The notes under the pieces are model-generated. The model had not been told where the DNA came from. It worked only from the letters and a program-made list of their open reading frames with translations, and searched no databases. A program made the translations under genes and the position numbers. A DNA stretch of 64,000 nt from Bacteroidales bacterium (GTDB lineage: Bacteria; Bacteroidota; Bacteroidia; Bacteroidales; F082): NCBI GenBank assembly GCA_024400455.1, contig JAKSMU010000004.1:1-64000 (forward strand), written 5' to 3'. This document shows, piece by piece, positions 1-64,000 of the stretch (position 1 is its first letter; each line of letters opens with the position of its first letter).

Positions 1-287
1 TATCGTCTTCAAAATAGCCTTCATCATTCATAAACTGGTAGAACCAGCCTATGCCGGCAAGACCGGAACAATGAGAGTAACCCCCACATTTGTATATATG
101 TTCGGGCAAAACACTCAATATTTCATTTACCTTTTGTCTGTACGCTTGATTTTCTACGGCATGAAGTGAATAAAACAAAGTTAAAGAAATTCCGGCAAGC
201 CGGAAAGAAGTCCCATATCATCTGTTTGCGCGTTATAGTTAAGCAGCAATTGGTATATGTCGCTTGTTTTGTTGTTTGGTATGACAT
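1..287 (-). pseudogene. LanC-like lanthionine cyclase, N-terminal part, apparently frameshifted and cut by window edge
   Basis: Translating the minus strand in two frames gives one continuous LanC-type N-terminus. The first frame reads KTSDIYQLLLNYNAQTDDMG followed by LLSGL and then stops. The adjacent frame continues AGISLTLFYSLHAVENQ and later GYSHCSGLAGIGWFYQF. Repeated GLxSGLAGI / HCSGLAGIGW motifs are typical of the LanC alpha/alpha barrel, which cyclises dehydrated peptides in lanthipeptide pathways. The frame change lies near 194-201 and looks like one missing base. A second problem sits at the start: the only ATG (287) is in another frame and the LanC frame has a stop just upstream. 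Either the gene is decaying or the assembly has indels in this AT-rich stretch. The rest of the gene lies left of the window. Confidence 0.6.
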
Positions 288-439
288 TGTTTTTTTATGA
301 TGAAATGTTCACATTTAGTTTGTATAATCGGCAAGAGTTATGTTTTTCACGGAACAATCAATTCCGAATTTCGTAAACCTATGTTGCGAGTCAAAAACAT
401 GTAGTATAATTTTGAACAGCTTCTTATGAATTTGAATGA

Positions 440-973
440 TTAGTTAGGAGTTCCCAACCAGATTAAATATATTGCACAGAAATCATACAAGAAATGAATA
501 AAAACAACAGAAATAAACGCATTTGTCTTTTTCTTTTTTGCTATGTAGTACGTGAATGCATATACTGTGCCTGCGAAAAAATGGCAAATAATTTGCAAAA
601 TATCTGTGATTAACATTCCGTCACAAACTGTAAAATGTCCCAACCCAAATAATACGGAACTTAATATAATGTATTTTGAGGGAGATATCAATTTCCCATT
701 TTTGCTAAAAGGATAATACAAGATAAATTGAAAAAAAAACGTTTCATAGATTGCTGAAAGGATAAGCCATACAGTTTTGTTTAAGAAACTAAATTCGTGA
801 ATTTCTTGTACGGGGATGTTGCTTTCCAATGAAAATATTCTGATGCATATTAACATTAGAACAAAAAAGAAAAGATGTACTAATGTAAGTGAAACAAATT
901 GAACGAAGATGAATTTGTGGTAAGGTAAATCCATCATTTTCTTTCTGTAAACAATCAAATATTTTCTTGCCAT
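440..973 (-). CDS. CPBP-family intramembrane protein (putative leader protease/immunity type)
   Basis: This 177-residue, strongly hydrophobic protein has about five membrane segments. It carries two of the three CPBP (Abi) motifs: FxxxH (F109 to H113) and HxxxD (H160 to D164). The first motif, usually EExxxR, is only ETFFFQ beginning at E77, so one glutamate and the arginine are missing and activity is uncertain. CPBP proteins act in membranes on prenylated or leader peptides and occur in bacteriocin clusters as processing or immunity proteins. Here the gene lies between the GG-leader precursor (ends at 1053) and the LanC-like remnant on the same strand, which fits a role in peptide maturation or self-protection. 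That role is inferred from position. Confidence 0.6.
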   Translation of the reverse strand: MARKYLIVYRKKMMDLPYHKFIFVQFVSLTLVHLFFFVLMLICIRIFSLESNIPVQEIHEFSFLNKTVWLILSAIYETFFFQFILYYPFSKNGKLISPSKYIILSSVLFGLGHFTVCDGMLITDILQIICHFFAGTVYAFTYYIAKKKKTNAFISVVFIHFLYDFCAIYLIWLGTPN

Positions 974-1006
974 AAGCCTTGCCGAAAATTTCTTTAAAGT
1001 TAGAAA

Positions 1007-1039
1007 GGGTGTGTCGAAAAATTGGCTTTTGACACACCC
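1007..1039 (-). terminator. Hairpin between RiPP precursor and CPBP gene
   Basis: GGGTGTGTC (1007-1015) pairs perfectly with GACACACCC (1031-1039) around a 15-base loop, and the minus-strand transcript continues into a short T-rich run. It sits 14 bases after the precursor stop. A partial terminator here would let the short precursor mRNA exceed the downstream maturation genes, as is common in peptide antibiotic operons. The stem is seen; the function is inferred. Confidence 0.55.
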
Positions 1040-1052
1040 ACTTGTGGCTTAT

Positions 1053-1289
1053 TTACACGCACTTAGCATGTGAAACATAATTTACTCCACAAAATTCAGA
1101 GCAGTATCTACTTTCACATCTATCATCTTGTTGAGACAAATGTGCTATTACAGTATCAATTATTTTGCCGGCTACATAACACTCAATAAAGTACATAGAG
1201 AAATTATACCCGCCTTTTATATCGTCCATATTTGAAAGGTTTGCCACAATCTGCTTGTTCAAAGCAAGTTTATTATTTTTCTTATTCAT
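1053..1289 (-). CDS. GG-leader RiPP precursor peptide (Bacteroidales natural-product precursor family)
   Basis: The peptide has 78 residues. Its leader NKLALNKQIVANLSNMDDIK ends in a GG at 26-27 and fits the Bacteroidales natural-product precursor pattern (TIGR04149-like: LNKxxIxxL...MxxIKGG). The predicted core after GG is 51 residues with five cysteines (C36, C58, C63, C67, C77) plus several Ser and one Thr, suitable for thioether or disulfide rings. The open frame extends upstream to 1580, but the leader consensus begins at the ATG at 1287-1289, so that start is chosen. The adjacent CPBP and LanC-like genes support a lanthipeptide-type pathway. No dehydratase or ABC peptidase transporter is visible, so those would have to lie left of the window or be absent. 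Confidence 0.75.
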   Translation of the reverse strand: MNKKNNKLALNKQIVANLSNMDDIKGGYNFSMYFIECYVAGKIIDTVIAHLSQQDDRCESRYCSEFCGVNYVSHAKCV

Positions 1290-1745
1290 AGTGAAATCTG
1301 TTTTAATGTTTGAGAACTTTGTTTTTCCACACCCGGCAGCCGTCCTGCCAATGTTGGAAGCGAAAAGGCTTCGCACAAAGCCGCCATAAGGCAACGGCAC
1401 TTCCTTACAGCCCCATGGCTGCAAGTACATAGAAATCATTCTTGCCAAGCCAATAGATGCTTGGCGCGGAAAGCATTTCGCCGCCACCCGAAAGAATGAT
1501 ATGAGACCTGCAAAGCGCATACGCCCTAAAGGGTTTAAAGATGGGGCGAAGATAGGAATTATTTTGGAACCTTGCAGCACGCGGCGCCATTTTCGCGGAA
1601 TTTTTTCCGTTTTCCTGTCTCGAGGGTTGTATGTGGCGCATTTTGTTCATCGCAAAATCTGCTTTTGTTTACGGAGCAAAGTTAAGGAAGCTCTTTGCTG
1701 CCTTTTACAAATGCGCCTAATTTGCTTGCAAACGCGCCCTGTTGT
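1290..1745 (-). other. Long hairpin-rich leader region of the RiPP operon
   Basis: There is no convincing gene in this 456-base gap. It holds a run of short perfect inverted repeats: GGCAG/CTGCC (1335-1349), GCGAA/TTCGC (1360-1374), CAGCC/GGCTG (1408-1421) and GCCAAGC/GCTTGGC (1444-1465). It is less AT-rich than the RiPP genes. With a promoter-like element at 1677-1684 the precursor mRNA would have a leader of roughly 380 bases. It may be a structured cis-regulatory RNA or an interspersed repeat; the sequence alone does not decide. Confidence 0.4.
1677..1684 (-). promoter_or_regulatory. Putative -7 element for the RiPP operon
   Basis: On the minus strand this reads TAACTTTG, matching the Bacteroidota -7 consensus TAnnTTTG. 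It lies between the LytTR gene and the RiPP precursor, about 390 bases before the precursor ATG. Confidence 0.4.
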
Positions 1746-2135
1746 TTAGGTGAACGCGCCTTTATCGTGTGTGAACGCGGCATATTCGGCCTTCACTTGG
1801 CTGCAACGGCGGTAGGCTATCTCAAGTTCCATCGTGCTGCCGTTGGCGCTTCGCAGCACCGCCGTCCATTTCTTGTCCTTAACATGGTGCAGGCTGGCAA
1901 TTTGCGCCATGTTCACCAAAAGGCTGCGGCTTATCAGCATGAAATGCGAGCCTTGCAGCCTTTCCTCAAAGAAAGACAGCTTGCGGGTACAGTCGTATCT
2001 CTGTCCGTCAGCCATAAACAAGGTGCAGAAATAGTCCTCACATTCTATATACAGGATGTCGTCTGCATCAATCCTGAACAGGCCTTTTCGGGTTTTCAAG
2101 ACTAATGTGCCATTGGTGTTGTCCGTCTTCTCCAT
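1746..2135 (-). CDS. Stand-alone LytTR-type DNA-binding regulator
   Basis: This 129-residue protein consists almost entirely of a LytTR domain, a mostly beta-strand DNA-binding fold. Recognisable family features are the opening GLFRIDADDILYIECEDYF, the central YDCTRKLSFFEERL and the segment HFMLISRSLLVNMAQI. It has no receiver domain, so it is not a classical response regulator; many Bacteroidota LytTR proteins of this size act without a cognate phosphorylation domain. Its stop is about 60 bases upstream of the promoter-like element of the RiPP locus on the same strand, so it may regulate that locus. That is inference from position only. Confidence 0.8.
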   Translation of the reverse strand: MEKTDNTNGTLVLKTRKGLFRIDADDILYIECEDYFCTLFMADGQRYDCTRKLSFFEERLQGSHFMLISRSLLVNMAQIASLHHVKDKKWTAVLRSANGSTMELEIAYRRCSQVKAEYAAFTHDKGAFT

Positions 2136-2187
2136 CTATTTACAAAAGGCTCCCACTACGCAAAATACTATCATTTTCTCACCTATC

Positions 2188-2320
2188 CTACGGTATATCC
2201 GGATGCAAGGCATCAAACTCCCGCATCTGCCTGTAAAACTCCCCGTCCTTGGCCGCAGCATCAATTGGATTATACTCTTTTATCGGGGCATAAATGAATG
2301 AATTTGTTCTTCCCTCCCAT
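2188..2320 (-). pseudogene. Possible coding remnant without a start codon
   Basis: One minus-strand frame reads FIYAPIKEYNPIDAAAKDGE then FYRQMREFDALHPDIP and a stop. The composition looks protein-like, but an upstream stop leaves no plausible start codon except an internal ATG. It may be the 3' end of a lost gene. No family was recognised. Confidence 0.2.
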
Positions 2321-2332
2321 AGCTAAACGTTT

Positions 2333-2719
2333 TTAATCCGTTACCGTAAATTCACTATAGTACTCATCCCCATTGGAGAGCGTGAAGGTGACAATGTAAT
2401 CCCCTTCAAAAGGAATGTAAAACTGCAAGCCGTTTGGCGTAAGCACTGAAAGGCATTGCACAGGATCACCAGCAATCGTAGCAACCTCAACAGATACCCT
2501 GCCAAGATTATCATTGAATGTCACCGTGAGAACACGGCCATTAATAGAAGGAGCAATATAGCCACTCTTGTCCGAACTGCCGTGCAATGATTTTTCAAGT
2601 ACCTCTAACGTAATGTCGTTGTCTTTCTGGCTTTCCATTCTGGCTACCCCGTGGGCATAGCACAATGCTCCTGAAAGAACCAAGCAGAGCATCAGAATCA
2701 TTTTCTTTAATTTGTTCAT
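2333..2719 (-). CDS. Small secreted DUF3244-like protein
   Basis: The protein has 128 residues with a clear N-terminal signal peptide: KLKK, then a hydrophobic stretch, with likely cleavage after CYAHG near residue 24. The mature part is beta-rich, with the pattern SINGRVLTVTFNDNLGRVSV and GDYIVTFTLSNGDEY that resembles DUF3244, a small immunoglobulin-like domain found in exported Bacteroidales proteins. The function of the family is unknown. A promoter-like element (2769-2776) sits 50 bases upstream. It is transcribed toward the LytTR gene but separated by about 200 bases, so co-transcription is uncertain. Confidence 0.6.
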   Translation of the reverse strand: MNKLKKMILMLCLVLSGALCYAHGVARMESQKDNDITLEVLEKSLHGSSDKSGYIAPSINGRVLTVTFNDNLGRVSVEVATIAGDPVQCLSVLTPNGLQFYIPFEGDYIVTFTLSNGDEYYSEFTVTD

Positions 2720-2768
2720 TATGTTGTGATTTTATAGTTGATAATTTTTCACCTCAAATTTTCATTGG

Positions 2769-2776
2769 CAAAAGTA
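2769..2776 (-). promoter_or_regulatory. Putative -7 element, DUF3244-like gene
   Basis: TACTTTTG on the minus strand matches TAnnTTTG and lies 50 bases upstream of the ATG at 2719. Confidence 0.45.
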
Positions 2777-2975
2777 GGACATTACCAAATTTCAAATCAA
2801 AAAACACTGCTGGAGAAATGTTGGAATTTTATATAGGGGAGTGTAAATACATTGATAATCAATGTATTACAAATAGCAACAAGGTGTAAATAACTGGAAT
2901 TATCCAACTTTTTTCCAGCATTTACCTTATTTATAGAAGATAGAAAATGTGATTGTCAACAGAATATGCGTTCTG

Positions 2976-5222
2976 CTATTCTATCACTTCCCAGTGCCCA
3001 CTATACCCACTCCCTACATACCGGACTTTCCCGTCAAGTTTTTTCAAGTATCTACCAATCGTTTTTGAACTCACGTCCAATTGATTAGCCATCTCTTCTC
3101 TTGTTATATTGGGATTATTGGACATAATAGTTAATATGGTTTTTAGCGGATCTTGAGGGACATCTTGAGGGACATATAACCCTTTTGCTATCCTCAAGAC
3201 ATACTCCGAAACGCTTTCTTCCAGCGAAAGTTTCTCCTTGATGCTCTCATCCTGTTTCTTGATTCCCGAATAGGTTCTGCTCTTCAATGCGGCAATCTCT
3301 CCTTCGCCTAATCCCATCAAATGCAGATGGCAAAGTGCCAAGTCGCCACGCTTCAAACTCGGGCAGCAGCTTAACAGAAAAGCATCGAACCCCTCGAAAT
3401 GCCGCTCCACAGCCTCCCTAAGCTGTTTGAAATCCTCTTCCTTCAGCGTAATGTCGTCATGTTTGAATGAAGTGTCGCGGGTGGTGATTCGTTTGCCATG
3501 CAGCAATTCATTGATGCGCCTGCAAATCGGTTCTTTAAGGAACTCCTGGCGCCAGCGTTCTGCCTTATCTTGCTGCAGGCCTGAACTCTTTTCCGAGGCC
3601 ATCACCTGGTCTTCATGCTGTCTGAGGCTTTGCCGCAAAGCGTCCTGTTCTTTCTCGTAGGCCAAACGTTCCGCTTCCAATTCAGCTTTATGCCTTTGCC
3701 TCGTTTGCTCCATCTCTTTTTCCGATTGGTCTCTCTGAATCCTCAATTCATCTTCATGCCGCTTCACCATCTCTTCCTCCTTCTGCCGATGCTTTCTTTC
3801 GGTCTCCTCCAGCCGCTGCTGGGTTTCTGTTTGTAGCCGTCTCAATTCCTCATGTGCTTGCTCCGCTTCCTTCTGCTGCTGTTTCAGCAGTTTCCTGCTT
3901 CTCAGTTTCGCTACAATAATAATGGCCATGGCCAACAACACCGCAATCGGCACAATAATTCCGACAATTTTCCTAACGTGCTTTGCATGTTCAGCCTCAG
4001 ACAACTTTCCCTGCTTCTGCTTCAAGTAATCCTGAAACAGATTGTCGAGTTGCGAAACCAAGACTTTGTTTTCGCTTGCCGAAACCTTATGATTGGCCAA
4101 AAACCTTATACATTCATTTGATCTTGCTTCATTACCCAAACTCTCATATATGTTATGAAGATGCTCGGCAGCCTGAATTTGAGAAACCTCATCCCTCGTA
4201 TTCTCAAACACAGACTCCAAATAGGCTACGGCAGAATCAAACATTTCCTCATGGCTGAAAATCACTCCAATGCTCAAGTAACGGGTCAGTCTTTCATTTT
4301 CATCTTCCGCTTGGCTGAGAATATGCCTCAGTGTTTCCAACGATTGTTCCGCATTAGAATCTGCCTTATAATCACAAAGTGCCTTTGATGCCGCCATATC
4401 CCTATAGCTAAGATTGTCAGAATCCGACATTTCTTCCAAGGCTTGGGAATAATATGCTTTCATTTTTTCCGTGTCTTTCAGTTTTTCATACTGCAATCCC
4501 AAACGAATAAGCGTATTGGACACTCCTGTTGGCGAGGTCGGCTCTATCCTGCAATAGGCAAGCGCATTCTCATAACAAGTTATGGCCGCTTCCATCATAA
4601 ACTGCCCAGAGAACATATCTCCAAGGCGGTTGTAAGTGTATGCCATAAACTTTGCCTTGTTTTTCACCAAATCTTCTTCCCCAAAATGTCCTTCCATCAC
4701 CTCCAAGGCTTTCAGATATTCCGCGCAAGCCTCCACCAAATTGTCCCGCTCATAAAACCCCACGCCATTAATATAATGCGCCCGCGCATCCAAAAACGCA
4801 TTGCGCTCCCGTAGGGACACGCCGCGTGTGTCCGCCTTACGCGCGTCCGTTTCATCCGTCCCTACAATCGAATCAAAACACCTCACCGCCTTCAGCAATT
4901 TCTCTCGGTTGTTCTGTCCGAAATCGTTCTTATAAAGCAATTCAGAGAGCAGCATCTGGCAATAATGCTCCTCAAACGCATCGAGGCTGTCGGCCTGCGG
5001 GCTTGCAGCAAAATCCACCAGCACCATCAGCGCACTATCCGGTTGCCGCCACATCAGGCTGTCAATGGCCTGTAATTGTTTGTTAGGAGACGCGATATTC
5101 CCGCTTTCGCTGGGAAATGCTTTGCATTCGACGCAGTCAATGACGAGCGTCTCTACAGGGTGCCGCGAAGAGCATCCCGCAACAACCACGGCAAGAAACA
5201 ATATGAGATGTTTCAGTTTCAT
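2976..5222 (-). CDS. Membrane TPR / coiled-coil / winged-helix regulator
   Basis: This 748-residue protein has a layout typical of Bacteroidota one-component membrane regulators. It begins with a signal and lipobox (VVAGC, C17). Tetratricopeptide-like helices follow to about residue 390, for example YNRLGDMFSGQFMMEAAITC. One membrane segment lies near 417-437. A long charged coiled coil runs to about 580. A helical region and a C-terminal winged helix (about 694-748) end the protein; the HTH reads ITREEMANQLDVSSKTIGRY. The TPR part would be periplasmic and the DNA-binding part cytoplasmic. Both a lipobox and an internal membrane helix are unusual together. The ligand and target genes are unknown. 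A -7 element begins 6 bases upstream of the ATG. Confidence 0.75.
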   Translation of the reverse strand: MKLKHLILFLAVVVAGCSSRHPVETLVIDCVECKAFPSESGNIASPNKQLQAIDSLMWRQPDSALMVLVDFAASPQADSLDAFEEHYCQMLLSELLYKNDFGQNNREKLLKAVRCFDSIVGTDETDARKADTRGVSLRERNAFLDARAHYINGVGFYERDNLVEACAEYLKALEVMEGHFGEEDLVKNKAKFMAYTYNRLGDMFSGQFMMEAAITCYENALAYCRIEPTSPTGVSNTLIRLGLQYEKLKDTEKMKAYYSQALEEMSDSDNLSYRDMAASKALCDYKADSNAEQSLETLRHILSQAEDENERLTRYLSIGVIFSHEEMFDSAVAYLESVFENTRDEVSQIQAAEHLHNIYESLGNEARSNECIRFLANHKVSASENKVLVSQLDNLFQDYLKQKQGKLSEAEHAKHVRKIVGIIVPIAVLLAMAIIIVAKLRSRKLLKQQQKEAEQAHEELRRLQTETQQRLEETERKHRQKEEEMVKRHEDELRIQRDQSEKEMEQTRQRHKAELEAERLAYEKEQDALRQSLRQHEDQVMASEKSSGLQQDKAERWRQEFLKEPICRRINELLHGKRITTRDTSFKHDDITLKEEDFKQLREAVERHFEGFDAFLLSCCPSLKRGDLALCHLHLMGLGEGEIAALKSRTYSGIKKQDESIKEKLSLEESVSEYVLRIAKGLYVPQDVPQDPLKTILTIMSNNPNITREEMANQLDVSSKTIGRYLKKLDGKVRYVGSGYSGHWEVIE

Positions 5223-5227
5223 TGCCG

Positions 5228-5235
5228 CAAAGATA
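5228..5235 (-). promoter_or_regulatory. Putative -7 element, TPR regulator
   Basis: TATCTTTG on the minus strand, 5 bases before the ATG at 5222. The transcript would start at or just inside the coding region, suggesting a leaderless mRNA or a true start further in. Confidence 0.45.
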
Positions 5236-5563
5236 GGAAAAAACTTGGAAATGTTTTTTTAAAACGCCAATTGCTGCAAAGGAGCCATCAATGGACTTCC
5301 CCCTGGCAAAATTAGCAAGCACACAAAACTTTTCTCAACAAAATGTCCTCAAATCGCACGAAACGTATCAAATCGCACAAAAGACCATGTCGGGCAGCAG
5401 TACTTTTGCCGTGTGATTTGAAGACATGGCCTCTCGAACGGATCACGAAGGCATCACGAAGGAATGAAGTCCGAAAAACAAGCGGCTGAAGCGGGGAAGA
5501 AAGCCCAGACAAGCCGCTCCTTCCGCCGTGTCAAGTAGTGAGTTTCTTCGCTGTTTCTTCGGG

Positions 5564-5601
5564 GTTTCTTCGGTGATGCTTCGGTGAATGACCGAAGAAA
5601 C
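5564..5601. repeat. 11-bp perfect inverted repeat within TTTCTTCGG cluster
   Basis: GTTTCTTCGGT at 5564-5574 is the exact reverse complement of ACCGAAGAAAC at 5591-5601, with a 16-base loop. Partial extra copies flank both arms. Confidence 0.6.
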
Positions 5602-5904
5602 TCCGAAGAAAGTGTGCGGAAACGGCGAAAAAAGTGCGGCCTTGGTCACTTGTTGATACTATGTTGAGAGGACGCGATAAACCGGCATCTCTACATCAAA
5701 CTCTATACTTTTTCATTCAAATCTTTTTGAGAGTTTGTTTTTATTTAGGTGAGACAAATAACAATAGATTTCTTCCCTACGGTCGAAATGACATTGCAAT
5801 TTGTTTCATTCAAAAAAACCTATAGATACTCTCCTTCGTCGGTATGACATAAGTTTTTTTTGAAAAGTCAAAACAGATTTTGAAAGAAATCAAAAACAGT
5901 TCCG

Positions 5905-5912
5905 TATCTTTG
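5905..5912 (+). promoter_or_regulatory. Putative -7 element, EamA transporter
   Basis: TATCTTTG, ending 7 bases before the ATG at 5920, which predicts a leaderless or near-leaderless transcript. Confidence 0.5.
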
Positions 5913-5919
5913 CCGCGTT

Positions 5920-6783
5920 ATGCAATATCTCATCCTTGCCATAGTGTTTTCGACCTGCGTCTTCGTGGCCATGCGGCTTTTCGACCGCTTCGGCATCGAT
6001 AACCACCGCGCCATTGCCGCCAACTATGCCGCCGCCACCGTTGCGGGGCTTTTGATGTGCCAAGGCATCGACACACCGGCCGAAATCGTCGCCGAACCTT
6101 GGTTCGGGCTTTCCATCCTGACGGGGTTCTGGTTCATCCTCACCTATCTGCTGATGACTTATTCCAGCCAACACGCGGGCGTGACCATCACCTCGCTGTC
6201 GAGCAAGCTTTCCGTCGTGATTCCCACCACTTTAGGTGTGATTCTGTTTCACGAAAAACTGAATCTTCCCTCCATCATCGGCATCGTTTTGGCCATTGCC
6301 GCACTTTGCATGATTGTCGGAGGCAAAAGCGAAAGCGGCAAAAAGAGCATCGGTTGGCTTGTCATTCTGCCGATAGCCATTTTCCTAGGGACAGGCACCG
6401 GCGATATGCTGATGAAATTCACCGAACAACTCAACAAGGCCGACGACATGACCTTCATGATCACCTTCATCTATTTCATCGCCTTGCTCTTCGGCTTGGC
6501 CATCGTGCTCTTCGACCGCATCAAAGGCAAATCGAAATTCCAATGGAAGAACTTTGTAGGCGGCATCGGATTGGGTCTGGTGAATTTTTTCTCAACCTAC
6601 TGCATGTATCATTGCATGAGGATTTTCGACAACGTTTTCCTCTTCCCCACTTATAATATAGGGGTGGTTTGCGCCACCGCCATCACAGGCCGGCTGCTGT
6701 TCAAGGAAAAGCTTTCGGCGAAAAACTACATCGGTTTGGCTCTGGCCATCATTGCTGTCATCCTAATCACTTTGAAACCATGA
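5920..6783 (+). CDS. EamA-type (DMT superfamily) membrane transporter
   Basis: The protein has 287 residues and about ten predicted membrane segments in two EamA-like halves. Each half ends in the family's pattern of a loop glutamate followed by a long helix: FHEKLNLPSIIGIVLAIAA near residue 108 and FKEKLSAKNYIGLALAIIA near 252. Such proteins export or exchange small metabolites in the inner membrane; the substrate cannot be read from the sequence. Its stop codon overlaps the ATG of the next gene (ATGA), so the two are very likely translated together. Confidence 0.85.
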   Translation: MQYLILAIVFSTCVFVAMRLFDRFGIDNHRAIAANYAAATVAGLLMCQGIDTPAEIVAEPWFGLSILTGFWFILTYLLMTYSSQHAGVTITSLSSKLSVVIPTTLGVILFHEKLNLPSIIGIVLAIAALCMIVGGKSESGKKSIGWLVILPIAIFLGTGTGDMLMKFTEQLNKADDMTFMITFIYFIALLFGLAIVLFDRIKGKSKFQWKNFVGGIGLGLVNFFSTYCMYHCMRIFDNVFLFPTYNIGVVCATAITGRLLFKEKLSAKNYIGLALAIIAVILITLKP

Positions 6784-7394
6784 CGAACGACGACACCTAC
6801 AACATGCTTTCCACGCCGGGCGAAGGTCTTTACAAGGAAAAAGGCAGCAAGTTCATTGCCTCGGCCTTCACCGTTTTCAGCGAAGACGAAGCCAAGAAAG
6901 CCATTGCCGAAATCAAGAAACAGTATTACGATGCACGCCATCATTGTTTCGCCTACATGATTGGCCCCGACAAGAAAAACTTCCGTTCGAGCGATGATGG
7001 CGAACCTTCAGGCACAGCAGGCAAACCCATTCTCAACCAAATCCTTTCGAAAGACGTGACCAACGTTTGCGTAGTCGTGACGCGTTATTTCGGCGGCATC
7101 AAATTAGGCACCAGCGGTCTCATCAACGCTTACAAAACCGCAGCCCGCGATGCTTTGGATAACGCGCAAGTGATTGAAAAAACCATAAACGAAATTTACA
7201 GCCTCGAATTCGGCTATCCCTTGATGAACGAAGTGATGCGCGTGATGAAAGAAGAAAACCTGGAGCAACTGAACCCTCGCTTCGAGATGGATTGTTACAT
7301 TGAGTTTTCAACAAGGAAAAATGAGGCTGAAAGAATTGCCGACAAATTCCGCAGCATTTACGGTGTAAAAACAACATACATAAAAACATTATAA
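6780..7394 (+). CDS. IMPACT family protein (YigZ-like)
   Basis: The protein has 204 residues. The ATG at 6780, which overlaps the upstream stop, is chosen because family homology begins there (GEGLYKEKGSKFIASAFTV); the longer open frame is a shadow of the transporter. The UPF0029/IMPACT signature is present: DDGEPSGTAGKP near residue 75 and VVTRYFGGIKLGTSGLINAY near 100. A ferredoxin-like DUF1949 domain follows. The family has a ribosomal-S5-like fold and has been linked to translation control; the precise bacterial role is not established. Confidence 0.9.
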   Translation: MTNDDTYNMLSTPGEGLYKEKGSKFIASAFTVFSEDEAKKAIAEIKKQYYDARHHCFAYMIGPDKKNFRSSDDGEPSGTAGKPILNQILSKDVTNVCVVVTRYFGGIKLGTSGLINAYKTAARDALDNAQVIEKTINEIYSLEFGYPLMNEVMRVMKEENLEQLNPRFEMDCYIEFSTRKNEAERIADKFRSIYGVKTTYIKTL

Positions 7395-7604
7395 TCAGCA
7401 TTTTACACTTTATTTTTACAGCATCATTTTCCACCCTCGTATTTTATAAAGAAAAAAGTTCCCAAACAATAGAAAAAAATATTTTTTATCAACTTTTTTT
7501 GCAGATATTTGCAGTCTTGATTTAGTGCAGAAAGAAGCGCCTTCTTAAGTCTTTTTATGCGCTTAAAAACATCAGACAATACTAGATTCGCAAGTAATTT
7601 GAAA

Positions 7605-9023
7605 ATGGCAGGCAACCATATAGAAATATGGAATAAATGTTTATCGGTGATACAAGACAACATCGAGGCACAGAGCTTTGAAACTTGGTTCAAGCCCATC
7701 GTGCCCCTTGCGCTTGTCGACAACCTGCTTACCATTCAGGTACCGAGTCAGTTTGTATACGAATGGCTGGAGACCCACTACATTGAACTGCTGAAAAAAA
7801 CCATCAAGCGTGTGATTGGTCCCGACGGCAAACTTGACTACAGCATCATCATGGACAGCGGCGACAGCACTAGCACCATGAAGCTGCCAAGTTCGAACCG
7901 CACCGACCCAAAAAACCAATTGGGCCGTCCCGCTCCCGAAAAACTTTCCGATGGTCCGATGAATCCTTTCGTCATTCCAGGATTGAAGAAACTCGTCATC
8001 GACCCACAACTAAACGAAAACTACACCTTTGACAATTTCATCGAAGGCGAATGTAACCGCGTGGCCCGTCAGGGCGGTCTGGCAATTGCCAAAAATCCAG
8101 GCAAAACGGCTTACAATCCTTTACTTATTTACAGCAATACAGGTTTGGGAAAAACCCATCTTTGCCATGCCATCGGATTGGAAACCAAGCGTTTGCACCC
8201 AGAAACCACCGTACTGTATGTTCAAGCCGAACAATTCACCAACCAGTATATCACCGCATCGAAGAATAAAAACCTGAACGATTTCGTCCATTTCTACCAA
8301 ATGATCGATGTACTGATTATTGACGACATTCAGTTTTTGGCAAAAAAGACGATGACGCAGGAAACTTTCTTCCACATTTTCAATTACTTGCATCAAAACA
8401 ACAAGCAATTGGTCATTACGAGCGACAAGTTACCTGCCGACCTGCAAGACATGGAAGCACGATTGCTCTCGCGATTCAAATGGGGCTTGACCGCCGAACT
8501 GCAAATGCCCGACATTCCGACGCGTTTGGCCATTCTTCAGAACAAGCTTTACACCAACGGCATCGTCCTTTCCAACGAAGTGGTTGATTATCTTGCCTCT
8601 AATGTCAGGACCAATGTGCGCGAGCTGGAAGGCATTCTGATTTCGCTGGTTGCACAGTCATCGCTCAACAAGAAGACCATCACCCTCGATTTGACAAAGC
8701 AAATCATCGACCGCTTTATCCGCAACTCAGTGAAGGAAGTTTCGGTGGAATACATCGTTAATGTGGTTTGCGAATATTTCGGCATTTCAATCGACCAAAT
8801 AGCGTCAAGCTCAAGAAAACAGCAAGTCGTCCAGGCTCGTCAAGTGGCCATGTACCTCTCGAAAAAGCATTCAAGCGAAAGTCTGACTTCCATCGGAATG
8901 CAATGTGGCAAAAAAGACCACGCCACGGTGCACCATGCCTGCAAGACCATTTCTGACCGTTTGGAAACCGACAAGCAATTCAAGGCAACGCTTGCCGACA
9001 TCGAAAAGAGAATTTTATCATAA
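7605..9023 (+). CDS. dnaA: Chromosomal replication initiator DnaA
   Basis: The protein has 472 residues. Domain I begins at HIEIWNKCLSVIQDNIEAQS. The AAA+ domain has Walker A (SNTGLGKTHL) and Walker B (VLIIDDIQFL). The C-terminal domain IV carries the box-recognition signature CGKKDHATVHHACKTI. The open frame starts at 7557, but the ATG at 7605 matches the usual N-terminus and is preferred. DnaA binds the origin and melts it for helicase loading. The 210 bases upstream are AT-rich but show no clear cluster of DnaA boxes, so no origin is claimed. Confidence 0.97.
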   Translation: MAGNHIEIWNKCLSVIQDNIEAQSFETWFKPIVPLALVDNLLTIQVPSQFVYEWLETHYIELLKKTIKRVIGPDGKLDYSIIMDSGDSTSTMKLPSSNRTDPKNQLGRPAPEKLSDGPMNPFVIPGLKKLVIDPQLNENYTFDNFIEGECNRVARQGGLAIAKNPGKTAYNPLLIYSNTGLGKTHLCHAIGLETKRLHPETTVLYVQAEQFTNQYITASKNKNLNDFVHFYQMIDVLIIDDIQFLAKKTMTQETFFHIFNYLHQNNKQLVITSDKLPADLQDMEARLLSRFKWGLTAELQMPDIPTRLAILQNKLYTNGIVLSNEVVDYLASNVRTNVRELEGILISLVAQSSLNKKTITLDLTKQIIDRFIRNSVKEVSVEYIVNVVCEYFGISIDQIASSSRKQQVVQARQVAMYLSKKHSSESLTSIGMQCGKKDHATVHHACKTISDRLETDKQFKATLADIEKRILS

Positions 9024-9035
9024 CCCATTCCATAA

Positions 9036-9782
9036 ATGATTACTGGAAATTTCGGAAAACTTTATTTAGTTCCAACCTTCCTTGGCGCCACCAAGCCTGA
9101 ACAGGTTTTACCCGCTGGAACCTTGGAAATTGTCAGGAAACTGAAGCATTTTGTCGTCGAAAACACGCGCACCACGCGCCGCAACCTGAGCCGTTTCGGC
9201 ATGGATACGCCCATCGACGAAATCGAATTCATAGAGCTAGACAAACACAACGCACGCAATTTAGACCTCATGGAACACCTCGGTCCTTGCCTCAACGGTG
9301 AAGATATGGGCCTGATGTCGGAAGCCGGCACGCCATGTGTCGCCGACCCGGGCGCTTTGGTCGTCGATTTGGCACATTCCGCTGGCATTCAAGTCGTTCC
9401 GCTCACCGGACCAAACGCCATGATTTTGGCCTTGATGGCTTCGGGATTCAACGGACAGGCTTTCGCCTTCCACGGCTATCTGCCCATCAAAAACCCTGAA
9501 AGACAAAACGCCATCCGCGAATTGGAAAGACGCTCAGCTACCAACAACGAAACTGAACTTTTCATTGAAACACCTTTTCGCAACAACGCCATGCTGGAAG
9601 ACCTCTGCAAAAACCTGCACCCTTCGACAAGACTCTGCATAGCCTCCAACATCACTTGCGAAGACGAACAGATTATCAGTCAAGACATTGCGGAATGGAA
9701 GAAATTCAAAGGCGATTTGAACAAGAAGCCCGCGGTGTTCTTGATTTATAGCGAAGCGAAAGGATATTATCACAAACGATAA
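9036..9782 (+). CDS. RsmI-like tetrapyrrole-methylase-fold SAM methyltransferase
   Basis: The 248-residue protein belongs to the tetrapyrrole methylase fold and the COG0313/RsmI group. Key motifs are GKLYLVPTFLGA at the N-terminus, LMSEAGTPCVADPGALVVD and LTGPNAMILALMASGF. Classical RsmI 2'-O-methylates C1402 of 16S rRNA. Bacteroidota carry a second, shorter homologue of unknown target, and this gene lacks the extended C-terminal region of true RsmI, so it may be that paralogue. It follows dnaA after 12 bases, suggesting co-transcription, and ends at a strong bidirectional hairpin. Confidence 0.8.
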   Translation: MITGNFGKLYLVPTFLGATKPEQVLPAGTLEIVRKLKHFVVENTRTTRRNLSRFGMDTPIDEIEFIELDKHNARNLDLMEHLGPCLNGEDMGLMSEAGTPCVADPGALVVDLAHSAGIQVVPLTGPNAMILALMASGFNGQAFAFHGYLPIKNPERQNAIRELERRSATNNETELFIETPFRNNAMLEDLCKNLHPSTRLCIASNITCEDEQIISQDIAEWKKFKGDLNKKPAVFLIYSEAKGYYHKR

Positions 9783-9798
9783 ATCTCATTCACTTTCA

Positions 9799-9838
9799 AC
9801 AACAAAGAAAGTCGGCCATTATGACCGACTTTCTTGTT
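9799..9838. terminator. Bidirectional terminator hairpin
   Basis: AGAAAGTCGG (9806-9815) pairs with CCGACTTTCT (9825-9834), and pairing extends outward through CAACAA/TTGTTG with one bulge. It lies between convergent genes. Confidence 0.75.
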
Positions 9839-9853
9839 GAAAAGACTTCTTTA

Positions 9854-11536
9854 TCAGCAGTCTTTTGTAGCTGCTTCCAACTTCTTCATAATCGAGAAAA
9901 TGAAAATTGCCGAGACGCAGCACAGCACAATCAGCACGCCCCAAACCATCCACAGAGGCATACCAGTGCCCCAAATGCGGGCAATGACGCTGGTCAGATA
10001 ATTGCCGATGGCCGTGACGCAGAACCACAAGCCCATCATCATACCTTTGTATTTTGGAGGTGCGACCTTTGTGACGAACGAAATGCCGATAGGGCTCAGC
10101 AGCAACTCGGCGAAAGTCAGCACGAAATAAGTGCTAATCAGCCAATTTGGAGAAACCAAAACACTGCTCACACCGCCAACCGATTTCAATTCCGCCGGAC
10201 TTGCCAACGGGATTGAAGCAACAGCCATAATCAGGAAACCCAAAGCCGCCACGACCATGCCGATGCCAATTTTTCTTGGTGACGAAGGTTCCTTGCCTTT
10301 CTTGGCCAAAGCGCCAAAGACAGCCATTGAGACAGGCGTCAAAGCAACAACGAAGAACGGATTAAACTGCTGGAATTGTTGCGGCAGCGTATTGATGACG
10401 GGATCCATACCTTTATATAATGCAAACGCACCAGCCCATAATGCCAAAGTAACGATGCCCGAAATCATCTTGCCTTTCTTGGTTTCCGATTGGAAAGTCG
10501 AGAAAAGCGTATAGACTGAGATGGCAATCAAAGTCAATGCAAAGATGTTGAAGCCGATACGCGTGAAGCCCGTTGCCGTGTTCTGCGTGTAATCGCGGGC
10601 AAAATAAGTCAGGCACAAACCGCTCTGTTGGAACGACATCCAGAAGAAAATAACCACGACGAACACCAGCACCAAAGCCGTAATGCGCTGACGAGTCTGC
10701 TCGGGCGACAATTCCTCAACATGCACGGTCGTGTTTTCCATGGTCTTGGCTTGCTTGGTATTTACATCGGCATGTTTGAACCAATTGCGGCAGCAAAGAT
10801 AGATAGCCATTGAAAGCACCAAAGAGATGCAGGCAACGCCAAAGCCATAATTGTAAGCACCTGACAATGAATTGATATAGTCGTTTGCAAAACCTGTCAA
10901 GTTATCCAAAGCGTAGCCTTGCTGGACAGCCAAAGCTTCGAAATTCGATAAAGCGTCAGCCGAAATCGTTCCATCCAAATACTGGTGCGCCAATGACGGA
11001 ATCTGTGGCACATACGAAAAACCAGCCTTGGCAAGGAAATGGTCAGTCACCTTGGTAGCCGTAATCGGAGCGAACATCGAACCGATATTGATGGCCATAT
11101 AGAAAAGGCTGAAACCATTATCGCGGAAAGCACTGTATTTCGAATCGTCATAAAGGTTGCCGACCATAACCTGAAGATTGCCCTTGAACAGACCCGTTCC
11201 GATGGCAATCAAGGCCAAAGCCGAAAACATCGTCACTTTGGCGGCTGGTCCAAGCATCGGGACTGCCAGCAGCAGATACCCCAAAAACATGACGATGATG
11301 CCCGATTTTACCATTTTGCCGTAACCGAAACGGTCGGCAAGAATGCCGCCAATCAAAGGCATAAAGTAAACGCATCCTAAGAAGATGCCATAGATGTTAC
11401 CTGCCTGAGCTTCGTCGAAGCCAAACTTGGCTTGCAGGAACAAAACGAAAATTGCCAGCATGGTGTAATAGCCGAAGCGTTCACCCGTGTTGGCCAATGC
11501 GAGGGCATAAAGCCCTTTTGGATGTCCTTTAAACAT
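9854..11536 (-). CDS. POT-family (PTR2) proton-dependent oligopeptide transporter
   Basis: This 560-residue protein has 12-14 membrane segments and the POT motif ERFGYYTM near residue 20, part of the ExxERFxYY proton-coupling signature. The N-terminal half holds GIFLGCVYFMPLIGGILADR, the typical helix 2-3 region. POT carriers import di- and tripeptides using the proton gradient. It lies next to a second POT gene of similar length in the same orientation, suggesting duplication and divergence. It has its own -7 element, and a terminator lies between the two genes, so each is probably transcribed separately. Confidence 0.9.
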   Translation of the reverse strand: MFKGHPKGLYALALANTGERFGYYTMLAIFVLFLQAKFGFDEAQAGNIYGIFLGCVYFMPLIGGILADRFGYGKMVKSGIIVMFLGYLLLAVPMLGPAAKVTMFSALALIAIGTGLFKGNLQVMVGNLYDDSKYSAFRDNGFSLFYMAINIGSMFAPITATKVTDHFLAKAGFSYVPQIPSLAHQYLDGTISADALSNFEALAVQQGYALDNLTGFANDYINSLSGAYNYGFGVACISLVLSMAIYLCCRNWFKHADVNTKQAKTMENTTVHVEELSPEQTRQRITALVLVFVVVIFFWMSFQQSGLCLTYFARDYTQNTATGFTRIGFNIFALTLIAISVYTLFSTFQSETKKGKMISGIVTLALWAGAFALYKGMDPVINTLPQQFQQFNPFFVVALTPVSMAVFGALAKKGKEPSSPRKIGIGMVVAALGFLIMAVASIPLASPAELKSVGGVSSVLVSPNWLISTYFVLTFAELLLSPIGISFVTKVAPPKYKGMMMGLWFCVTAIGNYLTSVIARIWGTGMPLWMVWGVLIVLCCVSAIFIFSIMKKLEAATKDC

Positions 11537-11561
11537 AGTTGTTAGATTTTAGATTTGCCGA

Positions 11562-11569
11562 CAAAATTA
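11562..11569 (-). promoter_or_regulatory. Putative -7 element, first POT gene
   Basis: TAATTTTG on the minus strand, 26 bases upstream of the ATG at 11536. Confidence 0.4.
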
Positions 11570-11580
11570 GCAAAAAACAA

Positions 11581-11609
11581 GAAAGGCCACCTCAAAAAGG
11601 CAGCCTTTC
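11581..11609 (-). terminator. Terminator downstream of second POT gene
   Basis: GAAAGGC (11581-11587) pairs with GCCTTTC (11603-11609). On the minus strand the stem is followed by TTGTTTTTTG, an intrinsic-terminator layout. Confidence 0.7.
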
Positions 11610-11631
11610 CACAATATTGAATGAATTACAA

Positions 11632-13329
11632 TTATTCAGTAACTCTTTCGAGCCATTTCACCATGCCGAACATGACGCACATCGACACGAAGCAGATGGC
11701 GAGGAACACGCCCCAGCACTTCCAGATTGGCCAAGCATTCAACATGATAGGACCAACGAAGATGAACAGGTTGCCGATGGCGGTTGCACCGAGCCACAAA
11801 CCTTGGCAGAGACCAACCATGTGACGAGGAGCCACCTTTGAAACGAACGACAGACCCAGTGGGGAGATAAACAATTCAGCTACAGTCAAGAAGAAATAAG
11901 TTACAATCATTACCCAAGGAGCAGCCTTGGCAAGACCCTCGCTTGCCATCTGGAGAGCATCCATAGCACGGAAAGCATCGCCCGAAGGATAGTTCTTAAT
12001 GATAGAGAACACCATCAGGAAGAGGTAAGCGCAACCGGCAATACCCATACCCAAAGCAATCTTGCGAGGTGTTGAAACAGGCTTGCCCTTGCGAGCCAAA
12101 GCAGCAAAGATACCCATAACCAATGGCGTCAGGATGATGACGAACAAAGGATTCAAAGCCTGCCAGATTTCAGGAGCGAGCATATCGGAATTGACGAAAT
12201 CGCGGGCAAAAACTGAAAGCGACTGACCGTTCTGGTGGAACGAAAGCCAGAAGAACACAGCAATACCCAGCACTGCAAACAAAGCAGCCATACGCTGTTT
12301 GATTTCCTTTGCCATAGCTTCTTTTTCAGCTGCGGTGTAACCGACAGTTTCAGCAGCGACTTTCTTGCCAGGCTGAGGGAACTTCTTCTTTTGGGTAAAG
12401 AAAATAACCAATGAAATCATCATGGCAATGACTGACACGATGAATGAGAAATGGACACCTTGGTTGAAGGTAAGGATATAATCGGAGCAGAACTGAACCA
12501 GGTTGTCGCCATAGTTAGCGGCAGGCAGCACTGAGTTTGCCATTGTCTCGGTGAACTTGGTCGTCACTTCGCCATTAGCAAGATACTGGTGGCAGAGGCC
12601 AGCCATATCAGCGTTATACACGAAATTGTGAGCTTTGAGCCACCATTCGCGGAGCAAAGGAGCTATGAAAGGAGCAATAACACCACCGATGTTGATGAAC
12701 ACGTAGAAAATCTGGAAACCGCTGTCGCGCTTATCCTTGGCTTCAGCCAAAGCTTCAGGACCCTTCTTGGCAGCTTCTGCCTCGAAATCGTCGTACATTT
12801 GGCCAACCAAAGCCTGCAAGTTGCCTTTGAACAAACCGTTACCAAAAGCGATACAGAGCAAGAATATGCAAGTGAGGACCAGATAGAGCCACCATGAACC
12901 AGTACCGTCGGCAATGATGCCGTCAGCGTTCTTGCTGAACAACGGAATGGCCATGCCCACATAACCGATAGCCATGATGATCAGACCCCATTGGATGGTG
13001 CCGTGGTAGTTCTGCTTGCGGTCGGCGATGATACCGCCCACCAAGCTCAAGACATAAATTCCAAAATAGAAGAAAGAGTAAATAAGACCGGCAGTGCCAT
13101 CAGGCAAACCGAACTTCGACACGATGAACAGCAAAAGGATTGCGTTCATGATGTAATAGCCAAAGCGTTCGCCCATGTTACTCAAGGCGGCGGCAATCAG
13201 GCCTTTAGGGTGTTTCTTGGCTTCCTTCAGATAGAAAATCAAAAAAGGAATCACCACAATCAGGATGCAGGCGAAAATCACCCATGTAGCGTGATTCTGC
13301 CAAAGCGTTTGAATGGATAACAAATTCAT
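11632..13329 (-). CDS. POT-family (PTR2) proton-dependent oligopeptide transporter, second copy
   Basis: The protein has 565 residues and is built like its downstream neighbour. It has the POT signature GERFGYYIM near residue 54 and many hydrophobic helices. It differs by an extra N-terminal hydrophobic segment (residues 15-33, WVIFACILIVVIPFLIFYL) ahead of the core fold. It also has a charged loop after helix 6 (KKKFPQPGKKVAAETVGYTA). Substrates are likely di- or tripeptides. The differing loops suggest the two transporters are specialised rather than redundant; this is inference. Confidence 0.9.
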   Translation of the reverse strand: MNLLSIQTLWQNHATWVIFACILIVVIPFLIFYLKEAKKHPKGLIAAALSNMGERFGYYIMNAILLLFIVSKFGLPDGTAGLIYSFFYFGIYVLSLVGGIIADRKQNYHGTIQWGLIIMAIGYVGMAIPLFSKNADGIIADGTGSWWLYLVLTCIFLLCIAFGNGLFKGNLQALVGQMYDDFEAEAAKKGPEALAEAKDKRDSGFQIFYVFINIGGVIAPFIAPLLREWWLKAHNFVYNADMAGLCHQYLANGEVTTKFTETMANSVLPAANYGDNLVQFCSDYILTFNQGVHFSFIVSVIAMMISLVIFFTQKKKFPQPGKKVAAETVGYTAAEKEAMAKEIKQRMAALFAVLGIAVFFWLSFHQNGQSLSVFARDFVNSDMLAPEIWQALNPLFVIILTPLVMGIFAALARKGKPVSTPRKIALGMGIAGCAYLFLMVFSIIKNYPSGDAFRAMDALQMASEGLAKAAPWVMIVTYFFLTVAELFISPLGLSFVSKVAPRHMVGLCQGLWLGATAIGNLFIFVGPIMLNAWPIWKCWGVFLAICFVSMCVMFGMVKWLERVTE

Positions 13330-13378
13330 ATTACTTGATTTTAATTAATAATGATTGTCTTTTTAATTCAACAAGCGA

Positions 13379-13386
13379 CAAAAATA
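13379..13386 (-). promoter_or_regulatory. Putative -7 element, second POT gene
   Basis: TATTTTTG on the minus strand, 50 bases upstream of the ATG at 13329. Confidence 0.4.
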
Positions 13387-13423
13387 GGGAAAAATGCAAA
13401 TGCTCCGACATTTTGCGCAACAA

Positions 13424-13528
13424 TTATTTCCCAAGTCGCTCACTCAGCGCAAATGTCAAAATCAAACTGAAGGCCGCCACCTTGATGTTGTGAAGCGCAT
13501 ATTGTTCCTCCATGGAAATCGACAGCAT
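13424..13528 (-). CDS. Possible 34-residue small membrane peptide
   Basis: In the gap between the divergent POT and valS genes a short frame encodes MLSISMEEQYALHNIKVAAF, then SLILTFALSERLGK and a stop. An inner ATG at 13513 would give 29 residues. It has one amphipathic to hydrophobic stretch. No family is recognised and it may be chance or a gene fragment. The rest of the 300-base gap holds only the two promoter-like elements. Confidence 0.2.
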   Translation of the reverse strand: MLSISMEEQYALHNIKVAAFSLILTFALSERLGK

Positions 13529-13594
13529 TCATACTCTTCTATATTAATTGGGCAGAATTTTGAACAATAAGTTCATCATTTCCCAATTAAACAC

Positions 13595-13602
13595 TATTTT
13601 TG
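13595..13602 (+). promoter_or_regulatory. Putative -7 element, valS
   Basis: TATTTTTG, ending 27 bases before the valS ATG at 13630. Confidence 0.5.
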
Positions 13603-13629
13603 CGCCTTAAAACGAAAATTCAACGTAAA

Positions 13630-16314
13630 ATGACCGAAATCAGTAGCAAATATAGTCCTTCGGAAGTCGAAGGCAAATGGTATGAGCATTGGATTGAGAA
13701 GAACTACTTCCACTCCACTCCCGATGAACGCGAACCTTACACGATCGTGATTCCACCACCGAATGTGACCGGCGTGCTTCACATGGGTCACATGATGAAC
13801 AACACCATTCAGGACATCCTGATTCGCCGCGCCCGTATGCAAGGCAAGAACGCATGCTGGGTGCCTGGCACCGACCACGCCTCCATCGCTACGGAAGCCA
13901 AAGTGGTGAACAAGCTGGCGCAGCAAGGCATCAAGAAAACCGACCTGAGCCGCGACGAGTTCCTCAAGCACGCTTGGGACTGGACGCACGAACACGGCGG
14001 CATCATCCTGAAGCAATTGCGCCGCTTGGGCTGCTCCTGCGACTGGGAACGCACCTCTTTCACCATGGACGAGACCCGCTCGAAGAGTGTCATCCACGCT
14101 TTCGTTGACCTTTACAACAAAGGCCAGATTTACCGTGGCGTGCGCATGGTGAACTGGGACCCGAAAGCCCTCACCGCCTTGAGCGACGAAGAAGTCATTT
14201 TCAAGGATGAACACAGCAAGTTGTTCTATCTCAGATATTATCTGTTTGAAGATGACGGCACAGGCGCCACTGGTCAAGAAGGCGAAATCATTCACACCGA
14301 TGCGCAAGGCCGCCGTTATGCCGTGGTCGCCACCACACGCCCAGAGACCATCATGGGCGACACCGCCATGTGTATTAACCCTGCCGACCCGAAAAACCAA
14401 TGGCTGCGCGGCAAGAAAGTCGTTGTGCCGTTAGTCAACAGAGTGATTCCTGTCATTGAAGATGGCTATGTCGATATTGAATTTGGTACAGGTTGCCTGA
14501 AGGTCACACCTGCCCACGATGTGAACGACTATATGCTGGGCGAAAAGCACAATTTGCAGAGCATCAACATTTTCAATGATGATGCCACCATCAGCGAAGC
14601 TGCTGGCATGTATGTCGGCATGACCCGCGAAGATGTCCGCAAGCAAATCGTGAAAGACCTTGATGCAGCCGCATTGCTCGAAAAAATTGAAGACTATAAT
14701 AATAAGGTAGGTTATTCGGAACGCACCAACGTGCCGATTGAACCGAAACTTTCCATGCAATGGTTCCTCAAGATGGAACATTTGGCTGACATTGCCTTGA
14801 AGCCTGTCTTGGATGGCGACATCAAGTTCTATCCTTCAAAATACGTCAACCTCTACCGTCACTGGTTAGAAAACATCAAGGACTGGTGCATCAGCCGTCA
14901 GTTGTGGTGGGGTCACCAGATTCCGGCCTACTATCTGCCTCAAGGCGGTTTTGTGGTTGCCGAAAACATTGACGAAGCCCTGAAACTCGCCATCGAGAAG
15001 ACCGGCAATGCCAATCTCACAGCCGCCGACCTGCGTCAGGACAGCGACTGCCTCGACACTTGGTTCTCCTCATGGCTGTGGCCTCTGTCGCTTTTCAACG
15101 GCGTCCTCGACCCGGAAAATGCAGAATTCAAATATTATTATCCTACCAACGACCTGATTACCGCTCCTGACATCATTTTCTTCTGGGTGGCCCGTATGAT
15201 TATGGCTGGCGAAGAATATCAGAAGGAAGTGCCTTTCAAGAATGTGTATTTCACTGGTATTGTCAGGGATAAGTTAGGCCGCAAGATGTCGAAGTCGCTC
15301 GGCAATTCGCCCGACCCAATCGAGCTGATCGAGAAATTCGGCGCTGATGGCGTGCGTATGGGCATGATGCTTTCCGCTCCTGCCGGCAACGACATCCTGT
15401 TCGACGAATCGCTTTGCGAACAAGGCCGCAATTTCTGCAACAAGATTTGGAACGCCCTCCGTCTTGTAAAAGGCTGGACCGTTGATGAAAAACTCGCTCA
15501 ACCCGACACCGCCAAGATGGCCGTCAAATGGTTCGATGCCCGTTTCAACCAAGTGCTGAACGAGATGAACGACAACATCGACAAATACCGTCTGTCGGAT
15601 GCCTTGATGGGCGTTTACAAACTCACTTGGGACGATTTCTGCTCATGGTATCTTGAAATGGTGAAAGCACCTATGGGTCAGGCTGTTGACAAGGTCACTT
15701 ACGATGCCACCATCACTTTCTTCGAAAACCTGATGAAGCTCCTGCATCCATTCATGCCATTCATCACCGAAGAAATCTGGCATACCATTGCCGAACGTGG
15801 CGAAGGCGAAGACATCATCATCACCCAACAGCCTAAGGCACAAAGCGTTGACGAAAAAATCCTCGCACAATTTGCCTTTACCGAAGAAGTCATCAACAAT
15901 GTCCGTAAAGTCCGTGCCGAAAAGAATATTCCGTTCCGCGATGCCATTGAACTTGTCGTGAAGGACAATGCCGCCAACAAGGACTTCGACTGCATCATCA
16001 GCAAGCTCTGTAATGTCGGCAATATCAATTATGTCGAACAAGCTCCCGAAGGCGCCTTCGGTTTCATCGTTGGCAGCACAGAATTCTTCATTCCTTTGAC
16101 CGACAACATCGATGTCGAAGCCGAAATCAAGAAATTGGAAGAAGAACTGAAATACACGCAAGGCTTCCTCAAAGGCGTTGAAGCAAAGCTTTCCAACGAG
16201 CGTTTCGTGAATGGTGCTCCTGCCGCAGTCGTCGATAAGGAACGCAAGAAGAAATCCGATGCCGAAGCCAGAATCGCTGTCATTGAGCAGCAATTGGCCG
16301 GATTGAAGAAATAA
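13630..16314 (+). CDS. valS: Valyl-tRNA synthetase
   Basis: This class I aminoacyl-tRNA synthetase has 894 residues. It carries the HIGH motif within [17 protein letters not shown] (near residue 43) and the KMSKS motif in [14 protein letters not shown] (near 555). The editing insertion follows the first Rossmann half, and a C-terminal coiled arm ([20 protein letters not shown] onward) is typical of ValRS. The open frame extends to 13600, but the ATG at 13630 begins the conserved sequence and fits the promoter position. It ends just before a strong hairpin terminator. Confidence 0.97.
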
Positions 16315-16334
16315 AAATCATTCATTATCAACAG

Positions 16335-16367
16335 AAAAGGCTCTTGCACGATGTGCAGGAGCCTTTT
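16335..16367. terminator. Strong terminator hairpin after valS
   Basis: AAAAGGCTCTTGCAC (16335-16349) pairs along its whole length, with one G-U pair, with GTGCAGGAGCCTTTT (16353-16367). The loop has only 3 bases. It lies between convergent genes and can serve both. Confidence 0.85.
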
Positions 16368-16399
16368 CCCGTTTTACGACTTGCCTTATTTGCAGCAAA

Positions 16400-16936
16400 T
16401 CAATGGCAGCCTTCGCAACCTTCGCCGCAACTTTCGCAGTTGCAGTCGTCGCAACCACAGCCACAATTATCGTTGAAATCTTCATCCGTTGTTTCACGGA
16501 CATCGATGATTTCGCCTGAGAAATGGAGGTGCTTGCCAGCCATATCGTGGTTGAAGTCCATCTTGACGAACTTGTCGCCGATTTCACGGACGATACCGGC
16601 AATCGGGCGACCATCGGCAGTCTGCATCATCAGCTGGGCGCCGACTTTAACGAGATCCATAAGGACACCATTCTGGCAGAACATTTCCTTGTCCAAATCC
16701 ATGATGTAAGCCTCATCGCGTTCGCCGTAGGCTTCGGCTGGGGTCAAATGGAAAGCGTATTTGTCGCCAGGTTCCTTGCCCATCAAGTTTTCTTCAAACT
16801 TTGGAAGCAACTGATGCATGCCAAAAATGCAGACAAATGGATTCTCTTTTGTGGTCTCCTGAAGGACAGGACCATTTTCATCGTTTTCGCGCAAGACGTA
16901 TGTCATTGTCACGACGGTTTGATCTTGAATTTTCAT
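16400..16936 (-). CDS. SlyD-like FKBP peptidyl-prolyl isomerase with Cys-rich tail
   Basis: The protein has 178 residues. The ATG at 16936 is chosen because SlyD-type FKBPs begin like MKIQDQTVVTMTYVLREN; the longer frame runs into upstream DNA. The FKBP half-sites LLPKFEENLMGKEPGDKYAF and AYGERDEAYIMDL flank an insert-in-flap domain. The last 25 or so residues are dominated by Cys, Asp and Gly (CGCGCDDCNCESCGEGCEGC), ten cysteines in about 25 positions. This parallels the metal-binding tail of SlyD, which is His/Cys-rich and carries nickel. Likely roles are protein folding and metal buffering in the cytoplasm. Confidence 0.88.
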   Translation of the reverse strand: MKIQDQTVVTMTYVLRENDENGPVLQETTKENPFVCIFGMHQLLPKFEENLMGKEPGDKYAFHLTPAEAYGERDEAYIMDLDKEMFCQNGVLMDLVKVGAQLMMQTADGRPIAGIVREIGDKFVKMDFNHDMAGKHLHFSGEIIDVRETTDEDFNDNCGCGCDDCNCESCGEGCEGCH

Positions 16937-17037
16937 GTAACTATTTGATTTAAAATTTAAAATATAAAGATTTCTATTTCTGAAACGGACGCATTGCGTC
17001 CCTATTCCTCCCTCCTCACTCCTAATTCCTAACTCCA

Positions 17038-19110
17038 CTAATAACTTCCAAACATTTTGCGCAACACCCACTCCACTGCCGCCAATCCAATCAGCACGAA
17101 GAACAACCATTTTGAGTGAATCAAGTCCTCAAAACGCGTCTCCTGATGCTCAACTGATGTGATTCTCGTATCGTTCTGCAAATCAGCGAGCAACTGCTGC
17201 ATATCATCTGCCATGTAACACTTTCCGTTCGTTGATGCCGCTAAATTACACATTCTTTCCCAATCTGCCGTCAACTGTTGTGCCTCAATGCCAATGGCAA
17301 CCACAGAAAACGAGCCGTTCACTGTCAGAATCTTATCGCCAATCTGCGATTGCACCTTATAAGTATATATGCCTTCAGGCAAAATTCCAGCGTTCAATTC
17401 ATAATCATGCTCACGTTTGGCAAAGGCATAATCGTATGTATCGCCAGTCAACTTATTGACAATCTGAATATTCACATCAGGATCAGTAATCAGTTCATTA
17501 CTTGCATTACGCAATTCGGCACGAATGATAATCGGCTCATTGCTGTAATATTCCTCCTTGCAATAAATGGCAGAACCATCATCGGCAGCCAACAGCAAAT
17601 ATTTCAGAGACTTAGTAAATATTTCGTCAAAAACAGCATGATTTTCAGATTCATAGTATTCAAACAAACGCCAACGCCATACATTCGTCCCAAATAAAAA
17701 CGCCATTTTACGGCCATCGTGAGCGTAACTCAGCAACGGCAAACCAGATTTCACCCCCATCACATCCTGCAAAAGCAAATCGTCGTGTGCAGCCAATGGC
17801 GTGATTTCGGTGTGCGGCAAAGCCAAAGGCGGGAATCTGTTGACGATTTCCAAATCCTTACTTTCCATCGTAAAGGTTGAAAATGAAGCATTTCCATGCG
17901 CCTTGACATCTAAAACCGTATTTGTCGCACCTATATTTATTGCATAAACCTTCTGAATTTCATTCAAATATTTCAAATCGGAAGACGGTCCGACAACAAA
18001 AAGCAAAGGCATTTTCCTATTCTTTTCCAACTGCGATTTCAAGGCATTGAAATCAGTTTTTTCGGACGGCACCTGATGCAAAACGATAAGGCTATAATTC
18101 GCAAAATCAGGAATTTGCTCCTTTGCAAAAGCGAAATCGACCTCATAATTTTCGTTCAAGACGCTGCGTATAGCCGACAAATCGGGATGTGGCGCATTGG
18201 CCAAACAAAGCACCTTATATTTTTGGTCGAGCACTTCAACGAAAATGTGCTTCACATTGTTCAGCATTTGTTCTTCATTTTCAATGCCACCAACCTCAAT
18301 ATCAATCTGTTTCACACCTTTTGAAGTGGCTTCAAGCATAAAGTCGATTTCCTTTGAAAAACGATTCGAAGGAATCGTTATTTCCTGCTTATCAATCAGT
18401 CTTCCATCTTCTGAAAGGGTAATCGTCACCTTTTTGTTGGCCAAATCGCGAGCACCGACCGTCACGCGCACGGGATAAGTCGCGCCAAGCGAAACCACCT
18501 TATTGTAATGCACATTCTTGATTGACAAATCGGGATAGGAAACCGTGTCGCCCAAAACCACAGCATGTATCGGAAATGGAAACTTCTGAGCCAGCAATTC
18601 AGGCTCGAAACCGCGGTTGTAAACACCATCGGAGAAAAGCACCACGGCACCCACATTGCGCTTGTAATAGCGACGGTCCAAAGTCTGCAAAAGGTTTGAA
18701 ATATCGGTCAGCTGGTCGCTGAAATCAAGGTGGTCGAAATCGCGGATTTCTTGTCCAAATTCGTATGAATCAACCTGATATGCATCAGCCAATTCCGATT
18801 TGAATTGCTCCAATTGAGAAAGATATTCCGTCTTGTAATATGCGGAATCCTTGCCCAAAGCGATGGAAGCCGAATTGTCGTGCGCCAAGACCAAAACCGG
18901 CTGCTCAACCGATGTGACTTTCTGCCGGATATAAGGATTGAAAAGAAGCAAAACGGCAAGTGCCGTCATCAAAGTACGGAGTGCAAACAAAATGATTGTC
19001 AAGGCCTTGCCATAATGTTGCTTCTTATTTCGGAAATACAAAAATCCCGCAACCGCCACGCCTGCAAGCAAGGCGACCAACAACATCCATATCGGCAAAC
19101 CCACATTCAT
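17038..19110 (-). CDS. Membrane-anchored von Willebrand factor A-like protein
   Basis: The protein has 690 residues from the ATG at 19110 (the longer frame would need a TTG). Two membrane helices lie near residues 7-27 and 38-60. A vWA-like domain follows, with LVLAHDNSAS matching the metal-site DxSxS pattern and VVLFSDGVYNRG further on. Beta-sandwich regions and a region resembling class I glutamine amidotransferase folds follow, and a last membrane helix lies near the C-terminus (KWLFFVLIGLAAVEWVLRK). Similar proteins are conserved in Bacteroidota, but their role is not established. It ends before fkpA-like DNA and lies in the same direction as fabG upstream. Confidence 0.7.
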   Translation of the reverse strand: MNVGLPIWMLLVALLAGVAVAGFLYFRNKKQHYGKALTIILFALRTLMTALAVLLLFNPYIRQKVTSVEQPVLVLAHDNSASIALGKDSAYYKTEYLSQLEQFKSELADAYQVDSYEFGQEIRDFDHLDFSDQLTDISNLLQTLDRRYYKRNVGAVVLFSDGVYNRGFEPELLAQKFPFPIHAVVLGDTVSYPDLSIKNVHYNKVVSLGATYPVRVTVGARDLANKKVTITLSEDGRLIDKQEITIPSNRFSKEIDFMLEATSKGVKQIDIEVGGIENEEQMLNNVKHIFVEVLDQKYKVLCLANAPHPDLSAIRSVLNENYEVDFAFAKEQIPDFANYSLIVLHQVPSEKTDFNALKSQLEKNRKMPLLFVVGPSSDLKYLNEIQKVYAINIGATNTVLDVKAHGNASFSTFTMESKDLEIVNRFPPLALPHTEITPLAAHDDLLLQDVMGVKSGLPLLSYAHDGRKMAFLFGTNVWRWRLFEYYESENHAVFDEIFTKSLKYLLLAADDGSAIYCKEEYYSNEPIIIRAELRNASNELITDPDVNIQIVNKLTGDTYDYAFAKREHDYELNAGILPEGIYTYKVQSQIGDKILTVNGSFSVVAIGIEAQQLTADWERMCNLAASTNGKCYMADDMQQLLADLQNDTRITSVEHQETRFEDLIHSKWLFFVLIGLAAVEWVLRKMFGSY

Positions 19111-19123
19111 CTTGCCCAAAGAA

Positions 19124-19163
19124 AGAATTTTTAAATCTTTAAATCTTAAATCTTTAAATTTTC
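19124..19163. repeat. Short TTTAAATCT direct repeats
   Basis: The gap between fabG and the vWA gene contains successive copies of TTTAAATCTT-like units. Such AT-rich direct repeats are frequent in intergenic DNA of Bacteroidota. Confidence 0.5.
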
Positions 19164-19173
19164 AAATCCCGAC

Positions 19174-19920
19174 TTACATCGCCATGCCGCCGCAGACATG
19201 AATCACCTGACCTGTGACGTAACTCGACAAATCGGAAGCCAAAAAAACCGCCACATTGGCAATGTCTTCAGGAGTTCCGCCGCGATGCAACGGAATCGAT
19301 TCTTCCCATTTTTTCAGGATTTCCTCAGGCAAAGCCTTGGTCATTTCGGTCAGGATGAAGCCCGGAGCAATGGCATTGTGACGGATATTGCGCACACCCA
19401 TTTCCTTGGCCGCCGACTTCGTGAAACCGATAATGCCAGCTTTCGAAGCAGCATAATTGCACTGGTTGGCATTGCCGCCTAAACCGACCACCGAACTCAT
19501 GTTAATGACACTGCCGCTGCCTTGTTTCCACATAATCGGCTGAATGGCCTTCGTGAAATTGAACACCGATTTCAGATTGACATTGATGACAGCGTCCCAC
19601 TGGTCTTCGGTCATGCGTTTCAAAGCAACATCTTTCGTGATGCCCGCATTGTTGACCAAAATATCAATATGACCGAAATCGTCATTCACCTGTTTGACAA
19701 CGTTTTGCGTGTCTTCAAAATTAGAAGCATCCGATGCGTATGTTTTCACCCGCACACCGAGAGCTTCAATTTCTTTCTTTGTTTCTTCAGCCAATTCATT
19801 GATAACCAAATCAGTGAAAGCAATATCGCAGCCTTCGGAAGCAAAACGCAAGGCGATTGCCTTTCCAATGCCGCGGGCAGCACCCGTAATGAGAGCGACT
19901 TTTCCTTTGAGTAATTCCAT
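19174..19920 (-). CDS. fabG: 3-oxoacyl-[acyl-carrier-protein] reductase
   Basis: This 248-residue short-chain dehydrogenase/reductase uses NADPH to reduce 3-oxoacyl-ACP in fatty acid synthesis. It has the TGAARGIGKA cofactor motif at residues 12-21, the NNAG motif (LVNNAGITKDVALKRM, including the FabG-typical NAGITxD), the catalytic Ser in INMSSVVGLGGN and the YAASKAG Tyr/Lys pair. The C-terminal YVTGQVIHVCGGMAM is the standard FabG ending. A -7 element lies 22 bases upstream, facing away from the promoter of the divergent glycosyltransferase. Confidence 0.93.
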   Translation of the reverse strand: MELLKGKVALITGAARGIGKAIALRFASEGCDIAFTDLVINELAEETKKEIEALGVRVKTYASDASNFEDTQNVVKQVNDDFGHIDILVNNAGITKDVALKRMTEDQWDAVINVNLKSVFNFTKAIQPIMWKQGSGSVINMSSVVGLGGNANQCNYAASKAGIIGFTKSAAKEMGVRNIRHNAIAPGFILTEMTKALPEEILKKWEESIPLHRGGTPEDIANVAVFLASDLSSYVTGQVIHVCGGMAM

Positions 19921-19941
19921 TTTTCAATCAGTTTAAAGATG

Positions 19942-19949
19942 CAAAAATA
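19942..19949 (-). promoter_or_regulatory. Putative -7 element, fabG
   Basis: TATTTTTG on the minus strand, 22 bases upstream of the fabG ATG at 19920. Confidence 0.45.
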
Positions 19950-19980
19950 CTCAATTTTGCGTTTGAACGCAACAAATCAC

Positions 19981-19988
19981 TATCTTTG
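19981..19988 (+). promoter_or_regulatory. Putative -7 element, glycosyltransferase pair
   Basis: TATCTTTG, ending 16 bases before the ATG at 20005. Confidence 0.5.
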
Positions 19989-20004
19989 CGAAAATTTAGC
20001 AAGC

Positions 20005-20763
20005 ATGAACGCCATTTCCGCCGTCATCATCACGCTCAACGAAGAGAGGAACATCAAACGCTGCCTGCAATCGCTGCAAGACATTGCAGATGAGATTGTT
20101 GTGGTCGATTCATTCTCGACAGATGCGACGGAGCAAATCTGCAAATCCTTCGGCGTGAAGTTCATTCAACACGCTTGGGAAGGCTATGTCAAGCAAAAGC
20201 AATTCGCCAACTCACTTGCCTCCAACGACTTGATTCTTTCCATTGATGCCGACGAAGCCGTTTCGTCCGAATTGGCGCAATCCATTCTGAAAATCAAAGA
20301 ATTAAACGCGGAGAAAAAAGTGTTTTCAATGAACCGGCTGATGAATTATTGCGGCGAATGGATTCGGCATGGCGGCTGGTTTCCCGATGTGAAAATCAGG
20401 ATTTTCGACCGCAGGTTCGTCAACTGGACAGGCGGACAAGTTCACGAAACATTAGACATTCCAAGCGATTTTGCCACCATCCACCTCGATGGCGACTTGC
20501 TGCATTATTCATTTTACAGCGAAGATGATTTCCGTCGGCAAACGGAAAAATTCGCTCGGATGTCGGCTGACGATGCCCTCGCCAAAGGCAAAAAAAGTAC
20601 GCTTTTCGGCGCCTACGTTCATTGTTTCTGGCGTTTCGTCCGCGATTACATTTTCAAGGCAGGTTTCTTAGATGGAAAAACAGGCCTCAGAATCAGTCAA
20701 ATCAATGCGAAAAGCGTATTCCTAAAGCGAAAACTTATCGCAGAAAAACAAATCGGGAAATGA
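20005..20763 (+). CDS. Family 2 glycosyltransferase (WaaE/KdtX-like)
   Basis: The protein has 252 residues from the ATG at 20005. It is a GT-A fold enzyme with an N-terminal AVIITLNEERNIKRCLQSL, VVVDSFSTDATEQI and the metal-binding IDADE near residue 83. The pattern of RLMNYCGEWIRHGGWFPDVK and GGQVHETL matches the WaaE/KdtX group that adds glucose or heptose-linked sugars to lipopolysaccharide core. It likely works on the cytoplasmic face of the inner membrane. Its stop overlaps the start of the next glycosyltransferase (ATGA), so the two form a translationally coupled pair. Confidence 0.88.
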   Translation: MNAISAVIITLNEERNIKRCLQSLQDIADEIVVVDSFSTDATEQICKSFGVKFIQHAWEGYVKQKQFANSLASNDLILSIDADEAVSSELAQSILKIKELNAEKKVFSMNRLMNYCGEWIRHGGWFPDVKIRIFDRRFVNWTGGQVHETLDIPSDFATIHLDGDLLHYSFYSEDDFRRQTEKFARMSADDALAKGKKSTLFGAYVHCFWRFVRDYIFKAGFLDGKTGLRISQINAKSVFLKRKLIAEKQIGK

Positions 20764-21878
20764 AAATCGGATTTGATGCAAAACGGGCTTTCAACAACCA
20801 CCGCGGATTAGGCAACTACAGTCGCGACACAATACGTATTATGTCGACTTCCTTCCCAGAAAACGAGCATTTCCTTTTCACGCCGAAAATCGACCCAAAC
20901 ATTCATTTCGACTGTCCAGAAAATGCCAAAATCATATTGCCAAACAATGGTTTCGATAAGGTTTTCAGTACTTTATGGAGAAGTTTCGGCATGGTTCCCG
21001 ATATCAAGGAAAATAAGCTCGACATTTTCCACGGACTGAGTCACGAGCTGCCTTGGGGCATCGAAAAAACAAGGACTCGCAGCGTTGTCACCATGCACGA
21101 CCTGATTTTCATCAAGCAGCCCGAACTTTATCCTGCTTTCGATAGGAAAATGTACAAAATCAAGTATTTCCACAGTTGTAGGATTGCCGACAAAGTCGTT
21201 GCCATCAGCGAACAGACAAAACATGACTTGATTGAACTCGCAGGTATTGACGCAACAAAAATCCAAGTGATATACCAAGGTTGCAACCCGATTTTCCATC
21301 ACAAATGCAGCGCCGATGAAAAACGAGATGTCAGAGTCAAATACAATTTGCCGAAACATTTCATACTAAATGTCGCTGCCATTGAAAAGAGGAAAAACCA
21401 ACTGATGATTCTTAAATCATTGGTATCAAACAATATAGACTTCCCAATAGTCTTCATCGGGAAAGAAACCGATTACGCAAAAACACTTCGCGCATTTATC
21501 GAAAAAAACAAACTGCAATCACGCGTGTTTCTGCTTCACAATGTCGACTTTAAGGATTTTCCTGCAATCTACCAAAGCGCATCATTATTCATTTACCCCT
21601 CAACTTCCGAAGGGTTCGGGATCCCCATCATTGAAGCTTTGCAAAGCGGGATTCCCGTCATTGCATCAAATGAAGCCTGCCTAATGGAAAGTGGCGGACC
21701 AGGAAGCCGATATGTGTCGCCAACCGATGAAGCGGATTTAGGCTATGCCATCAGCCAAATCCTTTCCGACAGCACAATGCAAGAAAAAATGGTTCTCGAA
21801 GGCATGAAACACGTCGCCCAATTTTCAGATGCAGCCATCGCCAAATCGTTGATGGACGTGTATTTATCCTTGCAATAA
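20760..21878 (+). CDS. Family 1/4 glycosyltransferase
   Basis: The protein has 372 residues; the start at 20760 overlaps the upstream stop by four bases and begins the conserved MKIGFDAKRAFNNHRGLGNY. It is a GT-B fold enzyme with the retaining-type motif PSTSEGFGIPIIEALQSGIP (the E-x7-E pair) near residue 280. The N-terminal half contains a DIFHGLSHELPWG segment as in mannosyl- and glucosyltransferases of the WbpY kind. It probably builds a cell-surface glycan together with the coupled GT2 enzyme. The sugar donor and acceptor are unknown. Confidence 0.88.
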   Translation: MKIGFDAKRAFNNHRGLGNYSRDTIRIMSTSFPENEHFLFTPKIDPNIHFDCPENAKIILPNNGFDKVFSTLWRSFGMVPDIKENKLDIFHGLSHELPWGIEKTRTRSVVTMHDLIFIKQPELYPAFDRKMYKIKYFHSCRIADKVVAISEQTKHDLIELAGIDATKIQVIYQGCNPIFHHKCSADEKRDVRVKYNLPKHFILNVAAIEKRKNQLMILKSLVSNNIDFPIVFIGKETDYAKTLRAFIEKNKLQSRVFLLHNVDFKDFPAIYQSASLFIYPSTSEGFGIPIIEALQSGIPVIASNEACLMESGGPGSRYVSPTDEADLGYAISQILSDSTMQEKMVLEGMKHVAQFSDAAIAKSLMDVYLSLQ

Positions 21879-21885
21879 AATGAAA

Positions 21886-22434
21886 TCAGACCAGCGGCTG
21901 CCACTTGTAACCCAATCTTTTCAATTCGACCGAAGCCCCGATTTCGTACATGACTTTCACCGCCCTAGCATAGATATAAAACGCTCTGATGCTCTGTGGT
22001 TCAATGTTTTCATGACGAATGAATCCTATTGCGGTCGTTGCACATTTACGCATCAGTTCCTCAATCTTTTCCGATTCAGGCGTTTCCAATTTGATGCCTA
22101 AAATATCGCGGACTATGTGCTCATCCATATCATCAAAGCCATGCTTTCCCAAAAGTTTTACATATGGCCAGGCACCAAAAACCGCCCAGTCCTGATCCCA
22201 CCATTTGGCAATGGCCATGCCCATATAGCCAGCCCAAGCCACCGAAACGGTCGGATAATCCGTAATGACTTTCATGGCATCGGCCATATAATCAGGTGCC
22301 AGTTCCTTCCATTTTTCATCAATGTCGTCCGAGCGTAACAATTTGCCGGTCAGTTCATTTTCCATCGTGCAGACACGCACCAATTCGTCACGGAGATTTT
22401 TCTCAAAGACATCATAATATAAGGTATCGTCCAT
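21886..22434 (-). CDS. Conserved hypothetical protein
   Basis: This soluble 182-residue protein has no signal peptide. It is mostly helical and rich in aromatic residues (VAWAGYMGMAIAKWWDQDWA near residue 65). I do not recognise a named domain; similar proteins appear to be conserved in Bacteroidales. It converges on the glycosyltransferase pair with only 7 bases between stops and has its own -7 element 18 bases upstream of the ATG. It is divergent from pssA. Confidence 0.7.
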   Translation of the reverse strand: MDDTLYYDVFEKNLRDELVRVCTMENELTGKLLRSDDIDEKWKELAPDYMADAMKVITDYPTVSVAWAGYMGMAIAKWWDQDWAVFGAWPYVKLLGKHGFDDMDEHIVRDILGIKLETPESEKIEELMRKCATTAIGFIRHENIEPQSIRAFYIYARAVKVMYEIGASVELKRLGYKWQPLV

Positions 22435-22452
22435 TTTTCAGCAATTTGCGGG

Positions 22453-22460
22453 CAAAGATA
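22453..22460 (-). promoter_or_regulatory. Putative -7 element, hypothetical gene at 22434
   Basis: TATCTTTG on the minus strand, 18 bases upstream of the ATG. Confidence 0.5.
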
Positions 22461-22503
22461 GGACACAAAACGCAATTTTGGCACAGCCAATAGAAAAATA
22501 ATC

Positions 22504-22511
22504 TACCTTTG
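22504..22511 (+). promoter_or_regulatory. Putative -7 element, pssA
   Basis: TACCTTTG, ending 21 bases before the pssA ATG at 22533. Its position argues against the longer frame that would start at a TTG inside the element. Confidence 0.55.
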
Positions 22512-22532
22512 CCTGACAAAACACAAATCACC

Positions 22533-23246
22533 ATGAGTATCAAGCAACACATTCCGAACTGCATCACTTGCTGCAACCTGCTTTCAGGCTGCCTATCCAT
22601 TCTGTTCATGGGTACCGGTATGCCCGTCAAGGCAGCCATCATGATTTTTGTCGCCGGCCTCTTTGACTTTTTCGACGGCTTTGCAGCACGGCTGCTGAAC
22701 GCCCACTCCCCCATCGGCGGCGATCTGGACTCGCTCTCCGATGTAGTCTCCTTCGGCGTTGCACCAGGTTTCATTATGTACTGGCTGATGCTCAAGGCGA
22801 TAGCTGAACCCATCATTCCTGTTGGCCCGTTCGACATTCTGCCTTTCATAGCCTTTTTGCTGCCTGTCTTTTCCGCCATCCGTTTGGCAAAATTCAACAT
22901 CGACGACACGCAAAAGACCTCGTTCCGAGGCATTCCCGCCCCTGGCATGGCTATCTTTGTGGCCTCATTGCCCTTGGCCTTGGCGCAAGTCGGCCACCTC
23001 GCTGACGGCAGTCTGCGTTTAGGCTACTGCATCGGCATTGTGCTGATTTTCTCCTTTATGATGGTGTGCAACCTGCGTTTCTTCTCGTTCAAGATGAAAA
23101 ACGTGAAATGGAAAGGAAACGAAGTCCGTTTCATTTTCATTGCCTTGGCAGTCATCGGCTTCGCCGTTTTCCGTTTCGTGGCACTGCCGTTCATCATGAT
23201 TGCCTACATCATCTTATCGATTTTCTTTGGAGAGAAGATGCAGTAA
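22533..23246 (+). CDS. pssA: CDP-diacylglycerol--serine O-phosphatidyltransferase
   Basis: This integral membrane enzyme has 237 residues. The CDP-alcohol phosphotransferase signature D-G-x2-A-R-x8-G-x3-D-x3-D is complete in FFDGFAARLLNAHSPIGGDL followed by DSLSD, near residues 47-72. It makes phosphatidylserine, the precursor of phosphatidylethanolamine. The hydrophobic helices and the N-terminal SIKQHIPNCITCCNLLSGC agree with PssA of the small membrane-bound type. The ATG at 22533 fits the promoter placement. Confidence 0.92.
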   Translation: MSIKQHIPNCITCCNLLSGCLSILFMGTGMPVKAAIMIFVAGLFDFFDGFAARLLNAHSPIGGDLDSLSDVVSFGVAPGFIMYWLMLKAIAEPIIPVGPFDILPFIAFLLPVFSAIRLAKFNIDDTQKTSFRGIPAPGMAIFVASLPLALAQVGHLADGSLRLGYCIGIVLIFSFMMVCNLRFFSFKMKNVKWKGNEVRFIFIALAVIGFAVFRFVALPFIMIAYIILSIFFGEKMQ

Positions 23247-23397
23247 ATAGGCTGGCTTAGCGCATAGTTGAATGGTAGTCTTTATCGCATTTGAGAAATT
23301 CAAAATAATGACTTCATGTCAAATGACGAGAAAGTGCCTCACTTTTTGATATTTCATTTTTCTTTCATGATTTTGACCATTTTACGTCAAAAAAAGC

Positions 23398-23405
23398 TAA
23401 ATTTG
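23398..23405 (+). promoter_or_regulatory. Putative -7 element of the defence operon
   Basis: TAAATTTG, 45 bases before the hsdR ATG. TTGACC at 23373-23378 is suitably placed to be an upstream promoter element. This is the only clear promoter before hsdR. Confidence 0.4.
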
Positions 23406-23449
23406 GCGCGTTTTTAACGCTTTATTGAAAAACATAGCCGGTTTTAATC

Positions 23450-26428
23450 ATGACAACAGAAAAAAACATTGAGGAAAGACTAATTCAGCAGCTAAAAGAG
23501 GACCTCAAATACACTTATCGCGAAGACATTGTTGACAGGGACTCTCTTGAGAACAATTTCAGGAAAAAATTCGAGTCGCTGAACCGTGTACATTTAACTG
23601 ATAATGAATTTGACAGATTGCTGAATGAAATCATTGATTCCGATGTTTTTAACGCTTCAAAACGATTGAGGGAAATCAACACTTTCATTCGTGAAGATGG
23701 AACACCTTTACAATATACGCTTGTCAATATCAGAGATTGGTGCAAAAACGATTACGAAGTCATTCACCAACTGAAAATAAACACACGAAACAGTTTCCAA
23801 AGATACGACGTAATTCTGCTCGTCAACGGTTTGCCTTTGGTACAAATTGAATTGAAGACTTTGGATGTAAGTCCTCGGCGAGCCATGCAGCAGATTGTGG
23901 AATACAAAAAAGACGCAGGAAACGGTTACTCCAATTCGCTGCTTTGTTTCATGCAGCTTTTTGTCGTCAGCAACTCATCCAACACCTATTATTTCACTAA
24001 CAACAACGACCAGCATTTCAATTTCAACGCAGAAGAACAATATTTGCCCGTTTATAAATGGGCCGATGAAGACAATAATAAAATCAGCAACCTGAATGAT
24101 TTTGCCGAAGCCTTTTTGTCGAAATGCAAGTTAGGCAAAATGATTAGCCAATACATGGTTTTGGTGGCAAGTGAAAAAAGAATCCTTATTATGCGCCCCT
24201 ATCAGATTTACGCCGTCAAAGCCATCCTCCAATGTATTGACGAGAACCGTGGAAACGGCTACATCTGGCATACCACTGGCAGCGGCAAGACCCTGACTTC
24301 TTTCAAGGCCTCTACCCTGCTCAAAAGCAATCCCGACATTGAAAAATGCCTGTTTGTTGTTGACCGCAAAGACCTCGACAAACAAACCCGCGAGGAATTC
24401 AACAAGTTTCAGGAAGGTTGCGTTGAAGAAAACACCAACACAGACGCCTTGGTGCGCAGAATGCTTTCGGAAGATTATGCCGATAAAGTCATCGTGACCA
24501 CCATTCAGAAATTAGGCATTGCCCTTGACCCTAACAACCATCAGAACTACAAGGAAAGGCTTCAGCCATTAAGCAACAAGCGCATAGTTTTCATTTTCGA
24601 CGAATGTCACCGTTCACAATTTGGAGAAAACCACAAAGCCATCAAGGAGTTTTTCCCCAACGCGCAGCTTTTCGGTTTCACAGGGACACCGATTTTTGAC
24701 GAAAACGCCACCTACACACAGATCGATGGTGAAGAAGCTTCCTACAAAACCACCAAGGACGTCTTTCAAAAGGAATTACACGCCTACACCATCACAAATG
24801 CCATTGACGACAAAAACGTGCTGCGCTTTCATGTGGATTACTACAAGCCAGGCGAAAACGCCAACGCTGACAATGGATACTTGGGCAAACGCGCCATTGT
24901 GGAAACCATACTTGAAAAGCACAACTCCGCCACCAACAATCGCAAGTTCAACGCCTTGTTCGCTACAGCTTCAATCAACGATGCCATTGAATACTATCAA
25001 TTGTTCAAGCAAATGCAGCAAGCTCATTCCATAACGGATGACAATTTTGAACCGCTGAACATCGCTTGCGTATTTTCTCCGCCAGCCGAAGGCAACAAGG
25101 ACATCATGCAGATTCAGGAAGATTTGCAACAGGAAAGATTCGACAACCAGCAAGAGCCTGAAAAGAAAAAAATAGCTTTGGAGAATATCATTCTGGACTA
25201 CAACAGGCAATTCGGCACCAGCCATTCCATTAACGAATTCGATGTTTATTATCAGGACATTCAGCAGCGGATAAAGAGCCAACGGTTCGACGACTATCCG
25301 CACAAGAACAAAATCGACATTACCATTGTCGTTGACATGTTGCTGACCGGGTTCGACTCCAAGTATCTGAACACGCTTTATGTGGACAAAAACCTGAAAC
25401 ATCACGGATTGATTCAAGCCTTTTCAAGAACCAACAGGATTCTGAACGACACCAAACCTTACGGCAACATCCTTGATTTCAGAAGCCAGCAGGAAGAAGT
25501 CGACGCTGCCATTGCCCTGTTTTCGGGCAAGAAAGACGATACCGATGCACGTCGAATCTGGCTTGTAGAACCTGCAAAAAGCATCATCGCACAATATAAG
25601 GATGCCGTGGGGCGGCTTTACGAATACATGTCGTCACAAAACATGCTTTGCGAAGCCGAAAGCGTCTACAATCTTCAAGGCGACGATGCACGTCTGGGAT
25701 TCATCGACTGTTTCAAGGAAGTGCAGCGCCACAAGACCCAACTCGACCAATACACCGACCTCAGCGACGAACAAAAAGCAGAAATCGACCGACTGATGCC
25801 AGAAGACACATTGCGCGAACTGCGCAGAGCCTATCTCGACACGGCACAGGATTTGAAAAACCATGTCCGTCAAGACAATACGGACAACGGTTCCGACCTG
25901 GCAGAACAAATTGAAAACTACGACTTTGAATTTGTGCTGTTTGCTTCCGCCTTGATCGACTACGACTATATTATGGATTTGATTGCCAAGTACGCAGGTG
26001 CCAAACCGACCAAGGTAAAAATGACCAAGGAACAGCTGATTAGCCTTGTGGCATCGAATTCAAACCTGATGGAGGAACGCGACGACATTATTGACTATAT
26101 CGACAGTTTGGACGGCGTGAACGGAAAGACCGAGCAGGAAATCAGAGACGGTTATCAGATTTTCAAGGATGGAAAATACAACAAGGAATTGCAGCGCATT
26201 GCGGAAGCACATCAAATTGCTTTTGAAGCCCTGAAAGCCTTCACCGACAGCATTGTGGAACGGAAGATTTTCGACGGCGAGCAACTCGGCGACCTGTTGG
26301 CACCGCTCAACCTATCGTGGCGCGAGCGCACAAAAGCGGAATTGTCGTTGATGAAAGAATTGACACCTTTGCTGAAACGCATGAGCAACGGACAAAATAT
26401 TTCGGGGTTATCGGCGTATGAGGAATAA
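23450..26428 (+). CDS. hsdR: Type I restriction enzyme R subunit
   Basis: This 992-residue motor and nuclease subunit has an N-terminal PD-(D/E)xK nuclease core: RYDVILLVNGLPLVQIELKT, with the catalytic D and ExK near 117-136. An SF2 helicase follows with Walker A in WHTTGSGKTLTSF (near 272-283), DECHRSQ (near 384) and motif III FGFTGTP. A C-terminal helical region contacts the methylase. The family cuts DNA far from unmethylated target sites after translocation. It opens a seven-gene operon; its M and S partners are separated from it by other genes. The A+T content is moderate, like hsdM and unlike SIR2/HerA. Confidence 0.95.
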   Translation: MTTEKNIEERLIQQLKEDLKYTYREDIVDRDSLENNFRKKFESLNRVHLTDNEFDRLLNEIIDSDVFNASKRLREINTFIREDGTPLQYTLVNIRDWCKNDYEVIHQLKINTRNSFQRYDVILLVNGLPLVQIELKTLDVSPRRAMQQIVEYKKDAGNGYSNSLLCFMQLFVVSNSSNTYYFTNNNDQHFNFNAEEQYLPVYKWADEDNNKISNLNDFAEAFLSKCKLGKMISQYMVLVASEKRILIMRPYQIYAVKAILQCIDENRGNGYIWHTTGSGKTLTSFKASTLLKSNPDIEKCLFVVDRKDLDKQTREEFNKFQEGCVEENTNTDALVRRMLSEDYADKVIVTTIQKLGIALDPNNHQNYKERLQPLSNKRIVFIFDECHRSQFGENHKAIKEFFPNAQLFGFTGTPIFDENATYTQIDGEEASYKTTKDVFQKELHAYTITNAIDDKNVLRFHVDYYKPGENANADNGYLGKRAIVETILEKHNSATNNRKFNALFATASINDAIEYYQLFKQMQQAHSITDDNFEPLNIACVFSPPAEGNKDIMQIQEDLQQERFDNQQEPEKKKIALENIILDYNRQFGTSHSINEFDVYYQDIQQRIKSQRFDDYPHKNKIDITIVVDMLLTGFDSKYLNTLYVDKNLKHHGLIQAFSRTNRILNDTKPYGNILDFRSQQEEVDAAIALFSGKKDDTDARRIWLVEPAKSIIAQYKDAVGRLYEYMSSQNMLCEAESVYNLQGDDARLGFIDCFKEVQRHKTQLDQYTDLSDEQKAEIDRLMPEDTLRELRRAYLDTAQDLKNHVRQDNTDNGSDLAEQIENYDFEFVLFASALIDYDYIMDLIAKYAGAKPTKVKMTKEQLISLVASNSNLMEERDDIIDYIDSLDGVNGKTEQEIRDGYQIFKDGKYNKELQRIAEAHQIAFEALKAFTDSIVERKIFDGEQLGDLLAPLNLSWRERTKAELSLMKELTPLLKRMSNGQNISGLSAYEE

Positions 26429-26445
26429 ACAAACGCCATTCTTTA

Positions 26446-26453
26446 TATTTTTG
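26446..26453 (+). promoter_or_regulatory. Putative internal -7 element before the DUF488 gene
   Basis: TATTTTTG, ending 4 bases before the ATG at 26458, so a transcript from it would be leaderless. It may allow expression of the island independent of hsdR. Confidence 0.4.
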
Positions 26454-26457
26454 CAGC

Positions 26458-27354
26458 ATGATTTATTATAGACATAAGATTATCCTATCACTTATAAAAG
26501 CATTTGGAGGGTCGGTCGATGCAATCCCATTCCAAAAGTATTTGTTTTTATTTACCAGAAAGCAAAACGAAAGCGAACGTTCATACGATTTCGTCCCTTA
26601 TCAATACGGTTGCTTTTCTTTTCAAGCGAATCAAGATGTTGCTTCATTGGCTTATCATGGTTATCTTGACATTTCCGATCAAAAAAGCATCGTCCTAATT
26701 CAGGATGTTGATTTTGATTGCGAACTGAGCTTGTTCGATTTAAATTCCATAGAGGAAATAAAAGACAAATTTGGCGGATTGACACAAGACGAACTTATCC
26801 ATTACACTTATACGCATTATCCATTCTATGCCATAAAGAGCAAAATCGCCAAAGATATTCTGACGGAAGAAGAACTGCAAAAAGTTAATGCTCAGAAAAG
26901 ACCATCTGACGAGCCAATGCTGTTCACAATAGGATACGAAGGATTGTCATTGGAACAATATATAAAAAGACTCATCCTGAATGATGTACACACCTTGTGC
27001 GATGTCAGGAAAAACGCATACAGCCAGAAATACGGTTTTTCAAAATCCACGCTCGAAAAGGCTTGCAAGGGAGTAAGCATCAATTACATTCACGTGCCCC
27101 AACTTGGCATTGAATCGGACAAAAGGCAGGATTTGCGTTCACAGAGAGATTACGACATATTGTTCGATGAATACGAGAAAACGACATTGAAAGAAAACCG
27201 GGAAGCACTTCTTTTTGTCAGGTCCATTCTTGACAGCGACAAGCGGGTTGCCCTTACCTGCTTTGAAAAAGACCCGAAGCAATGCCACCGTTCAAGGGTT
27301 GCAAACGCCTTGATGCGCTTGCCTAATCCGAATTACAAACTAAAACTACTGTAA
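26458..27354 (+). CDS. DUF488 protein with an N-terminal winged-helix-like domain
   Basis: The protein has 298 residues. The C-terminal half (about 153-298) is a DUF488 domain: MLFTIGYEGLSLEQYIKRL, then LCDVRKNAYSQKYGFSKSTL and CFEKDPKQCHRSRVA, holding the conserved Cys/His cluster. The first 130 residues look like a separate helical domain (ILSLIKAFGGSVDAIPFQKY, later YDFVPYQYGCFSFQ) with some resemblance to Panacea/DUF4065-type domains of antitoxins; that resemblance is my inference. DUF488 proteins are of unknown activity. The gene lies between hsdR and hsdS, is followed after one base by its partner, and is therefore a candidate defence component. Confidence 0.75.
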   Translation: MIYYRHKIILSLIKAFGGSVDAIPFQKYLFLFTRKQNESERSYDFVPYQYGCFSFQANQDVASLAYHGYLDISDQKSIVLIQDVDFDCELSLFDLNSIEEIKDKFGGLTQDELIHYTYTHYPFYAIKSKIAKDILTEEELQKVNAQKRPSDEPMLFTIGYEGLSLEQYIKRLILNDVHTLCDVRKNAYSQKYGFSKSTLEKACKGVSINYIHVPQLGIESDKRQDLRSQRDYDILFDEYEKTTLKENREALLFVRSILDSDKRVALTCFEKDPKQCHRSRVANALMRLPNPNYKLKLL

Positions 27355-27355
27355 C

Positions 27356-28192
27356 ATGGCCAAAACCAGGATTCTCATTGCCGTAAAGACATATCCTACA
27401 TTATCTGAAAAATACGATGAATTAGTATGTACTGCAGGATTCCGCGAAGATGGGTCTTGGATTCGCGTTTATCCGGTTCCGTTTAGGAAATTGGATTATT
27501 CCAACCGGTATAAGAAATGGCAATGGATTACGCTTGATGTGACAAAAAACACTAAAGATTTCCGAAAGGAAAGTTACAGGCCCACCAATATAGAAGACGA
27601 TATAGAAATAGGCGAATTTGTTGACACTCGGAAGAACTGGGCCAAACGCAAGCGATATGCACTCAAGCATGTTTATTACAATATGACTGAGTTGATTGAA
27701 GAGGCAAAGAACCCCGAGATAGGGACATCTCTCGCTGTTTTTAAGCCAAAAGAGGTCTTGGATTTTGTATGGGAGCAGTGCGACAGGGATTGGGACAAAA
27801 AAAAACTTGATGCTGTGATTGCCAATCAAGCGCAACACAGTTTGTTTGATGAAGATGCGACAAGGGCGTTTTTTAAAGTAGCGAAAAAAGTACCATACGA
27901 GTTTTCATATATTTTTACTTCGGAGGATGGTAAGGAACGCAAACTGATGATTGAAGATTGGGAATTGGGTATGTTGTATTGGAATTGTTTGGAACAGGCA
28001 AATGGGAATGAGGATGCTGCTTGCCAAAAAGTAAGGGAAAAGTATTTTGACGAGATGATCCAAAAGAGCGATTTTTATTTCTTTCTGGGAACGACAAAGC
28101 GATTCCATAATGTGGCTCCTAATCCTTTTATCATTATTGGAACATTTTGGCCACAGAAAGAAAATGGCACCCAATTGGAATTGCAATTTTAA
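27356..28192 (+). CDS. Hypothetical partner of the DUF488 protein
   Basis: This soluble 278-residue protein is not recognised as a named family. The N-terminus is beta-rich (KTRILIAVKTYPTLSEKYDE, then GFREDGSWIRVYPVPFRKL). The middle is basic, with RKNWAKRKRYALKHVYYN. The C-terminus contains FYFFLGTTKRFHNVAPNPF. The repeated aromatic/basic pattern suggests nucleic-acid or modified-base binding, but no catalytic motif is evident. It starts one base after the DUF488 stop and ends 11 bases before hsdS, so it is firmly in the operon. The pair is a candidate accessory module of the restriction system. Confidence 0.6.
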   Translation: MAKTRILIAVKTYPTLSEKYDELVCTAGFREDGSWIRVYPVPFRKLDYSNRYKKWQWITLDVTKNTKDFRKESYRPTNIEDDIEIGEFVDTRKNWAKRKRYALKHVYYNMTELIEEAKNPEIGTSLAVFKPKEVLDFVWEQCDRDWDKKKLDAVIANQAQHSLFDEDATRAFFKVAKKVPYEFSYIFTSEDGKERKLMIEDWELGMLYWNCLEQANGNEDAACQKVREKYFDEMIQKSDFYFFLGTTKRFHNVAPNPFIIIGTFWPQKENGTQLELQF

Positions 28193-28203
28193 CAAAGAAC
28201 ATT

Positions 28204-29370
28204 ATGACTGACACAGCCAAAATACTCCCCAAACTCCGCTTCCCCGAATTTGAAAATGACGGGAAATGGAAAGTCGTAAAGTTGGGAGATGTTGTAACAT
28301 TTTGCAACAGTAAATGCGATAGAAGCGAGTTAAAAATAGAAACTTATATTAGTACAGAAAATATACTGCAGGATTTTTTAGGTGTTAAGCGAGCAGTTAA
28401 TTTGCCTCAAAATGGTTCTTTTACAAAATTTTGTATAGGTGATATTTTAGTTTCCAATATTCGTCCATATTTGAAAAAGATATGGCAAGCAGATTTTGAT
28501 GGGGCAGCGTCTAATGATGTTTTGGTTTTTCGGACAAAAAATCAAAACAACGATAAATATGTTGCCCACCTGCTAAAAAGTGATGCTTTTGTAAATTATT
28601 GTATGGAAGGAGCAAAAGGTGTCAAAATGCCTCGCGGTGATAAAGCATTGATGTTGGAATATAGCATTCCATTTCCCACTCTTCCCGAACAGCAGAAAAT
28701 CGCCTCGTTTCTCACCTCGTTAGACGAGCAGATTTCCGCCCACACGAAAAAACTGGAAGCACTGAAAGCCCACAAAAAAGGCCTTATGCAACAGCTTTTC
28801 CCCGCCAACGGCGAAAAAACACCGAAACTGAGATTTCCGGAATTTAAGAATGCCGGGGAATGGGAAGAAGATCTAATAAAAAACAAATGTTCCATAGGTA
28901 CTGGAAAAAGTAACAGTCAAGACCAAGATACCAATGGCAAATATCCATTTTTCATCAGGTCTGCAACGCCAGTGAAAAGTAATAAATATTTATATGATTG
29001 CGAGGCTGTTATTACAATTGGTGATGGTCAAATAGGCAAAGTTTTCCACTATGTAAATGGAAAATTTGATTTACATCAAAGGTGTTATAAAATGTGTGAT
29101 TTCAAAGGAATTGAAGGTAAATTCTTTTTTTATTTCTTCTCAACTCACTTTTACGAAAGAGCAATGAGGATGACAGCAAAAGCAACGGTCGATTCTGTTA
29201 GATTAGAAATGATTTCAGAAATGCCTATTTCTTTTCCAACACTCCCCGAGCAGCAAAAAATCGCCTCATTTCTAACCTCCATCGATGATATGATACAGGC
29301 GAAGGACGATAAAATACGGAAATTGAAAACATACAAAAACGGATTGATGCAACAAATGTTTGCTAAATAA
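28204..29370 (+). CDS. hsdS: Type I restriction enzyme specificity subunit
   Basis: The protein has 388 residues from the ATG at 28204. It shows the usual duplicated architecture. Target recognition domain 1 covers about residues 1-155, followed by the conserved spacer LPEQQKIASFLTSLDEQISA. Domain 2 covers about 215-345, followed by a near-identical second spacer with LPEQQKIASFLTSIDDMIQA. Each half begins with a PKLRFPEF sequence. S subunits read a bipartite DNA target, one half per domain. The spacers are near-repeats at DNA level, so recombination could swap domains, but no recombinase or second hsdS is nearby. The recognition domains are more AT-rich than the spacers. Confidence 0.93.
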   Translation: MTDTAKILPKLRFPEFENDGKWKVVKLGDVVTFCNSKCDRSELKIETYISTENILQDFLGVKRAVNLPQNGSFTKFCIGDILVSNIRPYLKKIWQADFDGAASNDVLVFRTKNQNNDKYVAHLLKSDAFVNYCMEGAKGVKMPRGDKALMLEYSIPFPTLPEQQKIASFLTSLDEQISAHTKKLEALKAHKKGLMQQLFPANGEKTPKLRFPEFKNAGEWEEDLIKNKCSIGTGKSNSQDQDTNGKYPFFIRSATPVKSNKYLYDCEAVITIGDGQIGKVFHYVNGKFDLHQRCYKMCDFKGIEGKFFFYFFSTHFYERAMRMTAKATVDSVRLEMISEMPISFPTLPEQQKIASFLTSIDDMIQAKDDKIRKLKTYKNGLMQQMFAK

Positions 29371-29383
29371 TAGATAGATAGTT

Positions 29384-30718
29384 ATGGCAGAAAAAACAGA
29401 AAATGAATCAAAAACAGTTGAGCAAGAAAAGGTTATTTTGCTTAATCAAAACAAGACCATTTCATATAGTAATACTTGTTGCACTATAAATGGCAAAGAG
29501 CAACAAGCACCAACTGATAAAGATACGAATTTCGAAAAACTGGCAAAAGAACAATTGCAACTTTTTTATAATACTTTTTTTAAAAAGCATTTCCAGAACA
29601 TTGTTGTATTGTCTGCCGCGGGTACATCTTTAGACAATGGAGAAAATAAAGGAAAGACAAGAGAAGGTTTATGGAAAGAGTGCATAAAGGAAATTGAAGC
29701 ATTTAAAGGAGATGTTCCCAATTTAGAAAACGAATCATTTTATAAAAAGTATAAAAAAGAAACTGAAGGGAAATCCGAAGAAACTGATGAAAATCAGGAA
29801 AATAGTGATAACAAAGAAAAAACTTATGGCGATATAGAAGAACTCCTATCTTTCCTGATTCTTTATCAAAAAGCAAACAAAAAAGATGACGAGGGTTTTA
29901 TCAATAAAATCAAAGCTTTAGAAAAAAAGATTGCAGACAATTGCAAATTAGTATTAGACAAAAATGCACCGCACCAGAAGTTTTTGAGCAAAATAACTGC
30001 AAGAAAACCAAGCGATTCTAGAGTGCATCTGTTCACCACCAATTATGACACACTATTTGAACAAGCAGCAAACAAGGCAGGGTTTATCATTATTGATGGT
30101 TTCTCGTACACGCAACCAAGAGTTTTTTCTGGTAGATATTTTGATTATGACTTTGTGAACAGAGAAAAAACAAGGTTGAAAAACGAAGAGAATTTTATTC
30201 CTCGTGTTTTCCATTTATACAAGTTGCATGGTTCCCTCAGCTGGAGGAAAGAATCTATCAATGGAAAAGACAAAATCATTCAGGAAGATCAAGAAAGCAT
30301 TTTGAAAGAAGGATCAGGTAAAGATCCACTGATTGTATATCCAGCCTCAAATAAATACGAGAGCTCATACGAGCAACCCTATTTTGAAATGATGTCACGT
30401 TTCCAGCAAGCTCTACGTAAAGAAAATGTATTGCTGATTGTGATTGGTTTTGGATTCAAGGACAAGCACATCCAAAATGCAATATTTGAAGCAGTTGAGC
30501 AAAATCCGAGTTTTCAATTGGTAGTGGTTGATTACAATGGAGAGGGTACTATCAATAAGAATAATCTGAAAGATTTGTTTGAGGATAATGAATTAACTCG
30601 CATTAAGCGAAATGTTACCATTATCTTTGACAAATTCAAGGATTTTACGGATAAATACCCAGAAAACGAGACCTATAAAGAAGAATTTGAAGGAATCCAA
30701 CCAAACGGTGCTGAATAA
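29384..30718 (+). CDS. SIR2-like defence protein (partner of HerA)
   Basis: The protein has 444 residues, is very rich in Lys and Glu, and has no signal peptide. SIR2-like features are a degenerate nucleotide-binding start (VVLSAAGTSLDNG, near 71-83), FTTNYDTLFEQAA with the conserved Asn (near 216-228), KLHGSLSW with the catalytic-type His (near 281) and VIGFGFKDKHIQNAI (near 352). Residues 110-160 form a charged low-complexity insert. SIR2-like proteins next to HerA ATPases are a described antiphage pair in which SIR2 consumes NAD or cuts nucleic acid. Its stop overlaps the HerA start (TAATG), so the proteins are probably made together. Its AT-rich codon use differs from hsdR and hsdM. Confidence 0.82.
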   Translation: MAEKTENESKTVEQEKVILLNQNKTISYSNTCCTINGKEQQAPTDKDTNFEKLAKEQLQLFYNTFFKKHFQNIVVLSAAGTSLDNGENKGKTREGLWKECIKEIEAFKGDVPNLENESFYKKYKKETEGKSEETDENQENSDNKEKTYGDIEELLSFLILYQKANKKDDEGFINKIKALEKKIADNCKLVLDKNAPHQKFLSKITARKPSDSRVHLFTTNYDTLFEQAANKAGFIIIDGFSYTQPRVFSGRYFDYDFVNREKTRLKNEENFIPRVFHLYKLHGSLSWRKESINGKDKIIQEDQESILKEGSGKDPLIVYPASNKYESSYEQPYFEMMSRFQQALRKENVLLIVIGFGFKDKHIQNAIFEAVEQNPSFQLVVVDYNGEGTINKNNLKDLFEDNELTRIKRNVTIIFDKFKDFTDKYPENETYKEEFEGIQPNGAE

Positions 30719-32370
30719 TGAAAACATTCGATAACAATTATTTTCTTGGCTATATAAATGAGGTTACTGCTCAATATGTAAAGATTCATTTTCCATCATC
30801 ACATTTGCTTGGTCAGTTTACACATAATGGAACGAACTTTGCTGGCGCAAGTGTAGGAAATTTTGTTGTTATTGAAGGTGAAGAATATGGATTCTTGGCA
30901 AGAATCATTGAACTCATTTTGCCAGATAGCGAACGTAAAGAAATCAGTGAAAAAGCAATACAACAAAACTCTACAACATTTCATCCTTCTGGCAGGGCAG
31001 AATTGCTATTGGTATTTAGTTTGTATGAGCCAAATAAAGCAGACAAAACCATTTCAAAATATCCAAATATAGGCGCAAAAGTATATGCCTGTTCTGATGA
31101 ATTGATTGCACAGTATGTTAAAGATTTCGGCAAAAAAAACGAAAAAGCAGAAGAAAACGTTTATGCCGAAATTGGAAAATTAACCTCCAATGACGCAGTT
31201 TGCAATATATCATTGAATTCTTTGTTTGGGCGACATTGTGCCATTGTCGGAACCACCGGAGGTGGCAAAAGTTGGACTGTAGCAAAACTGATTGAATCTG
31301 TAAAACAAAACTCAAATTCAAAAATTATTCTTATTGACGCTACGGGAGAATATGAAAATGTATGTGATGATGATTGCATTTTGGGAGATAATTCGTTTTT
31401 CTCATTTAAAGGATTATCCAATAGCCAATTTTGTTTCCTATTTCGAGAACATTCTCCTAACACATCAAATGCGTTGTGCGAGGCTATTAACACTCTGAAA
31501 CTTATTAAACTTGGTAAGCTTCCCGATGGTGTGAAAATTGGCAAGCAAGTAACCACATTAAATCAAATTGTTACTGATAATGTTAGCGATTTGGTGAATT
31601 GTGATTTTGACATATCTCAATTGCCAATTCAAATTACAAATGAATGTGTAAAACAAAATAGGAATGGCGCTTATGAACAAGACGATTTTAAACTAGGCTA
31701 TTGTTCTCATCTTATATCAAGAATCAACGTATTTCTACAAAATGAAACTATAAAGACAGCACTTGGAATAGATGCAAAACAAAATGAGAAAATAAATGTT
31801 ATTGAAAAAATAAACACATTCATTGACGATACGAACCATCAAATTCTTAGGATTGGATTTGAGAAGTTGTCATATGATTTCGCGATTCGTGAAATTATCG
31901 TTGATTTTATTGCGTCTCATTTACTTACACTATCCAGAAAACAAAAATTCCAAAATATCCCACTTGTTTTTTGTGTTGATGAAGCACATCAATTTTTAAA
32001 CAAGCGAATAAGTGCTGATGATGACACGTCTTTTTATTTGCAAAATATTGATAATATAGCTAAAGAAAGTAGAAAATACGGATTGTTTCTATGCCTTGCA
32101 ACACAAATGCCCAGAGACATTCCGATTGGAACATTGAGCCAAATAGGAACTTTTATCGTTCATCGTTTGATAAATGATCAAGACAAAAAGTCTATAGAAA
32201 ACGCATCATCTTCTGCGAACAAAAACGTTTTGTCATTTTTACCAATTTTAGGAGAAGGAGAAGCCATATTAATCGGTGTGGATTTCCCTATGCCATTAAT
32301 GATTAAGATAGGAGAACCAAATAAGCCACCGAAATCTAATACTCCGAAATTGAAAAAACTAAAAGCATAA
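30718..32370 (+). CDS. HerA/FtsK-type hexameric ATPase (DUF87)
   Basis: This 550-residue ATPase has an N-terminal HAS-barrel-like region (NYFLGYINEVTAQYVKIHFP), Walker A IVGTTGGGKSWTVAKLIE (near 174-190), Walker B PLVFCVDEAHQFLN (near 412-425) and the arginine-finger region KESRKYGLFLCLATQMPRDI (near 450). HerA proteins form hexameric DNA pumps. Next to a SIR2-like gene it most likely forms the SIR2-HerA antiphage complex. A one-base overlap with SIR2 upstream and a 3-base gap to hsdM downstream place it inside the restriction operon. Confidence 0.87.
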   Translation: MKTFDNNYFLGYINEVTAQYVKIHFPSSHLLGQFTHNGTNFAGASVGNFVVIEGEEYGFLARIIELILPDSERKEISEKAIQQNSTTFHPSGRAELLLVFSLYEPNKADKTISKYPNIGAKVYACSDELIAQYVKDFGKKNEKAEENVYAEIGKLTSNDAVCNISLNSLFGRHCAIVGTTGGGKSWTVAKLIESVKQNSNSKIILIDATGEYENVCDDDCILGDNSFFSFKGLSNSQFCFLFREHSPNTSNALCEAINTLKLIKLGKLPDGVKIGKQVTTLNQIVTDNVSDLVNCDFDISQLPIQITNECVKQNRNGAYEQDDFKLGYCSHLISRINVFLQNETIKTALGIDAKQNEKINVIEKINTFIDDTNHQILRIGFEKLSYDFAIREIIVDFIASHLLTLSRKQKFQNIPLVFCVDEAHQFLNKRISADDDTSFYLQNIDNIAKESRKYGLFLCLATQMPRDIPIGTLSQIGTFIVHRLINDQDKKSIENASSSANKNVLSFLPILGEGEAILIGVDFPMPLMIKIGEPNKPPKSNTPKLKKLKA

Positions 32371-32373
32371 CCT

Positions 32374-33996
32374 ATGACACAAAATAACCAGCAAGAATTA
32401 GGCAAAACCCTTTGGAACATCGCCAATAACCTGCGCGGCGCGATGATGGCGGACGATTTCCGCGACTATATGCTGTCGTTCCTGTTTTGGAAATACCTTT
32501 CCGACAATTATATCGTTGCCGCCAAGAAGGAATTGGGGGCAGACTATCCAGAGCCTGCAAACGAAAAGGATAAAGGCAACACCAATACCCTCAAAATCTG
32601 GTACGACGCCAATCCCGACGACACTTTCCTGTTCGAAAAGCAGATGCGCCGCAAGATTCATTATGTCATTGAGCCACAATATCTGTGGGCTAATGTGGTG
32701 GAACTGGCAAGAACGCAAAGCGAAGAATTGCTCAACACCTTGCAAGATGGATTCAAATACATTGAAAACGAATCGTTTGAGAGTTCCTTCAAAGGCTTGT
32801 TTTCAGAAATCAACCTCAACTCCGAAAAATTAGGCAAGAACTACACTGAACGCAACGCGCTTTTGTCGAAAGTCATCACCACCATAGCCCAAGGCTTGGC
32901 GACATTCTCATCCGATTCCGACACCTTAGGCGATGCCTACGAATATCTTATCGGGCAGTTTGCCGCCGGTTCGGGACAGAAGGCGGGCGAGTTCTACACG
33001 CCGCAAATAATTTCCACCATCCTTTCGCGCATCGTCACCTTAGACTGCCAAGACCCTAAGACCGGAAAGAAAAACAAGATTAATAGAGTGCTCGATTTTG
33101 CCTGCGGTTCGGGTTCGCTGCTGCTCAACGTGCGTCACGAAATGGGAAACAACGGCATTGGGAAAATCTATGGTCAGGAGAAAAACATCACCACCTACAA
33201 CCTGGCACGTATGAATATGCTGTTGCACGGCGTGAAAGACACTGAATTTGAAATTCATCACGGCGACACCTTGCTCAACGACTGGGACATCCTCAGAGAA
33301 GAAAACCCCACCAAGAAAATTGAGTTTGACGCCGTTGTAGCCAATCCGCCTTTCAGCTTGCGTTGGGATCCCACCGAAGAAACCGCTAAGGATTTCCGCT
33401 TCAGCCGTTATGGCGTTGCGCCGAAATCAGCTGCCGATTTCGCCTTTTTGCTTCACGGCTTCCATTTCCTGAGCGACAACGGCACAATGGCCATCATCCT
33501 TCCTCACGGCGTGCTTTTCCGTGGCGGCAAGGAATACGAAATTCGCAAGAAACTGCTCAACGACGACAATATCGATGCCGTTATTGGCTTGCCTGCCAAC
33601 CTGTTCTATTCCACGGGCATTCCAGTCTGCATCATCGTCTTGAAAAAATGTCGCAAAAGCGATAACATTCTTTTCATTAACGCCAGCGGAGAAGATCATT
33701 ACGAAAAAGGCAAACGCCAAAACAATCTGCGCGATACCGATGTTGACAAAATCGTTGAAGCCTATCAGAAAAGGGAGAATGAAGCTCGATATTGCCGCAT
33801 GGTTTCCCTATCGGAAATCAAAGAGAACGACTACAACCTCAATATCACACGCTATGTGAATCTTTCAAAAGAAGATGAACAAATCGATTTGGGCAAAGTT
33901 CATGCGCAATTGGTTGAGATAGAAAAGAAAATTGCCGAAGCGGAAGCCAAGCACAACGGATATTTGAGGGAATTGGGATTGCCCGAAATACCTTGA
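32374..33996 (+). CDS. hsdM: Type I restriction-modification methyltransferase subunit
   Basis: The protein has 540 residues. The N-terminal HsdM domain (GKTLWNIANNLRGAMMADDF, RDYMLSFLFWKYLSDNY) precedes an N6-adenine methylase core with the SAM-binding VLDFACGSGSLLLNVRHEM (near 239-256) and the catalytic NPPF (near 327-330). The C-terminal coiled segment (VHAQLVEIEKKIAEAEAKHN) contacts HsdS. M2S methylates adenines and, with HsdR, forms the restriction complex. It is the last gene of the operon and more GC-rich than SIR2 and HerA directly before it. A long inverted repeat follows. Confidence 0.95.
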   Translation: MTQNNQQELGKTLWNIANNLRGAMMADDFRDYMLSFLFWKYLSDNYIVAAKKELGADYPEPANEKDKGNTNTLKIWYDANPDDTFLFEKQMRRKIHYVIEPQYLWANVVELARTQSEELLNTLQDGFKYIENESFESSFKGLFSEINLNSEKLGKNYTERNALLSKVITTIAQGLATFSSDSDTLGDAYEYLIGQFAAGSGQKAGEFYTPQIISTILSRIVTLDCQDPKTGKKNKINRVLDFACGSGSLLLNVRHEMGNNGIGKIYGQEKNITTYNLARMNMLLHGVKDTEFEIHHGDTLLNDWDILREENPTKKIEFDAVVANPPFSLRWDPTEETAKDFRFSRYGVAPKSAADFAFLLHGFHFLSDNGTMAIILPHGVLFRGGKEYEIRKKLLNDDNIDAVIGLPANLFYSTGIPVCIIVLKKCRKSDNILFINASGEDHYEKGKRQNNLRDTDVDKIVEAYQKRENEARYCRMVSLSEIKENDYNLNITRYVNLSKEDEQIDLGKVHAQLVEIEKKIAEAEAKHNGYLRELGLPEIP

Positions 33997-34054
33997 TTAT
34001 AAAGTATTTGCTCAAAGGCATCAATTGTTAAAGCCTTCTTCAACTAAAAAAATC

Positions 34055-34107
34055 AGGCAGTCCCAAATTACGGATGGCGGATGACCTTTTTCCGGTTGGG
34101 ACTGCCT
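34055..34107. terminator. Long inverted repeat between hsdM and DUF6261 gene
   Basis: AGGCAGTCCCAA (34055-34066) is the exact reverse complement of TTGGGACTGCCT (34096-34107), with a 29-base loop that can fold partly. It lies between convergent genes and is a likely bidirectional terminator. Confidence 0.6.
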
Positions 34108-34166
34108 TACTGCTTAATAGTTTGTTTTTGGAGCAATCAAGTTAAGCAGAGAAAACAAAGTAACGG

Positions 34167-34937
34167 TTAAGCCGACAGACCTCCTTCTTCGGTGGGTTGA
34201 AGGGGTTCGTCAGTGGCTTCATCCTTGGCAGCGGCTTTCTTGCGGCCACGGTGCAGACTGGCCGTGACATTGGCCGACTCAACGATTTGGCACACCATGG
34301 TGTAGAACTCGGAGTAACTGCCTCCCTTTGCTGTATCCATTACATGGAAGTATGGAATCAGCTCGGAGTTCAGCTTTACGAGAATCTGGCCTTTGAGTGC
34401 GGTAGCCGAATCGCTGCTACGCATGGCACCACGGCGCGTCTGGTACTCGGCACGTTTCGCCTCGAAAGCGGTCTGTGCGTTTTGCAGCTGCGCGAGGCAG
34501 TCCGCCATGCCCGGGATGTTGGCCACATGCAGCTGCATGGCATCCTCACCGAGGTTGGTCAGCAGCGCGTTGATGTGACCGGTCTTCTCATCGAGGCCCT
34601 TGCGCAAGATGGCAAGTCCGTAGGGCTTGAAAATCTCGGCGATGGCCATGGCGCTGTTGCGCACCACGGCATCCTGCGAGCCTTTTGAGCTGACCAAAAG
34701 ATGATGAAACGAACGCAGGCACTGGCAACGGTTTTTGTCTTCAGTGCCGTAGGCGGTGTAGACGCTACGGTCGACAGCCGCGGTGATACGCTCCGACAGA
34801 CTAATGAAGTCTGCCATGGCGTTGGTGAGATATGAGTCCTCTGGGAACTCCAGGCCTTGGTATAGCGCCACCAGGCGAGTGGCAACTGCCGACACTTCTG
34901 AAGTGTGACAGTTCGAAGCTAGCAATACATTCTTCAT
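34167..34937 (-). CDS. DUF6261 family protein
   Basis: The protein has 256 residues when started at the ATG at 34937 (MKNVLLASNCHTSEVSAVAT), which matches the usual DUF6261 N-terminus. It is soluble and helical, with GTEDKNRCQCLRSFHHLL and GLDEKTGHINALLTNLGED in the middle and a basic Ala-rich tail (HRGRKKAAAKDEATDE). The family is restricted to Bacteroidota, often multi-copy, and of unknown function. The same frame stays open upstream to 35450 through a tandem repeat array, which would add about 170 residues. I consider that extension unlikely because the array keeps several frames open. Confidence 0.7.
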   Translation of the reverse strand: MKNVLLASNCHTSEVSAVATRLVALYQGLEFPEDSYLTNAMADFISLSERITAAVDRSVYTAYGTEDKNRCQCLRSFHHLLVSSKGSQDAVVRNSAMAIAEIFKPYGLAILRKGLDEKTGHINALLTNLGEDAMQLHVANIPGMADCLAQLQNAQTAFEAKRAEYQTRRGAMRSSDSATALKGQILVKLNSELIPYFHVMDTAKGGSYSEFYTMVCQIVESANVTASLHRGRKKAAAKDEATDEPLQPTEEGGLSA

Positions 34938-35172
34938 TTTCAATGAAAATAATGGCCATCCGCATCCATAATGTCTTTCCCTTCTTTCTTCACGTTCTAA
35001 CAAAAAGCCCTGGGATAATGATTTGAATTTGATAGTGTTGTTTTTTGGATGAATGCAGGTTATGCCATAAGAATGAATCAGCCTCGGCAGAAGGGCGGGA
35101 ACAGACACGGCCTCGCATTGCGGCATGTGGCTTCCCCGAATTGTTCTTTTCGGTGCGAAAAACTGCATAAGG

Positions 35173-35424
35173 TTGTGTGAAGCGTCACAAACTGACATTG
35201 CAAATGTTTTGTCGTTTTGTGAAGTGTCACAAAGTGCCGTTGCAAATGCTTTATCGGTTTGTGAAGCGTCACAAAGTGCTGTTGCAAATGCTTTGTCGTT
35301 TTGTGAAGTGTCACAAAGTGCCATTGCAAATGTTTTGTCGCTTTGTGAAGCGTCACAAAGTGCCATTGCAAATGCTATGCCGTTTTGTGAACCGTCACAA
35401 AATGTCATTGCAAATGAATTACCG
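35173..35424. repeat. Six 42-bp tandem repeats, each with a TTGTGA-N4-TCACAA palindrome
   Basis: Units begin at 35173, 35215, 35257, 35299, 35341 and 35383. The core of each is TTTGTGAAGYGTCACAAA (the first unit has GTGTGA) followed by a conserved GTGCCATTGCAAATG-like stretch. The spacer alternates AGCG, AGTG, AGCG, AGTG, AGCG, then ACCG. A degenerate unit follows at 35425. The period is divisible by three, so frames on both strands remain open through it. The palindrome has the shape of a CRP/FNR-type operator. There are no variable spacers, so this is not CRISPR. Confidence 0.85.
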
Positions 35425-35450
35425 TTTTTGTTGTCGTCACTTTTGACCAT

Positions 35451-35939
35451 GCAGTTTTCCGAGTTATTGTTTTACTGTGATGAAAGGCTACCTAACCCGG
35501 GAACATCCACGCTGAAGGCTTCATAATGAATGAGGCGGTTTTTGGTTCCCAATCATCGAGGTGCAAAAGTAATATATTTTGAAAGATTCCGCAAGGGGGA
35601 TGGAGCGATTTTTTGCGCAAATTTTTGTTTTTTTCTTTTTTTCGTGCGCCAGCCAATCCGTGCCAATTCATGCGCGGTTCCTGAGTTTATCGAAGGATGC
35701 GAATCTGTGATTTAATCTGTGTAAAATCAGCGTAATCCGTGTAATCTGCGGCTACAATAAAAAATCCTGCTGATAATCCCAACTGAAAATCCTACTAAAA
35801 ATAGCCGAAGGCATCTCCCATTAAAGGTCGCTCCGCTCAAAATCCTTACTGAAAATCTTGCTAAAAATCCTTACTGAAATTGGCTGTAGTTATCTAAAAA
35901 TCAGTGCAATCCGCGTAATCTGTGGTTCAAAAAACCAAA
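35451..35939. repeat. Repeat-rich intergenic DNA with interspersed 'AATCCGTGTAATCTG' elements
   Basis: No gene is seen in these 489 bases. Related elements AATCAGCGTAATCCGTGTAA (from 35726) and AATCAGTGCAATCCGCGTAA (from 35898) bracket a tract (35763-35880) of degenerate AAAATCCTTACTGAA / AAAATCCTACTAAAA copies. The AATCCGTGTAATCTG type of sequence is a familiar dispersed repeat in Bacteroidota intergenic regions. Confidence 0.6.
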
Positions 35940-36677
35940 TCACAATTCCTTCTTATGAAGAATGAAATCGTGGCCCAAATAAACCTCGCGCACATGCGGG
36001 TCGGCGGCCAGTTCCTCAGGCATACCCGACATCAAGACTGAGCCATCGAAAAGCAGATAAGCGCGGTCGGTAATCGAAAGCGTTTCATGCACATTGTGGT
36101 CGGTAATCAAAACGCCGATATTCTTGCGCTTCAGCTTGAAAATGATGCGCTGGATGTCCTCAACGGCAATCGGGTCAACACCGGCAAAAGGCTCGTCCAA
36201 AAGGATGAAATTCGGGTCGGTGGCCAAAGCACGCGCAATCTCCGTTCTTCTTCTTTCGCCGCCCGACAGCTGAATGCCTTTGTTTTTACGCACATGCTGC
36301 AAGCCGAACTCATCCAACAGACCTTCTAACTTTTCGCGTTGCTGCGCTTTATTCAAATCCTTCTTGAACTGCATGACCGACAGTATGTTATCCTCGACCG
36401 TCATCTGGCGAAAAACCGATGCCTCCTGCGCCAAATAGCCAATGCCCATCTGCGCACGCTTATACATAGGTTCGACCGTGATTTCACTTTCATCAAGGAA
36501 AACCTTGCCTGAATTCGGCTTGATAAGCCCCACAATCATGTAAAACGTGGTCGTCTTTCCTGCACCGTTCGGGCCAAGCAAACCTACGATTTCCCCTTGG
36601 TTGACTTCAACGCTAACTTGCTTTACGACTGTGCGCTGCTTATATTTTTTCACCAGATCTTGAGTCCAAAGTTTCAT
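35940..36677 (-). CDS. lptB: LPS export ABC transporter ATP-binding protein
   Basis: This 245-residue ABC ATPase has Walker [17 protein letters not shown] (near 33-48), the signature [15 protein letters not shown] (near 137-151), Walker [16 protein letters not shown] and the switch His in [10 protein letters not shown]. The opening [20 protein letters not shown] and the [17 protein letters not shown] segment are characteristic of LptB, which powers lipopolysaccharide extraction from the inner membrane with LptF and LptG. It follows kdsD after 11 bases, so LPS export and Kdo synthesis are co-expressed. An LptF/LptG-family permease lies at 60055. Confidence 0.93.
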
Positions 36678-36688
36678 AACATTCAGAA

Positions 36689-37654
36689 TTAAAAAATCCC
36701 TTCCTTTAATATGTCGTGCAAATGGATGACACCCAGATAAGCCTCGCCACTCACCACCGGCAACTGCGTAATGCTGTTTTGACGCATTTTGTGCAAAGCA
36801 TCAGCCACAAGTGCGTTTTCATCAATCGTCTTAGGATTAGGCGTCATGATTTCGGAAGCCTTAATCTTTTCAATGTCAGGATGCTTCATCAGCATACGGC
36901 GCAAGTCGCCATCAGTGATGATACCCAGCAATTTGCCATTTTCCGTAACGACAGCAGCGCCGAGGCGTTTTTTCGTCATCTCAATAATGACCTGAGCCAG
37001 ATTATCATCAGGACCGACTTCCGGCTTTTCGTTTTTCGTATAGAGGTCTTTCACACGCAGATACAGCTGTTTGCCCAAAGCTCCGCCTGGATGGAATTTG
37101 GCGAAATCGTTCATCGAGAAGCCACGGCAACGCATCAACGTAAGGGCGAGCGCATCGCCCATCACCAATTGCGCCGTAGTGCTGCTTGTTGGGGCCAAAT
37201 TATCAGGGATGCCCTCATTCGATACTGTAACATCCAACACAAAATCAGCCTGCTGAGCAAGAAATGACTGACGGTTCCCGACTATGGCCACTATCTTGTT
37301 GCCGCGCAGTTTAATCAAAGGAATCAGCACCTTTATTTCAGGCGTTTCTCCGCTTTTTGACAGGATGACAACAATATCGCCTTCGCGAATCATGCCCAAA
37401 TCGCCGTGAATGGCATCGGCAGCGTGCATGAAAACCGATGCTGTTCCAGTGGAATTCATCGTCGCCGTTATCTTTTGGGCTATGATTGCACTCTTGCCGA
37501 TCCCCGAAAACACAAGATTTCCCTTGCTTTCAAGGACTATTTGCACGATTTTGGAGAAATTATCATCCAAAAGCAACCTCAAATCAGCAATTGCATTTGC
37601 TTCATTTTCAATAATTTGACTTGCAAGTTGAAGAATATCTTGATTTTTTTGCAT
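36689..37654 (-). CDS. kdsD: Arabinose-5-phosphate isomerase (KpsF/GutQ family)
   Basis: The protein has 321 residues: an N-terminal SIS sugar-isomerase domain ([50 protein letters not shown]) followed by two CBS domains from about residue 205 ([20 protein letters not shown] and [14 protein letters not shown]). It converts ribulose 5-phosphate to arabinose 5-phosphate, the first step to Kdo for lipopolysaccharide. The CBS pair probably senses a nucleotide or a Kdo-pathway product. It is divergent from recQ, with back-to-back -7 elements between them. Confidence 0.92.
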
Positions 37655-37694
37655 TTTTTCTCAGATTTTCTTGCGCCATAAAAGCTAAAAGCTA

Positions 37695-37702
37695 TAATTT
37701 TG
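37695..37702 (+). promoter_or_regulatory. Putative -7 element, recQ
   Basis: TAATTTTG, 60 bases before the recQ ATG. It is paired with an opposed element at 37718-37725. Confidence 0.4.
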
Positions 37703-37717
37703 TCTCAAATGAGATTG

Positions 37718-37725
37718 CAAAACTA
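37718..37725 (-). promoter_or_regulatory. Putative -7 element, kdsD-lptB
   Basis: TAGTTTTG on the minus strand, 63 bases before the kdsD ATG at 37654. Confidence 0.4.
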
Positions 37726-37762
37726 ATCAAAAAAACTTGATGCACCAAAAAAGGAGTTTACA

Positions 37763-39967
37763 ATGGCAAAAAAAGAAGATACTGCAATTCACAAGTTATT
37801 GAAAGAAGTTTTCGGGTTCGACCAGTTCAAGGGTAACCAGGAAGAAATCATCAAAAGCATTTTGGGTGGCAACAACACCTTCGTATTGATGCCTACCGGT
37901 GGCGGCAAATCGCTTTGCTACCAGCTTCCAGCGCTAATGTCGGAAGGCACGGCCATAGTAGTTTCGCCCCTCATTGCCTTGATGAAGAACCAAGTCGACA
38001 TGATTCGCAATTTCGGGACGGAACTTGGCATTGCCCATGTAATGAACTCTTCGCTCTCGAAAGCCGAACTGATTGAAGTCAGGGAAGACTTGATGAGCGG
38101 CAAGACCAAACTTCTTTATGTGGCTCCCGAATCACTCACGAAAGATGAAACCGTCGATTTTCTGCGCGGCCTAAAGATTTCTTTCGTTGCCATTGACGAA
38201 GCCCACTGCATTTCGGAATGGGGCCACGACTTCCGTCCAGAATATCGCCGTTTACGCCCCATTATCAATGCCATCGGCGACAAACTCCCCATCATCGCCC
38301 TAACCGCCACCGCTACGGTGAAGGTGCAGCAAGACATCATGAAGAACCTTGAAATCCTTGATGCCAAAGTCTTCAAGTCGTCGTTCGACCGCCCTAACCT
38401 TTATTACGAAGTAAGGCCAAAGACCAAAGATGTCATCAAGGACATTATTAAATACATAAAGCAAAACCCTGGCAAATCAGGAATCGTTTATTGTCTCAGC
38501 CGCAAAAAGGTTGAAGAACTGGCAGAAACGCTGGCCATCAACGGCATCAAGGCTTTGCCTTATCACGCTGGTTTGGACAGTCAGACACGAAAGGAAAACC
38601 AGGACAAATTCCTCATGGAAGAAGTCGATGTCATTGTGGCCACCATCGCTTTCGGCATGGGCATCGACAAGCCTGATGTGCGCTTCGTCATCCACCACGA
38701 CATCCCGAAAAGTCTCGAAGGTTATTATCAGGAAACCGGACGCGCAGGCCGTGACGGTGGTGAAGGCAACTGCATCGCCTTCTATGATTACGAAGACATC
38801 CACAAATTAGAGAAATTCAATAAAGGCAAGAATGTCGCAGAGCAGGAAATTGCACGCGAACTGCTAAACGAAACCGTGACATACGCGGAATCAGCCGTTT
38901 GCCGCCACCGTTTACTGCTGCATTATTTCGGCGAGGAATATAATAAGGAGAACTGCGGTTCGTGCGACAACTGCCGTTCACCAAAAGAGAAATTCGACGG
39001 CAAGGAAAGCATCCAACTTGTGCTTGAAGCCATCGAAGACACCAAGCAACTCTTCAAGACGAAACATATCGCCGAACTGCTAGCTGGCAAACTCACTGGC
39101 GACATCAAGGCTGCCAAGCAGGAAAACAACGAGTTTTTCGGCGCCGGTGACGAACATGATGAAAAATATTGGACCGCAGTTATCCGGCAGACTTTGGTGA
39201 ACAAACTGCTCACAAAAGACATCGAAAACTATGGTATTCTGAAACTGACCAAAGAAGGCCGTAATTTCCTCAAGAAGCCATACACCATCATGCTCGTAAA
39301 AGACCATGATTACGAAAGCTCCGATGATGAAGAGGCCGAAGCCTTGGCAATGGGCATGAGCAAGGACGGCGGCGCTGACAAGACCTTGTTCGCCATGCTG
39401 AAAGACCTGCGCAAGACCATAGCCAAGCAAAACAATCTGCCTCCGTTTGTCATCTTCCAAGATCCATCTTTGGAAGATATGGCCATCCAATATCCTATCA
39501 CCAAGGAGGAAATGACTCAAATCGCGGGTGTTGGCGCAGGCAAGGCCGAAAAATTCGGCGAACCTTTCATCAAGCTGATTAAGGAATATGTTGAGGAAAA
39601 CGAAATCACACGACCGAACGACATGGTGGTGAAATCAGTCGTCAATAATTCCGCGCTAAAAATCGGCATCATCACTAACATTGACAAGAAGATTCCGCTT
39701 GACGACATCGCCTACGGCAAAGGTTTGACATTCAGCGAACTGCTTACGGAAATCGAGAGCATTGTCTCTTCTGGCACGCACCTCGACCTGAATTATTACA
39801 TCGAAGACAATGTCGACATTTACCATCAGGAAGACATTCTGGATTATTTCCAGGAAGCCGAATCGGATGACGTCAAGAAGGCCTTGGAAGAATTGGGAGA
39901 AGACGAATACGAAGAAGACGAAGTCCGCCTGATGCGTATCAAGTTTATGTCGGATGTCGGCAACTAA
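37763..39967 (+). CDS. recQ: ATP-dependent DNA helicase RecQ
   Basis: This 734-residue 3'-5' helicase acts in recombination and fork repair. It has motif 0 FGFDQFKGNQEEII, Walker A LMPTGGGKSLCYQLPA, the DEAH box AIDEAHCISEWGHDFRPEY and motif VI GYYQETGRAGRDG. The zinc site has CRHRLLLHYFGEEY then CGSCDNC, followed by the RQC winged helix and a C-terminal HRDC-like region near 560-640. About 90 acidic residues at the C-terminus are extra. A real Shine-Dalgarno sequence, AAGGAG at 37751-37756, sits 6 bases before the ATG, which is unusual here. Confidence 0.95.
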   Translation: MAKKEDTAIHKLLKEVFGFDQFKGNQEEIIKSILGGNNTFVLMPTGGGKSLCYQLPALMSEGTAIVVSPLIALMKNQVDMIRNFGTELGIAHVMNSSLSKAELIEVREDLMSGKTKLLYVAPESLTKDETVDFLRGLKISFVAIDEAHCISEWGHDFRPEYRRLRPIINAIGDKLPIIALTATATVKVQQDIMKNLEILDAKVFKSSFDRPNLYYEVRPKTKDVIKDIIKYIKQNPGKSGIVYCLSRKKVEELAETLAINGIKALPYHAGLDSQTRKENQDKFLMEEVDVIVATIAFGMGIDKPDVRFVIHHDIPKSLEGYYQETGRAGRDGGEGNCIAFYDYEDIHKLEKFNKGKNVAEQEIARELLNETVTYAESAVCRHRLLLHYFGEEYNKENCGSCDNCRSPKEKFDGKESIQLVLEAIEDTKQLFKTKHIAELLAGKLTGDIKAAKQENNEFFGAGDEHDEKYWTAVIRQTLVNKLLTKDIENYGILKLTKEGRNFLKKPYTIMLVKDHDYESSDDEEAEALAMGMSKDGGADKTLFAMLKDLRKTIAKQNNLPPFVIFQDPSLEDMAIQYPITKEEMTQIAGVGAGKAEKFGEPFIKLIKEYVEENEITRPNDMVVKSVVNNSALKIGIITNIDKKIPLDDIAYGKGLTFSELLTEIESIVSSGTHLDLNYYIEDNVDIYHQEDILDYFQEAESDDVKKALEELGEDEYEEDEVRLMRIKFMSDVGN

Positions 39968-39968
39968 A

Positions 39969-40334
39969 ATGAGAGTACATTTTCACCATATTCTAATACT
40001 TTGCCTTTGCGCCATTTTCCTAACGGCTTGTGGCTCAAAAGATACGATTACGCCACCCGAGACATTGCTCAGCGAAAGCCAAATGATTGACATCCTGACA
40101 GATGTCCAATTGCTGGAAGGTGACATGAACTTTCGCCGTTCCGAAGGTGAAAACATCCAAGGGCGCAACAATCTTTATTACGAACAACTGTTTGCGCATT
40201 ACGGCATTACCGACAGCATTTTCAACGACAACATACGTTATTATACAGAGAAGCCCGCAATCCTTGAAAGGATTACGGACTCCGTTTATAACCGTCTGGT
40301 GAAAGAGCAAGAAAAACTTAAAGCTGCAGAGTGA
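39969..40334 (+). CDS. DUF4296 lipoprotein
   Basis: The protein has 121 residues from the ATG at 39969, one base after the recQ stop. A start 15 bases upstream, inside recQ, is possible. The signal peptide ends in a lipobox LTAC (Cys about residue 20). The mature sequence ETLLSESQMIDILTDVQLLE, then YYEQLFAHYGITDSIFNDNI matches DUF4296, a small helical domain of unknown function in Bacteroidota. It is probably an outer-membrane lipoprotein and is likely co-transcribed with recQ, though a functional link is not apparent. Confidence 0.82.
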   Translation: MRVHFHHILILCLCAIFLTACGSKDTITPPETLLSESQMIDILTDVQLLEGDMNFRRSEGENIQGRNNLYYEQLFAHYGITDSIFNDNIRYYTEKPAILERITDSVYNRLVKEQEKLKAAE

Positions 40335-41393
40335 TTATTTCCTCATCTCTCCAGCAATCAAATCATTCAATTGTCTAGCAGCATCTTCCAACATACTGTC
40401 TTCGGTTGGAAAAGGCAATTCCTTTTCATTGATTTTGCGCAAAGTTTCTTCAGAGCAAGCCTCACGGTCACCTTTTATGGTTGAATAATCGTGTTTGAAC
40501 GAAGAAGTCACTTCAAACGGGAAAGCAAAACGGTCGCGGTCCAAATTGACATCATAGTATTTCAAATGCCCTTTGATGGTAACACTCTTCGACTGCGATT
40601 TGTCAGTTACTTCAACCGTTTTTTCTCCATTGGTCTCCTTGAAAGTAACGCCATCGGTACGTTCAGGCATGGCTACTACATCTTCCAAAACTGCCGTTAC
40701 TACCAAATCGTAATGCACATTCTTATGTTCCGACAAATAGAAGTTGGCATGGCTTGGCGCAAACTCATCGGCATCGAAGTTTATCACTTCCGCTTCAAAG
40801 CCTTCAGGCATGAGATACTTGTAATCATTTTCAAACTGAATCAAGACATTTTCTGAAGAATGCAGCAACGCCTTCAAACGGAAATCCTGAATATGAGAGT
40901 TTTCAGGATTGGTCTTGCGCAACTGAATAATGTATTTTTCAGCCTCTTCGGCATCTGACTTTGTGCGACTGTCAAGCAGAACACTGCACTTTGCCACCAG
41001 GAAACTCTCCGCTTTGTTGCGCGAAGCGATAATCTCCTCATCGAGATTCAATTTGCCATAATCCAGTTCCTTCTTCAATGCCTGAGACAGGCAGCCTAAA
41101 GCATCGTTACGACCTTTCATGGCGCAGAAACGCTGATAGATTTCAGGCCAGACTTCCGGCTTACCCGAAGCTTTCAAGGCCTGAATCTTTTCATGATCTG
41201 CCTGATTGGCACGATGATATGAAGCAGCTAACATCTCCACATCCTTTTGTTTGTACCTGCCGGAGCACATGTCGGGAGCCAATTTCTGAATCACTTGGTC
41301 ATACTCCTGGTTTTCATAGAGTTTCTTGGTCGTATTGCATGAAACAGCCATCAAGCCGAGCAACAGGACCGGAATGAATTTCATGTATTTCAT
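40335..41393 (-). CDS. Predicted lipoprotein, helical repeat-like
   Basis: The protein has 352 residues from the ATG at 41393. The signal peptide has a lipobox (LLLGLMAVSC) with Cys near residue 17. The N-terminal part resembles tetratricopeptide-like helices: YENQEYDQVIQKLAPDMCSG and VEMLAASYHRANQADHEKIQ. The C-terminal half is beta-rich and resembles a domain of exported proteins (HKNVHYDLVVTAVLEDVVAM, KSVTIKGHLKYYDVNLDRD). No named family is certain. The stop directly abuts that of the DUF4296 gene on the other strand, so the genes converge with no spacer. Confidence 0.6.
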   Translation of the reverse strand: MKYMKFIPVLLLGLMAVSCNTTKKLYENQEYDQVIQKLAPDMCSGRYKQKDVEMLAASYHRANQADHEKIQALKASGKPEVWPEIYQRFCAMKGRNDALGCLSQALKKELDYGKLNLDEEIIASRNKAESFLVAKCSVLLDSRTKSDAEEAEKYIIQLRKTNPENSHIQDFRLKALLHSSENVLIQFENDYKYLMPEGFEAEVINFDADEFAPSHANFYLSEHKNVHYDLVVTAVLEDVVAMPERTDGVTFKETNGEKTVEVTDKSQSKSVTIKGHLKYYDVNLDRDRFAFPFEVTSSFKHDYSTIKGDREACSEETLRKINEKELPFPTEDSMLEDAARQLNDLIAGEMRK

Positions 41394-41468
41394 AATTTCA
41401 AAATCTAAATGACAATGATAAATTTGTACAAATTTCGCACCAAAAATGAAGGTTTTGAAAGATTTCCG

Positions 41469-41476
41469 TAATTTTG
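41469..41476 (+). promoter_or_regulatory. Putative -7 element, polyprenyl synthase
   Basis: TAATTTTG, ending 4 bases before the ATG at 41481, predicting a leaderless transcript. Confidence 0.45.
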
Positions 41477-41480
41477 CGTC

Positions 41481-42452
41481 ATGGAAAAGATTAAACAACT
41501 ACAGAACGACATCACCGAGTTTATCAGCAAATGCGATTTCGGAGGAAACCCGATTGAATTATACGAACCCATTTCATACACTATCTTGCAGAAAGGCAAG
41601 CGCTTGCGTCCAATGCTTTGTCTTTTGGCCAACGACATGTTCGGAGGCGATGAAAACGATGCCCTATGGCCAGCCTTGGCTTTGGAGACTTTTCATAACT
41701 TCACCTTGATTCACGACGACATCATGGATCAGGCGCCATTGCGCCGTGGCATGGAAACCGTCTACCAAAAGTGGAATTCCAACATTGCCATCCTTTCAGG
41801 TGACGCCATGCTCGCCATGGCCTTCGAATTTGCCATGAAGACCAAAAACGGCATTGCTGCTGCCCGACTTCTTGGCAAAGTGGCACGCGAAGTGTGCGAA
41901 GGACAGCAATTCGATTTGAATTACGAGACCCAAGGCGAAGTTACAATTGAACAGTATCTGGAAATGATCCGCCTAAAGACTGCCGTTTTGTTAGCCACAA
42001 GTCTGCAGATGGGCGCCACCATTGCCGGAGCCGACGAAAAAAACATCCAAGCTTTGTATGACTTCGGCATCAATATCGGCATGAGTTTTCAGTTGCAGGA
42101 CGACATTCTCGACCTTTACAGTGATGTGGAAGTGTTTGGCAAGCGTCATGGCGGCGACATTGCCGACAACAAAAAGACCTATCTCTACCTGAAAGCCTTG
42201 GAACTCGCCTATGGAGAAGACAAGGAACGCCTTCAGCGCTACTTTACAATGCGCGTCGACCACGACGAAGAAGAAAAGATTGCCGAAGTGAAGAAAATCT
42301 ATGACAGGCTCCATGTCAAAGAAGAGGTGGAACGCGTCATGATGGATTACGACCGCAAGGCCTTCGCTTTACTAGACTCAATCACCCTTCCCGAAGAAAA
42401 GAAAAAGCACCTCAGGACATACGCTGAGATGCTTTCAGGCAGGAAGAAATAA
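41481..42452 (+). CDS. Trans-polyprenyl diphosphate synthase
   Basis: The protein has 323 residues. Both aspartate-rich motifs are present: FTLIHDDIMDQAPLRRG (first, near residue 74-90) and FQLQDDILDLYSD (second, near 204-216), together with the GKRLRPML motif near residue 35. These enzymes condense isopentenyl diphosphate with an allylic primer. Chain length cannot be fixed from motif inspection alone; a C20-C40 menaquinone-side-chain enzyme is plausible. It ends 5 bases before the stop of the convergent Lys-rich gene. Confidence 0.92.
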   Translation: MEKIKQLQNDITEFISKCDFGGNPIELYEPISYTILQKGKRLRPMLCLLANDMFGGDENDALWPALALETFHNFTLIHDDIMDQAPLRRGMETVYQKWNSNIAILSGDAMLAMAFEFAMKTKNGIAAARLLGKVAREVCEGQQFDLNYETQGEVTIEQYLEMIRLKTAVLLATSLQMGATIAGADEKNIQALYDFGINIGMSFQLQDDILDLYSDVEVFGKRHGGDIADNKKTYLYLKALELAYGEDKERLQRYFTMRVDHDEEEKIAEVKKIYDRLHVKEEVERVMMDYDRKAFALLDSITLPEEKKKHLRTYAEMLSGRKK

Positions 42453-42457
42453 ATTGC

Positions 42458-42919
42458 TTATTTCTTAGTTTTCTTTTCGGCTGTAGTCTTTTTTGCCTTT
42501 GCAGCCTGATTGGATTTTACTTTTTGATCACGCTGAGCCTTGGTCATTTTTTCGGCAGGTTTGGCAGCCTTTTTCACTTGCTTTTCAGCAGCTTTGACAT
42601 CGCTCTTCACCTTTTTGTCGGTAGCCTTGATGTCTTTTTTCACCTGCTTTTCAGCCTTTTCTCTTTCCATCACGGCTTTCTTTTCTGCCTCTCTTGCCTT
42701 AATTTCTTCAGGAGTAACAGTTTTCTTTGTGTTAGTCTTTACAGCCGGTTTTGCGGTTTCGCTAGTTGGCTTGGCTTGAGCCTTGTTGGTCGAAAGAGTA
42801 GTCTTTTGTTCAGTCTTGGCTGATTTCTTAACGGTAGCATTTTGAGCATTTGCATTTTGAACGCTCATGGCGCTGACAGCGAAAAATGCCAATACGCCGA
42901 ATAAAACTGATTTTTTCAT
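42458..42919 (-). CDS. Secreted lysine/alanine-rich low-complexity protein
   Basis: The protein has 153 residues, with a signal peptide (MKKSVLFGVLAFFAVSAMS, cleavage near ANAQN). The rest is almost only Lys, Ala, Glu, Thr and Val, with repeated KAxKKxxK motifs such as EKQVKKDIKATDKKVKSDVK. It is predicted helical and strongly positive, and resembles histone-H1-like or coiled-coil tails. I do not recognise a family. A periplasmic polycation could bind peptidoglycan, LPS phosphates or nucleic acid; this is speculation. The N-terminal half contains Thr/Pro-containing linkers. Confidence 0.6.
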   Translation of the reverse strand: MKKSVLFGVLAFFAVSAMSVQNANAQNATVKKSAKTEQKTTLSTNKAQAKPTSETAKPAVKTNTKKTVTPEEIKAREAEKKAVMEREKAEKQVKKDIKATDKKVKSDVKAAEKQVKKAAKPAEKMTKAQRDQKVKSNQAAKAKKTTAEKKTKK

Positions 42920-42983
42920 TGTAGTGATAGTTTAAAGTTGTTATTGATTTATTCTTTATCAAATATCGTTCCAAAATAAATTA

Positions 42984-44195
42984 TTACGGCAAAAACAGGC
43001 AACTGTCACCATAACTCAGGAAACGGAAACCGTTGTCAAGGGCAAAGCGGTAACATTCTTTCCATTTTTCGCCTATGAGTGCCGAGACCAATAATAACAA
43101 AGTGCTTTTCGGCTGATGGAAATTGGTAATCAAGCCTGTGATGACGCGCATTTTGTAACTTGGCGCAATCATCAGCGAAGTGCTTGCTTCGAGGCGTGTA
43201 AGCTGATGTCTGTCAAGATATTGAAGAATCATTTGCAAAGCTTCTTCGGTTGTCAGAGACTCATGATTTTCGTAAGGATACCATTGGTCGACATGAAGAT
43301 CACGCAATTCAAGACCTTGTTCCTTAAGCATCAGGCCAATCCAATAAAGGCTTTCCAGAGTGCGTGTGCTCGTAGTGCCTACAGGAATGATATTTTTGCC
43401 CAAATGGCGAATAAGATTTTCTATCAAACTGCGCCGCACGATGATGGTTTCAGAATGCATGGCGTGTTCGCCTATGGTTTCAGACGCCACCGGGCGGAAT
43501 GTGCCGGCACCGACATGCAATGTCACTTCATCAAACTGAAAACCAGCAGCTTTCAAATCAGCAATCAAAGGTTGTGTGAAATGCAAGCCTGCCGTTGGTG
43601 CAGCAACAGAACCATCATAACGTGCAAAAACCGTCTGGTAGCGGTCGCGGTCTTCCGGCTCGGCATCACGGTGAAGATATGGCGGCAAAGGGATTTCGCC
43701 AGCAGCTTCCAAAATGCTGGCAAAAGGCATGTTTTCAGGTGCCCATGAGAACTCGATTTCCGAATATTGGTCGTTTTTCTCGACACGGTTTGCATTCAGC
43801 ACCACACTTTCTCCATTCACATTCAAAGTCATGCTGAGCAAGCCATCGCGCCAACGCTTTGAATTGCCCACCAAACACTTCCAACGCACCGGCGAAACGC
43901 TGCTGAACGCAATCTGATAATCATCGTCAGGTTCCAGACAAAACACCTCAATATGCGAACCCGTATCTTTCAAGAATTGAAGACGCGCGCGTATCACCTT
44001 GGTTTCATTGAAAATCAGCAAGGCGTCTTTTGGCAAGAATTGACCTATATGTTTGAATTGCGAAGCTTGTATCACACTGTCTTTCAGCACTAAAAGTTTT
44101 GATGCGTCACGCTCCGCCAAAGGATATTTTGCAATGCGTTCCTCTGGCAACGGATAATCGTATTCTTCAATGCTGATATTTTTTACCTCATTCAT
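42984..44195 (-). CDS. queA: S-adenosylmethionine:tRNA ribosyltransferase-isomerase
   Basis: This 403-residue enzyme makes epoxyqueuosine in tRNA by transferring the ribosyl part of SAM to preQ1. Family landmarks are YDYPLPEERIAKYPLAERDAS at the start, LIFNETKVIRARL (near 60-73), APTAGLHFTQPLI, VTLHVGAGTFRPV and VGTTSTRTLESLYW. It is slightly longer than typical (about 350) because of extra residues in the middle and at the C-terminus. A -7 element lies 15 bases upstream. The neighbouring genes are not queuosine-related. Confidence 0.94.
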   Translation of the reverse strand: MNEVKNISIEEYDYPLPEERIAKYPLAERDASKLLVLKDSVIQASQFKHIGQFLPKDALLIFNETKVIRARLQFLKDTGSHIEVFCLEPDDDYQIAFSSVSPVRWKCLVGNSKRWRDGLLSMTLNVNGESVVLNANRVEKNDQYSEIEFSWAPENMPFASILEAAGEIPLPPYLHRDAEPEDRDRYQTVFARYDGSVAAPTAGLHFTQPLIADLKAAGFQFDEVTLHVGAGTFRPVASETIGEHAMHSETIIVRRSLIENLIRHLGKNIIPVGTTSTRTLESLYWIGLMLKEQGLELRDLHVDQWYPYENHESLTTEEALQMILQYLDRHQLTRLEASTSLMIAPSYKMRVITGLITNFHQPKSTLLLLVSALIGEKWKECYRFALDNGFRFLSYGDSCLFLP

Positions 44196-44210
44196 TTTCT
44201 AAATTTTGCG

Positions 44211-44218
44211 CAAAAATA
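44211..44218 (-). promoter_or_regulatory. Putative -7 element, queA
   Basis: TATTTTTG on the minus strand, 15 bases before the queA ATG at 44195. Confidence 0.45.
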
Positions 44219-44241
44219 ACCTATATTTTCCAAAAATCGGT

Positions 44242-44249
44242 TACCTTTG
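44242..44249 (+). promoter_or_regulatory. Putative -7 element, GtrA gene
   Basis: TACCTTTG, ending 11 bases before the ATG at 44261. Confidence 0.5.
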
Positions 44250-44260
44250 CAACAAAGAAA

Positions 44261-44680
44261 ATGAAAATGCTAAAAACTGCCGTTTTGAAGATTGAATTAT
44301 CAAAAGAATTTCTTTTCAAATTCTTGAAATTCGGTATTGTAGGTTTTTCGGGCGTATTTGTCAATTTTGGAATCACATTCGTCTGCAAGGAATGGCTGAG
44401 ACTGAACAAATACCTCAGCAATATCCTCGGCTTCATTTTCGCAGCAACAACAAACTATTTTCTGAATCGCATCTGGACCTTTCAAAGCACGAACACGCAA
44501 ATCGGTGCAGAATACGCCAAATATTTTGCCATTTCACTCGTTGGATTAGGCCTTGACACGCTGACCGTCTATCTCCTTAACGGAAAACTGAAATGGAATT
44601 TCTATCTCAGCAAAGTCTTTGCCGTAGGAGTTGCAACTCTTTGGAACTTCTTTGGCAACCTGCTGTTCACATTTGCCTAA
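44261..44680 (+). CDS. GtrA-family membrane protein
   Basis: This 139-residue protein has four membrane helices. The GtrA pattern is clear: FLKFGIVGFSGVFVNFGITF, NILGFIFAATTNYFLNRIWT and a C-terminal FAVGVATLWNFFGNLLFTFA. GtrA-like proteins flip or present undecaprenyl-linked sugars for LPS or O-antigen glucosylation and other surface glycans. Its stop abuts that of cdd on the other strand. A -7 element and the divergent queA promoter share a 65-base gap. Confidence 0.88.
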   Translation: MKMLKTAVLKIELSKEFLFKFLKFGIVGFSGVFVNFGITFVCKEWLRLNKYLSNILGFIFAATTNYFLNRIWTFQSTNTQIGAEYAKYFAISLVGLGLDTLTVYLLNGKLKWNFYLSKVFAVGVATLWNFFGNLLFTFA

Positions 44681-45163
44681 TCAAAGGAACTTGTCGACAA
44701 AGATAAAAGGCATCAAAGTCTCAATGCCCTCGAAAGCCATAACGGGCCCCGTTTCACCTTGACACAAAACACGCAACTTGCATTGAGAAATTTTCTCCAC
44801 TTCCACCATCACCTGACGGCATGCGCCACAAGGTGCAATCGGCTCATCAATCATCACCTTATCAGAATGTGCTGTAACGGCAATCGATTCGACTGCTACG
44901 CCGGGATATTGAGCCTGAGCGCTGAACAAAGTGACACGCTCTGCACACAACCCGCTCGGATAAGCCGCATTTTCTATGTTGTTGCCCGAAACAATTTTGC
45001 CATTTGCCAACCGCACAGCAGCACCAACATTGAATTTTGAATAAGGAGCATACGCTTTTTTAGCCGCTTCATGAGCGCAACGAAGCAATTCTGCATCTTG
45101 CGCGCTGAGTTCGTCAAGATTGTCGTACACTTCGTAAGGAGAGACAAATTGTTCTTTTCTCAT
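44681..45163 (-). CDS. cdd: Cytidine deaminase
   Basis: This 160-residue zinc enzyme deaminates cytidine to uridine in pyrimidine salvage. The zinc site is seen in SGLCAERVTLFSA (Cys and catalytic Glu) and in IAPCGACRQVMVEV (two Cys). AYAPYSKFNVGAAV near residue 36 gives the substrate-binding region. It lies 6 bases after the O-antigen-ligase-like gene on the same strand if both are read from the upstream S41 gene, so it would be translated as the last cistron of that group. Confidence 0.93.
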   Translation of the reverse strand: MRKEQFVSPYEVYDNLDELSAQDAELLRCAHEAAKKAYAPYSKFNVGAAVRLANGKIVSGNNIENAAYPSGLCAERVTLFSAQAQYPGVAVESIAVTAHSDKVMIDEPIAPCGACRQVMVEVEKISQCKLRVLCQGETGPVMAFEGIETLMPFIFVDKFL

Positions 45164-45169
45164 AGTATG

Positions 45170-46756
45170 TCAATTTTCAGGTTGTTCATTAGTCGGAAAC
45201 GAAAGCAAAAACAAAGCATTGAAGAAAGCAAAAAACGACACGCCCGCCTGTGTTTCAATTGTATCCTCAGGCAGCATCGAAAGCAGAATAATGCACAGGA
45301 AAATGGTGTATAAATAAGTGCGATGTCTTTTTTGGGAACAAAAAGGCAGAAGCAAAACGGCAATGAAAAGCAGCAAACCCACAATTCCAAAACCAACCAT
45401 AATGGACAGATATTGGTTATGAGCCTTATGCCGGAACTCCTGACTCAATGGCGAATTCAAATCCTTGTAAGCCTGTTGATAAGCACTAGGAATATCGCCC
45501 GTACCGACGCCAAAAACAGGATGCTTTTTTATTAAATAAAATGATGCCCGGGTGTATTCGATACGCTGCGACAAGGACCCGCCATTGGGATTGTTACTCA
45601 TTTTATAGAGATTGTACTCAAACAATGTGGAAGAAATCCTTGCACGCACCCCCGGATGCAGCCAGTTGTTGTAATTGGCGACACCTTGTTCTATATTCTT
45701 CACATCCTGCTCGGTCAGCGCCATGACACCTTCCGCATCTTTGTGCAAGCCCTTTGATGTCAGATAGCGCATCAAAGTGGCCTTGAGGCTCTCGCCATTT
45801 TGGGTTTTGCCATCAAAATCAAGGCTACTGCGCAGCGGCCATGTTTCACGCAGCTCTTTCTCACAATTGTACAAGCCAAGATAACGGCCATCTTCAACCG
45901 TGTGATAAACCGTATCATGCCAATACAAATTGCCTTGAACCGTTCGCTTGGGCAACGAAGCGAAGTCAACTGTTTCGGTCTTCACCAACGGTGACAACAG
46001 ATTATAAAACTTCAATCCGCCAAAAGCCAGAATGCAGAGCAAAAGAGTCACTACCGCCCAATGCCATCTTTGGCCAAATTTCGATTTAACAAAAATGTAA
46101 TACAATGTAACGAAAGCACTTGCGCACAGAGCTACATAGCCCGAAAGCGACTCAAAAATGTAAATCTGAACGCAAAACCAAACTATCAAAGCAATTTCAA
46201 GCAACCGTTCCCACCATTTGGACTGGCGCTTGAAAAGATAATAACCAGTAATGAAAATGCAAAACACGATTTGCAGGCAGAAACGGATATGGCTGATGAA
46301 ATGTGAGATTTCGCGCACATCCTGATAATCGTGCCTTAAATAATGCGCAAAACTGAACCATGTCGCCACAAAAACCGAAAGCACATAAATGTTGAGCAGC
46401 AAATCGAATTGCTTCTTCTCCAAAGGCTTCATCGATGACAACACAAAAGGCAAAATCAGCAACGGCAGTTTTACCCGCAAATCCTTGAAAGCATACTGGA
46501 AATCAGAAGTATAGATTAAGCCAACGACATGAAGCAAATACAACGAAGCGAGCAACCAAGCAATCCAATTGCGTTTGAAGCGGCACCACTTTTCCTTGAA
46601 ATCCTTGTTGACAATGCCATCAATAACCCAAATTCCGGCCAACCAAAACTGAGCCAAACTCATCAGAAACGGCGAAAGGGTGAGACCTATCGCCATCATC
46701 GCCAAGCCTACGAAATAGGCAGGTTGGATGTATTTCTGATAGTTGTTGTCTGACAT
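45170..46756 (-). CDS. O-antigen ligase / polymerase-like membrane protein
   Basis: This 528-residue protein has about 12 membrane helices. The start is the ATG at 46756, which shares one base with the upstream stop (TGATG), so translation is coupled. The large periplasmic loop (about residues 270-400) and the pattern HPVFGVGTGDIPSAYQQAYK then FRHKAHNQYLSIMVGFGIVG fit the Wzy_C/O-antigen ligase domain. It probably joins or polymerises surface polysaccharide on lipid A-core or a lipid carrier. Its exact substrate cannot be told; lipid-linked ligation versus polymerisation remains open. Confidence 0.82.
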   Translation of the reverse strand: MSDNNYQKYIQPAYFVGLAMMAIGLTLSPFLMSLAQFWLAGIWVIDGIVNKDFKEKWCRFKRNWIAWLLASLYLLHVVGLIYTSDFQYAFKDLRVKLPLLILPFVLSSMKPLEKKQFDLLLNIYVLSVFVATWFSFAHYLRHDYQDVREISHFISHIRFCLQIVFCIFITGYYLFKRQSKWWERLLEIALIVWFCVQIYIFESLSGYVALCASAFVTLYYIFVKSKFGQRWHWAVVTLLLCILAFGGLKFYNLLSPLVKTETVDFASLPKRTVQGNLYWHDTVYHTVEDGRYLGLYNCEKELRETWPLRSSLDFDGKTQNGESLKATLMRYLTSKGLHKDAEGVMALTEQDVKNIEQGVANYNNWLHPGVRARISSTLFEYNLYKMSNNPNGGSLSQRIEYTRASFYLIKKHPVFGVGTGDIPSAYQQAYKDLNSPLSQEFRHKAHNQYLSIMVGFGIVGLLLFIAVLLLPFCSQKRHRTYLYTIFLCIILLSMLPEDTIETQAGVSFFAFFNALFLLSFPTNEQPEN

Positions 46757-48402
46757 CACTTGCCTAAAATCTTGTGGTATTCGTCTTTACCGTTTGTGTT
46801 CAGCAAAATCTCAAAAGCACGGTTCAAATCAGGGTCGTTTTTCAGGTTGGCCACTATCCTGCCCTTCTGGTAATAATACCGTCCCACGATTTCGGTTCGA
46901 AGCAGTTCTTCGATGTCTTTCCTGTTTTTCACCAAATCATTGGCCTTATCAGCAGCCAAGGTCTTTTCAAGCTCACCAACTTTTGACTTAATCTGTTCAT
47001 AATAGCCATCATCCTTGGCAGCCTTTACCAATTTTTTCAATGCAAGTTCACTTTCCGTGGTATAATTGAAGTCCTTCCCCTTGACGAAATTCATAAAATC
47101 CTGATAAGTAGCATCATCAATTTTGAAAACATCAGCCGAATCGATTGACTTATGCTCATAACAGAATTTGTTAGCATAGTCGAAAATATAGTTCTTGCCA
47201 TAAAGGTAAGCTGTGACGGTTGCAAAAGTGTCGCGCACGACTTTCACATCAGGCATGATGCCATGACCTTCGTAAACCGTGCGGCCGGCCATGGTCTTGA
47301 AAGGCTTGCCAAGACTGTCATTCTTGACATTAACAGAGTCTTTCTTGTGCGAATAATCAATTTCCTGAATGCAGCGGCCACTCGGGATATAATATTTCGC
47401 AATTGTCACCTTCATCTGAGTGTTGTAACTCAAAGGCAAGATATTCTGTACCAATCCTTTACCAAAAGTCCTTTCGCCAATGATGATGCCACGGTCATAA
47501 TCCTGAATGGCACCCGAAACGATTTCGCTTGCCGAGGCTGAGCCACCATCAACCAAAATTGCCAACGGAATTTCCTCATCGAAAGGTGCATTATTAGTTG
47601 AATGAAGTGCAGAAGCATTTTGGGCCTTGCCACGCATAGAAACAACAGGCTTTCCTTTTGGAATGAACAAGTTTACAATATCAACAGCCTCGTTCAGCAG
47701 ACCACCGCCATTGCCACGCAGGTCAAGGATGAAGCCTTTCAGTTCGTGGTCTTTCTTCATTTCGACCAGTTTTGCTTTCATTTCAGAAGCCACATCGCGC
47801 GTGAAACCGCTCAGTGAAAGATAAGCGATGCCATTATCAAAGACTGTATAATAAGGTATGTTGTCGATTTTCACCTTTTCGCGCTTCAAGGTCTTTTCGA
47901 CCGGCTTGTCCTGACCATAACGGCGGAGTTTGAGCACGACATCCGTTCCAGGCTGACCTTTGAGCAACTCACTCACCTCGGCTGTATTCTTTTTATGCGT
48001 GTCGACGCCATTCACCGAAAGAATGACATCGCCCGCCTGCAAGCCTGCCTTCTGTGCCGGCCAACCATAATACGGGTCAGAAATCACTGTATATTCGCCA
48101 TCATAATGAATCAAGGCGCCAATGCCGCCGTATTCACCTGTCGTGATGAAACGAGCGCTTTCAATTTCCGATTCGGGAATGAAAACCGTGTAAGGATCAA
48201 GGCCTTGAAGCATAGCATCGATGGCAGCTTCGTTCAGTTCGCCCGGATTGATTTCATCGACATAATTCAGATTCAATTCGCGCAATAGGCTGTTATAGAT
48301 ATCAATGCTCTTCGCGATTTCGAAATTGTTCTGCTTTTCCTGTGCCAACAATCCAAAAGGCAGCAAGAATAAAAGCAATAATGTTGTGATTCTATATTTC
48401 AT
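46756..48402 (-). CDS. S41 family C-terminal processing protease
   Basis: This exported 548-residue serine protease has a signal peptide (ITTLLLLFLLPFGLLAQ). A PDZ domain (YYGWPAQKAGLQAGDVILSV) and the protease core LRGNGGGLLNEAVDIVNLF, then VDGGSASASEIVSGA with the catalytic Ser and ERTFGKGLVQN with the catalytic Lys follow. A helical C-terminal tail is present. S41 (CtpA) proteases trim periplasmic proteins in envelope maintenance. Its place before yidD-rnpA is a recurrent Bacteroidales arrangement. The downstream ligase-like gene overlaps it by one base. Confidence 0.92.
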   Translation of the reverse strand: MKYRITTLLLLFLLPFGLLAQEKQNNFEIAKSIDIYNSLLRELNLNYVDEINPGELNEAAIDAMLQGLDPYTVFIPESEIESARFITTGEYGGIGALIHYDGEYTVISDPYYGWPAQKAGLQAGDVILSVNGVDTHKKNTAEVSELLKGQPGTDVVLKLRRYGQDKPVEKTLKREKVKIDNIPYYTVFDNGIAYLSLSGFTRDVASEMKAKLVEMKKDHELKGFILDLRGNGGGLLNEAVDIVNLFIPKGKPVVSMRGKAQNASALHSTNNAPFDEEIPLAILVDGGSASASEIVSGAIQDYDRGIIIGERTFGKGLVQNILPLSYNTQMKVTIAKYYIPSGRCIQEIDYSHKKDSVNVKNDSLGKPFKTMAGRTVYEGHGIMPDVKVVRDTFATVTAYLYGKNYIFDYANKFCYEHKSIDSADVFKIDDATYQDFMNFVKGKDFNYTTESELALKKLVKAAKDDGYYEQIKSKVGELEKTLAADKANDLVKNRKDIEELLRTEIVGRYYYQKGRIVANLKNDPDLNRAFEILLNTNGKDEYHKILGK

Positions 48403-48453
48403 ATTTGTTGTGTTTTTGTCGTTTTTAGTTTTTCTACAATAACACTGTCCATT

Positions 48454-48684
48454 TCAAGGCACCGGGTCATAGCCGCTGCCGCCCCAAGGATTGCACGAAA
48501 GCACCCTTTTCAAGGTCAGCCAACCGCCTTTGATGGCTCCATATTTTTGGATGGCCTCAATGCCATAGTTGGAGCAAGTCGGGGTATAACGGCATGATTT
48601 TCCGATATAAGGGGAAAGAGTCACCTGATAAACTCTGATTAAGAATATCATGAACTTAGCAGGAAGTTGGAGCAGTTTTTTCAT
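48454..48684 (-). CDS. yidD: YidD membrane protein insertion efficiency factor
   Basis: The protein has 76 residues from the ATG at 48684; the longer frame needs a TTG. The family's cysteine pattern is complete: [20 protein letters not shown] and [16 protein letters not shown]. YidD assists YidC in inserting inner-membrane proteins. Its start lies inside the 3' end of rnpA on the same strand (29-base overlap), the normal compact rnpA-yidD arrangement. Confidence 0.93.
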
Positions 48685-49066
48685 ACCTATCGACAATCTC
48701 GTTCACGGCTTTTTGGGTCTTGCCAAGCATCTCCTCATACGAATGGATGACTGTAGCGTTATAGACTAACGCAACATCAACGGAAATATTGTCACGCTCA
48801 CAAACAGCATACAACGCAGCCTTGTTTCTGCGCCATGCTTCACGCATCAGGCGCTTCACACGATTGCGCTTGAAAGCGTGATGGAAACGTTTTTTCGACA
48901 CGGAAATCAGCAGGCGGCAAGTCGGCGGATTCTCTCCAACAGGGCGAAACATATACACGACCCTATAAGGGTAACTGGAAAAGCCCAAACCCTTATCGAA
49001 GAGCGACACGATGTCGTTCTGCTTGCAGATTCTTTCGTATTTCGGGAGATCCTCCTTGACGGTCAT
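48656..49066 (-). CDS. rnpA: Ribonuclease P protein component
   Basis: This small basic RNA-binding protein has 136 residues and helps RNase P RNA mature the 5' end of tRNA. The family motif [15 protein letters not shown] is present near residues 69-83, following [13 protein letters not shown]. The longer frame begins at a TTG at 49087, but that codon overlaps the -7 element at 49085-49092, so the ATG at 49066 is preferred. The RNA component is not in this window. Confidence 0.9.
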
Positions 49067-49084
49067 AGCGGAACCATTGAGCGA

Positions 49085-49092
49085 CAAAGGTA
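49085..49092 (-). promoter_or_regulatory. Putative -7 element, rnpA-yidD
   Basis: TACCTTTG on the minus strand; it excludes the TTG at 49087 as the rnpA start and supports the ATG at 49066. Confidence 0.5.
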
Positions 49093-49101
49093 AGACTTTT
49101 T

Positions 49102-49866
49102 TTATTTCTTCTTGCTCTTCTTGAGTTCGGCAGCAAGATATTCCTCAATGGCCATAGTCATGGAAGGTGCTGTCTGCGTAGGAGCACTGAAATTCAATTC
49201 ATAGCCAGAATCGGTAATGGCCTTGCAAGTGGCTTCACCGAAACCGCCGATGGCGACTTCCTTCTGCTTGAACTTCGGGAAATTCTCCTTCAATGATTCA
49301 ATTCCGGCAGGGCTGAAAAACACCAGCATGTCGTAATCAGCAATCTTAACAGTATCCTTTAAGTCGGCAGACACGGTGCGGAACATCACGGCTTTGGTGA
49401 ATGTCAGTTTGGCATCGGTAAGTGCCTGGATAGGTTCGTCGGAACTAATGTTGGAGCAAACGAAAAGGTATTTTTCCTCCTTGTGCTTCTTCATGATTTC
49501 AATCAAATCGGGGAAGGTCTGATTGCCGAAGAAAATCTTGCGTTTGCGATATTGCACATAACGCTGAAGGTACAAAGCCGTAGACTCGTTGATGCAGAAA
49601 TACTTCAAAGTCTCAGGCACGGCATAGCGCATTTCCTTAGCTACGCGGAAGAAATGGTCGACAGCATTGCGGCTGGTCAGGATAATTGCAGTATGCTCAG
49701 GCAATTTGACATGTTCCTGACGCAATTCACTGGCTGTGACATCTTCAAGTTTAATGAATTTCTCGAATGTGAAGTTTACACCGTATTTCTTCATCATATC
49801 ACCGTATGGTGTTTTGGCGATATCGGCAGGTTGGGGCTGTGACACCAGAATGGATTTGATTTTCAT
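49102..49866 (-). CDS. Uroporphyrinogen-III synthase-like (HemD fold) protein
   Basis: The protein has 254 residues from the ATG at 49866. It has the two-domain HemD fold pattern: KIKSILVSQPQPA, then AIILTSRNAVDHFFRVAKEM and later MLVFFSPAGIESLKENFP plus VAIGGFGEATCKAITDSGYE. HemD closes the tetrapyrrole ring. In Bacteroidales many strains carry this HemD-like gene next to rnpA without a full haem pathway nearby, so the true role could differ. It is followed by rnpA with its own promoter and preceded on the same strand by the DUF4271 gene. Confidence 0.75.
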   Translation of the reverse strand: MKIKSILVSQPQPADIAKTPYGDMMKKYGVNFTFEKFIKLEDVTASELRQEHVKLPEHTAIILTSRNAVDHFFRVAKEMRYAVPETLKYFCINESTALYLQRYVQYRKRKIFFGNQTFPDLIEIMKKHKEEKYLFVCSNISSDEPIQALTDAKLTFTKAVMFRTVSADLKDTVKIADYDMLVFFSPAGIESLKENFPKFKQKEVAIGGFGEATCKAITDSGYELNFSAPTQTAPSMTMAIEEYLAAELKKSKKK

Positions 49867-49922
49867 TCGTTCCTTTTTTGTAGTTCGACAGTTTATCAAA
49901 TGCGAGCAGAGCAACTAACTCA

Positions 49923-50732
49923 TTAAAAAACAGAACCTTTGCTAAAATAGCGCAAGCCTGCCGTCAAGAGCAGCACACTCGGTGCGATTTCGAGGGTGCA
50001 AAAGTACAAAAAAATATAAAACGAAGGCAATTTTACCGAAACTCTTGTTTCAATTATTTCCATCACGAAGCGCATCAAGGCTGCTACAGCAAGGATTCCA
50101 ATGCCAACCCAAACATAAGCAGAATACGGATTATAAAGCAAAAGCCACAAAACGGGTTGCATGACAATGAAACACATTGTGGATACGGATAGCTGAACCG
50201 TAACCTGCCGGTCGACGGCATCCCTTGTGCGGAAAAGCCAATTAAAAACATATAGAATGGCAAAACGCAACACCACCCATCCTGCAACACCACCTAACAC
50301 AATGCTGAAAACCCTAAAAGAATTGAATTTAGACACATCGCGAGACAAAACCACGAACGACTTCTGGGCAAATAGCGCCATCACGATAATATAGACTAAT
50401 ATGAAGGTAATGCCTATGAAACTGTTCATTGGCGACCATTCCCTCAGCAACTGATTCGTATGAGACACACCTGCAGGCACTTGGAAAACCTGACGGAAAG
50501 GACGCGGATAAATCTGTTTGTTCAGCACGACCATCAGCAGCACAAGGCCCAAAATGACGAGTTCCCAACCTTGCAACACATCGTATGAGGCCCTCGACAA
50601 AGGCATCACGGCACCCTCAAAGCCAGTATCGATGAAACTCGGCACTATGCTATCGCAAGCCGCCGGATGCGACAACTGATAGAGGCTGTCGTAGACATGG
50701 GTAAGGGTTGTTGGCAAATTGAATTCTGGCAT
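49923..50732 (-). CDS. DUF4271 membrane protein
   Basis: The protein has 269 residues from the ATG at 50732; the longer frame starts at a TTG. It has about seven membrane helices, starting with WELVILGLVLLMVVLNKQIY and ending with SFYIFLYFCTLEIAPSVLLL. It matches the Bacteroidota DUF4271 family, often encoded beside the HemD-like gene. Function is unknown. The conserved neighbourhood suggests an envelope role, but nothing in the sequence names a substrate. Confidence 0.8.
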   Translation of the reverse strand: MPEFNLPTTLTHVYDSLYQLSHPAACDSIVPSFIDTGFEGAVMPLSRASYDVLQGWELVILGLVLLMVVLNKQIYPRPFRQVFQVPAGVSHTNQLLREWSPMNSFIGITFILVYIIVMALFAQKSFVVLSRDVSKFNSFRVFSIVLGGVAGWVVLRFAILYVFNWLFRTRDAVDRQVTVQLSVSTMCFIVMQPVLWLLLYNPYSAYVWVGIGILAVAALMRFVMEIIETRVSVKLPSFYIFLYFCTLEIAPSVLLLTAGLRYFSKGSVF

Positions 50733-50791
50733 ACGGATGCTTATTTTGGACTGCAAAGATAAATAATTTTGAAAAACCTAAATAACTTATT

Positions 50792-50799
50792 ACCTTTGC
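50792..50799 (+). promoter_or_regulatory. Putative -7 element, pta
   Basis: TACCTTTG, 70 bases before the pta ATG, giving a leader of about 60 bases. Confidence 0.5.
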
Positions 50800-50869
50800 A
50801 CCCGTATTTATGCACTTTTTAAAGCAAACAAATCAACAATTAAACAATCAACAATAATCAACATTTATC

Positions 50870-51880
50870 ATGGATTTAATGCAAGAAATCATTGCCAATG
50901 CCAAAGCCAACAAGCAGCGCATTGTGCTTCCTGAAGGTGATGAACCTCGTACACTGAAAGCCGCCGATCAGCTTCTCGCTGATGGTGTTGCCGACATTAC
51001 CCTTATCGGACCAGCCGAAAAGATTAAGGAAATGACCGCTGAATTTGGTCTGAAAAACATCGACAAGGCTCAAATCATCGACCCAAAGAACAACCCTAAC
51101 AAACAGAAATACGCCGAACTGCTTTACGAACTCCGCAAAGCCAAAGGCATGACAATGGAACAGGCCGAAAACCTCGCCGAAAACTTCATGTATCTCGGCA
51201 TCCTGCTCGTCAAGGCTGGTGAAGCCGATGGTCTCGTCAGCGGTGCCCGCAGCACCACAGGCGACATGCTCCGTCCTGCCCTGCAAATCATCAAGACCGT
51301 TCCTGGCGTAAGCTGCGTTTCGGGTGCGTTCATCATGTTCCTGCCTGAAGGCTGCAAATACGGCACCGATGGCAAGCTGGTCTTCGCCGACTGCGCTGTC
51401 ACTCCAGTCCCGACTGCCGACCAATTGGCCGAAATTGCCGTCTGCACTGCCGACACTGCCAAGAACATTGCCAAGATTGACCCAATCACAGCCATTTTGA
51501 GCTTCTCGACAAAGGGTTCTGCCAAGCACGAAGATGTCGACAAGATCATCGAAGCCACTCGCAAGGCTCAGGAAATGCGTCCTGACCTCGTCCTCGACGG
51601 CGAACTGCAGGCCGATGCTGCCATCGTCCCATCAGTCGGTGCAAGCAAGGCTCCTAACAGCCCGGTTGCCGGTAAGGCCAACACTTTGGTCTTCCCACGC
51701 CTCGAAGTCGGCAACATTGCTTACAAACTCGTTCAGCGTCTTGCAGGTGCTGAAGCTGTTGGTCCTGTCCTCCAAGGTCTTGCAAAGCCTTGCAACGACT
51801 TGAGCCGCGGCTGCTCCATCGATGATGTTTACAAACTCGTCGCCATCACTGCAAACCAGGCCATCGCCCAAAAGAAGTAA
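50870..51880 (+). CDS. pta: Phosphate acetyltransferase
   Basis: This 336-residue enzyme is of the short PTA type with only the catalytic domain. Typical segments are RIVLPEGDEPRTLKAADQLL, ADGLVSGARSTTGDMLRPAL and LDGELQADAAIVPSVGASKA, then FPRLEVGNIAYKLVQRLAGA. It exchanges CoA of acetyl-CoA for phosphate, giving acetyl phosphate. AckA then makes acetate and ATP, so the pair supports fermentative energy conservation typical of gut or anoxic Bacteroidales. The codon use is strongly biased, with frequent GCC, GAC and ATC, suggesting high expression. Confidence 0.95.
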   Translation: MDLMQEIIANAKANKQRIVLPEGDEPRTLKAADQLLADGVADITLIGPAEKIKEMTAEFGLKNIDKAQIIDPKNNPNKQKYAELLYELRKAKGMTMEQAENLAENFMYLGILLVKAGEADGLVSGARSTTGDMLRPALQIIKTVPGVSCVSGAFIMFLPEGCKYGTDGKLVFADCAVTPVPTADQLAEIAVCTADTAKNIAKIDPITAILSFSTKGSAKHEDVDKIIEATRKAQEMRPDLVLDGELQADAAIVPSVGASKAPNSPVAGKANTLVFPRLEVGNIAYKLVQRLAGAEAVGPVLQGLAKPCNDLSRGCSIDDVYKLVAITANQAIAQKK

Positions 51881-52016
51881 ATTTCTCCGCTCCGCGGAGG
51901 GTAAACAGTAAATTTGGAGGAAATTACATGTTGAAATTTACTCTACAATTTACTCTCAATTTACTTACTCCCGCCAAGGGCGGCAAAACGAATAAACAAT
52001 TAAATTACAATTTGAT

Positions 52017-53222
52017 ATGAAAATATTAGTCTTAAACTGCGGCAGTTCTTCCATTAAGTATCAGTTGCTTGACATGGAAAACGCCAACACATCTCACCTC
52101 TTAGCCAAAGGCTTGCTCGAACGCATCGGCCTTGAAATGGGTGAATTTACACATAAATACAACGGCGAGAAGTACTACGAACAGCTTCCTATCCCGAACC
52201 ACACCGAAGGTATCAAATTAGTGCTGAAAGCATTGGTTGACCCAAAGATGGGCGTCATCAAGGACCTGAAGGAAATTGATGCAGTCGGCCACAGAGTAGC
52301 CCACGGCGGTGAAACATTCACAAAGAGCGTCCGCATCGACCAAAAGGTCATCGAAGGCATCGAATCACTCTGCGACCTCGCTCCACTGCACAACCCGGGT
52401 AGCTTGCAAGGCATCCACGCTATGGAAGAAGTGCTTCCTGGCATCCCGATGGCAGCCGTGTTCGACACCTCGTTCCACGCTACCATACCACCTGAGGCTT
52501 ACCTCTATGCCGTGCCTTACGAATACTACGAAAAGTACCGCGTGCGCCGTTACGGCTTCCACGGCACCAGCCATAAGTATGTCGCCGAAAAGGCCGCCGC
52601 TTTCGTTGGCAAGGATTGGAAGACCAGCAAAATCATCACCTGCCACTTGGGCAGCGGCGCTTCCATTGCAGCCGTTGAATATGGCAAATCGGTGGAAACA
52701 TCCATGGGCTTCACCCCTGTCGAAGGCCTTATGATGGGCAGCCGCACCGGTGATCTCGACCTTGGCGCTTTCATGTACATCATGGACAAGGAAGGCTACA
52801 ACACCAAGGAAATGAACACTTTGGTCAACAAGAAGTCGGGCCTCGTGGGTATCACTGGCGGCAAGCAGGATATGCGTGACGTCCGCGCCGGCAAGGAAGA
52901 AGGCGACGAACGCAGCACCTACGCTTTCAACATGTTCGCTCACCGCGTGAAGAAATACATCGGTGCCTACGCAGCCATCATGAATGGTGCCGACATCATC
53001 GTGATGACCGGCGGCATTGGTGAAAATGCTTGGTTCATGCGCGAACCTATCCTCGAAAACATGGAATTCCTCGGCATCAAGATCGACCCACGCATCAACA
53101 AGGAAACCATCGGCGATGCAGCCGTCATCTCTGCACCTGACTCAAAGGTTACCGTGGTGGTCTATCCGACCGACGAAGAATTTGTGATTGCTCAGGACAC
53201 CTATAATCTGGTGACGAAATAA
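52017..53222 (+). CDS. ackA: Acetate kinase
   Basis: The protein has 401 residues. The acetate kinase signatures are present: VLNCGSSSIKYQLLDMEN at residues 4-21, HRVAHGGETF near 88-97, YGFHGTSHKYV near 180-190, CHLGSGASIAAV near 207-218 and MTGGIGENAWF near 329-339. It transfers phosphate from acetyl phosphate to ADP, releasing acetate. It lies 136 bases after pta with no promoter-like element seen between them; the gap contains the short palindrome CTCCGCGGAG at 51890-51899. A terminator follows the gene. Confidence 0.96.
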   Translation: MKILVLNCGSSSIKYQLLDMENANTSHLLAKGLLERIGLEMGEFTHKYNGEKYYEQLPIPNHTEGIKLVLKALVDPKMGVIKDLKEIDAVGHRVAHGGETFTKSVRIDQKVIEGIESLCDLAPLHNPGSLQGIHAMEEVLPGIPMAAVFDTSFHATIPPEAYLYAVPYEYYEKYRVRRYGFHGTSHKYVAEKAAAFVGKDWKTSKIITCHLGSGASIAAVEYGKSVETSMGFTPVEGLMMGSRTGDLDLGAFMYIMDKEGYNTKEMNTLVNKKSGLVGITGGKQDMRDVRAGKEEGDERSTYAFNMFAHRVKKYIGAYAAIMNGADIIVMTGGIGENAWFMREPILENMEFLGIKIDPRINKETIGDAAVISAPDSKVTVVVYPTDEEFVIAQDTYNLVTK

Positions 53223-53251
53223 ACCGGCTTTTCGCTGATTTAGAAATTTTC

Positions 53252-53305
53252 CGCTGATTTAGCAGACTTGCCTTCAAGCTGCTGAGTCAGCGGGATTTTT
53301 TTGTT
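53252..53305 (+). terminator. Terminator after ackA
   Basis: CCGCTGA (53252-53258) pairs with TCAGCGG (53288-53294), with an inner AGCAG/CTGCT stem, followed by a T-run (GATTTTTTTG). Confidence 0.75.
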
Positions 53306-53379
53306 TAGGACATAAATCCAACAAGAATCTTTCATAAATGGGTTTTCCTGCTACGCTGCGCTTGCGAGGGAAAAGTTTC

Positions 53380-53399
53380 GGGACGGCGGCTGCCGCCCC
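53380..53399 (-). terminator. GC-rich hairpin after the 53416-53934 gene
   Basis: On the minus strand GGGGCGGC pairs with GCCGTCCC around AGCC, with one G-U pair, and is followed by a short T-rich stretch. Confidence 0.5.
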
Positions 53400-53415
53400 G
53401 ATAGGCAAGAAAAAA

Positions 53416-53934
53416 TCACTTGTCCTTGGGCCGAAGAGATTCTTCAAACTCAAACATCAGTTTGTCGAGAAGCTGCGCTTCCTCAACTTTCTCTTCCTCG
53501 AGAAGTTCGTCTATCCTGCCTTTCAACAGCCGAAACTCATCCTCGTTGTTGATCTTGCCACGTTTAATGATACGTTTTATTTTGGCAAGGTCTTTCTGAC
53601 GGTTGTGAACCAAGTCCTCACCGAACTTCTCCCGAAGGATGGCATTCAGTTCTTCAAATTCGGAAGGAGTTAAGTCGCAAGCATCTTCATTATAGTCGTT
53701 TATAGATGATCTTAGTCCAACAAGATTTTGTTCTAAATAGGCTTTATCTAAAACGCGTATTAAATAATCATGCATAGACGAGTTCTGTTCGGCGAATGTG
53801 GGATCTAAATCTTGCATTAATTCTACATCAAAAGAATCATCTTCATGAGCATTGATAAATTCCTGAATTGTTTTGCACCATTCATATTTGAATTTCAGCT
53901 CTTCCAATTGCTTTTCGTTTAATTTGCGTTTCAT
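53416..53934 (-). CDS. Hypothetical acidic helical protein
   Basis: The protein has 172 residues and is highly charged, with no signal peptide. It is dominated by Glu, Asp, Lys and Leu (KLNEKQLEELKFKYEWCKTI; LRRPKDK-like basic end). Predicted helical throughout, with coiled-coil character in the last 60 residues (KGRIDELLEEEKVEEAQLLD). I do not recognise a family. It lies just upstream of a convergent terminator and 17 bases downstream of the lone PAS gene on the same strand, which suggests a two-gene unit. The middle segment is more AT-rich than its neighbours. Confidence 0.6.
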   Translation of the reverse strand: MKRKLNEKQLEELKFKYEWCKTIQEFINAHEDDSFDVELMQDLDPTFAEQNSSMHDYLIRVLDKAYLEQNLVGLRSSINDYNEDACDLTPSEFEELNAILREKFGEDLVHNRQKDLAKIKRIIKRGKINNEDEFRLLKGRIDELLEEEKVEEAQLLDKLMFEFEESLRPKDK

Positions 53935-53951
53935 ACAGATTAGTGTTTAAA

Positions 53952-54287
53952 TCAGCCACGGTCGAAATGCGGCATGTCCTCGGGAATGATGATGGAAAAT
54001 TCAATCAGTCCGCCGACGATTTGCTTTGCATCGTCCTCATACCAAGGCGTTTGGTAAATCAGTTTCTTCTTGCCTTTCTTCGAGATGGTGTAGGCATTCG
54101 TGTCGGCCTCGCCAATCAGATGGCGGATGATGGCCTGCGATTTCTCGTTGTGGCAATTCATGAGGTTTTTGCCGCGCGTGTCGCCGTTCACACCAATGGA
54201 TGAATCGTTCTGATAAAGCACATTGCCATCCTTGTCGCAAACGGTGATGGCCAGATTCAGGTTTTTGAAATAGTCCGGAATATTCAT
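53952..54287 (-). CDS. Stand-alone PAS-domain protein
   Basis: This 111-residue protein is essentially one PAS domain: NLAITVCDKDGNVLYQNDSS, then GKNLMNCHNEKSQAIIRHLI and KKLIYQTPWYEDDAKQIVGG. There is no kinase, cyclase or HTH domain, so the output must be through another protein. The CHNEKSQ segment resembles DUF438-associated PAS domains. PAS domains bind small ligands or cofactors such as haem or flavin. The downstream unknown protein (53416-53934) is a possible partner. Confidence 0.75.
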   Translation of the reverse strand: MNIPDYFKNLNLAITVCDKDGNVLYQNDSSIGVNGDTRGKNLMNCHNEKSQAIIRHLIGEADTNAYTISKKGKKKLIYQTPWYEDDAKQIVGGLIEFSIIIPEDMPHFDRG

Positions 54288-54308
54288 TTTTAACGTATTT
54301 TGAAATAT

Positions 54309-55352
54309 TTATTCTTCTTCATGATGAATGATGGCCGAGGCCGTCGTCGGAATGCCCATAGCACCCACAATGCCAACGCCACCTTCTATATTGGAATATA
54401 TCTGCGTTGGCTCGACAAACATATAGGACAGCTCGCCCATCACATTGCTAATCGCCGACCTATCAAACGACTTGACATACTTGTAATAGTTTTCATCAAC
54501 CACGGTCAAGTCGACGGAAAAAGTGTTGTCGCCTTCTAGAAGATAGCAGAATTCGCTGTCGAATTTCAGTCCATACCGCATTCCATTGATTAAGCCATCG
54601 CCAAAAAGATTGATATTTCTATCCCCCATATAAGCCGAACCATTGAGCATTCCCGTAACATCATAATTTTCAAAAACAGGGTCGGTGGTATAGACTGTGG
54701 CATAGCTAAAGCCCTTGCCAAATGAAAGATTATAATACTGGTTTCCAGGCAAGTCATCGAAAACCATATCGAAATAGATGTGATAATATGGATCCGTATA
54801 AACCGTGTCGTAGGTATGATACTCAACGCCATTAGAATCAGTATAGATGCTTTCATGAACAGTAAAGTCTTTTTCGACAAGCTGAATTCGGATGGCTTCA
54901 AGTCCTTCTACAACAGGTTGCCCCGGCATCACCACTGAGGCCGATGCAGGGTCAAATTCATCGGAGGTGATTTCGAAACGGACATGATCACCTTCCTGAT
55001 AGACATAATTGCCTGAGCAATATTGCATCATAACGCCATAAGCGCTGGAATAGGATGTCCCAAAAAGATCTGACAAAGAGACCTTGTCAATCAAAGTATC
55101 ACGGATCCAAAGGTCTTCAACAAAGACATCGTTGACAAACAGTTTCACAGCCAATCCTTCGACCTTGCTTTCAGGATGTAAACCGACAATGAATCTGCTT
55201 TTTTCTACGAAGAGTTCCGGCGTACGGCCAACCTGCTGCACGCCATTGACAACCAGCATCGGTTCAGTTTCATCACCTGAGAACTCGACATCTTTCGTGC
55301 AAGACGAAAATGCCATCATAACCAATAAAATATACAATGGAAATCTTTTCAT
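54309..55352 (-). CDS. DUF4249 lipoprotein, partner of TonB receptor
   Basis: The protein has 347 residues, with lipobox MAFSSC (Cys 18). The N-terminal segment VEFSGDETEPMLVVNGVQQV is the DUF4249 hallmark. A second beta-rich part follows, with VRFEITSDEFDPASASVVMP. DUF4249 genes sit beside a TonB-dependent receptor in Bacteroidota and are thought to form an outer-membrane uptake complex, though ligands are unknown. Here the receptor gene lies directly upstream with only 5 bases between, which fits a two-gene operon. Confidence 0.85.
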   Translation of the reverse strand: MKRFPLYILLVMMAFSSCTKDVEFSGDETEPMLVVNGVQQVGRTPELFVEKSRFIVGLHPESKVEGLAVKLFVNDVFVEDLWIRDTLIDKVSLSDLFGTSYSSAYGVMMQYCSGNYVYQEGDHVRFEITSDEFDPASASVVMPGQPVVEGLEAIRIQLVEKDFTVHESIYTDSNGVEYHTYDTVYTDPYYHIYFDMVFDDLPGNQYYNLSFGKGFSYATVYTTDPVFENYDVTGMLNGSAYMGDRNINLFGDGLINGMRYGLKFDSEFCYLLEGDNTFSVDLTVVDENYYKYVKSFDRSAISNVMGELSYMFVEPTQIYSNIEGGVGIVGAMGIPTTASAIIHHEEE

Positions 55353-55357
55353 AACAA

Positions 55358-57829
55358 TCAGAATTTAAATGAATAATTCAAGGAAGGCATGATTGGGAAA
55401 ATGCAAACCTGTTTCAGTTTCGTATAGGTGATAGTTTGCTCTGTCGCCATGTTGTAATAAGATTCTGTTTCAGGATATACGACAAACGGATTGTTGTGAT
55501 TCAAGGCGTTGTAGATATTCAGGCTCCAAGTGCGCTCACCATGTTTCTTTTGCTTATGCCAGTTGAGGCCCACATCAAGGCGCTGGTAACTATTGAAACG
55601 GTAATTGTTGCGGTAAGTGATGTAGCCCAAATTCTCAAACCATCCGTAAATCGGATAACTATGGTAATTCTGCATGGCAAGGGTGGCGCAGTTTCCCGAG
55701 CTGTACACCCAAGTCAACGAGACTTCTAAATCCTTAATCGGTTCGTAAGAAACCACGACATTGAAATCGTGGCGGCGGTCATATTTGGCTGGGAACATCT
55801 CGCCAAAATTCACTTCCTGACCTGGGCGGTCGAACAGGCGGTTGGCGTGAGCCCAAGTATAGCCTATCCATCCCGTCACATTTCCTATCGTGCGCTGAGC
55901 AAAAAGTTCAATGCCGTAGCTGTAGCCGTCACCCATGACAACCTTGTCCTGCCAATCGGTAGCATCGAGGCTGAAGAAACTGGCGCCATCCTTATACTCC
56001 ACTACATTTTTCATGTGTTTGTAATAGCCTTCCACCGAGAACTCGAAATCCTTCCAATTGTAGAACGCGCCCACTGCCACCTGATGCGCTTGCATCGGGA
56101 TGATTTTACCCGTGGCAGGCACCCAAAGGTCGGTAGGCAGACTGATGGTATTACTCGAAAGCAGATGCACATATTGGCTCATGGCGGCATAACCAGCCTT
56201 GAACGACAACCTTTCATTGGCCAAAGCCCTCAAACTAACACGAGGCTGCAAACTATGATAGGTTTGTCCATCGACGGTAAAAGTGGAATAATGCAATCCC
56301 AAATTGATTTTCAGGAAATTATTCACATTCCAATTGTCTTCGGCGTATAAGTTGGTTTCAAGAGCCCTGATTTTTGCATTGGCCACTACCGAATCGATGG
56401 CAATCGTTCCCGTCATATCATAAACTTCCTTGAAATGAAGGGCTGTAGAACTCGGGTCGTAAGTGTGGTAAGTCGCATCGGCGCCAAACTTCACATCATG
56501 GTTTTCGTGCGGCTTGTAATCGAAATCAAGCTTCAATGCGCCATCATAAATGCCCGAATTCAAGTCAAGATTCAACTGGTCAGACGATGAATTGACAAAG
56601 CCATCACTCTCCACCATAGTGTAATCCGAACCATAACCCACATTCAGGATATGCCGATATTGCGTGTAGGTGCCCGTCAGATTCATGAATAATTTAGGTG
56701 AAACGACATGATTCCAGCGCAAGGCAGCCACACGGTTTCCCCAATGCCAGTCTCCATCAATCGTTTCAGCATTATGCATCGACGAGCCATTGTCATATTC
56801 CACGTCTTCCTTAAATTTGATACGGGCATAAACCTTGTCGTCGCCAGAATAAAGGCTCAAGAAGAGACGGTCCTTATCGGAGAACTTATGATTCAGTTTC
56901 AGATTGAAATCATAAAAGTAATAACCTGCCCAAGCCTTGCTGCCATCACCCATATCCATTTTATAGATAGCGCTTATCAAAGGTGCCGTGAACAAATCGT
57001 AATAGGTGCGGCGGAACGAAAGATTGAAAGAAGTCTTATCCTTGACAATTGGTCCTTCAACATTGAGTTTGGCGGCAATCAAGCCTACACTGACATTACC
57101 ATGATATTCCTGCATGTCGCCGTCCTTGGTGCGCACATCCACCACCGACGAAAGGCGGCCGCCGAAGCGCGCCGGGAAGTTGCCTTTGTATAAGGTAACG
57201 TTCTTGACTGCATCGGCATTGAAAGCCGAGAAGAAGCCCATGGCGTGGTTCACATTGTAAAGCGGAACGCCATCGAGCAGAATAAGGTTTTCGTCAGGAC
57301 CACCGCCACGCACATACATGCCCGCCGCGCCTTCCGTTCCTGACTGGACGCCAGGCAACAGCTGCAGAGTCTTGATGACATCCACTTCGCCGAAAATGGC
57401 AGGTATCTTCTTTATTTGCATGATAGGAATATCGATGGTGCTCATCTGCGTGCCTGTCACATTGCTTTCGATGGCTTTGCCCACCACCGTCACCTCACCC
57501 AATTCGGTAGAAGGCTTCAAACGGATATTGATGACCGTATCGGCATGCAGCGCAAACGAAGCCTCGAAAGGAGCATAACCGACATACGAGGCTTTCATGT
57601 TCACCGCCCCGGCGGGCAAACGTAAGGTGTAGAAACCGAAATCGTTGGAGACCGAGCCTTTCATCGTGTTGGCATCGTAGACCGAAGCATTGATGAGGGT
57701 CTCCGAACTTTTGCTGTCGGTGACATAGCCGCTAACCGTGAAAGCGGCCTGCCTGGCATTTTGTGCCTGCAAGCCATGGGCAAGTCCAAAGACCGACAAG
57801 AGCAATAGATAGAGATACTTTTTTTGCAT
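55358..57829 (-). CDS. TonB-dependent outer-membrane receptor
   Basis: The protein has 823 residues. A signal peptide (residues 1-22, ending LQAQN) is followed by a CarboxypepD_reg-like domain (FTVSGYVTDSKSSETLINAS), then the plug with VDVIKTLQLLPGVQSGTEGA and YVRGGGPDENLILLDGVPL. The C-terminal beta-barrel ends in an aromatic residue (SLNYSFKF). It lacks a SusC-like TonB box of glycan systems, and no SusD homologue is nearby. The neighbouring DUF4249 lipoprotein is the likely partner. The substrate is unknown and might be a siderophore, peptide or metal chelate. Confidence 0.92.
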   Translation of the reverse strand: MQKKYLYLLLLSVFGLAHGLQAQNARQAAFTVSGYVTDSKSSETLINASVYDANTMKGSVSNDFGFYTLRLPAGAVNMKASYVGYAPFEASFALHADTVINIRLKPSTELGEVTVVGKAIESNVTGTQMSTIDIPIMQIKKIPAIFGEVDVIKTLQLLPGVQSGTEGAAGMYVRGGGPDENLILLDGVPLYNVNHAMGFFSAFNADAVKNVTLYKGNFPARFGGRLSSVVDVRTKDGDMQEYHGNVSVGLIAAKLNVEGPIVKDKTSFNLSFRRTYYDLFTAPLISAIYKMDMGDGSKAWAGYYFYDFNLKLNHKFSDKDRLFLSLYSGDDKVYARIKFKEDVEYDNGSSMHNAETIDGDWHWGNRVAALRWNHVVSPKLFMNLTGTYTQYRHILNVGYGSDYTMVESDGFVNSSSDQLNLDLNSGIYDGALKLDFDYKPHENHDVKFGADATYHTYDPSSTALHFKEVYDMTGTIAIDSVVANAKIRALETNLYAEDNWNVNNFLKINLGLHYSTFTVDGQTYHSLQPRVSLRALANERLSFKAGYAAMSQYVHLLSSNTISLPTDLWVPATGKIIPMQAHQVAVGAFYNWKDFEFSVEGYYKHMKNVVEYKDGASFFSLDATDWQDKVVMGDGYSYGIELFAQRTIGNVTGWIGYTWAHANRLFDRPGQEVNFGEMFPAKYDRRHDFNVVVSYEPIKDLEVSLTWVYSSGNCATLAMQNYHSYPIYGWFENLGYITYRNNYRFNSYQRLDVGLNWHKQKKHGERTWSLNIYNALNHNNPFVVYPETESYYNMATEQTITYTKLKQVCIFPIMPSLNYSFKF

Positions 57830-58021
57830 GATTTTTAATTTAACTTACATTGAACGCAATGAACCCAATTATTATTGCAACAGCATATTGAAACAGTTGC
57901 CTGAAAAACGGTGCAAAAGAAAGGATTCGCATTCCAAACGCATAGTTTTTCTTTCTCTAATTTCTCAACTTTTATCAACAAAATCAATACAAAACATAGA
58001 TATACAACAAATTATAAAAAA

Positions 58022-58048
58022 ACGGCTAGCAGAAAAACTGCCAGCCGT
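58022..58048 (-). terminator. Terminator after the GIN/beta-barrel gene
   Basis: ACGGCT-A-GCAG (58022-58032) pairs with CTGC-C-AGCCGT (58038-58048) with one internal mismatch. On the minus strand it is followed by TTTTTTTA, a typical intrinsic terminator. Confidence 0.8.
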
Positions 58049-58076
58049 CGTTGGGTGATATGAAATTAAGGTATGA

Positions 58077-59828
58077 TTAAAAATTGATGCTGAAGCCAAT
58101 GTTGAGTGGCAGCACATCCTTGACGATAGTACCATCCGCATCTTTGACTTTCCCTTCGGTGAAGAGTGGGAGAAGGCTGTATTTGACAAAGAAGCCAATG
58201 TCGTCGCTTACCGAACCGGCGCGCAGTGTCGCATCTACCTTGAAGAAGTTGACGCAGAGGTCTTTGTGCTGCAAATCGCGTGTTTTGTCGGCGGCAATGA
58301 GTTCGGCATTTTCGCCTTCGCCCAAGATGGCGTATTTGCCGTAGTTGCGGCCGAATTCGATGGTTTGCCACGAGGTGATGCGCATGCCACAGGTGACGCC
58401 AAGGTCGATATACATTCTTTGACGGAAAGGCTTGAACTCAATCATGAGAGGCATTTGTGCGTAAAACACACCTATCTTGCTTCTGTCGATGTTCAAAGGC
58501 AGGCCTTGTTCATCGAGGATGGGGGTGGCATTCAGATACCCTTCGGCATCTTTTTCGAAGAACATGGGCTTGTTGAAGCTGTAGTTGTTCCATCCGATGC
58601 CGATGCCCGTGAAGATGCCCATCGAGTGTTGACGGTTGAAGGCAATGCCCACATCGGCAATGTTGATGTTGAAGCACCAGCTCCGCATTTGGCGCAGCCC
58701 CATCCACTCGGGAAGGTTGCCAGGAGTGAGGATGTTGAGACCGGCCTCGAAACCAGCCCAGTTTGCATCGTAGAGGAGTCCTCTGTATTCGTAAGGACCG
58801 GGGCGATTGATGTTCACGTTCACATGGCTTTTGGTAGTTGTTTCGATGCTTTTCTCCATCTTCTTTGCTTGTCTTTCTATTTCTTTGGCACGCATTTCGA
58901 GGCTGTCAGCCCAAGCATCCCATTGCTCCTCGCTCCATTCTTCACGTGAGCCTTTGCTAATGCCTACAGTGATGTCCTTGATTAAATCGCCCAAACTCTC
59001 GTCGAACTGCTCCTGGTCGACATTAGTGTCAGTCTTTCTTGTTTTTTCAATTTCAAAGGTATTCCAATTCCGGTGCTGCTCATTGTCGAAAAATGGAGCG
59101 GCAGCACGCAGTTCATTGGCCATCTCTGTTACGGAGAGATGTTCATAGCCTTTTATTCGCCAACTTGAATCAACCTGTTCAAACATAATAGGAGAACCCA
59201 AACTGGTAGCAATGCTGCAATTGTCCAAAATCTGACCAGCATCATGATTGGAATTGTGGACAAAGACCATCTTGCGGACTTTGCCAAGATTACCTTCGCC
59301 GACACCAGAGACATTCACAAAACTTACAGAATGTTTCAAGTTTACGGCATTGAAATCGCCCGCTCCCGATGATTCAACCATCAAAGCGGCAGCATCGCCG
59401 CGCAAGGTGACATCGCCAGTGCCTGTAGTTTTCAGGTAGATGTTGGAATAAGACAAGTTCAAGTCGATGTCGCCTGTTCCACAACTGTAAATGGAAAGAT
59501 TTTTCCCTGCAAGGGCATCGCGAGCAATGACATCGCCACAGGAATTGACTTTCAGATACTTCAAGGAAGGAATCGTCACCTCGAAATCATCGATGCCCGA
59601 AAGATAGGCCACGCTGTCCTTCATCTCGAAATTCATGTTGTAGCGAACCATATCATCGCCCCATTTCACATCAAATTTGTCGCCTTGGTGAATGGTCACG
59701 TCACCTGTCGTGTTCACGACGATGGTGTTCACATTCGGATTGCCATCAATTTTGGCTTGGTTGTCTTGCGCTTGCGCCATTCCTGCGACGAAGAGCAGCA
59801 GCATTGTTGTAATAAATCCTGTTTTCAT
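58077..59828 (-). CDS. GIN-domain (DUF2807) and outer-membrane beta-barrel fusion
   Basis: The protein has 583 residues with a signal peptide (ending AQAQD near residue 21). The first part (about 30-190) is a GIN/DUF2807 domain, a right-handed beta-helix of exported Bacteroidota proteins: VEVTIPSLKYLKVNSCGDVI-like repeats, LSIYSCGTGDIDLNLSYSNI and VESSGAGDFNAVNLKHS. A charged helical linker follows (near 270-340, with EQWDAWADSLEMRAKEIERQ). The C-terminal half is a porin-like barrel ending in INF. The combination suggests an outer-membrane protein with a periplasmic or surface beta-helix. Function is unknown. Confidence 0.75.
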   Translation of the reverse strand: MKTGFITTMLLLFVAGMAQAQDNQAKIDGNPNVNTIVVNTTGDVTIHQGDKFDVKWGDDMVRYNMNFEMKDSVAYLSGIDDFEVTIPSLKYLKVNSCGDVIARDALAGKNLSIYSCGTGDIDLNLSYSNIYLKTTGTGDVTLRGDAAALMVESSGAGDFNAVNLKHSVSFVNVSGVGEGNLGKVRKMVFVHNSNHDAGQILDNCSIATSLGSPIMFEQVDSSWRIKGYEHLSVTEMANELRAAAPFFDNEQHRNWNTFEIEKTRKTDTNVDQEQFDESLGDLIKDITVGISKGSREEWSEEQWDAWADSLEMRAKEIERQAKKMEKSIETTTKSHVNVNINRPGPYEYRGLLYDANWAGFEAGLNILTPGNLPEWMGLRQMRSWCFNINIADVGIAFNRQHSMGIFTGIGIGWNNYSFNKPMFFEKDAEGYLNATPILDEQGLPLNIDRSKIGVFYAQMPLMIEFKPFRQRMYIDLGVTCGMRITSWQTIEFGRNYGKYAILGEGENAELIAADKTRDLQHKDLCVNFFKVDATLRAGSVSDDIGFFVKYSLLPLFTEGKVKDADGTIVKDVLPLNIGFSINF

Positions 59829-59839
59829 ACGTTTATGTT

Positions 59840-59960
59840 TTGTTTGTTAGTTATCAGTTGTCGGTTATCGGTTTTCAGTTTTCAGTTATCGGTTGTTTCA
59901 AAAGTTCAAAATTGTTCAAAAAGTCTAAATGTCCAATGGTCAAACTGTCTAATCGTCCAT
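59840..59960. repeat. Degenerate GTT(A/T)TCGGTT and GTCCAATGGTC repeats
   Basis: The 226-base gap before the LptF/G gene contains several imperfect copies of TTATCAGTT / TTATCGGTT (59850-59895), then AAATGTCCAATGGTC / AATCGTCCATTTGTC variants. Such degenerate repeats are common in Bacteroidota intergenic DNA. Confidence 0.5.
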
Positions 59961-60026
59961 TTGTCTATCAAAAACACTCCTATTACGGCGAAAAGAAAGA
60001 AAAGTTACAACAAGGCAAAAATTTCT

Positions 60027-60034
60027 TACCTTTG
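60027..60034 (+). promoter_or_regulatory. Putative -7 element, LptF/LptG permease
   Basis: TACCTTTG, ending 20 bases before the TTG start at 60055. Confidence 0.5.
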
Positions 60035-60054
60035 CATTTTTAAAGCGAATCACT

Positions 60055-61512
60055 TTGAAGAAACTTTACCGATATATTGTCAAGTCGTTTTTGGGCACAT
60101 TCCTGTTCACATTCTTTATTGTGATCTTCATTCTGCTCATGCAGTTCCTTTGGCTTTACATCGACGACATGGTAGGCAAAGGTCTGGAAACAAGCATTTT
60201 GCTGGAACTGTTTTTCTACATGAGCATCACTTTCGTGCCCATGGCCTTGCCTTTGGCCTTGCTATTGGCTTCGTTGATGTGTTTCGGAAATTTCGGCGAG
60301 CACTACGAGCTGGTGGCCATGAAAGCATCGGGCATTTCGATATGGCGCGTCATGCGGCCGCTGATGTTCTTCTCGCTTTTCCTCAGCGGCATAGCCTTCG
60401 TGTTTTCCAACAGCATCATTCCCGTTGCCACGCTGAAAGCCAAGACTTTGCTTTTCGATGTGCGCAAGCAGAAACTGGCTTTCGACATCAAGGAAGGCGT
60501 CTATTACCGCGACATCGAAGATTATGTCATATACATATCTAAAAAAGGTGATGACGGAAGCCATATCTACGGCGTCAAGATTTACAACCACACCGACCGC
60601 GAAGGCAACACGAAAATCATGAGTGCCGACTCGGGCATGATGGCACTCAGTCCCAACCAGCGCAACATTGTCTTCACCTTATATAATGGTTACAACTACA
60701 CCGATGTGACCACTAACGACGACTTCAAAATCAAACGGCCATTCGAACGGATGTCGTTTAAGGAAGAGCAAATCAAATTCAGCCTTGCCGACTTCGACAT
60801 GACACGCTCAAGCGAAGAGATCTACAAGAGTTATCATGAGATGATGAACATTCACCAACTCAGCACAGCTTTGGATTCGCTGGAAATCAGATATAACGAA
60901 CGGCAGCAACTGTTCACCGAGAGTTTCGGGAACCGTTTCAGCAACTACAAAACACGCCAAGCCGACACTTGCCTCATCAACCGCGACAGCCTAGCTGCCG
61001 ACACAACGACCCTATTGCGCTGGCCGCTCATCGAAAACATCGACCCGATTCGAAAGGCAAAAGTCATGGAAATGGCTGTTGGCGGCGCCCAAAATGCCAA
61101 AGACAATGTCAACTTCAACAGCATCGACTTCAAGTCGCAGGTCGAAAACATAAGGAAGCACCGCAAACAATGGCATAAGAAATTCACGCTCAGCATAGCC
61201 TGCTTGATTTTCTTCTTCATTGGAGCCCCATTAGGCACCATTATCCGCAAAGGCGGACTCGGACTACCTACGGTCATCTCCGTGCTCTTTTTCGTCGTCT
61301 ATTGGGTAACCTCCACCATTGGAGAACGCGTAGCCGTGACAGGCGGACTGAACATGTTCCTTGGCGTATGGCTGTCATCACTCATACTCTTCCCAGTCGG
61401 CGTATTTCTCACATTCAAAGCCACTTCCGACTCAGCCTTGCTTGATGCTGACAGCTGGCGAAACGCCTTCAAGAAACTGAAGCACCATATCTTTAAAACG
61501 CAAAAAACATGA
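60055..61512 (+). CDS. LptF/LptG-family permease (YjgP/YjgQ)
   Basis: This 485-residue protein has six membrane helices split by a large periplasmic jellyroll domain (about residues 135-350). The family pattern MKKLYRYIVKSFLGTFLFT starts at a TTG codon; the next ATG would remove the first helix, so the TTG is accepted. LptF and LptG form the membrane part of the LptBFG lipopolysaccharide extractor; Bacteroidota genes of this type are often single or two-copy. LptB is encoded separately at 35940. Its stop overlaps the ATG of the next gene (ATGA), linking LPS export to the downstream glycosyltransferases. Confidence 0.88.
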   Translation: MKKLYRYIVKSFLGTFLFTFFIVIFILLMQFLWLYIDDMVGKGLETSILLELFFYMSITFVPMALPLALLLASLMCFGNFGEHYELVAMKASGISIWRVMRPLMFFSLFLSGIAFVFSNSIIPVATLKAKTLLFDVRKQKLAFDIKEGVYYRDIEDYVIYISKKGDDGSHIYGVKIYNHTDREGNTKIMSADSGMMALSPNQRNIVFTLYNGYNYTDVTTNDDFKIKRPFERMSFKEEQIKFSLADFDMTRSSEEIYKSYHEMMNIHQLSTALDSLEIRYNERQQLFTESFGNRFSNYKTRQADTCLINRDSLAADTTTLLRWPLIENIDPIRKAKVMEMAVGGAQNAKDNVNFNSIDFKSQVENIRKHRKQWHKKFTLSIACLIFFFIGAPLGTIIRKGGLGLPTVISVLFFVVYWVTSTIGERVAVTGGLNMFLGVWLSSLILFPVGVFLTFKATSDSALLDADSWRNAFKKLKHHIFKTQKT

Positions 61513-62726
61513 AAATCCTACTTCTTTGCAACAAGCCACCCTATCCTGCCTCCGAAGGCGGTCCGATGGCCATGAACAGCATCATTACCGGCTTGCTCAA
61601 TGCCGGGCATCAAGTGAAGGTTCTGGCTGTCAACAGCAAGAAATACGACGTCACAGAAGACGATATTCCCGCTGAATACAAGGCAAAGACCGGCATCGAG
61701 CTCATTGATGTTGACCTTAGGGTAAAACCCATCAATGCTTTCTTGAATCTGTTCACAAAGAAATCGTATCATGTTGAGCGCTTTATCTCAAAAGATTTCA
61801 CGAAACGGTTGACAGAAGTGCTGAAGAAAGAACATTTCGATGTTGTTCAATTGGAAATGCTTTACATGGCGCCCTACGTTGAGACAATCAGAAAACACTC
61901 GAAAGCTCTCATCGTGTTGCGCGCCCATAATGTTGAGCACAAAATTTGGGAACGCATTGCAAAAGAGACAAAATTTCCGCCGAAACGCTGGTACATCAAC
62001 TACTTGGCAAAAACCTTGCGTGAATACGAACTCAATGCATTGGAAACCTTTGACGGCATAGCCGCCATCACGCGCAAAGACGCAGCTTTCTTCAGAAAAT
62101 ACTGTTCAAAACCCATCATTGACATACCGTATGGCGTTTATCCAGAAGAGTTCACGCCAAATTACGAAATTGACGACAAGCCACAGTTCTATCACATTGG
62201 CTCCATGAACTGGATGCCCAACGAGGAAGGCATACGCTGGTTTATCAACGACATTTTGCCCGATACTGTGAAGAAAGTACCCGATTTTGTATATCACCTC
62301 GCAGGACGCAACATGCCCGAATGGCTCAACACGCTGAAAAACAAGCACGTCGATGTCATTGGAGAAGTGCCAAGCGCCAGGGAATTTGTCGCCAACCACG
62401 ATGTGGCTATCGTTCCGTTGCTTTCGGGCAGCGGCATCCGCATCAAAATCATTGAGTCGATGGCCATGGGCAAGACCGTAATAACCACACAAGTCGGTGC
62501 CGAAGGCATCCTTTACGATGAAGACGAGAATATCATCATTGCCGAAAACAAAGCGAAAATGATTGAAGCCATCCGCCGAATCAACGAAAACCCACAAATG
62601 GCTGTGGAAATCGGCAAGGCGGCACGAAAACTCGTAGAAGAGACCTACGACAACCGTAAAATCATTGAAAGGCTGCTGCTTTTCTACGAACAAATCAAGC
62701 CTTCAAGCAAGATTACGTTTATGTAA
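61509..62726 (+). CDS. GT4-family glycosyltransferase
   Basis: This 405-residue GT-B fold enzyme starts on the upstream stop (ATGA overlap). It has ILLLCNKPPYPASEGGPMAM at the N-terminus, then VLRAHNVEHKIWERIAKETK (near 137-156), and YHIGSMNWMPNEEGIRWFIN. The donor-site region is IVPLLSGSGIRIKIIESMAM (near 302-321). It is likely to add a sugar to a lipid-linked or LPS acceptor in the cytoplasm. The adjacent similar enzyme (62765) differs enough to suggest consecutive steps of one pathway. Confidence 0.85.
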   Translation: MKILLLCNKPPYPASEGGPMAMNSIITGLLNAGHQVKVLAVNSKKYDVTEDDIPAEYKAKTGIELIDVDLRVKPINAFLNLFTKKSYHVERFISKDFTKRLTEVLKKEHFDVVQLEMLYMAPYVETIRKHSKALIVLRAHNVEHKIWERIAKETKFPPKRWYINYLAKTLREYELNALETFDGIAAITRKDAAFFRKYCSKPIIDIPYGVYPEEFTPNYEIDDKPQFYHIGSMNWMPNEEGIRWFINDILPDTVKKVPDFVYHLAGRNMPEWLNTLKNKHVDVIGEVPSAREFVANHDVAIVPLLSGSGIRIKIIESMAMGKTVITTQVGAEGILYDEDENIIIAENKAKMIEAIRRINENPQMAVEIGKAARKLVEETYDNRKIIERLLLFYEQIKPSSKITFM

Positions 62727-62737
62727 CGAAATTTGCT

Positions 62738-62745
62738 TACCTTTG
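62738..62745 (+). promoter_or_regulatory. Putative -7 element, second GT4 gene
   Basis: TACCTTTG, ending 19 bases before the ATG at 62765. Confidence 0.5.
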
Positions 62746-62764
62746 TCGTCAAAATTCAGATGAG

Positions 62765-63940
62765 ATGAAAATCTTCGTATTACTGCCACGCATCCCCTAC
62801 CCCCTCGAAAAAGGCGATAAATTACGTGCTTTCAACCAAATAAAGCAACTTGCCAAACAAAACGAAATCGTACTTTGCGCCCTTAACGACGACCCGAAAG
62901 TTGATGAGCAATTGGCTTTTAAGGCCTTGCAACCCTATTGCCAATCTATCAATTTCATCAGCTTCAGCAAACCACAAATCGTCCTCGGACTGGCAAGAGC
63001 CTTTTTCAAAGGCCTGCCCATGCAATGCGGCTATTTCTACAACCACAAGGCAGCGAAGAAAATCAATGCGCTGATTGACAAACATAAACCCGACATGCTC
63101 TTCGGACAACTGCTTCGTGTGGCCGAATATATCCGCAAAAAAGACATTCCGAAAGTTATCGACTATCAAGATGTTTTCTCGTATGGAATGAAACGCCGCG
63201 CCGACATTGCCTCGCCCATTACGCGACCTGTTTTCAATATGGAATACAAGCGTCTGAAGCGCTACGAAGCCGCCATTTTCGACGATTTTGATGTCAAAAC
63301 CATCATCAGTGAACCTGACCGCGACTTAATTCCACATCCGAAGAAAAACGAAATCCTCATCATTCCCAACGGCGTCGACCACGATTTTTTCGCCCCGCAA
63401 GAAAAGGAAAAGAAATACGACATCGTTTTTACCGGCAACATGAGCTATGCACCCAACGTGAACGCCGTGGAATATTTGGCCAATGAGATTTTGCCCATTG
63501 TCTGGAAACAAATCCCTAACGCTAAAATGTATATTGCCGGCGCAACACCCGACCCGAAAGTCAAGAAAGCCGCTTGCGACAACATCATCATCAGCGGCTG
63601 GCTCGACGACATCCGCGATGCTTACGCACAAAGCCGCATTTTCATCGCCCCGATGCGCATCGGAACAGGCTTGCAAAACAAGCTCTTGGAAGCCATGTCG
63701 ATGGGTTTGCCAGCCATCACCACGCCTTTGGCCAACGGCTCGTTAGGCGCTGGAAACGGCAAGGAAATCCTCGTCGGCAGCAACGCCGAAGAACTGGCGC
63801 AGCACATCATAACCCTACTGACCGACAACGACCGCGCAAAGCAAATCGCCCAAGCCGGTTTCGACTTCACCAACCGCGTTTACGATTGGGGCAAAGCCAC
63901 GCATATCATGGAAGAGGCGATGAAAAAAGCCATCCATTAG
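62765..63940 (+). CDS. GT4-family glycosyltransferase (exosortase-associated sugar transferase type)
   Basis: This 391-residue GT-B enzyme starts with VLLPRIPYPLEKGDKLRAFN, a pattern shared with sugar transferases of the TIGR03087 type. Other motifs are KVIDYQDVFSYGMKRRA (near 130-146) and ILIIPNGVDHDFFAP, then VFTGNMSYAPNVNAVEYLAN and IAPMRIGTGLQNKLLEAMSM in the donor domain. The substrate is unknown. It has its own -7 element, so it can be transcribed apart from the upstream pair. No exosortase gene is in the window. Confidence 0.85.
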   Translation: MKIFVLLPRIPYPLEKGDKLRAFNQIKQLAKQNEIVLCALNDDPKVDEQLAFKALQPYCQSINFISFSKPQIVLGLARAFFKGLPMQCGYFYNHKAAKKINALIDKHKPDMLFGQLLRVAEYIRKKDIPKVIDYQDVFSYGMKRRADIASPITRPVFNMEYKRLKRYEAAIFDDFDVKTIISEPDRDLIPHPKKNEILIIPNGVDHDFFAPQEKEKKYDIVFTGNMSYAPNVNAVEYLANEILPIVWKQIPNAKMYIAGATPDPKVKKAACDNIIISGWLDDIRDAYAQSRIFIAPMRIGTGLQNKLLEAMSMGLPAITTPLANGSLGAGNGKEILVGSNAEELAQHIITLLTDNDRAKQIAQAGFDFTNRVYDWGKATHIMEEAMKKAIH

Positions 63941-63985
63941 TTTTTCCCTTTAACAAACATTTAAACACCAAACGAAACAACATAC

Positions 63986-64000
63986 ATGGCACAACAAACT
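63986..64000 (+). CDS. Start of a further gene cut by window edge
   Basis: An ATG at 63986 opens a frame encoding MAQQT before the window ends, 45 bases after the glycosyltransferase stop. The gene cannot be identified from five codons. Confidence 0.4.

Follow-up and report, generated by a model that had tools for sequence, protein, structure and literature searches.

The start of the window, by which we mean the 64,000 bases analysed here (bases 1-64000 of contig C34), very probably holds one end of a class I lanthipeptide locus that has been inserted into the chromosome between dnaA and prmC. The contig measures 222 kb, position 1 is a true contig end, and the genome (2.9 Mb in 75 contigs) is 99.6% complete. 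Three minus-strand genes at this left end encode a LanA-type precursor, a CPBP/Rce1-like protein and a fragment of LanC (Table 1), and the GC content of positions 1-1300 was 0.328, against 0.448 for the whole window. A preliminary description had read positions 1-1290 as the edge of a lanthipeptide-type RiPP locus, with a GG-leader precursor, a CPBP-type protein and a LanC-like fragment on one strand of AT-rich DNA. Each of these elements was confirmed, the latter two by PF02517 and PF05147, and the reading of the locus gained support from a LanB, an elimination protein and a C39 transporter that occur together on contig C29 of the same genome. The dehydratase and the peptidase-containing ABC transporter that the description had proposed to seek were both found there, and the dnaA-prmC order places them left of C34. 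No relatives of the DNA at 1-1300 were found in plasmids. The end of C34 is unique rather than a simple repeat, and a collapsed repeat at the contig ends was not shown. The LytTR-domain protein is a possible regulator of the locus.

Table 1 Features of the lanthipeptide locus at the left end of the window and on contig C29
Feature	Position	Strand	Length	Evidence
LytTR-domain DNA-binding protein	window 1746..2135	-	129 aa	PF04397, E 2.4e-14; 36% identity to the LytTR gene beside LanC on G088 contig C68
LanA-type precursor	window 1053..1289	-	78 aa	open reading frame; NF038153 below cut-off; LxLxKx5L; Ser/Cys order; leader alignment with LanB-adjacent precursors of other genomes
Precursor leader (LALNKQIVANL ... 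KGG)	window 1209-1289	-	27 aa	motif match
Precursor core (5 Cys, 5 Ser, 1 Thr)	window 1056-1208	-	51 aa
CPBP/Rce1-like intramembrane protein	window 440..973	-	177 aa	PF02517; 30% identity to G088 CPBP
LanC cyclase gene, N-terminal part, in two frames	window 1..294	-		PF05147; A3 model; collinear HMM match
TonB-type outer-membrane protein, open at the contig end, gene start missing from the assembly	C29		790 aa
LanB N-domain (glutamylation protein)	C29		743 aa	PF04738, 478.7 bits
LanB C-domain (elimination protein)	C29		289 aa	PF14028, 225 bits; TIGR03891
C39-peptidase ABC transporter (PCAT)	C29		731 aa	PF03412, PF00664 and PF00005
HlyD-type adaptor	C29 (L006) 7760-8287		175 aa	homology to G088 HlyD
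prmC, then an AAA ATPase	C29, after HlyD (prmC at C29:8349)

The leader of the precursor matches LxLxKx5L exactly and terminates in Gly-Gly, the leader type reported for class I LanAs of Bacteroidetes (Walker et al. 2020, PMC7268733). Combined with six Ser/Thr and five Cys in the core, this leader fits a class I precursor. The core composition given in the preliminary description (51 residues, five Cys, several Ser and one Thr) was confirmed, the Ser numbering five. In core numbering, Cys residues lie at 10, 31, 36, 40 and 50, Ser residues at 4, 25, 33, 37 and 46, and the Thr at 19, which gives the order S4 C10 T19 S25 C31 S33 C36 S37 C40 S46 C50. Each Cys is thereby provided with its own Ser or Thr no more than six residues upstream and past the preceding Cys, an arrangement matched by 0.34% of 200,000 core shuffles. 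The best leader family was NF038153 (lant_leader_L1a), aligned over its full model length with 18.5 bits (19.8 in the genome search), below the curated cut-off of 22 bits. A search of 149 genomes of the family returned no relatives of the precursor at E 0.001, and a Herpes_UL69 Pfam match on it (E 0.007, under the cut-off) was dismissed as chance.

The preliminary description had expected a TIGR04149 leader (GG_sam_targ_CFB). This assignment was rejected, as the precursor scored 11.3 bits (E 1.1), far under the cut-off of 25, and carries the LxLxKx5L-GG leader instead. The weak score, together with a GG leader and a PCAT that are common to these peptide types, could also be read as a radical SAM (TIGR04149-type) GG peptide, or as an unmodified bacteriocin or signal peptide with an incidental LanC. 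However, the class I leader motif, the adjacent LanC, the linked LanB and the alternation of Ser and Cys in the core all argue against such a peptide, which we regard as extremely unlikely. Elsewhere in the genome, at C45:62027-62122 (L148), a 75-aa frame reached 22 bits with TIGR04149 (cut-off 25) and is possibly a separate GG-leader peptide.

The LanC fragment (positions 2-196) scored 23.6 bits with PF05147, against a cut-off of 23.2. In an alignment model of Bacteroidota LanC proteins (397 positions) it matched positions 28-99 (E 1e-4), corresponding to the N-terminal quarter; that Pfam aligned it to positions 226-283 is probably due to internal repeats in the LanC fold. The gene is spread over two frames, with an upstream piece at about 199-294 and a downstream piece at about 2-205. 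The upstream residues 'SDIYQLLLNYNAQTDDMGLLSG' match model positions 6-30 in the other frame, while the downstream piece matches 33-95; the upstream match is weak by itself (2.3 bits) and its position is as expected for an intact gene. Because the two matches are collinear in different frames, the gene is frameshifted in this assembly, with the change at about 199-205 and no in-frame ATG upstream of it. The listed start, a TTG near position 178, was accordingly rejected as the true start, since the upstream part sits in another frame. The assembly lacks roughly three quarters of LanC, including the region of the Cys-Cys-His zinc ligands, which lies beyond the contig end, and neither Pfam nor the Bacteroidota LanC model detected a further piece in the genome.

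Contig C29 comprises 11,467 bases and holds the only LanB of the genome. Its LanB genes constitute a dehydratase of the split form, for which use of glutamyl-tRNA is predicted. Ten residues with a known catalytic role in NisB (R83, R87, T89, D121, R784, R786, E823, R826, H961 and R966) were all identical at the aligned positions. The transporter fuses the C39 peptidase to the ABC membrane and ATPase domains in one protein and matches 4ry2, an ABC-type bacteriocin transporter, over its full length. The HlyD-type adaptor retains its membrane anchor and C-terminal part; its residues 55-175 match residues 321-441 of the 441-aa HlyD in genome G088, so that an in-frame stretch of about 265 internal residues is absent. 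The TonB-type gene may lie outside the pathway. Sequences related to it at the DNA level occur at other sites in the genome. Relatives of the C29 end reach only 70-73% identity.

C34 and C29 almost certainly adjoin each other, left end to left end, judging from gene order within the genus. Of 80 same-genus genomes sampled, most carry dnaA and prmC divergently on one contig, usually a few kb apart; in G138, for example, the order is dnaA, a YigZ-like frame, EamA and prmC, with no other gene between them. In the genome studied here dnaA (C34:7557) and prmC (C29:8349) each point away from the left end of their contig, and joining these ends restores the dnaA-prmC pair with the cluster in between; C29 was therefore placed directly left of C34. 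The possibility that C29 is a misbinned contig was rejected, as it carries the genome's only prmC. This prmC shows 88% identity to its counterpart in G090 and 91-92% (in two pieces) to the one in G133; judged by prmC or DnaA identity, these two are the closest species. DNA beside prmC in G090 and G133 matches C29 from base 8192 on (89.5% and 95%, respectively). Both keep the final 29 residues of this HlyD, 100% identical, beside prmC, with one common breakpoint that is adjoined by a DDE transposase gene (DDE_Tnp_1_3; L142:16906-17730 and L144:8372-9197). The identical tail and breakpoint suggest that the locus was present in the ancestor of the three species and was probably lost later from two of them, with an insertion sequence at the scar.

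The junction of C34 and C29 falls in an assembly gap, and stand-alone LanC-like genes without LanB have been reported in Bacteroidales (2023 survey, PMC10352776). The two contigs might thus not adjoin, the precursor then lying in a separate remnant with a stand-alone LanC and no dehydratase. This arrangement is very unlikely: within the genus dnaA and prmC keep their relative order, two sister species retain the HlyD tail in the corresponding position, the genome has a single LanB and a single LanC, and G088 carries the cassette.

The CPBP protein belongs to PF02517 (E 2.8e-9; 37.6 bits against a gathering cut-off of 22.4) and is 30% identical to a CPBP protein encoded between LanA and LanB in G088, which is of the same genus. 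Among 80 loci with related LanBs, a CPBP gene was detected only in these two. The catalytic EExxxR motif of PF02517 is absent from both aligned proteins, which read ETFFFQ here and ETLIFQ in G088; ETxxxQ thus replaces EExxxR, with the first Glu and FxxxH kept and with HxxxD. Such an alteration would fit a non-proteolytic or altered role, without proving it. In bacteriocin loci, proteins of the CAAX/CPBP type have been associated with immunity and, in the case of SilX, with signal-peptide processing instead (PMC9298176). Self-immunity is somewhat favoured here over an accessory protease, because the PCAT already removes the GG leader.

From the window into C29 the gene order reads LytTR, LanA, CPBP, LanC, the gap, the TonB-type gene, split LanB, PCAT and HlyD. 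In the predicted pathway, LanB would glutamylate Ser and Thr of the core via glutamyl-tRNA, the separate elimination protein would remove the glutamate to leave dehydroamino acids, and LanC would close lanthionine rings by adding the Cys thiols. For Bacteroidota peptides, co-expression with the native GluRS/tRNA-Glu pair has made full dehydration possible (PMC9993889). In its simplest form the pattern would comprise five non-overlapping rings, S4-C10, S25-C31, S33-C36, S37-C40 and S46-C50. The PCAT would then cleave after Gly-Gly and export the product, with the CPBP protein most likely conferring self-immunity. The product would probably be a small sulfur-bridged peptide with antibacterial activity.

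Whether this strain makes the mature peptide is close to an even call, leaning slightly towards no. The LanC frameshift and the HlyD lacking its internal region imply that the copy may be decaying. Indeed, the locus could be a lanthipeptide locus by descent that is inactive here and yields no product, a variant of the main reading rather than an exclusive alternative. The LanC frame change without an upstream in-frame ATG, the shortened HlyD with its in-frame deletion, and the loss of the whole locus save the HlyD tail in two sister species all point in that direction. On the other side, LanA, CPBP, LanB, LanB_C and PCAT retain intact open frames. The LanC frameshift, moreover, lies about 200 bases from the end of the contig, in a region prone to assembly errors, and is possibly an artefact. 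On balance, inactivity is a substantial possibility that falls short of being expected. It is unlikely that all parts hold together as a working lanthipeptide system with an unrelated core, five small rings, export by a PCAT that is paired with a shortened HlyD without coiled-coil hairpin and with the TonB-type protein in place of a TolC route, and CPBP-based immunity.

The nearest named relatives of LanB were found in two Bacteroidales assemblies, G088 (horse faeces, JAKSNA010000035.1) and G014 (RUG079, where RUG denotes rumen genomes), which makes it likely that the genome studied here comes from a gut member of the Bacteroidales. G088 has the same LanC, LanA, CPBP, LanB, LanB_C, PCAT and HlyD genes, with LytTR beside the start of LanC. 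There, LanA through a full-length HlyD are contiguous, LanC is split at a contig end, and LytTR lies on the contig with the LanC start. The order is LanC-LanA-CPBP in G088, whereas it is LanA-CPBP-LanC here. Identities to G088 were 87% for PCAT, 63% for LanB_C, 60% for LanB, about 33% for LanA and 30% for CPBP; the values for PCAT, LanB and LanA would fit a faster turnover of the specificity genes than of the export gene. G014 holds LanB, LanB_C, LanA and PCAT. As a separate observation, LanA, CPBP and LanC are AT-rich both here and in G088 (GC 0.29-0.39), compared with 0.43-0.54 for LanB, LanB_C and PCAT; in G014 the GC content of LanA is 0.38 against 0.44-0.50.

Among the 80 loci with related LanBs, clusters of LanC-LanB-LanB_C(-PCAT-HlyD) in Flavobacteriia and uncultured Bacteroidales showed the same enzyme set. 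LanB was followed by LanB_C in nearly all loci, PCAT and HlyD were present in many, and the order LanB, LanB_C, PCAT, HlyD was shared with many of them. In most, LanC lies directly upstream of LanB, whereas a TonB-type gene takes this place here. The pinensin cluster of Chitinophaga likewise contains a split LanB, the host in the present case probably being a gut Bacteroidales bacterium. The Bacteroidetes class I lanthipeptide systems of Walker et al. (PMC7268733) have in common with this locus the leader motif, Gly-Gly, LanC, LanB and the C39 transporter. They differ from it in that the precursor here is without a relative in 149 family genomes, CPBP lies between LanA and LanC, and the assembled copies of LanC and HlyD appear to be damaged.

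The system type is already well known in Bacteroidota, although reports of it from the order concerned here are rare. A survey of 1,136 Bacteroidales genomes (2023) found no LanB and deemed lanthipeptide biosynthesis not common in the order (PMC10352776); against this absence, at least 12 of the 80 related-LanB records bear Bacteroidales, Prevotellaceae or Tannerella in their titles. In a rumen study, 19.2% of the lanthipeptides from MAGs were assigned to Bacteroidota (PMC8241843), and such clusters in gut Bacteroidota are therefore not new in themselves. The present data provide a genome from this order, together with several relatives that are uncultured, in which a split LanB with its catalytic residues conserved is accompanied by a class I leader peptide and a dedicated transporter. 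The occurrence of the locus in one species, with a remnant linked to an insertion sequence in two sister species, is as expected for a strain-competition trait. The locus also supplies a concrete peptide and enzyme set for expression.

Two further observations concern other parts of the genus and of the window. Same-genus genome G151 encodes at L057:6316-9141 a class II LanM (DUF4135 plus LanC-like, 941 aa) with a PCAT, an HlyD remnant of 50 aa beside the PCAT, and a CarboxypepD_reg-type protein, so that the genus includes two classes of lanthipeptide system. In the window, the intergenic stretches 1504-1593 and 5327-5700 recur in contigs of G133 at 82-93% identity, in part at different positions, and probably belong to an intergenic repeat that is dispersed in genomes of the genus; an inverted repeat of 58 bases lies at 5554-5611.
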